Below the pieces are notes generated by a model, which saw only the letters and a list, made by a program, of their open reading frames with translations, was not told the DNA's origin and ran no database searches. From Gammaproteobacteria bacterium (GTDB lineage: Bacteria > Pseudomonadota > Gammaproteobacteria > Steroidobacterales > XN24), in NCBI GenBank assembly GCA_024640085.1, contig JAHEFR010000004.1, positions 104,865-140,868 on the forward strand: a stretch of 36,004 nucleotides of DNA, written 5' to 3'. Of the stretch, positions 1 to 36,004 are shown one piece after another; within the stretch, counting starts at the first letter, position 1; each line of letters starts with the position of its first letter. The position numbers and the translations under genes are program-made.

Positions 1-1
1 C

Positions 2-67
2 GGCTTGATCAGTCTGACGAAGGACGACCGCGGGGCCTGCCCGGCGGATCGACCGCCTGCCGCCTGA
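2..67 (+). CDS. C-terminal end of an unidentified gene cut by the window edge (tentative)
   Basis: An open frame enters from the left edge and stops at TGA 65-67, giving about 21 residues (GLISLTKDDRGAC then a Pro/Ala-rich tail). It would converge on the lipase-like gene that ends at 102. A 12-bp palindrome, GCCCGATCGGGC at 80-91, lies between the two stops and might help termination, although it has no T-run. The fragment is too short to assign a family. It may be no gene at all; only the upstream sequence can decide. Confidence 0.25.
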   Translation, partial: GLISLTKDDRGACPADRPPAA

Positions 68-101
68 GCCACCATCCCGGCCCGATCGGGCATTCCACTT
101 G

Positions 102-983
102 TCACCTGGCGCCGGCCGGCGCGGCGCACGCCTCGACCAGCGCCCTGACGTCTTCGCCGCCCGCGTGATCGAAGCGCCCGTCCGTCAGGAACCGAAGGGT
201 CTGTCGCGCCACCTCCGGGGACCGCATGACGAAGGCATGAGAGTCCGGCACGGCGACGATGTCACGGGCGCCGTCGATCCACATGCTGCAGAGGGAGACG
301 ATGCCGTCGTCCTCACCGGGGATCACCATGGAGCCGGCCGGATTGATGGTCCCGGTGGCCGCGATGACGCCGAGTTCGAAGGTCGGCGGCGGCAGGCGGT
401 TGGGCAGGCTGTCCGGCCCGGTTCCCATCTGCACCGCCGTGGGGCCCATCAGGATCTCGAACAGCCAGGTGTCGCCCAGCCGATCGACGAGTTCGCTGCC
501 GCGGTTCGGAGGCGACAGCATCACGACCCTGCCGATTCTCCGGTCCCCCGATCTGGCGGCATAGGCCCGCACCAGGATGCCGCCAAGAGAATGGGTGACA
601 AAGTCGATCCTGCCGGCATCTGCGCAGCACTGCCGTAACGCCTCGCCGAGGACGTCAACCAGCGCCCCCGGTCCAAGGTCCCGGGACGGGTAGCCGACGT
701 TGAATACCCGGTATCCCGCCGCCGCGATCCGCTCCGCAAGGGGCTGCATCGAGCGGTCGCTGCGCGCAAGACCGTGCAGCACGACCACATATTCCTCGGC
801 CAGAGGGTCCGCTCCGGAGCCCGCGTGCGCCGGCCACGTGAGAATGAACGTGGCGCCGAGCGTGGCTATCACCCATGACCGGATGGCAGCAAATGTCCTC
901 AACCGATTGGCCCCTGGCCGGGTGAGGGACTCAGCCAGCCCAGGCCCGATGCTGCCGCGTCCCAAGCCCTCGACAACATCCAT
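102..983 (-). CDS. Exported alpha/beta hydrolase, lipase-like
   Basis: This 293-residue protein has the fold signature of the lipase/PGAP1-like alpha/beta hydrolases. A VVVLHG oxyanion-strand motif lies at residues 66-71, and the nucleophile elbow THSLGG puts the catalytic serine at about Ser132. Plausible acid and base are Asp226 (GEDDG) and His249 (DSHAF). A hydrophobic stretch at about 33-54 ending WPAHAG looks like a signal peptide or anchor, so it probably acts outside the cytoplasm. The substrate is unknown; an ester or lipid is likely. It begins 14 bases after the hutU stop on the same strand, so it could be co-transcribed, although no functional link to histidine breakdown is apparent. 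The ribosome site before ATG 983 is weak. MenH, which is missing from this window, is also an alpha/beta hydrolase, but this protein is exported and lipase-like, so it is a poor candidate for that role. Confidence 0.75.
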   Translation of the reverse strand: MDVVEGLGRGSIGPGLAESLTRPGANRLRTFAAIRSWVIATLGATFILTWPAHAGSGADPLAEEYVVVLHGLARSDRSMQPLAERIAAAGYRVFNVGYPSRDLGPGALVDVLGEALRQCCADAGRIDFVTHSLGGILVRAYAARSGDRRIGRVVMLSPPNRGSELVDRLGDTWLFEILMGPTAVQMGTGPDSLPNRLPPPTFELGVIAATGTINPAGSMVIPGEDDGIVSLCSMWIDGARDIVAVPDSHAFVMRSPEVARQTLRFLTDGRFDHAGGEDVRALVEACAAPAGAR

Positions 984-997
984 TCGCCGCGGCCCGA

Positions 998-2692
998 TCA
1001 GTCGCCGAGCATCGGCAAGTCCAGGCCGCGCTCCCTTGCGATCTCGATGGCATGGGCATAACCGGCGTCGGCGTGGCGCATCACGCCGGTCCCCGGGTCG
1101 TTGGTCAACACGAGTTCGAGCTGCTTCTCGGCCCGCTCACTGCCATCGGCCACGATGACCACACCCGCATGCAGGGAGTAGCCCATGCCGACGCCGCCTC
1201 CGTGATGGAAACTCACCCAGGATGCGCCGCTGGCGGTGTTGAGCATGGCGTTGAGCAGCGGCCAGTCCGCCACCGCGTCCGACCCGTCCTTCATCGCCTC
1301 GGTCTCCCGGTTGGGAGAGGCCACCGAGCCGGAATCGAGATGGTCCCGGCCGATGACGACCGGTGCTTTCAGCTGGCCCTCTCTCACCATCTGGTTGAAG
1401 GCCAGCCCCAGGCGATGACGCTCCTTGTATCCCAGCCAGCAGATGCGACAGGGCAGGCCCTGGAAATGGATCCGCTCCCGGGCCGCGTCCAGCCAGCGGT
1501 GCAGGCCCGGCTTGTCCGGGAACAACTCCCTGGCCTTCTCGTCGGTACGGTAAATATCATCCGGGTCCCCTGAGAGCGCCGCCCACCGGAAGGGGCCGAC
1601 GCCCTCGCAGAAGAGCGGCCGGATATAAAGCGGCACGAATCCCTTGAAGTCGAAGGCGTTGTCCACCCCGGCGTCCTGGGCCATGGCGCGGATGTTGTTC
1701 CCGTAATCGAAAGTCGGGACCCCTGCGCCCTGCAGGCCCAGCATCGCCCTGACCTGTCTGGCCATGGACAGCTTGGCCTGACGCACGTAGTCCTGCGGAT
1801 CCGCGCGTCTCAAGACCGCCGCCTGGTCCACGCCGTAACCCACCGGCACATAGCCGTTCAAGGGGTCGTGGGCAGAGGTCTGGTCCGTGACGAGATGGGG
1901 ATGGTCGCCCGACCGGAAGATGGCCTCGAATACCTCGGCGGCGTTGCCCAGCAGCCCCACTGACTCGGCGCGGCCATTCTCCCTCGCCGCGCGGATCAGT
2001 GCCATGGCCTCGTCGAGACTGTCGGCCCGATGGTCCAGGTAACCTGTCTCCAGGCGCTTCTGGATACGTGAAGGATCCACCTCGACCGCCAGGCAGCTCA
2101 GGCCGGCGAAAACCGCCGCCAAGGGCTGAGCGCCGCCCATGCCCCCGAGGCCACCGGTCAACAGCCACTTGCCAGCCGGGTCGCCTTCGTAGTGCTGGCG
2201 CACTGCCTCGGCAAAGGTCTCGTAAGTCCCCTGAACGATGCCCTGGGAACCGATGTAGATCCAGGATCCGGCCGTCATCTGGCCGTACATCATCAGGCCC
2301 TTGCGGTCGAGTTCGTGGAAGTGATCCCAGTCGGCCCACTTGCCGACCAGGTTGGAGTTTGCGATCAGGACGCGGGGCGCGAATTCATGGGTGCGGAAGA
2401 CTCCGACCGGCTTGCCGGACTGCACCAGCAGGGTCTCGTCGTCCTCGAGCCGTTTCAGGGTGGCGACGATGGCGTCGTAGCACTCCCAGTTTCGGGCGGC
2501 CCGGCCGATACCTCCGTAGACGATGAGTTCCTTCGGATTCTCCGCCACCACCGGGTCCAGGTTGTTCATCAGCATCCTGAGCGCGGCTTCCTGCACCCAG
2601 CCCTTGCAGGACATCTCCGGGCCAGTGGGCGCGTGAATGTCCACGTCCCGGTAACGGGTGCCTGCGGGATCGACGAGTTGCTGGTCGTTCAT
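998..2692 (-). CDS. hutU: Urocanate hydratase (urocanase)
   Basis: HutU converts urocanate to 4-imidazolone-5-propionate with tightly bound NAD+, the second step of histidine degradation in the cytoplasm. The 564-residue product is the normal family length and keeps the hallmark segments [62 protein letters not shown] and the [15 protein letters not shown] loop near the C-terminus. ATG 2692 is chosen over an open extension to 2755 because it follows a GGAGA ribosome site and starts the family-typical [11 protein letters not shown]. No hutH, hutI, hutG or hutC is present, which is unusual because hut genes normally cluster. The remainder may lie beyond the left edge or elsewhere. Confidence 0.96.
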
Positions 2693-2762
2693 CGGGTCTC
2701 TCCGGGGGAATGGCTCCGACGACGCGCGCTGTGGCGCGGATACCCGCCGGGACATGCGAGAT

Positions 2763-3012
2763 TCACTTGCCGGAATTATACGGGCTTGCCTGCCGCGGGA
2801 CCGCCAGTTCGGGCAGAGTCTCGCCCTGGGCCCGGGCCGGAGGATCCAGACCGAGGCAGCCGGTAATGGACGGCGCGAAGTCCTCGGTGCCGACCAACCG
2901 ATCCACTAGCTGGGGGGCGACTCCGCACGCCAAGGAGAGGATCCCCGTCGACGTTGAACCGGTCCTTCAGGAAGTCGCGCAAACCGGCGATCATTTGCGG
3001 AAAGGCAATCGC
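2763..3012 (-). pseudogene. Remnant of an alkaline phosphatase/phosphodiesterase-superfamily C-terminus
   Basis: No intact gene fills 2693-3035. On the minus strand a frame ending at TGA 2765-2763 reads [20 protein letters not shown], then [17 protein letters not shown]. This matches the usual end of type I phosphodiesterase, sulfatase and alkaline-phosphatase superfamily proteins, where a T-x-D-x-APT step is followed by a short LG-PP helix and a GR/GETL segment. Upstream, the plausible coding run (GLRDFLKDRFNVDGDPLLGV) sits in a different frame, so a frameshift at about 2925-2945 is needed to join them. The N-terminal catalytic part is absent. I read it as a decayed gene fragment caught between purL and hutU. 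The family call rests on motif memory only. Confidence 0.45.
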
Positions 3013-3035
3013 GCCGGATGACGAACCGGTGATGG

Positions 3036-6000
3036 TCAGGCCAGCCAGGCCCGGGCATTACGCCAGATCCGCATCCAGGGTCCGTCCTCGTCCCAGTCGT
3101 CGGGATGCCAGGAATTCTGGACTGTCCGGAACGCGCGTTCGGGGTGGGGCATGGCGACAGTCACCCGGCCGTCCGCCGAGGCCAGCGCCGCGACGCCGCC
3201 CGGGGAACCGTTGGGATTCGCCGGGTATCGCTCGGCGACCTGACCTCGATTGGTGACGTAGCGGAGAGCGACCTGGCCGGACTCCTCCAGGGTCCAGCGA
3301 TGCTCGTCATCATGAAACTCCGCGCGCCCCTCCCCATGGGAGACGGCGATCGGCAGCACGGACCCGGCCATGCCCGAAAGGAACAGGGACGGGGAATCCT
3401 GGACCTCGACCAGAGACACTCGCGCCTCGAACTGCTCCGAGCGGTTGCGGACGAACCGGGGCCAGTGATCGGCGCCCGGGATCAGCTCTTTGAGAGCGGC
3501 CATCATCTGGCAGCCATTGCAGATACCGAGCGAGAAGCTGTCCGCGCGCCGGAAGAAAGCCTCGAACTCGTCGCGTGCCCTGGCATTGAACAGGACGGTC
3601 TTGGCCCAGCCCTCTCCGGCGCCCAGCACGTCGCCGTAGGAAAATCCGCCACAAGCGACGACGCCGGCAAAGTCCGCCAGGGTCCGCCGTCCGGCGATAA
3701 GGTCGGTCATGTGCACGTCGTAACTGTCGAAGCCGGCCCGCTGGAAGGCGGCCGCCATTTCCGCATGGCTGTTCACCCCCTGCTCCCGCAGGATCGCCAC
3801 TGGCGGCCGACGACCCGTGGAGATGTAAGGAGCGGCCACGTCTTCAGTCCTGTCGAAAGTCAACCGGACCTTGAAGCCGGGGTCATCTTCGTTCAGCAGG
3901 GCGTCGTATTCCTCGACGGCGCACTCCGGATTGTCCCTGAGCGCCTGCATCCGACACGTGGTCTCTGACCAGGCCCGGTGCATCGGCACCCTGGAGTCAT
4001 CGAGCACGACCTCACCGCCGTGGCGGAGGACGAAGCGCTGCTCGGCCGTCACCTCTCCCAGCACATGGACGAGATCGCCCAGCCCGATCTCCTCGGCCAA
4101 CGTGAGCACGTCTTCCAGGGCGTCCTCCCGAACCTGGAGGACGGCCCCCAGCTCCTCGCTGAACAATGCCGGCACCGGGTCCGGGCCTAGGCCGGACAGA
4201 TCGACGTCCAGCCCGGCGTGGCCGGCGAATGCCATCTCGGCAAGTGCGGCCAGGAGTCCGCCGTCCGACCGGTCATGATAGGCGATCAGCCGGCCCTCCC
4301 GATTGAGGGTCTGCACCAGGTCGAAGAACGCCCGTAGCTGGTCCGGAGCGTCGAGATCCGGCACTTCCCGCCCCATGCGCCCGTAGACCTGGGCCAGGGC
4401 GGATCCACCCATGCGATTGCGCCCGTTGCCCAGATCGATCAGCACCAACCGGGTAGGCCCGAGATCAGTCCTCAGGCACGGAGTCAGTGTGGCCCGCACG
4501 TCCTCCACCGGCGCGAACGCCGAGACGATCAGGGACAGGGGCGCCACGACGCTTCGCCGTTGTCCGTCCTGCTCCCAGGTGGTCCGCATGGAGAGGGAGT
4601 CCTTGCCGACCGGGATCGCGATCCCGAGAGCGGGACAGAGTTCCTCGCCTATCGCTTTGACCGTGTCATACAGCGTAGCGTCCTCACCCTGCTCCCCGCA
4701 CGCCGCCATCCAGTTTGCGGACAGCCTCACGTGCCCCAGGGACGGCAGGCTGGCCGCCGCGATATTGGTGATCGCCTCGCCGACGGCTATCCTCGCCGAC
4801 GCTGGCCCGTCCAGGGCCGCCAGCGGTGTCCTCTCCCCCATAGCCATGGCCTCGCCCGTGTAGCCCTCGTACCCCGACAGGGTTACGGCCACGTCGCTCA
4901 CCGGTACTTGCCAGGGCCCCACCATCTGGTCCCGCGAACAAAGGCCGCCGACGGTGCGATCCCCGATGGTGATCAGGAAGGTCTTGTCGGCCACGGCGGG
5001 CAGACGCAACACCCGGTACACCGCCTCCGACAGATCGTCGATCGTGGGCAGGTCGTCCCCCTCGTGGAGCACCCGGTTTACGTCCCGGGACATCCGCGGC
5101 GGTTTCCCCAGGAGTACCTCGACGGGCATGTCCACCGGGAAGTCGTCGAAGTGATCGTCGTGGACCACCAATTGCCGTTTCTCGGTCGTCTCCCCCACCA
5201 CCGCGAACGGGCACCGCTCCCGCTCGCTCATTGCCGCGAATTCGTCGATCCGGTCCGGCGGCACCGCCAGCACGTATCGTTCCTGGGCCTCGTTGCACCA
5301 GATCGCCATCGGGGACATGCCCTGCTCGTCGTTGGGCACGTCGCGAAGCTCGATACGCCCACCCAGGCCGCTGTGGTCGATGACCTCGGGCAGGGCGTTC
5401 GAAAGCCCACCGGCCCCCACGTCATGGATCAGGATGATCGGGTTGTCGTCACCCATGGCCCAGCAGGCGTCGATGACCTCCTGGGCGCGCCGCTGCATCT
5501 CCGGATTACCCCGTTGCACGGAGGCAAAGTCCAGATCCTCGGCGCTCTGGCCCTGGGACATGGACGATGCGGCTCCGCCGCCGAGCCCGATGAGCATGGC
5601 CGGCCCGCCCAGCACGACGAGCTTCGCCCCGACCGGAACGTCGCCTTTCTCCACGTGGGACGCGCGGATGTTCCCGAGTCCACCGGCGATCATGATGGGC
5701 TTGTGATATCCGCGCAGCACGCCGCCCACCGGTTGCTCGAAAGTGCGGAAATAGCCGGCCAGGTTGGGTCGACCGAATTCGTTGTTGAACGAGGCGCCGC
5801 CCACCGGCCCGTCGATCATGATTTCCAGGGCGGACGCGATGCGCTCCGGCTTGCCGTTATCGGTCTCCCAGGGCTGCCCGAAGCCGGGGATCTTCAGGTG
5901 GGAAACCGAGAAACCGGTCAGGCCGGCCTTCGGCTTGGCGCCCGTGCCGGTAGCGCCCTCGTCCCGGATCTCTCCCCCGGACCCGGTCGCCGCCCCCGGG

Positions 6001-6914
6001 AAGGGCGATATGGCCGTCGGGTGATTGTGCGTCTCCACCTTCATCAGGATGTGGACGTCTTCCTCGTGATAGTCATAGGCACCCGTGGCCGGGTCGGCGT
6101 AGTAGCGTCGCGCGCGCCATCCCTCCATGACCGCGGCATTGTCCGTGTATGCGGACAGGATGCCGTCCGGAGCCGCGGCATGAGTGTTCTTGATCATCTG
6201 GAACAGGGACCGGTGTTTCGGCTCTCCGTCCACGATCCAGTCCGCGTTGAAGATCTTGTGCCGGCAGTGCTCGGAATTCGCCTGGGCGAACATCATCAAC
6301 TCGACATCGGTGGGGTTGCGACCCTCGCCCTTGAAGTGAGCCAACAGATAGTCGACCTCGTCGGCTGACAGTGCCAAACCGAGGGAGGCATTCGCAGCGT
6401 CGAGGGTACCCCGGCCGCCGTCCATCACGTCGACGTGTACCATCGGCGCCGGCGCATGATGCTCGAACAGGCGGGCTGCGTCGTCCACCTCATACACCAC
6501 CGACTCGGTCATGCGGTCGTACAGGCACGCGGCGACCCGCTCCAGCGCGTCCCGGTCGAACTGATCGTCAGTCACCAGCCGGTAGGCGATTCCCCGTTCG
6601 ATACGCCTGACGCCGTCGAGGCCGCAGTTACGGGCGATGTCAGTTGCCTTGCTGGACCAGGGAGAGATGGTCCCGAAACGCGGCAACACCAGCGCCAGTG
6701 CGCCCTCCGGATCGTCCTGTTTGCGCGTGGGACCGTAGGTCAGCAGCCGCTCCAATACCAGGGACTGCGGCTCGGTGAGATCTCCTTCCAGCTCCACGAA
6801 ATGCACGAACCGGGTACTGAACGACGCCACCCCGGGGGCAGCGGACCGCACGGACTCCAGCAGCTTGTCGATACGGAAACGGGACAGCGCCGGCGCGCCG
6901 GGGATGATCAGCAT
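3036..6914 (-). CDS. purL: Phosphoribosylformylglycinamidine synthase, single-chain
   Basis: PurL performs the fourth step of purine synthesis, FGAR + glutamine + ATP to FGAM. At 1292 residues this is the large proteobacterial form that fuses the PurS-like, synthetase and glutaminase parts. The start reads [19 protein letters not shown]. The synthetase core carries [14 protein letters not shown] and [20 protein letters not shown]. The C-terminal class I glutaminase has [17 protein letters not shown], the nucleophile in GICNGCQ (Cys1135) and the His/Glu pair in MPHPERAF (about His1257 and Glu1259), so it appears fully active. It follows the WalJ-like gene by 81 bases on the same strand and probably shares its transcript. 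The ribosome site before ATG 6914 is weak. Confidence 0.98.
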
Positions 6915-6995
6915 CGGAGCGTTTTCCCAGGGGCGGGTTGGGGATGCGAATGATACCGGACGCCGATGACGCGCTCCACCGGCATCGATGATGCG

Positions 6996-7757
6996 TTAGT
7001 CGATCCGGCGCCAGTCCAGACCGCCTTCCTGACCCGCGGCGCCAATCTCGTTTTGCGGAACGCCCAGCGCCGAGGCCAGGGCCTCTAGGGCCAGGTCCCG
7101 GGTGTTGTTGGTCTCACTGATATGTACCGCGACCAGATGCTGCAGGCAGCCCGTGTCCAGGTCGTGGATGAGTGCCGCCGACTGACTGTTGTTCAGATGG
7201 CCGAGGTCGCCTGCCACCCGACGCTTTACCGTCATCGGATAGGGACCGCGCATCAGCATATCCAGGTCATGGTTGCACTCAATCACGAGCGCGTCGCAGC
7301 CCGACAGGCGCTCGGCGATGTGGCGGGTAATGTGCCCCGTGTCGGTGAGGATCCCAAGGCGCCTGTCTCCATCGCCGAAAACGAACTGACACGGCTCCCG
7401 CGCGTCGTGAGGCACCGGCATGGGCTCGATCCGCAGGTCGCCCACCTCGAACGACTCGTGGCAACTGAAAAGATTCAGGCCAGGGATGTCCTTGTCGGGT
7501 GCCGCCGCGAAGGTCCCCGGCGTCATCCAGACAGCAATCCCGTAGCGCCGCGCCAGCCGCGCCACCCCCCCGATATGGTCGGAGTGCTCATGGGTGACCA
7601 GCACGGCGGCGATGTCACCGACGGCAACGCCCAGTCGGGCAAGCCGCGTCTCGGCTGCCGCCACCGAGAATCCGCAGTCGATCATCACACAGGTGTCCCC
7701 GCTGCCGACGAGCGCGGAGTTGCCCTTGCTGCCGCTGCCCAGATAGGAGAACCGCAT
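6996..7757 (-). CDS. MBL-fold metallo-hydrolase of the YycJ/WalJ type
   Basis: This 253-residue protein starts MRFSYLGSGSKGNSALV, the characteristic opening of the YycJ/WalJ family of metallo-beta-lactamase-fold hydrolases. The metal-binding HxHxDH motif is THEHSDH with His56, His58, Asp60 and His61. Further ligands probably lie in VPHDA, LTDTGH and the C-terminal VHISETNN segment. Relatives are thought to act as DNA nucleases or phosphodiesterases in the cytoplasm; the substrate here cannot be read from sequence. It lies 49 bases downstream of the DUF1820 gene and 81 upstream of purL, all on one strand, suggesting one operon. Confidence 0.85.
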   Translation of the reverse strand: MRFSYLGSGSKGNSALVGSGDTCVMIDCGFSVAAAETRLARLGVAVGDIAAVLVTHEHSDHIGGVARLARRYGIAVWMTPGTFAAAPDKDIPGLNLFSCHESFEVGDLRIEPMPVPHDAREPCQFVFGDGDRRLGILTDTGHITRHIAERLSGCDALVIECNHDLDMLMRGPYPMTVKRRVAGDLGHLNNSQSAALIHDLDTGCLQHLVAVHISETNNTRDLALEALASALGVPQNEIGAAGQEGGLDWRRID

Positions 7758-7806
7758 CAGCGAAACTGACGATGCATCGGGATATCCGGCCCCGTGGACG
7801 GACCCG

Positions 7807-8151
7807 TCACTTGTTGCCGGCGTCGCCGCCGCCCGGCGTGTAGACAGGCATCGGAAACGGCGTCACGTTATCGCCCTCGAGTCGGGAAATCTTGCTCACC
7901 CCCTGCTTCTCGACCTCATCGATCCGCAGGACGGCGTGCACGGGGATATAGGTCCTTTTCACGCCGGAGAATTCGGTCTTTATGCGTTCCTCGGACGGGT
8001 CCACGACCACCGATGTCCGCTCTCCGAAAATCAGCTCCTCCACCTCGACAAAGCCAAGTATGGCCCCGTGGCTGACCTGGCGCGCATAGATCTCGTAGAC
8101 CTTGCCTCCACTGAGAAACAGGACCTTGTAGATGTTCTTCGGAGATGACAT
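7807..8151 (-). CDS. DUF1820 family protein
   Basis: A 114-residue cytoplasmic protein beginning MSSPKNIYKVLFLSGGKVYEIYA. It matches the short proteobacterial DUF1820 family, which has the NIYKVLF and FSGVKRTYIPVHAVLRIDEV blocks and a proline/glycine-rich tail. No catalytic residues, membrane segments or signal peptide are visible, and the function of the family is not established as far as I know. It is the first gene of the probable DUF1820-walJ-purL unit. Its promoter is well defined at 8203-8230. Confidence 0.85.
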   Translation of the reverse strand: MSSPKNIYKVLFLSGGKVYEIYARQVSHGAILGFVEVEELIFGERTSVVVDPSEERIKTEFSGVKRTYIPVHAVLRIDEVEKQGVSKISRLEGDNVTPFPMPVYTPGGGDAGNK

Positions 8152-8202
8152 TCGTTACCTTCTGTGTCGGCCCAGGCGTGACCGTATCGGTTGCATGACG
8201 GC

Positions 8203-8230
8203 ATTATAGATCACAAGCTGCTGTTTTAAA
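8203..8230 (-). promoter_or_regulatory. Sigma70-type promoter for the DUF1820-walJ-purL unit
   Basis: On the minus strand a perfect -10 TATAAT (8208-8203) lies 16 bases after a TTTAAA -35-like hexamer (8230-8225). The predicted start of transcription is about 8196, leaving a leader of roughly 45 bases before ATG 8151. This part of the divergent gap is the most AT-rich stretch in the area. The opposite-strand promoter for the FHA gene is not obvious. Confidence 0.55.
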
Positions 8231-8338
8231 TGGCAAATTACTCCGACAATCCAGCGCTTGTGGCCGCCCGGCAGATACATTACTTTTGGCCAGGCCTCTT
8301 TTCCGACAATTGCGGAGTGTTCCGAGCGCGGTAATCCC

Positions 8339-9535
8339 ATGCCTCTCACCCTCAGGATCATCAGTTCGCAGAAAGATCTGCTCGGCCCCGAGGGCATCCA
8401 TGTCTTCAGCGTCCACGGGGGGACCATCGGACGTGCGCCCGACAACGACTGGGTACTCCCGGACCCGGAAAGATACCTCTCGTCGCATCACGCCATCATC
8501 GACTACCAGGACGGCGCCTATTTTCTCCGGGACAAGAGCACCAACGGCGTGTTCGTCAACGATGCCGACCAGCCCGTCGGACAGGGTTCGCCGATCCGAT
8601 TGTACGACGGCGACAGGATGCGGATGGGCCAATATCAGTTCCAGGTAAGCATTCTGAACGTCAGCCTGGAGGGCAACAAGGATAGCGCCGTGTTCCTCGC
8701 GGAAGATGCGGGCGACGAGGATCGGGAGACCGAGAAGCGTCCCGGCGACCCGGATTTCGAGCTCCAGGACAAGGGAAGCCTGGATGCCGAGGAGTTCCTG
8801 GAGGACTTCTCGGTCATCGAGGACGTTCAGGCCATGACCGGTACGCGGGTTATCGGCGAGAAAGACGCGGGGCCGGAGGAAGACATCACCCAGGAGATCG
8901 CCCAGATCCAGGGTCAAGGCCTGGCAGAAGCCGCCAAGCTCGTGTTCGATGCCGCGGGCATCGATCCGCGCAAGATCACGGAGGGGCGGGAGAAGCAGTT
9001 CCTGCTGACTGCCGGACGGATGCTCCGACTGTGCATCGGAGGGCTTCTCGATGTGCTGCGCGCCCGATCCAGGGTAAAGGGGGAACTGGACCTGGAGCAG
9101 ACCGGCGTCAAGCCCGGCGAAAACAATCCCCTTAAGTTCGCCGTCGACGTGGACCAGGCCCTGGACGCCCTGCTGTTTTACCGGGGCAGTCGGTATCTGC
9201 CGGTCATGGACGCCCTCGAACATGCGTTCATCGATCTCCAGGCCCACGAACGCGCGCTGGTAGCGGCGATGAAGGCGGCTTTCGACGAGCAACTCCGCGG
9301 CTTCGATCCGGACAGCCTCGAGAAACGATTCGACAAGGGACTGAGACGCGGAGCTCTCAAGGGCCTCAGCAACCCCGCCAAGTACTGGGACCTTTACCGG
9401 GAGCATTTCGATCTGACTTCAAAGCGCTCCGAACGCAGTTTCGACGAGGTCACCGCCCGCGTGTTCGTCGAGGCGTACTCGGCGGAGATCGAGCGGCTCG
9501 GGAAGCTTCGCGCTGCCAGGCGCGACCCGGACTGA
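8339..9535 (+). CDS. tagH: FHA-domain protein of the type VI secretion TagH type (orphan)
   Basis: The 398-residue protein has an N-terminal forkhead-associated domain at about residues 1-105, with GRAPDNDW (Gly31, Arg32), LSSHHA (Ser48-His51) and STNGVFVND (Asn69-Gly70), the phosphothreonine-binding signature. An acidic linker covers about 115-195. The C-terminal about 200 residues match the TagH/ImpI region found with type VI secretion systems (GREKQFLLTAGRMLRL; FRYLPVMD-like block as YRGSRYLPVMDALEHAF; GLSNPAKYWDLYREHF). In type VI systems such proteins link Ser/Thr phosphorylation to assembly. No tss gene, PpkA kinase or PppA phosphatase is in the window, so it is an orphan here. ATG 8339 is taken because the FHA fold begins at once; the ribosome site is weak. 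It converges with pncB, with 6 bases between the stops. Confidence 0.85.
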   Translation: MPLTLRIISSQKDLLGPEGIHVFSVHGGTIGRAPDNDWVLPDPERYLSSHHAIIDYQDGAYFLRDKSTNGVFVNDADQPVGQGSPIRLYDGDRMRMGQYQFQVSILNVSLEGNKDSAVFLAEDAGDEDRETEKRPGDPDFELQDKGSLDAEEFLEDFSVIEDVQAMTGTRVIGEKDAGPEEDITQEIAQIQGQGLAEAAKLVFDAAGIDPRKITEGREKQFLLTAGRMLRLCIGGLLDVLRARSRVKGELDLEQTGVKPGENNPLKFAVDVDQALDALLFYRGSRYLPVMDALEHAFIDLQAHERALVAAMKAAFDEQLRGFDPDSLEKRFDKGLRRGALKGLSNPAKYWDLYREHFDLTSKRSERSFDEVTARVFVEAYSAEIERLGKLRAARRDPD

Positions 9536-9541
9536 GCCCGG

Positions 9542-10906
9542 TCAGGGCGCCTGGCTCTCGTCTACTACCTCGGCCAGCGTCCTGAGCGCGGCAGAGATTT
9601 CCGGGACCACGGGAGCGGGATCGTCGAGGCGCGTGCACGCACCCGGCAGGGACGCGATGGTGTCTGCAGCGAGGGCCCTGATCTCGGCCATGGATGGATT
9701 CGATTCCAGGGGTCTTCCGGCCCTCATCACCGGGTGCAGCAGGGGCCGACCCGGGAGGGGCTCGCTCGCCAGGCCGATTACGTCCCGGACGATACGACCA
9801 TCCTCGCCGAGTGACCGGAAGACCTGCTTGGAACCCGGCCAGGTGGCCTTCCCCTCGGACCGCTTGCGACGCGGCCTGCCGTCGTACTCCTGAAGCTTGT
9901 AGGCGATATCCAGGGCGGGCGCATCCGCCGACACATCCAGCCGGGTTCCAACGCCAAATCCGGTCACCGGGACGCCACCCCGGCAGTACTCGTCGACCGC
10001 GAACTCATCCAGGTTGCCAGACAGGAAGATGCCGATTTGGTCGAGGCCGGCCGCGTCCAGCATCCGCCGGATCCGAAGACTGCCTGCGGCCATGTCGCCG
10101 CTGTCCAGCCGCAACGCCTTGATTTCGATCCCATCCTTGTCGAGCCGCCCCGCGATGTCGATCACCTTGGCAACGGCCTCGTCTACGTCGTAGGTGTCGA
10201 TCAGCAACACGAGCCCCCGGGGACGGGCGCGGGCGAAGTCCAGGAATGCCGCCAGTTCCGAGTCGTGAGCCTGCACGAACGAGTGCGCCATGGTGCCGAA
10301 GATCGGCAGACCGTACCGGCGCCCGGCCTCCACCGTGGCCGAGCCGTCGAATCCGGCGATGTAACTGGCCCGTGCGGCCCACACCGCCGCCTCTGCCCCA
10401 TGGGCCCGCCGCATACCGAAGTCCACCAGCGTCCGACCCCGGGCTGCCAGCACCACGCGCGCCGCCTTGGAGGCGATCAGACTCTGGAAGTGGAGGATAT
10501 TGATCAGCCGGCTCTCCACGAACTGCGCCTCGGGCAAGGGCGCGGCCACCCTGAGGATGGGCTCGTCGGCAAAAAACGCCTCGCCCTCTCGCATGGCCCA
10601 GACGTCGCCGGTGAACCTGAGGTCCGCGAGCCAGTCGACAAAGTCCTGTCCAAAATGACCGCAGCCGGCCAGCCACCCGAGTTCGCTGTCTTCAAACCGC
10701 AAGGACTCGAGGTAATCGAGCACCTGTTCGAGACCGGCCGCCATCAGGAAGCCCCGCCCCGGCGGAAGGCGGCGCACGAACATCTCGAATACCGCGGTGC
10801 CGCTCATGCCCGAGCGCCGGTAGGCGTCCAGCATCGTGAGCTGGTAGAAGTCCGTCAGCAGAACGCTGCCGAGTGATCGTGGCACGGGAGTCCGGTCCCT
10901 AACCAA
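9542..10906 (-). CDS. pncB: Nicotinate phosphoribosyltransferase
   Basis: PncB joins nicotinate and PRPP, with ATP hydrolysis, to make nicotinate mononucleotide for NAD salvage. The 454-residue frame has the family opening LLTDFYQLTMLDAY, the FEMFVRRLPPGRGFLMAAGL block, the phospho-histidine region GTMAHSFVQAHDSE and the PRPP/nicotinate-site segment ALRLDSGDM...FLSGNLDEF. The longest frame starts at TTG 10906 and overlaps the pncA stop by 8 bases (TTGGTTAG). A GTG at 10885 is an alternative, preceded by AGGGA about 10 bases upstream; the true start is undecided. Coupling to pncA makes a two-step nicotinamide-to-NaMN module. Confidence 0.95.
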   Translation of the reverse strand: MVRDRTPVPRSLGSVLLTDFYQLTMLDAYRRSGMSGTAVFEMFVRRLPPGRGFLMAAGLEQVLDYLESLRFEDSELGWLAGCGHFGQDFVDWLADLRFTGDVWAMREGEAFFADEPILRVAAPLPEAQFVESRLINILHFQSLIASKAARVVLAARGRTLVDFGMRRAHGAEAAVWAARASYIAGFDGSATVEAGRRYGLPIFGTMAHSFVQAHDSELAAFLDFARARPRGLVLLIDTYDVDEAVAKVIDIAGRLDKDGIEIKALRLDSGDMAAGSLRIRRMLDAAGLDQIGIFLSGNLDEFAVDEYCRGGVPVTGFGVGTRLDVSADAPALDIAYKLQEYDGRPRRKRSEGKATWPGSKQVFRSLGEDGRIVRDVIGLASEPLPGRPLLHPVMRAGRPLESNPSMAEIRALAADTIASLPGACTRLDDPAPVVPEISAALRTLAEVVDESQAP

Positions 10907-11492
10907 CGGTTGCGACGATGTCGGCGCCCGACTTGCGCATTTCCTCTATCGCCCTGGCGCCGTCCTCGGGATGGACATCCACGGCCCTGATGGCCCGGAC
11001 CGGCACGACGACTTCGTAGCCGAGGCGATGGGCGTCGCGGACGCTCGCCAGCACGCAGTAGTCCGTCGCCAGACCGACTATGTACAGCCGCGTCACACCC
11101 CGTGCAGTCAGCAGCTTGTCCAGACCGGTGCCGTCGAACGCCGAGTAGGCTTCCTCGTCCTGTCGAGCGGCTTTCGAGACGATGACAGGGTCGTCGGGCA
11201 TCCGCAGGCGGGACCAGAACGCCGCCCCTTCGGTACCCTGGACGCAGTGTGGCGGCCATACGCCTCCCTGTTCGGCGAACGAGCAGTGAGCCGCCGGATG
11301 CCAGTCCCGGGAGAACACCACGGGCAGGTGCTCCGCGACGAATGCCGCGACCAGTCGATTGATCTCGGGCACGATTTCATCCCCGTCGGGGATCCCCAGG
11401 GCGCCGCCCGGCATGAAATCGTTCTGGACGTCCACCACCAGGAGAGCGTCTCCGGGGGCCGGATTCCAGTCCGCGATGATGTCTTTGGGCAT
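10899..11492 (-). CDS. pncA: Nicotinamidase
   Basis: PncA hydrolyses nicotinamide to nicotinate and ammonia. The 197-residue protein has the isochorismatase-like fold with a complete catalytic triad: Asp21 (VVDVQNDF), Lys107 (IVSKAA) and Cys146 (LATDYCVLAS). Metal ligands are Asp63 and His65 (SRDWHP) and His82 (WPPHCVQGT). ATG 11492 is preferred over an upstream start at 11519 because an AGGAG ribosome site precedes it and the protein then begins MPKDIIADW. It lies just upstream of pncB, whose frame overlaps its stop, so product passes straight to the next enzyme. It may be transcribed from the SDR genes upstream; the gap is 67 bases. Confidence 0.95.
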   Translation of the reverse strand: MPKDIIADWNPAPGDALLVVDVQNDFMPGGALGIPDGDEIVPEINRLVAAFVAEHLPVVFSRDWHPAAHCSFAEQGGVWPPHCVQGTEGAAFWSRLRMPDDPVIVSKAARQDEEAYSAFDGTGLDKLLTARGVTRLYIVGLATDYCVLASVRDAHRLGYEVVVPVRAIRAVDVHPEDGARAIEEMRKSGADIVATVG

Positions 11493-11559
11493 GGCGCGCT
11501 CCTGTGCCGGCAACTCCACAGATGCCTGTCAGGAGCTTAGCCCAAGCCGCCGGGTCCGT

Positions 11560-13038
11560 TCAGGGGCCGTCCAATGTCTCGGATCGCCGCGCGATGCGCT
11601 CGGCCATGCCGCCCATGATGAGCAGGTGGAAAGGGGCAGACGCATACCAGTACAACAGCCCCCAGACCCCTGCCGGGTGCCAGAAAGTGGTCACGGTGAT
11701 GCGGGTGCCCCCCGCCCCGGGCTCAATCTCGAACTCCAGCACACCGGATCCCGGGGCCCTCATCCCGAACCCCAGGGTCAGGCGACCCGGTGGCTCCATG
11801 GCCACGACTTGCCAGGAGTCCACGTAGTCCCCTGGCCGGAGGTGCGCCGGGTCCCGGCGACCGCGACTCCAGCCCGGCCCACCCAGGATCCAGTCCAGGA
11901 ATTCACGGATGCTCCACAGGAAGTTCATGTAGAAATACCGGTTTCCCCCGCCGATACTGTTGACCACAGCCCACACGGCCTCCGGCGGTGCGTCGGACAG
12001 TGCAGTCCCCGAAGCCTTCTTCGCGTAGTACGCGTGGTCGGGCCGGAACCCGCGGAACATCAGCGCGCCTTCGACCCAGCGGCTGGCGACGGCGTTTTCA
12101 CGTTCGGTGTCGAGGCTGGCCTTGACGGCCTCCCGGTAACTCAGCAAGCGCTGGGGCACCAGGGCACGGAGCGCTTCCGGATGGGCCGGTATGTCGTGGG
12201 CCAGACCGCCGATCAGCGCCTTCGCCACAGGCGTCGGCACCGACGTCACCAGTCCCAGCCAGAAGGAAGACAACCCGGGGCTCAGCACCGGGACGGGCAG
12301 GATCCGCGGCCGCCGACCCACGATGTCGCCGAACTGCCGCATCAGGTCCTCGTAGCTCAACATTTCCGGCCCTGCCACGTCGTAGGTCTCCCCGGCGGTC
12401 TCCGACAGTTCCGCCACCCGGGCCAGGTACTCGAGCAGATTCCCGAGAGCGATCGGCGGCGCCCGGGACCTCACCCATCTCGGCGTGATCATCACCGGCA
12501 GATTGTTCACCAGGTCGCGGATGACCTCGAAGGCCGCGGACCCCGGACCGACGATTATGCCGGCGCGGATCTCCGTAACGGGGACGCCGCACTCCCTGAG
12601 CACGGCGCCGGTATCGGCACGTGACACCAGGTGTTCCGATTCGGCCCCTTCCGGAAGGAGTCCGCCCAGATAGACGATACGACGGACGCCCGCGGCGCTC
12701 GCGGCGGCGCCAAAGTTCCGCGCCGCCTCCCGGTCCAGGCCGGAGAATCCCTGGCCGGCCGCCATGGAATGGACCAGATAGTAAGCGACGTCTACGCCAG
12801 CCAGGATGCCGCCCAGAGTGTCGGGATCCAGGGCGTCGCCCCTGACGAGTTCCGCGCCTGCCCAGCCGCGCCCCTCAAGCACGCGCGGGTCCCGCGCCGC
12901 CGCCCGGACCGGCCTGCCCTCGGCCAGCAGCTTCGGAACAAGGTGTCCGCCGATGTAGCCGCTGGCGCCGAAGACCAGCCACGCCCCCGTGGTGGCAACC
13001 ACTACCCCGGAATTCCCTGCGATGCTGGGACTGGCCAT
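11560..13038 (-). CDS. NAD(P)-binding SDR/NmrA-like protein with C-terminal DUF2867
   Basis: This 492-residue two-part protein begins with an atypical SDR/NmrA-like Rossmann domain. The dinucleotide motif GASGYIGGHL lies at about residues 24-33, with YYLVHSM and RRIVYLGGLLP strands following, ending at about residue 290. The C-terminal about 170 residues match DUF2867, a START-like domain (FWHPAGVWGLLYWYASAPFH near the end). Such fusions are common in bacteria, but their reaction is unknown; lipid-like or quinone-like substrates have been suggested only by fold. It lies 94 bases after another Rossmann protein on the same strand. The start at ATG 13038 has a weak ribosome site and could be slightly further in. 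Confidence 0.8.
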   Translation of the reverse strand: MASPSIAGNSGVVVATTGAWLVFGASGYIGGHLVPKLLAEGRPVRAAARDPRVLEGRGWAGAELVRGDALDPDTLGGILAGVDVAYYLVHSMAAGQGFSGLDREAARNFGAAASAAGVRRIVYLGGLLPEGAESEHLVSRADTGAVLRECGVPVTEIRAGIIVGPGSAAFEVIRDLVNNLPVMITPRWVRSRAPPIALGNLLEYLARVAELSETAGETYDVAGPEMLSYEDLMRQFGDIVGRRPRILPVPVLSPGLSSFWLGLVTSVPTPVAKALIGGLAHDIPAHPEALRALVPQRLLSYREAVKASLDTERENAVASRWVEGALMFRGFRPDHAYYAKKASGTALSDAPPEAVWAVVNSIGGGNRYFYMNFLWSIREFLDWILGGPGWSRGRRDPAHLRPGDYVDSWQVVAMEPPGRLTLGFGMRAPGSGVLEFEIEPGAGGTRITVTTFWHPAGVWGLLYWYASAPFHLLIMGGMAERIARRSETLDGP

Positions 13039-13132
13039 TGGCGGATACAGGGCGCGGTCATGCTCTCAGCCCACTTCATGTCTTTCCATCTCCGCTCTCT
13101 GCGGGTCGCCGGCTCGGACGGGCATCGGGATG

Positions 13133-14062
13133 TCAAGGCGACGGATTCCCCAGGTAGGCGAGATGCTCGGCGTCAAACCTGCTGGGTTCGATGGCAAGGG
13201 CGGAGAAGATCCCCCTGGAGTCGCCGGTGTTGCCCTCCAGGAGCATGGTCAACTGATCGCGGGTCATTGGGAACCATTCGAACCGATCCAGGAGGGCAGC
13301 CATGGCTCCCACCAGGCCCGCGGGCACCGGCACGATCAGCTTGCGGCCACCGGAGGCCGCCGCGATACGACGGATGATCACCGGCCAGGGCAAGGCCTCG
13401 GGACCACATAGCGCGTAGGTATTGCCAACGGTCTGCCTGTTTTCCAGCGAGCGTGTGAAGGCCTCCGCCACATCGCGCACATACACCGGGGACATGGAGA
13501 ATCCCCCTTTCGACGGCGACGAGCCCTGGTAGAAATTCGGCGCCGGGATCGGCGAACGGATCATCTCGTCTCGCAACTGGGTGCAGAATTCCATGAGCCC
13601 TCTCGGGTCCCCGAAGATCACCGAAGGCCGGAAGATCGTGTATTCCAGCTCGCTCTGGGCCAGGAATCGCTCGGCCAGGTACTTGGTCTCCTGGTATTCC
13701 GTCCCGTCAGCCTTGACGCCGTTTGCGCTCATCAGGAGGAACCGCCGGACGGTAGAGTCCTCGGCCGCCTCGACGACCCGCATCAGGCCCTCGTACTGCA
13801 TGGCACGGAAGGTCACACCCCGGGACGGAAACTCGCGCAGGATGCCGATATTGTAGATCGCCGCCTCGCAGTGCTCCAACGTCTTCTTCACGGCTCCGAC
13901 GTCGCCGATATCTCCCGTCACCACCCGCACTCGTTCCCGGCACCGGACCTTGGACTCGCTGCCTGCTCTGACGAGCAGAGCCGGGTCGTGACCCGCCGCA
14001 ACGAGAGCGTCCACCAGGTAGCTGCCCACAAATCCCGTGCCACCGAAAATCGCCACTCGCAT
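13133..14062 (-). CDS. NAD-dependent epimerase-like protein, complex I NDUFA9-like
   Basis: The 309-residue protein opens MRVAIFGGTGFVGSYLVDAL, a GxxGxxG Rossmann motif of extended/atypical SDRs. It carries RFLLMSANGVK and YQETKYLAE in the positions of the SDR catalytic Ser and YxxxK, then TIFRPSVIFGD, typical of the NDUFA9/39-kDa-like bacterial group. No signal peptide or membrane segment stands out. Bacterial members are often annotated as complex I NDUFA9-subunit-like, but a role in complex I is not shown; no nuo genes are present. It starts the minus-strand series ending with pncB and is divergent from menG, separated by 147 bases. A -10-like TATATT (14124-14119) lies in that gap without a convincing -35. 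Confidence 0.75.
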   Translation of the reverse strand: MRVAIFGGTGFVGSYLVDALVAAGHDPALLVRAGSESKVRCRERVRVVTGDIGDVGAVKKTLEHCEAAIYNIGILREFPSRGVTFRAMQYEGLMRVVEAAEDSTVRRFLLMSANGVKADGTEYQETKYLAERFLAQSELEYTIFRPSVIFGDPRGLMEFCTQLRDEMIRSPIPAPNFYQGSSPSKGGFSMSPVYVRDVAEAFTRSLENRQTVGNTYALCGPEALPWPVIIRRIAAASGGRKLIVPVPAGLVGAMAALLDRFEWFPMTRDQLTMLLEGNTGDSRGIFSALAIEPSRFDAEHLAYLGNPSP

Positions 14063-14143
14063 CCTGCTGCTCTCCCAATCCCACGCACGTCCTCATGGTC
14101 GGCACGCGCCATGTCGCTAATATACCTGTTGCCGCAATGCCTA

Positions 14144-14172
14144 TTGCCGGCGGCCCGGCCTCCCACTATGTT
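14144..14172 (+). promoter_or_regulatory. Putative sigma70 promoter for menG-menE
   Basis: A TTGCCG hexamer (14144-14149) and TATGTT (14167-14172), each 4/6 to consensus, are separated by exactly 17 bases. The predicted start near 14179 gives a leader of about 30 bases before ATG 14210. The spacing is ideal but both boxes are imperfect. Confidence 0.4.
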
Positions 14173-14209
14173 AGCCTCCGCAGTCCCCGACTGCCTCAGA
14201 GGGATCTCG

Positions 14210-14944
14210 ATGTCCCAGCTCTCGAACACCTTCGGCTCGCGCGAGGTCGATCCCGACGAACGGGAAGACCTGATCCGGGGTGTTTTCAGCAAGGTCGCGC
14301 CGCGATACGACCTGATGAACGACCTGATGAGCTTCGGCATCCACAGGGTGTGGAAGCGGTTTCTTGCCAGGCGAGTCGCCGCCCGGCCCGGTCAGGTGAT
14401 CCTCGACCTGGCCGGCGGCACCGGCGACGTGGCTGCCCGCGTCGCGGCCTGGGATCGCTCGGTAGTGGTCTGCGATCCGAGCACGGAAATGATGCAGGTG
14501 GGCCGTTACCGACGCTTGCCCGGTGTCCGCTGGCTGGCGGGTACGGGGGAAGCGATCCCTCTGCAGGATGGGTCGGTAGACACCGTGACGATCGCCTTTG
14601 GCATTCGCAACTGCACCTATATGGACAAGGCGCTGGCGGAGATGCTCCGTGTCCTGCGCCCTGGCGGACGGATGCTGTGCCTGGAATTCTCCAGGCCCTG
14701 GGGGCCGGTCCGCCCGTTCTATCAGCTCTTCTCCGCCACGGTGATCCCGCGGCTGGGGGCGTGGGTGGCGCGGAACCCGGACGCCTACAAGTACCTCATC
14801 GAATCCATACAGCGCTTCCCGGATCAGGAAGAAATGAAGGAGATGATGGAGGGCGCCGGCTTCGGCGACGTCAGTTACAGGAGCCTCAGCTGCGGGATCG
14901 CCTGTCTGCACGCAGGGACGAAACCAGGTGAGACCGCCGCCTGA
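14210..14944 (+). CDS. menG: Demethylmenaquinone methyltransferase (UbiE/MenG family)
   Basis: This 244-residue SAM-dependent methyltransferase carries out C-methylation of demethylmenaquinone, the last step of menaquinone synthesis. The family signature VFSKVAPRYDLMNDLMSFG is at about 25-43, followed by the SAM-binding LDLAGGTGD at about 65-73, IAFGIRNCTYMDKAL and a LRPGGRMLCLEFSRP block. UbiE proteins also methylate demethoxyubiquinol, so a dual role is possible. The men context makes the menaquinone role near certain. ATG 14210 follows a GAGGG ribosome site; the open frame further upstream, from 13871, is not used. menE begins inside its last 17 bases. Confidence 0.93.
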   Translation: MSQLSNTFGSREVDPDEREDLIRGVFSKVAPRYDLMNDLMSFGIHRVWKRFLARRVAARPGQVILDLAGGTGDVAARVAAWDRSVVVCDPSTEMMQVGRYRRLPGVRWLAGTGEAIPLQDGSVDTVTIAFGIRNCTYMDKALAEMLRVLRPGGRMLCLEFSRPWGPVRPFYQLFSATVIPRLGAWVARNPDAYKYLIESIQRFPDQEEMKEMMEGAGFGDVSYRSLSCGIACLHAGTKPGETAA

Positions 14945-16346
14945 TCATCCCCTTCGCTGGGTGACGGACCGGGTCGATCGCGATCCGGATACCGTCGCCA
15001 TCATCGATGATTCGAATGCCCTCAGTTACGGGCAGTTGTGGAGCAGTCTCGGTCACTGGTCGCGCATCCTCGGCGCGGCCGGCATGGAACCCGGCAGAAC
15101 CACCGCCGTTCTGACGAAGACCCGGGCCCGGCTGGCCCGTGCGGTCTGGCTGGCCATGTACCACGGTGTGCCATTGCTGGTCATGAACCCGGCCCACACG
15201 GCGCCGGGCCGGATGATCGGCCGGTGCGGCGTGGAACAGGCCATTGCCGATGCCGACGTCCGGCTGCCCGAGGGTGTTCGCCGGCTTCCGGCCCGCCCCC
15301 TCGACGTGCCTGGCGATGGCCCCGGTAACGAACCGTCGCCGCTGCCGATGGGCAAGGCGCAATTGATGATCCCCACCAGCGGCACGGAGGGAGCGGCCCG
15401 TGCCGTCATGCTCAGCGGCCGCAATCTGGCCGCCTCGGCCCTGGCGACAAATCGGGTTCTGGGCCTGACCCAGTCGCACCGTTGGCTGTGCTGCCTGCCG
15501 ATGATCCATATCGCCGGCATCATGATCCTGATGCGTTGTGCCGCGGCCGGCGCCAGCGTCCGGCTCAAGGAACACTTCGACCCGTCCGACGCCGCGGCCT
15601 CTATCATCGCCGATGGCATCACTCATACGTCAGTGGTACCGGCGATGCTCCATCGTCTGCTGGAAGCCGGCGCCGATCCCTCGGGGCTGACGGCAGTCCT
15701 CGTGGGTGGGGCCGGGGCGTCCGATCATCTGGTACGGAGGGCCCTGCAGGCGAAATGGCCCCTGAAAGTGGCCTACGGCCTCACCGAGACCACTGCTCAC
15801 GTAGCCCTTGGCGACCTGCTCGCTTTCGACCGATCCGTCGAACCCCTGCCCGGAACACGGATAGACATCACGATGCCGGACCACGTATCCGACCCGGCCG
15901 TCGGCTGGATACAGGTCACCGGCCCCACTGTCATGCTGGGCTACGCCAACCCGAGCCAGACGCCAGGCGACGGACTTGCCGGCAGGAACAGCTTCCGCAC
16001 CAAGGACCTGGGGCGGCGGGACAAGGACGGCCGACTGGTGGTCCTGGGCCGGGGAGACGACGTCCTGATCTCCGGCGGCGTCAACGTGCATCCGGCACAG
16101 GTCGAGGACCTGCTCGCGGGCTGTCCCGGTATCAGCGAGGTCGCCGTGACCGGCCGACCCGATCCTGTCTGGGGAGCGCTGATCGTCGCTGTTTACTGCG
16201 GCGAGGCCGACGAGGGCAGCGTCGCGGCCTGGTCCAGGGACAACATCCCCGGGCCCATGCGTCCCCGGGAGTTCCGACGTGTCCAGCGGCTGCCTCGCAC
16301 GCCTCTGGGGAAGATACGGCGGCGGGATCTGGGCGATCTGATCTGA
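14928..16346 (+). CDS. menE: O-succinylbenzoate-CoA ligase
   Basis: MenE activates o-succinylbenzoate with ATP and CoA. The 472-residue protein is an ANL-superfamily adenylating enzyme. The P-loop PTSGTEG is at 149-155, the A5 motif YGLTETTAHVALGD follows at about 285, the hinge motif GRGDDVLISGGVNVHPAQVE at about 367-386, and the C-terminal catalytic lysine is in PLGKIRRRDL. The start is GTG 14928, inside the menG 3' end (17-base overlap), which implies translational coupling. It converges on menC with only an 18-base gap. The substrate is assigned from the men context and from the short length typical of MenE. Confidence 0.9.
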   Translation: MRPPPDHPLRWVTDRVDRDPDTVAIIDDSNALSYGQLWSSLGHWSRILGAAGMEPGRTTAVLTKTRARLARAVWLAMYHGVPLLVMNPAHTAPGRMIGRCGVEQAIADADVRLPEGVRRLPARPLDVPGDGPGNEPSPLPMGKAQLMIPTSGTEGAARAVMLSGRNLAASALATNRVLGLTQSHRWLCCLPMIHIAGIMILMRCAAAGASVRLKEHFDPSDAAASIIADGITHTSVVPAMLHRLLEAGADPSGLTAVLVGGAGASDHLVRRALQAKWPLKVAYGLTETTAHVALGDLLAFDRSVEPLPGTRIDITMPDHVSDPAVGWIQVTGPTVMLGYANPSQTPGDGLAGRNSFRTKDLGRRDKDGRLVVLGRGDDVLISGGVNVHPAQVEDLLAGCPGISEVAVTGRPDPVWGALIVAVYCGEADEGSVAAWSRDNIPGPMRPREFRRVQRLPRTPLGKIRRRDLGDLI

Positions 16347-16364
16347 GAGGCCCGGGGGAGGCTG

Positions 16365-17390
16365 TCAGGCAAACACCCGGCAGATTCCGGATTCCACCGT
16401 CGGCCCCTCCGAAACGTCCTCAGCCAGCCATCCGCCCGTGTCCAGACCGTGGCACAGGCCGGTATCCAGGGCCGCCGCCAACTGGGCGACGATCCACCGG
16501 CCGGGCGCCGCCTCCAGGGTGGTCGTAACGATCACCGTCCTGCCGGATTTCCGGGCCAGCCGCATGGCGGGCCGTATCCCGCCGAGGACCATGGGCTTGA
16601 CTACGATCCGCTGGGCCGGCAGCCGGGTGGACCATCCGTCAGCGATGAGCCTGGGCAGGGATTCGTCCAGAGCCAGCGGGAAAGGGGCGACCCTGGCCAG
16701 CCTCAGCAGGCCCTCGGGATCCGCGCCTGCCAGGGGCTCCTCGACGGATTCCACCGGCAGTCCCGCCAGCCCCTCGAGGAACGACCGCGCCACCCGTTCG
16801 TCCCAGGCACCGTTGGCATCGAGACGGAAACTGATCTCCGGCGGCAGCCGGGCAGCGACGCCCTGTAGCAAGCCAAGCTCCTCGCCGGCGTCGCCCACGC
16901 CGACCTTGACCTTCAGCACCCGGAATCCTCGCTGCGACGCTTCCCTGATGCGGTGAATCAGCGTGTTGTCGGCCGCGCCGATAGCGGCGTTGACCGCAAC
17001 CTTCCCGCCGGCCTCGGGGTTGAGTAGACGCGCCACGGGCAGGCCGCGCCGGCGGGCCGCGAGGGTGATGGCCGCGGCTTCGACGGCACAGCGGACCGCG
17101 GGTGTGATCTCATCTTCGTCCACGGACCGCCAGACGTCCGCCAGGGAGAGCCCGCGGATCCGATCGCACCACGCCTCCAGCCCAGCGCCGGCGGCATCGA
17201 AGGATTCGGTGCCGGCCTCGGGCATGGGAGCGCATTCCCCGCAAGCGGTCTGGCCGTCCTCGTCCATGAACCGGAGCACCCACCCCTCGCGGTGCGCCAA
17301 CTCACCCCTCGCGGTACGCCACGGCCTCAGCAAGCCCAGCCGGTAGGGGTCGATCCGTGTCTCGGCGATCCGGACCCGGTCGTCGATCAT
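16365..17390 (-). CDS. menC: O-succinylbenzoate synthase
   Basis: MenC dehydrates SHCHC to o-succinylbenzoate. The 341-residue protein has enolase-superfamily features: the catalytic-lysine segment LKVKVG at about 158-163, metal ligands in FRLDANGAWDE, SVEEPLAG and LALDES, and the second catalytic lysine in RIVVKPMVLGG. The N-terminal capping domain begins RLGLLRPWRTARGEL, where other MenC proteins have a similar PL-x-TA-G segment. The start at ATG 17390 overlaps the menA stop by 4 bases (ATGA), so the order B-A-C is translationally linked. Enolase members can also act as N-acylamino acid racemases, but the men neighbours decide the call. Confidence 0.92.
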   Translation of the reverse strand: MIDDRVRIAETRIDPYRLGLLRPWRTARGELAHREGWVLRFMDEDGQTACGECAPMPEAGTESFDAAGAGLEAWCDRIRGLSLADVWRSVDEDEITPAVRCAVEAAAITLAARRRGLPVARLLNPEAGGKVAVNAAIGAADNTLIHRIREASQRGFRVLKVKVGVGDAGEELGLLQGVAARLPPEISFRLDANGAWDERVARSFLEGLAGLPVESVEEPLAGADPEGLLRLARVAPFPLALDESLPRLIADGWSTRLPAQRIVVKPMVLGGIRPAMRLARKSGRTVIVTTTLEAAPGRWIVAQLAAALDTGLCHGLDTGGWLAEDVSEGPTVESGICRVFA

Positions 17391-18316
17391 GCTGCAACCG
17401 CGAGGACGCCGGCGAGGACGATGCCTGTCAGCAACCCGTATCGCGCCGTGGCCGCGAGAAGCCGGTTGAAATCACCGCCGGTGGCGGAGCGCTTGAAGTC
17501 CGTGATCAGACGAAACGCGGACGGGAACACGGCCAGGCACGCCAGGGCCCACGCGCCGGCACCCGCCATCGCGGCCGTCCAGGCGGCCAGCAGCGGGCTG
17601 GCGATCACGAACAGGTCGTATTCGACGTGGCTGGCCGATGTGCCGAAAACCACCGGGAAAGTCCGCCGCCCGGCGCGGCGGTCGGCCTCTACGTCCCGTG
17701 TGTTGTTCACTACCAGAACCGCCGCCGCCGGCAGCCCGACCGCGGCCCCGGCAAGCAGGACCGGCAGACCCGGGGAAGCCTGGGCATGGGCGAACCAGGT
17801 GCCGCCGACCGCCACCCAGCCGAAAAACACCAGTACGAATAGCTCGCCCAGGCTAGTGTAGGCGATGGGACGGGGTCCGCTGCTGTAGGCATAGCCGGCG
17901 ATGATGGAAACCACGCCCACCACGAATATCTGCCACCCGGCGAGATACACCAGGTACTGGCCGAGACAGAACGCCGTCCCGAAAACCACGGCTGCCCCCC
18001 TTCTCACCTGGGCCGGCGCGAGCCAGCCTTCCGCAGTGGCCCGCCGCGGCCCTACCCGGGTGTCAGGATCGTCCGCGCCCCGCTCGTAGTCCGAGACATC
18101 GTTGTGCAGGTTTGTGCCGATCTGAATCAGCGCCGCGCACAGGGCGGCCACCACCAGCACTGACGGGGAGAATCGGCCGGCGCCGGCGTAGGCCAGGGCG
18201 CTGCCGACTACCACGGGGACCAGAGACACCGGCAACGTGCGGGGTCTCGCCGCAAGCAGCCAGGCTCGCAGCATCCCCGGACGCGGGTCCGCTCCCCTGG
18301 CGGGGACCGCGCTCAT
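17387..18316 (-). CDS. menA: 1,4-dihydroxy-2-naphthoate polyprenyltransferase
   Basis: MenA attaches the polyprenyl chain to DHNA in the inner membrane, giving demethylmenaquinone. The 309-residue UbiA-family protein has about eight hydrophobic segments and both Asp-rich motifs: [19 protein letters not shown] near residue 70 and [16 protein letters not shown] near 205. The opening [20 protein letters not shown] is typical of MenA. Its start overlaps the menB stop by 4 bases and its stop overlaps the menC start by 4, so the three genes form a tight operon. Confidence 0.94.
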
Positions 18317-19134
18317 TGCCGCCTGGGAAACTTGCGGAAGTCCGGGGGTCTCTTCTCCAGGAAGGCATTGCGCCCCTCCTGGGCTTCAGCGCTCATGTAG
18401 AAAAGGCTGGTGGTGGTACCCGCCAGTTCCTGGATGCCCGCCAGGCCATCGGTGTCGGCGTTGAAGGCTGACTTCAGTGCACGCAGGGCGGTGGGAGACA
18501 TCTCGAGCATCCGGCGACACCAGGTAATGGTTTCCTCCTCCAGCTTCTCCAGCGGGACGACGGTGTTCACCAGGCCCATCTCCAGGGCCTGTGCGGCGCC
18601 GTACTGGCGACACAGGAACCAGATCTCCTTCGCCTTCTTCATTCCCACCGTACGAGCCAGGAGCCCCGCTCCCAGGCCGGCATCGAAGCTCCCCACCCGG
18701 GGACCGGTCTGGCCGAATCGGGCGTTGTCGGCAGCGATGGTCAGATCGCAGACCAGGTGCAGCACGTGGCCGCCCCCGATGGCATATCCGGCCACCATGG
18801 CGACCACCGGCTTGGGCAGCCGCCTGATCTGCATCTGCAGGTCGAGGACGTTGAGATGGTTGGTCCCTTCCCGGTCGGCGTAACCGCCGTGTTCGCCCCG
18901 AACCCGCTGATCGCCGCCGGCACAGAATGCCTCGTCGCCCTGGCCGGTCAGCACGATGACGCCGATGTCCGGATCGAGGTGGGCGTGGGTGAACGCCTGT
19001 ATCAACTCCCTTACCGTCTCCGGCCTGAACGCATTTCTCACTTCCGGGCGATCGATGGTGATCCGGGCGATGCCGTCGGAGCGGTGGTAAAGGATGTCCT
19101 CGAACTTCAGGTCGTCGACCGCGGTCCAGCCCAT
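18313..19134 (-). CDS. menB: 1,4-dihydroxy-2-naphthoyl-CoA synthase
   Basis: MenB closes the second ring of the naphthoquinone from o-succinylbenzoyl-CoA. This 273-residue crotonase-fold protein is strongly E. coli-like: [47 protein letters not shown] and EIWFLCRQY are all present, and the end FRKFPRRQ corresponds to the family tail. FGQTG marks the bicarbonate-dependent class. ATG 19134 follows a clear GGAGGA ribosome site and is preferred to an upstream extension at 19188. It is the first gene of menBAC and is divergent from menF. Confidence 0.96.
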
Positions 19135-19160
19135 GAGCGTCCTCCGATAGCGGGGCCGCC

Positions 19161-19188
19161 ATTTTATACGCCAGGATACGACCGACAA
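19161..19188 (-). promoter_or_regulatory. Putative promoter of menBAC
   Basis: On the minus strand TTGTCG (19188-19183) is followed after 16 bases by TAAAAT (19166-19161), 4/6 and 5/6 to the sigma70 consensus. The predicted start near 19153 leaves about 20 bases of leader holding the GGAGGA ribosome site of menB. No convincing plus-strand promoter for menF was found in the same gap. Confidence 0.45.
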
Positions 19189-19251
19189 GCACGCGGCGGG
19201 TCACGTCTGCCCCATGGTAGACTAGCGCAGGCCCGGAAACCCCCATCTGCC

Positions 19252-20655
19252 TTGAGAACGAGTCACGCGCCAGCAACGGCCCCCGCACGTGCGTTCGATG
19301 ACCTCGGACGTCTCCTGCGTGCTGCCCTGAAACCGCTCGGTCGACGCATCGAAGCGGGGCTCATCAGCGTCTCCGTACCGGCCGCGGACATCGATCTGCG
19401 CCCGTTTCTGCCAGACGATGCTCCCGGCTTCTACTGGAGTCGCTCGTCGTCGGGCGCGACCCTCCTCGGCACCGGGATCGCCGCCAGGATCGTCGCCGGT
19501 GGGCCCGATCGGATGGATGCCGTCTCCCGCGGCTTCGCGGCGCTGAAGTCGCGATGGACCCGCCTTGGAGATCCCGGGGCTCCGCTGCCGGCGGCCTTCC
19601 TCGGGTTCGCTTTTGCGCCGGGAGATACGCCGGACAGGGAGTGGAATGGCCTGGCCAACATGGAACTCGTGGTCCCCGAGTTGCTGTGCCGGTTTGTCGG
19701 TGATCAAGGCTGGATCACCGCCAGCGCGACCGTCGGCGAGGACATGGATCCCGGGACGCTGCAACGCCGCTGGATCGAGCGTCTCGAAGGACTGGCCGCC
19801 GCCCAGACCGACTGCGCGATCCCCCTGCCGACGCCGGTGGAGCTGAGACGGGTCGAGGACGGCGCCTGGAACGCGCCCCTGGACAAGGCCCTTGCGGACA
19901 TCCGCGAGGGGCGGCTGGATAAGGTCGTCCTTACGCGTCGGGTCCGCTACTCCATATCCCGACCGCTGAATTGCGGCCGGGTGCTCGAGGCCCTCGAGGC
20001 CGGTCACGAGAATTGCGCCCGCTTTGCCGTGGTCCGGGACGGTTTCTCCCTCGTAGGCGTGTCCCCCGAACGCCTGGTATCGCTGGACGACGGGATGGTC
20101 GCCGCCGACGCCCTGGCAGGCACCGCGCCACGGGGCGCGACCGCGGCGCTGGATGCCACGCTGGCGGACCGTTTGCGCCAGGATCCCAAAGCCCTGGTGG
20201 AGCATCGGATCGTGGTGGATCAGATCCGCGGGGCACTGGAGCCCTGCTGCGGCACCCTGCTGGCGCCCCAGGCGCCGGACGTCATGAGCCTGCCGACGGT
20301 GCATCATCTGTGGAGCCCGGTTGGCGGCCACCTGCGTAACGGCAGCGACCTGCTCGAACTCGCCCGCCGCCTGCATCCCACACCAGCGGTAGGCGGCAGC
20401 CCGCGGACGGCCGCGCTTGAGTGGCTGCAGCAGCACGAGGCGGACAGCCGGGGCTGGTATACCGGCGCGTTCGGCTGGCTGGACGCAGCCGGCAACGGCG
20501 AACTTTCCGTGGTCCTCCGTTGCGGCATCGTCAATGGGACGTCGGTGGATCTGTTCGCCGGCGCCGGCATCGTTGCCGACTCGCGGCCGGATCAGGAGCT
20601 TGCAGAGACCGAATGGAAGCTCTGTACCCTACGAGGGGCGCTGGAACTTGGATGA
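19252..20655 (+). CDS. menF: Isochorismate synthase, menaquinone-specific
   Basis: MenF converts chorismate to isochorismate, opening the menaquinone branch. The 467-residue protein has the chorismate-binding fold. Its C-terminal half carries KVVLTRRVRYSIS, the EHRIVVDQIRGAL helix, LPTVHHLWSPVGGHL, HPTPAVGGSPRTAALEWL and the glycine-rich FAGAGIVADSRPDQELAETE. No ATG or GTG lies in frame upstream of the conserved part, and the frame above it runs antisense through menB. TTG 19252 is therefore the best start, although its ribosome site is poor. The last 8 bases overlap the menD start. Confidence 0.92.
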   Translation: MRTSHAPATAPARAFDDLGRLLRAALKPLGRRIEAGLISVSVPAADIDLRPFLPDDAPGFYWSRSSSGATLLGTGIAARIVAGGPDRMDAVSRGFAALKSRWTRLGDPGAPLPAAFLGFAFAPGDTPDREWNGLANMELVVPELLCRFVGDQGWITASATVGEDMDPGTLQRRWIERLEGLAAAQTDCAIPLPTPVELRRVEDGAWNAPLDKALADIREGRLDKVVLTRRVRYSISRPLNCGRVLEALEAGHENCARFAVVRDGFSLVGVSPERLVSLDDGMVAADALAGTAPRGATAALDATLADRLRQDPKALVEHRIVVDQIRGALEPCCGTLLAPQAPDVMSLPTVHHLWSPVGGHLRNGSDLLELARRLHPTPAVGGSPRTAALEWLQQHEADSRGWYTGAFGWLDAAGNGELSVVLRCGIVNGTSVDLFAGAGIVADSRPDQELAETEWKLCTLRGALELG

Positions 20656-22357
20656 GCCCGGCGGGCGCGACGCCCCGGATCGTGGCGAGTTGAATCTCAA
20701 GGCCGCGGCGGCCCTGCTGCGCGGGCTGGCGGACGGCGGCGTAAGACAGGCGATCCTGTCGCCCGGCTCCCGGTCGTCACCCCTGGCCCTTGCCGCCGAT
20801 CTGTGTCCCCATCTCGAGACGCGGATGTTGCCGGACGAACGGTCCGCAGCTTTCTTTGCCCTTGGCGCGGCGAGAGCCGCGGGCCGACCGGTGGTGGTCA
20901 TCGCCACGTCCGGGACCGCCCCGGCAAACTGGTACCCGGCCGTCATCGAAGCAGCCATGGATCAGGTCCCCCTGGTCCTGGTCAGTGCCGACCGCCCCCC
21001 GGAGCTGTTGCGCACCGGCGCCAATCAGACTATTGACCAGGACCGGCTGTTCGGATCCTTCCCCCGTGATTTCATCCAGCTCCCCGCCCCCGGTAACGGA
21101 GACGATCCCATATACCTGTCCACCGGGCGACGGGCCGCGGATGCGGCCCTTTGGCCATGTCCCGGGCCGGTACATGTGAACTTCGCCTTCAGGGAACCGC
21201 TCCTGCCCCGACAGGGGTATGCGGAACTCCCATGGCCGTCTCCCGCCGCCGATGCCCCGCAGCGACCGCGGGTTCTGCCCGATCCCGCCGCCCTCGAGGC
21301 CCTCGTCTCGAGACTGTCGCGGGGGCCCGGGGTGATCGTCTGTGGCCGATCCGATTACCCACCCGGATTTGCCGAGGCGGTCGTGGCGCTGGCGGAGAGA
21401 CTGCGATGCCCGGTCATCGCGGACCCACTCTCCAACCTGCGCTGGGGCGCCCACGACCGCCGCCGCCTGGTCACCGCTGCCGACATCTTCCTGCGACGCG
21501 AGGCTGGTGGACCGGATGCGGAATGGGTACTACAGTTCGGCGCGGTACCCACCTCCCGGCCCGTCCAGGAGTGGATCGCGGCCCAGGGTGACAGGCTGGC
21601 GCTTATCGCCGGGACCGGCGACTGGCCAGAGCCTTCCCGGCGGACAGCGCTGGTCGTCCACGGCGACGCCGAGAGGGTCGCGACGTCCCTGCTTGAGCGC
21701 GACCTGCCCGCCGCCGACGCGGCCTGGTCGGAACGCTGGCGGGCCCTGGACATGGCTGCCCGGGGACTCGCGGAGGATCCTGGCCTCCGACCGCCCGAAG
21801 CCGATGTGGTCTGTGCCCTCGAGAAGACGCTGCCCCCGGGTGGAGCGCTGTTCGTGGGCAGCTCGATGCCGATCCGCTCGCTGGATGCTTTCGCCCGGGG
21901 CCGGCCGGACCCGCTGGGAGCGGTCGGGAATCGCGGCGCCAGCGGGATCGACGGCTGTGTCTCGACCCTGGCCGGAATCGCCAGCTGCCGCCCCAGTGTC
22001 GGACTGATCGGGGATCTCGCGCTCTACCACGACATGAACGGGCTCCTGGCGGCTCGCGAAATCCCGGGCAAGCTCGTCGTCATCGAGAACGGCGGGGGCG
22101 GCATCTTCGGTCTGCTGCCGCAACGGGACCATCCCGATTTCGAACGACTCTGGCGCACGCCCACGGGTCTCGATTGCGCACGGATCGCCTCACTCTACGG
22201 GATGCCACACCGGGTGGCGGAACCCGGCGATGCCCTGGCCGCGGTCCTTGAGGAGCCGGGCGAGGACCGAGCCATGTGGCTGATCGAGGTCCCGGTGGAC
22301 GCGCAACTGAGCTGGGACCGCCACCGGGCTCTGTGGGACGCCGCCGCGAACCTGTGA
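20648..22357 (+). CDS. menD: SEPHCHC synthase (MenD)
   Basis: MenD adds the succinic semialdehyde unit from 2-oxoglutarate to isochorismate, using thiamine diphosphate. The 569-residue length is normal. Key blocks are RQAILSPGSRSSPLALAA at the N-terminus, DERSAAFFALGAARAAGRPV with the ThDP-activating glutamate, TSGTAPANWYPAVIEA, SADRPPELL...ANQTIDQ and the C-terminal GDLALYHDMNGLL with ENGGGGIFGLLPQ. TTG 20648 is chosen: it overlaps the menF stop by 8 bases (TTGGATGA) and has GAGGGG upstream. A second TTG at 20690 is possible. It forms a menFD unit that may continue into lutABC, 54 bases on. Confidence 0.95.
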   Translation: MDEPGGRDAPDRGELNLKAAAALLRGLADGGVRQAILSPGSRSSPLALAADLCPHLETRMLPDERSAAFFALGAARAAGRPVVVIATSGTAPANWYPAVIEAAMDQVPLVLVSADRPPELLRTGANQTIDQDRLFGSFPRDFIQLPAPGNGDDPIYLSTGRRAADAALWPCPGPVHVNFAFREPLLPRQGYAELPWPSPAADAPQRPRVLPDPAALEALVSRLSRGPGVIVCGRSDYPPGFAEAVVALAERLRCPVIADPLSNLRWGAHDRRRLVTAADIFLRREAGGPDAEWVLQFGAVPTSRPVQEWIAAQGDRLALIAGTGDWPEPSRRTALVVHGDAERVATSLLERDLPAADAAWSERWRALDMAARGLAEDPGLRPPEADVVCALEKTLPPGGALFVGSSMPIRSLDAFARGRPDPLGAVGNRGASGIDGCVSTLAGIASCRPSVGLIGDLALYHDMNGLLAAREIPGKLVVIENGGGGIFGLLPQRDHPDFERLWRTPTGLDCARIASLYGMPHRVAEPGDALAAVLEEPGEDRAMWLIEVPVDAQLSWDRHRALWDAAANL

Positions 22358-22411
22358 CGCCGGAATACCCGGCGCAGCATAGAGGCGCCGCCGCCAGGAC
22401 GTTATGATCCG

Positions 22412-23197
22412 GTGATGTTGCCCTCCGGGAGTTTGACCTTGGTCCCCAATCGCGAGCCCGTCACGGGACGCCGCGTCCAGTTCATGATCAGCTGCCTGTG
22501 CGACGCTTTTTTCGATGATGCGGCACGTGCGGCGATGGACTGCCTCGAGCGTGCCGGATGCGCCGTGACCTGCCCGTCGGACCAGACATGCTGCGGCCAG
22601 CCCGCATACACCTCGGGCGACTGGGACGCCTACCGACAGGTCGTGCGCCACGTCGCCCATGTCTTCCATGGAGACGAGCCGATCGTGGTGGCCTCCGGAT
22701 CCTGCGCCACGGCCATGTTCCACGAGGCGCCGATCGCGTTCGAGGGCCAGGCGGACCTGCCGGAGATCCGGCGTCTGGCGTCACGGACCTGGGAGTTGAC
22801 GGATTTCCTCGTCAACGGGCTCGGCGTCCGCGCCTGGTCCGGCCGCCTCCCCGCCCGTATCGCGGTCCACGACGGCTGCCATACCCGCGGGACACCGACG
22901 ATCCGTGCGGTGCGCGCGCTCCTCGGCGGCATCGACGGTCTCGAAGTGCTCGCCTTCCCGGACCAGGACCAGTGCTGCGGGTTCGGCGGCGTGTTCTCGA
23001 TCTCCCACCCGCACATCTCCGCCGCCATGGGCCGCCAAAAGGTGGATAACGTCCGCTCCGTGTCGCCGGATTTCGTGGTTTCGGCAGACCTGAGTTGCCT
23101 GATGCACCAGCAGGGTATCGCCGGGCGGCAGAACCGGGAGTATCCCGTCAGGTACGTGGCACAGGTGCTGCGGGACGCAGCCGGAGGCCCGGCGTGA
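22412..23197 (+). CDS. lutA: Lactate utilization iron-sulfur protein A (LutA/LldE)
   Basis: LutA is one of three subunits of the LutABC (LldEFG) complex needed to oxidise L-lactate to pyruvate. This 261-residue protein has two CCG domains, the cysteine-rich motifs that bind heterodisulfide-reductase-type clusters: TCCGQPAYTSGDW (Cys60/61) and QCCGFGGVFSISHP (Cys188/189), each preceded by a further conserved Cys (FMISCLCD; HDGCH). The start is uncertain: GTG 22412 or ATG 22415 gives about 20 extra residues ahead of the usual opening, which here reads VQFMISCL with no start codon at that point. It follows menD by 54 bases and overlaps lutB by GTGA. Confidence 0.9.
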   Translation: MMLPSGSLTLVPNREPVTGRRVQFMISCLCDAFFDDAARAAMDCLERAGCAVTCPSDQTCCGQPAYTSGDWDAYRQVVRHVAHVFHGDEPIVVASGSCATAMFHEAPIAFEGQADLPEIRRLASRTWELTDFLVNGLGVRAWSGRLPARIAVHDGCHTRGTPTIRAVRALLGGIDGLEVLAFPDQDQCCGFGGVFSISHPHISAAMGRQKVDNVRSVSPDFVVSADLSCLMHQQGIAGRQNREYPVRYVAQVLRDAAGGPA

Positions 23198-24603
23198 GCC
23201 GGCAGGCGCTGGATGCCTTTGCCGCCGGCATCGAATCGGAGGTGCTCGAGGCAATCGAGATCGGCGCCCGCAGCGGCGTGGACAAGCGTCTCGCCACGCT
23301 GACAGAGGACTACGCCGATGCGGACGCCCTCAGGCGGCTGGCGGGCCAGGTCCGTCAGCACACCCTGGATCACCTGGATGAATACCTGGCGAGCGCGGAG
23401 GAACGGCTGACAAGTCACGGCGCCCAGGTTCACTTCGCCGCATCGCCAGACCGGGCCCTGGAGATGATCCTGGATATCGTCCGGGCCAGTGGCACCCGCG
23501 TGATCACCAAGTCCAAGAGCATGGCGAGCGAGGAACTGGACCTTACCCGGCGGCTCACAGAGGAAGGCTTCGAGCCGGTGGAGACGGACCTGGGCGAGTT
23601 CGTGGTGCAGCTCGACGGCGACCGCCCCAGCCACATCGTCAAGCCGATCATCCACAAGAACCGGAGAGACGTGGCCAGGTCCTTCGAGCGCTGCGGTCTC
23701 GGTGATTATGACGACGACCCGGAGACCATCACCCGTCGCGCCAGAGCCTATATGCGTGACAAGTTCCTCGATGCGCGTGTGACCATGACAGGCGCCAACT
23801 TCATCTCCGCCGAGTCGGGCCGGGTGGCAGTCGTCACCAACGAGGGCAACGCCCGCTTCGGTCTGGCGGCGGCCGACGTCCACATCGTGCTGGCCGGGAT
23901 CGACAAGGTGATCCCCAGAGACCGGGACCTGGCGCTCCTGCTCAGCCTGCTGATCCGCTCGGCTACCGGTCAGCGCATCACGTCCTACGTGGAACTGGTG
24001 GCCGGCCCGCGGCTGGCCGACCGACCCTCCGGGCCTCGTGAGATGCACGTGATCTTCCTCGACGCCAACCGGTCATCGGTCGTGGGTAGCGACATGGCGC
24101 CGATCCTGCGCTGCATCCGCTGCGGCGCCTGCATGAACGCGTGCCCGGTCTACCGGCTGAGTTCCGGACACGCCTACCGCGGCGTCTATCCTGGCCCCAT
24201 GGGCGCGGTCCTCGGACCCCTGCTGGCCGGCAATGAAGGCTTCGCTGCGGTGGCCGACCTGGCCCGGGCGTCTACCTTCTGCGGCGCCTGCCGGGACGTG
24301 TGCCCGGTGGACATCCCCATCCCGGACCTGCTGGCGCGGCTACGGGCCCGGTCCGTCCGCGAGGGCGTGATCCTTGCCCGGGCAGGCGTCCCGAGCATGG
24401 CGGGATACCTGCTGCTGGCCCGTCATCCCCGGCTCTGGCGGCTCGCCATGGGACTCGGCCGGGTGCTGGACTGGCTGCCCTTGAGAAGGCTGCCGCTGGC
24501 CTCCATCCGAGCCTGGTTCGACAGCCGCACGCTGCCCAGGTGGCGCGGCGCCCAATTCCGTAAAGACGTGAAGCGCGGTCGCCGGGAGCAAGAAGATGGC
24601 TGA
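23194..24603 (+). CDS. lutB: Lactate utilization iron-sulfur protein B (LutB/LldF)
   Basis: LutB is the electron-transfer subunit of the lactate-oxidising complex. The 469-residue protein has an N-terminal LUD domain (TRVITKSKSMASEE and ETDLGEFVVQL at about 101-140; TGANFISAESGRVAVVTNEGN at about 199-219). A ferredoxin-like part follows with CIRCGACMNACP (Cys307, 310, 313, 317) and FCGACRDVCPVDIP (Cys363, 366, 370). The C-terminal tail is basic. GTG 23194 overlaps the lutA stop by 4 bases and follows GGAGG. The 3' end overlaps lutC by 8 bases. Electrons are probably passed to the respiratory quinone pool, which suits the men neighbours; that link is inference. Confidence 0.93.
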   Translation: MSRQALDAFAAGIESEVLEAIEIGARSGVDKRLATLTEDYADADALRRLAGQVRQHTLDHLDEYLASAEERLTSHGAQVHFAASPDRALEMILDIVRASGTRVITKSKSMASEELDLTRRLTEEGFEPVETDLGEFVVQLDGDRPSHIVKPIIHKNRRDVARSFERCGLGDYDDDPETITRRARAYMRDKFLDARVTMTGANFISAESGRVAVVTNEGNARFGLAAADVHIVLAGIDKVIPRDRDLALLLSLLIRSATGQRITSYVELVAGPRLADRPSGPREMHVIFLDANRSSVVGSDMAPILRCIRCGACMNACPVYRLSSGHAYRGVYPGPMGAVLGPLLAGNEGFAAVADLARASTFCGACRDVCPVDIPIPDLLARLRARSVREGVILARAGVPSMAGYLLLARHPRLWRLAMGLGRVLDWLPLRRLPLASIRAWFDSRTLPRWRGAQFRKDVKRGRREQEDG

Positions 24604-25231
24604 TGATCGCGAGAGCGTCTTCGCGTCACTGCGGGCATCTCTCGGGAGGCTGGAGCGACGCACGCCATATCCGGACTACCCGGCCGACGCCGCCACGCCG
24701 CCGGCCCGACGGGGCACCGGTCCCGGCCTGTTCCGCCAGCGACTGGAAGCCGGCAACACGATCGTCATCGAGGGGGCCGACGCCCTGGCTGGCCTGCTGC
24801 GGGACCGGGGCGTGCGGACCGGTTACTGCGATCCCGACCTCGTCCCGCTGCTGGCTACCGCGCTGGGGCCGGAGTTCGAATTGCGCGCCGGCTTCGATCG
24901 GAACCGGGCGGATGATTATGAATTCGGCATTACCAGGGCCTCGGCCGGCATCGTCGAGACCGGGACGCTGGTGCTCAAGGATCAGCACACGTCCGACCGG
25001 CTGGGTGCCGTCGCCCCCTGGATACACGTGGCCTGCCTGGAAGGCGGACGGCTTCACGAAACACTCGCCCAGGCCTTCGATGACCTGGGAGACGATCCGA
25101 ACGTGGTCCTGGTCTCGGGGCATTCCCAGACCGCCGACGTGGAGGGCATCATGATCCACGGGGTACATGGCCCCGGCGAGCAGGTATGCCTGCTGCTGGA
25201 AAGTGAAAAAGAAACGGAGACCGGCCCATGA
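24596..25231 (+). CDS. lutC: Lactate utilization protein C (LutC/LldG)
   Basis: The 211-residue LUD-domain protein is the third subunit of LutABC. It has the family blocks RADDYEFGITRASAGIVETG and LVLKDQHTSDRLGAVAPWIH, followed by VVLVSGHSQTADVEGIMIHG and GVHGPGEQVCLLLE at the end. It has no iron-sulfur cysteines, as expected. ATG 24596 lies within the lutB 3' end (8-base overlap), and its stop overlaps the next start by ATGA, so four genes are translationally chained. No lactate permease, LldR/LutR regulator or separate lactate dehydrogenase is visible nearby. Confidence 0.92.
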   Translation: MADDRESVFASLRASLGRLERRTPYPDYPADAATPPARRGTGPGLFRQRLEAGNTIVIEGADALAGLLRDRGVRTGYCDPDLVPLLATALGPEFELRAGFDRNRADDYEFGITRASAGIVETGTLVLKDQHTSDRLGAVAPWIHVACLEGGRLHETLAQAFDDLGDDPNVVLVSGHSQTADVEGIMIHGVHGPGEQVCLLLESEKETETGP

Positions 25232-25623
25232 ACATCAAGCCACCCAGCCAACTCCCGGCGATCCGGACCAACATGCTGCCCAAGGACACCAATGCCTACG
25301 GGTCCATTTTCGGGGGCGTAATCCTGTCCCTCATCGACCTGGCGGCAGCCAACGAGGCAGAGCGCCAGGCGCCACATCGGTACCTGACCGTGGCCATGGA
25401 CCAGATCGCGTTCCACGCGCCGGTCCGGGTGGGTGATATCGTGACACTGTGGGCCGAGACCCTCCATGTGGGCCGTAGCTCGATCCGGGTGCGGGTAAAG
25501 GTTCTCGCGAGAGCACGCCGCAGCCCGCACGAAAACGAGGTCACCACCGCCGAGGTCACCATGGTCGCCGTGGACGAGGCAGGACGGCCGATACCGATCC
25601 TGCCGGAGCCGGTCAGCGTCTGA
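25228..25623 (+). CDS. Hotdog-fold acyl-CoA thioesterase (YciA-like)
   Basis: A 131-residue single-hotdog protein of the acyl-CoA hydrolase family. MLPKDTNAYGSIFGGVILSLID contains the usual N-x-x-G-x-x-FGG segment and the catalytic Asp in LIDLAA. FHAPVRVGDIVTLWAETLHVGRSSI then forms the second conserved block. It hydrolyses acyl-CoA in the cytoplasm; its substrate is not clear. It overlaps the lutC stop by 4 bases (ATGA), so it is co-translated with the lactate genes. Menaquinone synthesis needs a DHNA-CoA thioesterase (MenI), which is also a hotdog protein and is otherwise absent here. This gene is a conceivable candidate but looks more like YciA. Confidence 0.85.
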   Translation: MNIKPPSQLPAIRTNMLPKDTNAYGSIFGGVILSLIDLAAANEAERQAPHRYLTVAMDQIAFHAPVRVGDIVTLWAETLHVGRSSIRVRVKVLARARRSPHENEVTTAEVTMVAVDEAGRPIPILPEPVSV

Positions 25624-25681
25624 CCGCGTACGGTGGCGGACTGGCGGCGGAGGCGGAGAAGAAATCACTCTCCACAAGAAT

Positions 25682-25711
25682 CTAAGGGGACCCCGGGCAG
25701 GGTCCCCTTAG
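25682..25711 (-). terminator. Strong hairpin, probable terminator
   Basis: A perfect 12-bp stem, CTAAGGGGACCC with GGGTCCCCTTAG, encloses a 6-base loop (25694-25699). On the minus strand it is followed by ATTCTTGT, a weak U-tract. On the plus strand it is followed by CGAGGG with no U-tract. It therefore fits best as the end of a minus-strand RNA, such as the putative sRNA that starts at 25761 or the yegP transcript. It could also slow plus-strand transcripts leaving the lut operon. Confidence 0.55.
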
Positions 25712-25761
25712 CGAGGGAAGGTCAGTGGAGGTAATCGGAGAAAGAGCTTGTAACTACCTCC
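25682..25761 (-). ncRNA. Putative FNR/Anr-activated small RNA
   Basis: No protein is evident in 25624-25851. On the minus strand the region has an FNR-type box centred at 25802.5, TAAATT (25774-25769) as -10, and a purine start at 25761 exactly 41.5 bases from the box centre, the class II FNR arrangement. The predicted RNA is about 80 nt. Its 5' end folds at once: GGAGGTA (25761-25755) pairs with TACCTCC (25733-25727) around a pyrimidine-rich 21-base loop. A 15-base linker with CCTTCCCTC follows, then the 12-bp terminator hairpin. C/U-rich unpaired segments could pair with ribosome sites, as in FnrS-like RNAs. All of this is structural inference; I recognise no known RNA family. Confidence 0.45.
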
Positions 25762-25768
25762 GGGGCTT

Positions 25769-25809
25769 AATTTAGAGATATCGGAAACAATTACATTGAC
25801 CTGGATCAA
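25769..25809 (-). promoter_or_regulatory. FNR/Anr-type box with class II promoter spacing
   Basis: On the minus strand TTGAT-CCAG-GTCAA (25809-25796) matches the TTGAT-N4-ATCAA FNR/CRP-family consensus at 9 of 10 positions. A -10-like TAAATT (25774-25769, 4/6) follows. A start at G25761 would place the box at -41.5. In the plus direction no -10 sits at the matching distance and transcription would run antisense into the yegP-like gene. Confidence 0.5.
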
Positions 25810-25851
25810 CTTCGGCCAGAATAATTGTCCGACCCTCGAAACCCCTGTCCC

Positions 25852-26181
25852 TCAGGCCTCGGTCACCGGTGCGTCAGGTGCGTTCCTTTTGACCGAATCG
25901 ATGCCATTGGCGCAACCGGAAGCGGTCTTGTACATCTGGCTCTGGCCGACCACCTGGCCGTTGGTGGCCTTGAGCACGAAGTATTGCCGGCCATCCGTAG
26001 CGGCCTTGGTCTCGAACGCCCCGTCACGCTGGGAATTCTTCCGGACCGAAGCGATCCCGTTGGCGCAGTCGTCCTTGGCCTTGTAGCCCTGGCTGGTCAG
26101 AACCACCTCACCATTGCCGGATTTCAGGCGGAAGAAATGCTCGCCGTTTTTGCCTGTGTATGCCTCGAATTTTCCTGCCAT
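25852..26181 (-). CDS. YegP-like DUF1508 protein, two tandem repeats
   Basis: This 109-residue protein consists of two copies of the roughly 50-residue DUF1508 module. Copy one reads KFEAYTGKNGEHFFRLKSGN and ends CANGIASVRKNS; copy two reads AFETKAATDGRQYFVLKATN and ends CANGIDSVKRNA. The length is that of E. coli YegP (about 110). The start is ATG 26181, after a GGAGCAG ribosome site; the open frame above it, to 26328, looks like non-coding leader. The function of the family is unknown. The 3' end faces the putative sRNA region. Confidence 0.88.
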   Translation of the reverse strand: MAGKFEAYTGKNGEHFFRLKSGNGEVVLTSQGYKAKDDCANGIASVRKNSQRDGAFETKAATDGRQYFVLKATNGQVVGQSQMYKTASGCANGIDSVKRNAPDAPVTEA

Positions 26182-26349
26182 CGTCTGCTCCATTCGCTCA
26201 AGCTCTGCGTCGTCGCCACCCCGGTCGGGGTGGCCCTCGATGCCCAGTCTCTCGATTTGCTCCAGCGCACATTCTGCGACGGTCGTGCGCGGGAGCACAA
26301 AAGACATGCTGTTCCGTATTCGGGGCACAGCCGCCGGCGGATTCGCGCC

Positions 26350-26892
26350 TCAGTCCGTACCCCAGGGAATCAGGGCATACCCGTCTGATTGTAGACTCAC
26401 AAGCGCCGTCATGGCGGACAGGGAAAGGGTGACCCTGGGGGCCAGCTCCCCGGCCCGGAAACCGAACGCCGATGCGCTTTGTCCGCAGACGAAGATCCGG
26501 ACGCCGGCGGCCACCAGCTGGCGGAGGATGTCGGCGTCCGGGTTCGGCTGTCCGTACCGCTCGCCGAACGCCTCGCCGGACAGGGCCGCCTTGGTGGCCT
26601 TGCCGTGCAGCACCACGGCCACGTCCAGCCGCTCGGGATCGACGCCGGCCCTGGCATGCATGTTCAGATACCGGGCCACGGTCTCGAACCGGTAGTTGAG
26701 TTTCCCCGGCTCCTCGGGCGCGGCGGAGACGTCGAACACTGCTTTCCAGCGGACCCCCGCTGGCAATTCCAGGGGTGTCTCGGGGACGTAGTACACCGGC
26801 CCGTAATCCTCGATGACCGGGCCGGTGGCCGGCTCGGCCAGGACGGCAAGGCTGGCGGATGCACAGGCCAACAACAGGATGACTGGTCTCAT
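26350..26892 (-). CDS. Exported DsrE-family protein
   Basis: A 180-residue protein with a clear signal peptide (PVILLLACASASLAVLAEPA), so it is probably periplasmic. The mature part matches the DsrE/DsrF-like fold: WKAVFDVSAAPEEPGKLNY strand, RYLNMHARAG helix, LDVAVVLHGKATKAAL, and VRIFVCGQSASAFGF with a single conserved cysteine where DsrE-type sulfur carriers hold theirs. Cytoplasmic DsrE proteins relay sulfur; exported members of this type are common in proteobacteria but their role is not known to me. ATG 26892 follows GGAGACG. It sits 168 bases upstream of the yegP-like gene. Confidence 0.82.
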   Translation of the reverse strand: MRPVILLLACASASLAVLAEPATGPVIEDYGPVYYVPETPLELPAGVRWKAVFDVSAAPEEPGKLNYRFETVARYLNMHARAGVDPERLDVAVVLHGKATKAALSGEAFGERYGQPNPDADILRQLVAAGVRIFVCGQSASAFGFRAGELAPRVTLSLSAMTALVSLQSDGYALIPWGTD

Positions 26893-27098
26893 GGTCGTCT
26901 CCGAGCGGGATGCAACAAGTCGCCAACCGATCGGTGGCGGACTCGCCATCGACCGGCGGGCGGCAGAATCAGCGGGACGTCGAACGGTCTCAGCGATTGA
27001 CGTCCTGTCCTGTCCCCCGGGCCGTCACGGTCAGACTTGCGGGACCCGGGGACCGAGGATCATAGCCGCCTGCTGGCCCCCCGGCGATTCTCGCCAGC

Positions 27099-29759
27099 CT
27101 AACGGCCGCGCCCGGCGCCGGGGCCGAATCGCCACACGACGCCGATATTGGGGACCGCAGGGAAGGACCGCTTCTTGTCCAGGCTCCAGACCAGGTTGCC
27201 GTCTTCGTTGACGTCCTCCACCTCGTAGTCCTCGCAGCAGGGGTTCCGCCGGTTGGTGAGGTTGGTCAATTCGACGAAGCCACTCAGATAGCTGTTGGGC
27301 AGCAACCAGTCCCTCGCGACCCGCAGGTCCAGTGCACCATAGTTGCGGTAGCGCTCGCCGTTCCGGGGGCCCGTGGCGACCAGAGGGAAAGGTTCCGTCG
27401 TGGCGAGCTCGGTCGCCGTCATCGGCCAGCCGGAGTTGTAGGTACCCACCAGAGTCATCGTCCATGGGCCTCGCCGCCATTCGACGCCGCCTTTGAAGGC
27501 CTCCGGCTGGTCCCAGCTCCGCACGATACGTTCGTCATCGAACTTGTCCTTGACCGTCGCCCACGAATAGCTGAACCACCAGTCCAGCGGGCCCTGGCCG
27601 CGGCTGCCCATGCTGAACTCGATGCCCCTGGCTCGGGCGCCGTGCGGGGCGACCTCGATGCGGTCGGGTTTGAGTTCCGGCAGCAGGATCTTGGTGTTGA
27701 GGAGATTCTCGAAGCGCGGTCGGAGCCGGTCCATCTCCTTGACGTAACCCTCGAGCCGGAAATCGACGCCCCAGCGGCTGCGGTGCTCCAGGCTCAGCAC
27801 TGCATGGTCCGCACGCTGCGACCTGAAGTACTCCGTCACGCCGTCAGCCACCTGCAGTTCGTTGATGCCCTGGGACTGGTACTGGCGCGCCCAGGCGGCT
27901 CGCAGGGTCGTCCTGTCGCCCAGTTCGACCAGGGCGCCGATCCGCGGGCTGAACAGGTCCTCGTCGTCCTCGGTCAGCGTCTGCCGGTCCCAGCGCAGCC
28001 CGATGTCGGTCGTGACGCCATCGAAAAGCTGGTAGCGGCTGTTGAAATAGGCCCCATAGTGCCTGCCGGACGGGTCCAGGTTGATGTCGTACGACCGCTC
28101 CGTCTCGGTCGGCGCGCCGGGTGTCAGGAACAGCACCTGGTACTCGATCTCGTCCTGGAAATCATAGTCACCCTCGGAGTCGCTCACCTCCGCGCCGACA
28201 TCGAAACCGAGACGGTCAGTCATCATCCACGACCAGCCGGTCTGCAACGAGTTGATAGTGAACGACCGCTGGTCGTGCAGACTGCCGGCACTGACGCCTT
28301 CCTTGTCCGTCGTGCCCTTGCGATCGCTCTGCAGGTCCGTATGAGCCAGGATGGTGTAACCCGCCACTCCGTGGCCCAGGTCATGGTCGAACCTGACCCA
28401 GTAATACTGGTCCCGATAGGTCGCCTTGGCCTCTTCCTCCTGGTCGTTGTCGGACAGGTCAATATCGTCGTCAAACAACAACGCGTTACCGGTAACGCGC
28501 AGCGAATCGGTGACCTGCACGCCGAGGCGGCCGAAGAGGTCAAAGTAGCTCGGATTACCCAGGTCCGGGTCGAGGATGTCGAGCAGCAGGTCGAGGTTGC
28601 CGCGGCGAGCCGCGAATGCCCAGTCAACCCGGCCGTCGTCCATGGAGCCCGCGCTCGCCAGGGACGAGTTGTAAAGGCTCTGGGACACCTCGTGGTACGG
28701 GGCCAGCGGAATCTCCAGGGGCGCGATGTCGATGACCGCGCTCATGCGGTCTCCGAAGCGCGGCGGCGCGGCGCCCGTATAGACGTCCATCCCGCTGATG
28801 ATGCTCGGATCGATCGCGCTGAAGATGCTCTGGAAATCTTTGAGGTGGTAAGGATTGCGAAGGCGCAGGCCGTCGTAACGGATGAGCGTCTCGTCCCTCT
28901 CGCCACCACGGAAGTTGGATTTGGCCGTAAAACCACCGGTAGCGGTTCCGGGCAGGCGCGCCATCGCCCGCATCGGATCGTCACCCATGTCCGGCAGGGT
29001 CGTGATTTCCTCGACGGGCAAATAGCGGAAAGATCCTGCATGGGTCTCGGCGAGTTCGTAGCGACTCGCGTTGACGACCAGGGAATCGAGCCGGCGCACC
29101 TGGGGCGAGTCGATGGACATTCTGGCAATAGATACCTTCCCCGGATCCACCGTCACCTCCGTCGAGGCCAGGGCGGGCATTTCGACGCTGCCTGCGCTGA
29201 TCGTGTATTTCCCGGGAGGCAGGTCCTTGAAGGTGAACTGGCCGCGAGGCGAGGTCACCGTCCGGCTCGCGCTCCCCTGCAGGCTGACCTCCACGCCGGC
29301 GAGGCGACGGCCGGAACCGGCTTCGCTGAGGACGCCGAGGATGGAGCCCAAGGGAGCCACGTCCAGCGCCCTGCGACGGATGATCAGGACGCCGCCCCCA
29401 GGAGCCGGTTCAGTCGTGAGTTCGTGGGGAGCCAGGATTTCGTCGAGGACGCCGCCGGGCGTATCCGCTGTCGGCTCCTCCTTGACCTTCATCCATGGCC
29501 GGACCAGGTCGCTGCTGTAGTAGACCACCAGACCCTGCTGTTCCAGCTGGGAGATAACGTCGATCAGGGACCGGTCTTTCAGGCTCTGTGTATCTGCCGC
29601 CGCTGTATTTGCCCAGGCCAGGGCAGCGCAAAACAACAGCAGGAAAGCGAGGTGCCTTCGGACAGCGAGGGACACGCGGGCTGCCGTCCAGGCGATCCGC
29701 CGCCTGCTCACCGGCAGCCTGGGGTCTGCGGATGACCGCCACTGGATCTTTCTCCTCAT
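27099..29759 (-). CDS. TonB-dependent receptor with N-terminal STN signalling domain
   Basis: An outer-membrane receptor of 886 residues. It has a long basic N-region and signal peptide (LAFLLLFCAALAWANTAAA). An STN domain follows at about 58-130, which in FecA-like receptors touches FecR. A carboxypeptidase-regulatory-like beta sandwich comes next at about 140-225 (GSILGVLSEAGSGRRLAGVE), then the plug at about 240-350 (GGERDETLIRYDGLRLRNPY) and a 22-strand-type barrel. The extracellular loops are acidic. It ends IGVVWRF plus an eight-residue GPGAGRGR tail, so the terminal aromatic is not last. The ligand is unknown: siderophore, cobalamin and carbohydrate receptors all occur in this architecture. 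It is third in the sigma-fecR-receptor order, 37 bases after fecR. Start ATG 29759. Confidence 0.9.
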   Translation of the reverse strand: MRRKIQWRSSADPRLPVSRRRIAWTAARVSLAVRRHLAFLLLFCAALAWANTAAADTQSLKDRSLIDVISQLEQQGLVVYYSSDLVRPWMKVKEEPTADTPGGVLDEILAPHELTTEPAPGGGVLIIRRRALDVAPLGSILGVLSEAGSGRRLAGVEVSLQGSASRTVTSPRGQFTFKDLPPGKYTISAGSVEMPALASTEVTVDPGKVSIARMSIDSPQVRRLDSLVVNASRYELAETHAGSFRYLPVEEITTLPDMGDDPMRAMARLPGTATGGFTAKSNFRGGERDETLIRYDGLRLRNPYHLKDFQSIFSAIDPSIISGMDVYTGAAPPRFGDRMSAVIDIAPLEIPLAPYHEVSQSLYNSSLASAGSMDDGRVDWAFAARRGNLDLLLDILDPDLGNPSYFDLFGRLGVQVTDSLRVTGNALLFDDDIDLSDNDQEEEAKATYRDQYYWVRFDHDLGHGVAGYTILAHTDLQSDRKGTTDKEGVSAGSLHDQRSFTINSLQTGWSWMMTDRLGFDVGAEVSDSEGDYDFQDEIEYQVLFLTPGAPTETERSYDINLDPSGRHYGAYFNSRYQLFDGVTTDIGLRWDRQTLTEDDEDLFSPRIGALVELGDRTTLRAAWARQYQSQGINELQVADGVTEYFRSQRADHAVLSLEHRSRWGVDFRLEGYVKEMDRLRPRFENLLNTKILLPELKPDRIEVAPHGARARGIEFSMGSRGQGPLDWWFSYSWATVKDKFDDERIVRSWDQPEAFKGGVEWRRGPWTMTLVGTYNSGWPMTATELATTEPFPLVATGPRNGERYRNYGALDLRVARDWLLPNSYLSGFVELTNLTNRRNPCCEDYEVEDVNEDGNLVWSLDKKRSFPAVPNIGVVWRFGPGAGRGR

Positions 29760-29796
29760 CCCATGACCGCCCTGCCCTCCCCCGCGCGCGGCCCGG

Positions 29797-30816
29797 CTAC
29801 AGGCGACGGTCCTCGATGAGGATCTCACTTTCTCCGGTGACGGTGTACTGGAAATCCGTGGTCTGCAGCATAACTGCAAGCGCCTCCATGGGCATCATGC
29901 GTTGTGCCTGACCGTGGAGCATGGTGGTATGCGCCCTCACGCTCAGATCGCGGCTGGCGAAATGGACGCTGCGGCCGGTCTCCCGGGCGATCCAGTCCAG
30001 GAATGCCGACAGGGGCTGCTCATCGGTCTCGGGCAACGGCGCCAGGGCCTGGACCCACTCCCAGTGCTCGCCGTAGGGCGCTATTGTGCTTTCGGCCACG
30101 GCCCCCTCGAAATCGATCACCACCTGGGCGCCCGCTCCGGCGCGGATCGCCTCGTCGCCATGCTGCAGCCGGACCAGGCCCTCGCGGACCCGCAGGCGCA
30201 TCTCGTTGACCGTGTAGGTCGCCTCGAACTGGGTGCCGATATGACGGACGCTGCCCAGGGGCGTAATGATCTCAACCTTCCTGCCGCCATGATGACCGGT
30301 GTCCAGGTAGGCGGTACCCTTGTCCAGGTGTATCCGGTCCACGGCGGCCATGGATACCTCGGTCTGCTCGGCGAGCCGGAGGGATCCGCCGCCGGCCAGT
30401 CTCAGACCCAGGCCGCTGTCGTCTCCGGTGCGTATCCTTGCCCCTGCGACGAGGTCAGCCTCACCGTCTTCGAGAGTCCGCCAGGTTTCGTCCGCCGGGC
30501 CCCTGACCATCAGCAGCCCGAATCCGTGATCCACCGCCGCCACTGGCATCGGGGAGTCCCCGGGGCCGGTAATCCGATGGACCAGGCCGATGGCCCCCAC
30601 GGCGAGCAGCACCGAGGCCGCCAGCGCATAGGCGAAACGGGTACGTCGGCGAGCCCGCACCTTGCGGGCCCAGACCCCGGTGGCGGCTTGCAGGACCTGC
30701 TGGTAGGCCTCAGCCGGGGGCTGCGACCTGCGGCCCGCCTGCCGGATCAACTGCGCCAGGGCGTCGTCACCCGGGCGACGATCCGCGTCCTCGTGCGATT
30801 CCGTATGCTTGTTCAT
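29797..30816 (-). CDS. FecR-family anti-sigma/sigma regulator
   Basis: A 339-residue inner-membrane protein. The N-terminal about 60 residues are cytoplasmic and basic, and one membrane segment is at about 61-80 (FAYALAASVLLAVGAIGLVH). The periplasmic FecR domain follows (GARIRTGDDSGLGLRLAGGG, VEIITPLGSVRHIGTQFEA). The C-terminal about 75 residues form an STN/secretin-like fold (LSAFLDWIARETGRSVHF). This is the normal partner that senses the receptor and controls the sigma factor. The start, ATG 30816, overlaps the sigma stop by ATGA. The N-terminus does not look like the usual FecR DUF4880 helix region. Confidence 0.9.
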   Translation of the reverse strand: MNKHTESHEDADRRPGDDALAQLIRQAGRRSQPPAEAYQQVLQAATGVWARKVRARRRTRFAYALAASVLLAVGAIGLVHRITGPGDSPMPVAAVDHGFGLLMVRGPADETWRTLEDGEADLVAGARIRTGDDSGLGLRLAGGGSLRLAEQTEVSMAAVDRIHLDKGTAYLDTGHHGGRKVEIITPLGSVRHIGTQFEATYTVNEMRLRVREGLVRLQHGDEAIRAGAGAQVVIDFEGAVAESTIAPYGEHWEWVQALAPLPETDEQPLSAFLDWIARETGRSVHFASRDLSVRAHTTMLHGQAQRMMPMEALAVMLQTTDFQYTVTGESEILIEDRRL

Positions 30817-31451
30817 ATCGACTCGATGTCTTCGGATAGTGTCATCCCGTCTCTCGCCTGCATGGCCCCTGGCAGCGCCACGAAGGCCTCCCGGAAACTG
30901 TTCCTGGCCCTCGTCAGCAGTGACTCCACGGCCTTCGGGCCAGTCTCCATCTTCGCGGCAATCTCCTTGACTGACAGGCCCTCTACGTACTTCCACTCCA
31001 GTACGTCGCCGTAGTGCTCCGGCAGGTAGTCCAGCACCGACTGCACCAGCCGGCCCAGGTCCCGCTGCCGTGTGCGGGACTCCGGACTGTCCAGGTCGGC
31101 GGCCGTCAGGGCTTCCAGCACTGCCCGCACCTCCAGGTTGTCCTCGATCCGCAGCAGGCGCTGCGTGTCCCGATTCGACTTGCGGCAGTGATCGACCAGG
31201 CAGTTGTGACAGATGCGGCAGAACCACGCATAGAGGGCGGCCTCGCCCCGATAACTGTCCAGCCTCTCCAGGGCCCGACAGAAGGTCTGCTGCACTACGT
31301 CGCGAGCCGTCTCGTCGTCACCGTCCAGCCTTGCGACGGCGTACCGGTACAGGCGCGGGAAAAACCGATCGAACATGGACCGGAACGCCCGCTCGTCTCC
31401 AGCCAGAATGCGGCGGGCCAGCGCCTTGTCCACATGTACCGTTTCCGCCAC
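30813..31451 (-). CDS. ECF-type RNA polymerase sigma factor
   Basis: This 212-residue sigma factor has region 2 at about 20-92 (FDRFFPRLYRYAVARL; ARDVVQQTFCRALERL) and region 4 with the helix-turn-helix LSVKEIAAKMETGPKAVESL at about 160-180. It should direct transcription of the receptor module and perhaps other genes. Region 2 ends in an unusual WFCRICHNCLVDHCRK segment with Cys78, Cys81, Cys84 and Cys89 plus His82 and His88, where most ECF factors have hydrophobic or Arg residues. Start GTG 31451 follows GGGAGAG. Upstream on the minus strand, GGAAAC and CGATGG lie about 15 bases apart, a weak match to an ECF-type promoter and possible autoregulation. Confidence 0.93.
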   Translation of the reverse strand: MAETVHVDKALARRILAGDERAFRSMFDRFFPRLYRYAVARLDGDDETARDVVQQTFCRALERLDSYRGEAALYAWFCRICHNCLVDHCRKSNRDTQRLLRIEDNLEVRAVLEALTAADLDSPESRTRQRDLGRLVQSVLDYLPEHYGDVLEWKYVEGLSVKEIAAKMETGPKAVESLLTRARNSFREAFVALPGAMQARDGMTLSEDIESI

Positions 31452-31690
31452 ACGGCTCTCCCATCGTCTAAAGAGAAAGACGTTTCCCGCCCGGAAATCC
31501 TTCGGGGCGGAGAATCATCGTTGCACCTCCGAGCGGCGCCCGTCCACCCAGCCCGGTGCAAATCCGTCAAACCGGCGATTGCGTGGCCTTCGTGCGGGCC
31601 CCTGCCGCGGCCGGGATCCCGGATCCCGACGAGGGATTTCGACGCGACTGGCGTCTGTTGTTGAGAGGGAACATGGAGAGGGGAGCAACA

Positions 31691-31804
31691 ATGTCCGCCA
31701 ACCGATATGACGACCGCCGTCGCCCCGACCCCGACCAGATGCGTTACGCCCTGGTCGTGCTGGCGGCATGGACCGCCGTACTCCTTGCAGCCTTCCTGCT
31801 ATGA
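31691..31804 (+). CDS. Small membrane peptide, 37 residues
   Basis: ATG 31691 follows a strong AGGGGAG ribosome site with 5-7 bases spacing. The product starts MSANRYDDRRRPDPDQMRY, a charged N-terminus, and ends in a single hydrophobic segment of about 17 residues (ALVVLAAWTAVLLAAFLL). It is therefore a one-pass, tail-anchored type small membrane protein. An in-frame ATG at 31673 is an alternative start adding six residues. It is divergent from the ECF sigma gene (239 bases apart) and upstream of the secreted paralogs. I recognise no family. It may be a real small gene on the strength of ribosome site and topology, but conservation has not been tested. Confidence 0.5.
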   Translation: MSANRYDDRRRPDPDQMRYALVVLAAWTAVLLAAFLL

Positions 31805-32074
31805 GTGGCCGCACTCAGTGACTCGCGAGGCAATCCGGTGTGCCAGAGACAATGCGCCGACTTATGTCAAACATTCATTGACCCCCGATCCCCTGCGGGT
31901 CGAAGGTGTTTTTGTGCATTTCGAGATAATTCGGCCCGGCGGCGACAGGATTTCACAGCGCGGTGGCGTCTGCCAGTGGGCCACCTCGGCGTTCCCCCAA
32001 TCGGCACCACTTGTTGGCGCCAGGCTGCGACGGACAAAAGCCGGGGCGACGCGACAGCAACCAGGAGTCATCTG

Positions 32075-32926
32075 ATGAACGAGATCACCCGCAGGCACAA
32101 GACCTTCAAATCGCTTGTCGTCGCCGGCAGCGCCTTCCTGGCCCTGGCCTCGGCCAGCGCAGGTGCTGCCAACCTGGAAGTCGAGTTCGACGCCGACAAC
32201 TTTTCGAACCCTACATTGATTACGAACCCATACTGGCCACTCATCCCCGGCTCGGCCTTCGTTTACTACGCAGAGGGCGAGGACGGCTGCGAGGTCAGCA
32301 GGACCACGGTTCTCGCCAGTACCAAGGATGATTTCGAGGGCGAATATGCCGAAAACGACTTCGAGGCGCTGGAAGTCGCCGACCTGGAGTGGCTGGCGGA
32401 GGAATGTGACGGTGAGTATGTCCTGATCGAAGAGACCATCGACTGGTACGCGCAGGACGATGACGGGAACGTGTGGTACCTGGGCGAGGACACCACGGCC
32501 TACGACGACGAGGACGAGTGCCCCACGGACTCGGGTTCGTGGGAGGCCGGGTCCGATATCGCCGATGTCGGCAGCAATGCCGAGGCCGGCATTATCATGC
32601 TGGCGGAGCCGCAAAAGGGTCTCGCGTACCTGCAGGAGTACTACGAGGACGAGGCGGAGGACATGGCCCAGGTCAAGCAGACCGACGCGCCGGTCGACAT
32701 CGAGCTGGGCTCCTACGAAGGATGCATCAAGACCAAGGAATGGACACCGCTGGAGCCGGGCAATGTAGAACACAAGTACTATTGCCCACCTGAGGGCCTG
32801 GTGCTGATCAACGAACTTAAAGGCAAGACCAAGAGAGTGGAACTGGTCGGCGATTCACTGGACGATGTGCCCCCACCTGAAGGTGGCGGGCCGAACAACT
32901 TCTCGGGACTGGGTGCCTGCCCCTAG
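32075..32926 (+). CDS. Secreted acidic protein, six conserved cysteines, copy 1
   Basis: A 283-residue protein with a signal peptide cut near ASAGAA-NLEV. The mature part is very acidic. Its core recalls a widespread family of unknown function with the order NPYWPLIPGSAFVYY, DWYAQDDDGNVWYLGEDT, SWEAG, GIIMLAEPQKG, QEYYEDEAEDMAQV, TKEWTPLEPGNVEHKYYCP. Six cysteines (GCEV, ECDG, ECPT, GCIK, YCPP, terminal ACP) are kept in the tandem paralog 33403-34254, so three disulfides are plausible. A PPPEGGG tail closes the protein. ATG 32075 follows AGGAG. The leader 31805-32074 has a GTCAA-N7-TTGAC inverted repeat (31866-31882) but no clear promoter. The function is unknown. Confidence 0.85.
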   Translation: MNEITRRHKTFKSLVVAGSAFLALASASAGAANLEVEFDADNFSNPTLITNPYWPLIPGSAFVYYAEGEDGCEVSRTTVLASTKDDFEGEYAENDFEALEVADLEWLAEECDGEYVLIEETIDWYAQDDDGNVWYLGEDTTAYDDEDECPTDSGSWEAGSDIADVGSNAEAGIIMLAEPQKGLAYLQEYYEDEAEDMAQVKQTDAPVDIELGSYEGCIKTKEWTPLEPGNVEHKYYCPPEGLVLINELKGKTKRVELVGDSLDDVPPPEGGGPNNFSGLGACP

Positions 32927-32974
32927 TCAGTCCTGCCGGGATCCAGACGGCAGAAGACGTCAGCGTCAACCCAC

Positions 32975-33011
32975 CGGGCCGGACCCCGCAACTTCAGCGG
33001 GTTCCGGCCCG
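32975..33011 (+). terminator. Hairpin terminator after copy 1
   Basis: CGGGCCGGACCCCGC (32975-32989) pairs with GCGGGTTCCGGCCCG (32997-33011) around a 7-base loop, 14 of 15 pairs. It lies 49 bases after the stop of the first secreted protein. No T-run follows (CATTCGTG), so termination may be partial or Rho-assisted. The rest of 32927-33402 holds no gene: only a GTAATCAA half-box (33246-33253), a short hairpin (33336-33352) and the AGGAG ribosome site of copy 2. Confidence 0.5.
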
Positions 33012-33335
33012 CATTCGTGATCGTGCAGGCAATCCTCCCTGAATGTCCCAAAAATGCGTCTGGTGATTGAATAGACCGGGTTGCCCGGCGTCGATCCTGG
33101 TAATGACTGACGCCGAGAGCCCGAGCGCTCGATCAGACCGCATCCAGGAGGCTCCCGAATCACGGGACCGCTGGCGATTACAACTCCCGCATGTCAAGCG
33201 AGCCGACATCTCAGTCCGTCGGGGGTTGGCAGAAAGCGTCTTAACGTAATCAAGGATTCCGGTCTCGCGGCGAAGGAATTTCGCGGGCAGCGCGTCTTTA
33301 CAGATGAACGGGTCCCGCGCCGAGCGAAAACTTCC

Positions 33336-33352
33336 CATCCAATTGTTGGATG
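33336..33352 (+). repeat. Small hairpin in the leader of copy 2
   Basis: CATCCAA-TTG-TTGGATG forms a 7-bp stem with a 3-base loop, about 50 bases before ATG 33403. It could be an operator or an RNA hairpin in the leader. It is not present in the copy 1 leader. Confidence 0.35.
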
Positions 33353-33402
33353 TGTCGACGGGCCGGGAGCGAGTCTATCCAACCGAAACAAGGAGCCACC
33401 TG

Positions 33403-34254
33403 ATGAACGAGATCATCCGCAGACTTCGCATCTGCACATCGCCTGTCGTCGTCGGCAGCATCGTCCTGGCACTGAGCTCGGCCGCCGGCGCCGCCACCCT
33501 GGAAGTGGAGTTCGATTCCGACGACTTCGTCGCGGGCGCTCAGATCGACAACGAGTACTGGCCACTGATTGGCGGCACCAGCTTCGTCTACTACGCCGAG
33601 GGCGAAGACGGTTGCGAGGTCAACAAGGTGACCGTTCTCACCGACGGGCTCAAGGACGATTTCCCGGCCCCCTACGACGATATCGAAGCCTGGCGGGTCG
33701 ACGACAAGGCCTGGGTGTCGGAGGAATGCGACGGCCAGTACATGCTGGTGGAGGACACCATCGACTGGTTCGCCCAGGATGTGTTCGGCAACATCTGGTA
33801 CTTCGGCGAAGACACCACCGCCTACGACCACGACGACGAGTGTCCAAGTGACGCGGGCGCCTGGGAGGCCGGCCTTGACGTCGCCGGCGTGGGCAGTGAC
33901 GCCGAGCCCGGCATCGTCATGCTGGCGGAACCGGAGAAGGGGCTCGCCTATCAGCAGGAATACTACGAGGGCGAGGCCGAGGACATGGGCAAGGTCTCCA
34001 ATACCGACGTCTCCGTGTCCATCGAGCTGGGGGACTACGCGGGATGTCTGAAGATCAAGGAATGGAACCAGCTGGAAAGAGGCGCGGTCGAGTTCAAGTT
34101 CTATTGCCCATCGCCGGGTCCCGGCGAAGTGCTGGTCAATGAACAGCAGGGCAAGACCCTCCGCGTGGAACTCGTCGGAGATTCGTTGGACGATGTGCCT
34201 CCGCCCGAGGGCGGCGGCGCCAACAATTTCGCGATGGCGGGCGTCTGCCCGTAG
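33403..34254 (+). CDS. Secreted acidic protein, six conserved cysteines, copy 2
   Basis: Also 283 residues and clearly more than half identical to the protein at 32075-32926, including the start (MNEI-RR), the FVYYAEGEDGCEV block, DTIDWFAQDVFGNIWYFGED, GIVMLAEPEKGLAY, QEYYEGEAEDMGKV and the whole tail VELVGDSLDDVPPPEGGG. The signal peptide ends near SSAAGA-ATLEV. All six cysteines are conserved (GCEV, ECDG, ECPS, GCLK, YCPS, VCP). Even the ribosome-site region, AGGAG-CACCTG-ATGAACGAGATC, matches copy 1, so this is a tandem duplication. A strong terminator follows at 34311. The function is unknown. Confidence 0.87.
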   Translation: MNEIIRRLRICTSPVVVGSIVLALSSAAGAATLEVEFDSDDFVAGAQIDNEYWPLIGGTSFVYYAEGEDGCEVNKVTVLTDGLKDDFPAPYDDIEAWRVDDKAWVSEECDGQYMLVEDTIDWFAQDVFGNIWYFGEDTTAYDHDDECPSDAGAWEAGLDVAGVGSDAEPGIVMLAEPEKGLAYQQEYYEGEAEDMGKVSNTDVSVSIELGDYAGCLKIKEWNQLERGAVEFKFYCPSPGPGEVLVNEQQGKTLRVELVGDSLDDVPPPEGGGANNFAMAGVCP

Positions 34255-34310
34255 CCCTGATCACCCCGAAGTCAGTGCGCGGCGGATGATCCAGCCGTTT
34301 GTCGAAAGGG

Positions 34311-34351
34311 CCGGGCCCCGTGTTTCCCGCGGGTCCCGGTCTGATTTTTTT
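34311..34351 (+). terminator. Rho-independent terminator after copy 2
   Basis: CCGGGCCCCG (34311-34320) pairs with CGGGTCCCGG (34330-34339), 9 of 10 pairs, with a 9-base loop. It is followed by CTGA and a run of seven T (34345-34351). This is the clearest intrinsic terminator in the window and ends transcription of the secreted-protein gene at 34254. Confidence 0.75.
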
Positions 34352-34452
34352 CGGGGTCAGAGACGGATCTTTTCCTTACATACAGGCGCGAGTCTCTGAT
34401 CCATCCACGTCAGGTCGGGTCAGCCATTGAAACAATTGCTCTCTGACTCCGA
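34351..34452. repeat. REP/MITE-like element with inverted ends
   Basis: The stretch begins TCGGGGTCAGAG (34351-34362) and ends CTCTGACTCCGA (34441-34452), inverse complements at 11 of 12 bases. Inside lies a second inverted pair, TCAGAGAC (34357-34364) with GTCTCTGA (34392-34399). From memory, TCGGGGTCAGAG-type sequences preceded by a T-run border REP-associated (IS200-like) transposases in many proteobacteria. The element has no room for a transposase, so it would be a non-autonomous remnant. It ends 5 bases before the PEBP gene stop. Confidence 0.5.
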
Positions 34453-34457
34453 ATCTT

Positions 34458-35039
34458 CTAACGCGTCTTCTGATACGTGCCGATCAGTTCTGTCATCGCC
34501 AGCACATGGCCCTGCATGGCCGCCTCCAGGTCCGGCTTGGCTGGTGCGCCAAGATCCCCCAGGACGACATCGAGAGCGTAGAGCTTGAAGAAGTAACGGT
34601 GCCGCCCGATCGGCGGGCACGGTCCACCGTAGCCGGTCCGCTTCCAGTCGTTGAGCCCTTCCCGGGTTCCTTCGGGCAGCCGGTGACCCGTATCCTTTGC
34701 CAGACCGTCGGCCGACGGTGGGATGTCGTACAGAACCCAGTGCACCCAGGTTATCTTCGGCGCCGCCGGATCCGGGGCGTCCGGGTCGTCCACGATCAGC
34801 ACCAGGCTCTTCGTACCGGGCGGTGCGCCTTGCCAGCCCAACGGCGGTGAGATGTCGTCGCCGTCGCAGGTGTACGTGGAAGGGATCTCGCCACCTGGCG
34901 CGACCTCCGGACTGGTTATCGTCAGCGTCATGTCAGCCTCCCCGGCGAACGCCAAGGCGGCCACGGGACCCGCTGACACCATCGCCAGAAGTCGCACTAT
35001 CGGGGTACGGATCACGCCTGTCGTCGCCAGCGTCCTCAT
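34458..35039 (-). CDS. YbhB/YbcL-type PEBP (Raf kinase inhibitor-like) protein, exported
   Basis: A 193-residue phosphatidylethanolamine-binding-protein-like product. Family motifs are PSTYTCDGDDISPPLGW, LVLIVDDPDAPDP, TWVHWVLYDIP, the GYGGPCPPIGRHRYFFKLYALD block and the C-terminal AMQGHVLAMTELIGTY. An N-terminal hydrophobic stretch (VRLLAMVSAGPVAALAFAGEAD) looks like a signal peptide, so the long start ATG 35039, with AAGGTGG upstream, is preferred. A shorter form from the internal methionine at residue 37 is possible. The bacterial function is not established. On the minus strand a TATAGT -10-like hexamer lies in the 123-base divergent gap with the next gene, without a clear -35. Confidence 0.88.
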   Translation of the reverse strand: MRTLATTGVIRTPIVRLLAMVSAGPVAALAFAGEADMTLTITSPEVAPGGEIPSTYTCDGDDISPPLGWQGAPPGTKSLVLIVDDPDAPDPAAPKITWVHWVLYDIPPSADGLAKDTGHRLPEGTREGLNDWKRTGYGGPCPPIGRHRYFFKLYALDVVLGDLGAPAKPDLEAAMQGHVLAMTELIGTYQKTR

Positions 35040-35162
35040 GGACCAGCCACCTTTACGGGCAGACTGCCTGCCGCCACTTTGAAACTATAGGCCCCGCACG
35101 GCGTAACGCCATCTCCCGGTTCGCGATAGCATAGCGGCGGGCGAATCTGCGGAGGGAATGAC

Positions 35163-36004
35163 ATGTGGCCCAATCGGGACTTCCTGGACCTGGTCGGCGT
35201 GGAATTGCCGATCGTCCAGGCGCCCATGGCGGGTGCCAGCGGCGTCGCCATGGCCGCGGCCGTGTGCGAGGCCGGAGGCCTTGGATCCCTGCCCGGCGCC
35301 ATGCTCGACGCCGAGACGCTGACGGCCCAGTGGGACACCCTGCGCCAGTTGACCGACCGGCCGGTCAATCTCAATTTCTTCAGCTACGCCTTGTCTGAGC
35401 CGGACATCGATCGCGAAACCGCCTGGCGCGGCCGGCTGGCCGGCTATTACGAAGAATTCGGCCTGCAGGCGCCACCGCTCACGACCGTGGCCGGCCGAAG
35501 GCCATTCGACCGGGAGATGTGCGAGGCGGTGGAATCCATCCGGCCCGAGGTGGTGAGCTTTCAATTTGGCCTGCCGGACGGCCCGCTGCTGGAGCGGGTG
35601 AGAGACACCGGCTGCATCGTCCTCGGTTCCGCCACCACCGTCGCCGAGGCCAGCTGGCTGGAATCCCAGGGGTGCGATGCAGTGATCGCCCAGGGCCTCG
35701 AGGCCGGCGGTCACCGGGGCATGTTCCTGACCGACGACATCACCACCCAGGTGGGGACCCTCGCGCTCACGCCCCAGATCGTGGACGCGGTGACCGTTCC
35801 CGTCATCGCCGCCGGCGGCTTTGCCGATGGCCGCGGGATCGCGGCCGCATTCGCCCTCGGTGCTTCGGCCGTGCAGATCGGCACCGCCTACCTCTTCACG
35901 CCGGAATCCCTGATTACCAATCTCCACAGGCAGGCACTGCGCGCCGGCCCGGAGATGGAGACCGCGGTGACCAACGTCTTCTCAGGCCGGCCCGCTCGGG
36001 GGAT
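35163..36004 (+). CDS. Nitronate monooxygenase (2-nitropropane dioxygenase family), 3' truncated
   Basis: About 280 residues are visible before the window ends; no stop is reached. The TIM-barrel FMN enzyme oxidises nitronates. The start MWPNRDFLDLVGVELPIVQAPM leads into APMAGASG, then GGLGSLPGAML and VNLNFF. FQFGLP and AQGLEAGGHRG follow, the latter with the putative catalytic histidine, and PVIAAGGF and GASAVQIGTAYL complete the FMN-phosphate site. GGAGG precedes ATG 35163. It is divergent from the PEBP gene. The remaining C-terminal part, usually another 50-80 residues, lies beyond the right edge. Confidence 0.93.
   Translation, partial: MWPNRDFLDLVGVELPIVQAPMAGASGVAMAAAVCEAGGLGSLPGAMLDAETLTAQWDTLRQLTDRPVNLNFFSYALSEPDIDRETAWRGRLAGYYEEFGLQAPPLTTVAGRRPFDREMCEAVESIRPEVVSFQFGLPDGPLLERVRDTGCIVLGSATTVAEASWLESQGCDAVIAQGLEAGGHRGMFLTDDITTQVGTLALTPQIVDAVTVPVIAAGGFADGRGIAAAFALGASAVQIGTAYLFTPESLITNLHRQALRAGPEMETAVTNVFSGRPARG

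Follow-up and report, generated by a model that had tools for sequence, protein, structure and literature searches.

The short gap between two convergent genes in the DNA studied here poses the question of whether it houses a small RNA gene of its own, switched on from an oxygen-responsive promoter, or simply the tail of a neighboring mRNA. The gap lies within a stretch of 36,004 nucleotides (the window) and is bounded on one side by a yegP-like gene (25852 to 26328, minus strand, stop at 25852), whose product matches PF07411 twice, corresponding to two DUF1508 domains, and appears to begin at MAGKFE inside the open reading frame. On the other side is the gene for a YciA-like hotdog thioesterase (25228 to 25623, plus strand, stop at 25623), which stands at the end of a lut gene cluster; it matches PF03061 over the cutoff, and its score against PRK10694 YciA is 72.8 bits, under the cutoff of 162. 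Our analysis points to a stand-alone, FnrS-like small RNA activated by FNR, with a CU-rich loop and linker that pair with ribosome sites, as the probable reading. Judged from sequence, the gene and its promoter are well supported, and transcription, control by oxygen, pairing with ribosome sites, and the targets are what we infer from them.

On the minus strand, the predicted elements follow one another in the order FNR-type box, −10 hexamer, start G, 5′ hairpin, linker, and terminator, giving a gene of about 88 nt (25674 to 25761) that is recovered both by BLAST and by a covariance model, R1. The FNR/Anr-type box TTGATCCAGGTCAA (25796 to 25809, minus strand) matches TTGATNNNNATCAA at 9 of 10 positions, its center lies 41.5 bases before the putative start G at 25761, and the −10 hexamer TAAATT (25769 to 25774, minus strand) follows the box after 21 bases; these three elements, like the C/U-rich linker, are found where the initial annotation had placed them. 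The 5′ hairpin (25727 to 25761, minus strand) is also present, with 10 pairs, two of them G-U, instead of the 7 bp described earlier, and with a loop, ACAAGCUCUUUCUCC, that contains the conserved sequence CUCUUUCUCC. It is followed by the single-stranded linker ACUGACCUUCCCUCG (ACTGACCTTCCCTCG; 25712 to 25726, minus strand), which is the likely pairing region, and by an intrinsic terminator (25674 to 25711, minus strand) made up of a stem, 25711 to 25682, and a weak U-tract with the tail ATTCTTGT. The terminator hairpin had been called a perfect 12-bp helix with a weak tail; the 12 Watson-Crick pairs and the weak tail are there, together with one extra T-G pair. Neither ATG, GTG, nor TTG occurs from the start to the end of the terminator stem, and the copy in a related genus has a single GTG, within a terminator arm, and is likewise free of start codons upstream of the terminator, as expected of a noncoding RNA.

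The window holds one box match at 9/10, against 0.29 expected, and seven further matches at 8/10. Shuffling the window produced at least one 9/10 box in 26 of 100 cases, so the box by itself says little for a promoter, and what counts is whether the layout has been kept. Three genomes bear on this: that of the window itself (G000), one from the same genus (G001), and one from another genus of the same family (G004). The promoter and 5′ hairpin of the G001 copy are hidden by 100 N, so the promoter can be read in one relative only, G004, where the box TTGATCTGGGTCAT (locus L003, 1609 to 1622) matches at 8/10 and is followed, after a gap of exactly 21 bases as in G000, by the −10 hexamer TAGATT. 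The same 3.4-kb G004 locus contains one 9/10 and three further 8/10 matches, so that it is the position of this box, and not its score, that counts. Between G000 and G004, the box is identical at 11 of 14 positions and the −10 hexamer at 5 of 6, whereas the spacer between them is identical at only 8 of 21 (38%) and the flanks, compared without gaps, at 7 of 28 upstream and 13 of 37 downstream (25 to 35%). Fourfold degenerate sites in the thioesterase gene (17/61, or 28%, identical) and the yegP-like gene (17/31, or 55%) indicate that neutral positions have largely drifted between these genomes. The predicted start G of G004 lies 40.5 bases from the box center, compared with 41.5 for the predicted start in G000. 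Conservation of the box, the spacing, and the hairpins, the absence of which would have spoken against the earlier proposal, is thus seen in the sole relative with a readable promoter, and it supports a class II FNR-type promoter layout ahead of a putative terminated noncoding RNA.

Such a promoter would call for an FNR-type oxygen sensor, and the G000 genome encodes an FNR-like regulator. A search with PF13545 returned two G000 proteins, one of which carries CxxCx5C near the N terminus, a further cysteine downstream in SVCVLPF, and ETVSR within its recognition helix, features that we take to be those of FNR and to mark this protein as FNR-like. Among NCBIfam models, it scores highest against PRK11161 Fnr, at 190.5 bits (under the cutoff of 228). 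The other protein appears CRP/Vfr-like by eye, and no third member fit to be an NO-sensing DNR was found in the assembly, which is 95.8% complete.

It is conservation, rather than the box as such, that carries the case for a real gene, and on the sequence evidence that case is well supported. A BLAST search of 59 genomes (G000 and relatives) gave two strong matches beyond the window's own, in G001 (E value of 1.5e-23, for the 3′ part) and in G004 (1.6e-11), with all others at 0.003 or weaker. The R1 E values are 1.9e-20 for G000, 1.2e-17 for G004, and 7.5e-11 for G001; R1 was built from exactly these three copies, and the BLAST values are independent of it. The G000 and G004 RNAs are identical at 62 of 81 positions (77%), including 14 of 15 in the linker and 12 of 15 in the loop, and CTGACCTTCCCTCG within the linker is unchanged in all three copies. 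G001 keeps the 3′ two-thirds, comprising the linker and the terminator, with a good U-tract, GTTTTTCT, after the stem. In G004, a yegP-like gene and a thioesterase gene border the RNA in the same arrangement as in G000, and the thioesterase gene also adjoins the RNA in G001.

Within the family, a covariance-model search with R1, of the kind proposed in the initial annotation, matched three of the seven genomes (G000, G001, and G004, from which R1 was built), and the RNA is missing from the other four. Across the order, R1 matched 4 of 396 genomes, the fourth being G142 (E value of 0.05), which we rejected as a homolog: several pairs are broken, and its 2.3-kb locus has no box of 8/10 or better. 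Across the class, it matched 5 of 369 genomes (G000, G496, G527, G719, and G729), a sample that evidently leaves out G001 and G004, and only G000 was convincing. When aligned, G496, G527, and G719 proved to have terminator-like hairpins or broken pairs, and G729 matched through the terminator part alone; weak matches in G003 and G002 look by eye like ordinary terminators. The RNA appears to be restricted to some members of a single family, with the proviso that searches of more than 40 genomes used stricter filters, which weak homologs could escape.

Folding of positions 25761 to 25668 in G000 gave a z score of −3.46, with none of 200 shuffles as stable, and the whole fold of the G004 copy gave −5.37, again with 0 of 200. 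Stability of the whole fold is of limited value as proof, because the terminator alone can yield it. Taken by itself, the 5′ hairpin gave a z score of −3.00 in G000 (1 of 200 shuffles as stable) and a modest −1.57 in G004 (15 of 200), and when the G004 hairpin was folded two bases shorter, 171 of 200 shuffles were as stable. In a three-copy alignment registered by hand, with 22 modeled pairs, all 56 of the cells with letters on both sides form pairs; shuffles averaged 94%, and 16 of 500 reached 100%. Covariation backs the terminator, because 3 of its 12 modeled stem pairs have changed on both sides. All 10 pairs of the 5′ hairpin form in G000 and G004, with three one-sided changes and, in this three-copy alignment, no two-sided change, so that this hairpin agrees with the data without being proven by them. 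In the predicted G000 and G004 folds, the linker is unpaired, and the loop is open in the G000 fold, with three extra predicted pairs inside the loop of G004. If a transcript continued past the terminator to about 25660 (25660 to 25738), pairing of GATTACCTCCACT with TGTGGAGAGTGATT would disrupt the 5′ hairpin in part; a similar CTCCA/TGGAG option exists in G001 and, by eye, is absent in G004.

The neighborhood differs between genomes with and without the RNA. The thioesterase gene was found in all seven genomes of the family, and in each of the four that lack the RNA, an acetate kinase gene (PF00871) faces it in convergent orientation, suggesting that the RNA and the yegP-like gene take the slot that a fermentation enzyme occupies in those four. 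The corresponding loci of G002, G005, and G006, of about 3.4 kb each, contain no box of 8/10 or better, and that of G003 contains one, inside the thioesterase gene. Within the window, positions 20417 to 25623 carry menD, three lut-type genes, and the YciA-like thioesterase gene in a row. In G004, a menD-like gene lies immediately before the thioesterase gene, without intervening lut genes, and in G003, lutB/lutC-like genes, the thioesterase gene, and the acetate kinase gene occur together.

Limited pattern searches of G000, G001, and G004 revealed no ribosome-site target shared between genomes. With one mismatch allowed and with the RNA gene itself included in the counts, the linker complement YGRGGGRRGGTYRG occurred 55 times in G000, 41 times in G001, and 36 times in G004, compared with 43, 36, and 39 for reversed controls; the linker complement is hardly commoner than its reversed control. 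Inspection of the 54 other G000 sites and 35 other G004 sites showed that few precede a believable start. One linker site does recur in an orthologous pair of genes (L171 in G004 and L226 in G000), but we did not accept it as a target at a ribosome site, because it falls deep within the coding sequence of this transporter-like gene, at a place where the protein is conserved by eye. The loop complement followed by a start codon, GGAGAAAG(N0-12)ATG, occurred 20 times in G000, 31 times in G001, and 20 times in G004, against 2, 7, and 5 for reversed controls, an excess that is not telling, because ribosome sites in general would give it. For GGGAAGG(N0-12)ATG, the counts were 120, 62, and 59, with reversed controls of 35, 33, and 21. 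The loop sites led to 34 candidate frames of at least 60 amino acids, two of which are one gene and several of which are clearly not genes, and there was no orthologous pair among these frames between G000, G001, and G004. The best G000 site belongs to a gene for a cytochrome P460 (PF16694), whose ribosome site GGAGAAAGAGC could form 11 bp with the loop; this site is not shared, since neither G001 nor G004 gave a match to the protein. The P460 gene (L313; G000:C41:11600-13500) lies downstream of a gene that by eye is AhpD/carboxymuconolactone-decarboxylase-like. Other loop sites lie before genes that, named by eye, are HiPIP-like and DUF2282-like in G004 and monooxygenase-like and rubrerythrin-like in G001.

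These observations allow other readings to be weighed against a stand-alone small RNA. A scan of positions 25500 to 26000 showed no further terminator after the yegP-like gene, and the yegP-like mRNA therefore likely ends at the same terminator. On this basis, the stretch could be no more than the 3′ untranslated region of that mRNA, including its terminator, with a box that is fortuitous or decaying and a small RNA that arises by processing, and the ease with which such boxes occur in shuffled windows and elsewhere in the G004 locus fits this account. We nevertheless consider it unlikely, because the box, the −10 hexamer, and the gap between them have been kept in G004 while the spacer and the flanks drifted, a constraint that a mere 3′ end would not need. 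The plus strand offers a different use for the box: a sigma-70-like match, TTGACC-18-AATAAT (25796 to 25825, plus strand), overlaps it and scores 10/12, against a mean of 0.2 such matches per shuffle, so that the box might belong to a promoter on the plus strand or act in both directions. The AATAAT is, by eye, absent from that place in G004, however, and transcription from such a promoter would enter the yegP-like gene in the antisense direction, making this the least probable of the accounts considered and, in our view, very improbable.

The promoter-driven RNA could also be real and yet work in another way, by binding a protein such as Rsm/Csr or by sponging another RNA. Such a role would agree with the failure of a common ribosome-site target to emerge and with the presence of GGA motifs in the RNA, namely GGAGG at the 5′ end and GGGGAC in the terminator. 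These motifs sit in stems and not in loops, however, and the best-kept stretch of the molecule is the unpaired CU-rich linker, so that we give a protein-binding or sponging role a small chance, a little below that of a processed mRNA end. The preferred reading, a small RNA that pairs with ribosome sites, rests for its last step on the pyrimidine stretches being conserved and mostly unpaired and on known cases. In this reading, FNR dimers would bind the box at −41.5 as oxygen falls and recruit RNA polymerase by class II activation, and an RNA of about 88 nt, ending at its own terminator, would be made. The 5′ hairpin would protect the end of the RNA and show CUCUUUCUCC in its loop, while the CU-rich linker would be open too. 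Through base pairing, loop and linker would then most likely bind purine-rich ribosome sites on mRNAs that are unneeded, or newly needed, without oxygen, a step modeled on FnrS in Escherichia coli.

An RNA under FNR or Anr makes an oxygen regulator act after transcription as well, and several such RNAs are known. FnrS is an independent RNA that has its own terminator, Rfam contains a model of it, and the fnrS of gonococci was later named AniS. The Rfam scan gave no match at the gathering score in the whole window, and FnrS was absent among subthreshold matches up to an E value of 10 for the window and G004 copies, so that the FnrS and G000 RNAs are without a sequence or structure match to each other. 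In anatomy, they are alike: PMC3032703 describes FnrS of the Enterobacteriaceae, also treated in PMC5703892, as having a class II FNR site centered at −41.5, the distance seen in G000, and PMC11340327 has FnrS pairing at the yieP ribosome site. PMC3032703 also covers the anaerobically induced gonococcal fnrS and regards it as probably equivalent in function. That RNA has a predicted −10 together with a class II FNR site and a rho-independent terminator, the same anatomy outside the Enterobacteriaceae; we set it beside the G000 RNA by description, and nothing like it emerged from the Rfam scans. PhrS and SicX of Pseudomonas aeruginosa, compared by description only, resemble the G000 RNA as small RNAs under FNR-type control, being under Anr, an FNR-like oxygen regulator, according to PMC5703892 and PMC10247376; in the latter, pairing with a 5′ untranslated region is the proposed mode of action of SicX, which activates ubiUVT translation without Hfq. 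PMC8139620 reviews the control of nitrate respiration.

A likeness of another kind is to sX13 of Xanthomonas, whose C-rich unpaired motifs are thought, in PMC3771888, to base-pair with G-rich motifs close to where translation begins, although sX13 has three hairpins and the G000 and G004 RNAs have two. The G004 copy gave a full-length match to sX13 (RF02232) of 12.3 bits (E value of 1.9 to 4.9), far from the gathering score of 50; the window copy gave none up to an E value of 10, and none of 39 relatives scored over the cutoff. On this evidence, the RNA is not homologous to sX13. Among the open-license papers that our literature searches returned, none describes the G000 RNA, as judged by title and abstract beginning. 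The earlier statement that it belongs to no described family holds for sequence, given the Rfam result, but not for its mode of action, which is not new, because FNR-activated small RNAs are well known as a kind; as far as our searches go, the sequence family is new and the kind is known. A more ambitious proposal, which we put forward tentatively and regard as possible but somewhat doubtful, is that this is a new small RNA family in part of one bacterial family, an independently arisen RNA arm of FNR with two separate modules for pairing with ribosome sites, the loop CUCUUUCUCC and the linker GACCUUCCCUCG. FnrS of the Enterobacteriaceae was not seen outside that family, according to PMC3032703. 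The predicted gene is short and well bounded; enterobacteria, Neisseria, and Pseudomonas each own an RNA of this kind, and one more example, distinct in sequence, would favor the idea of repeated evolution of such RNA arms.
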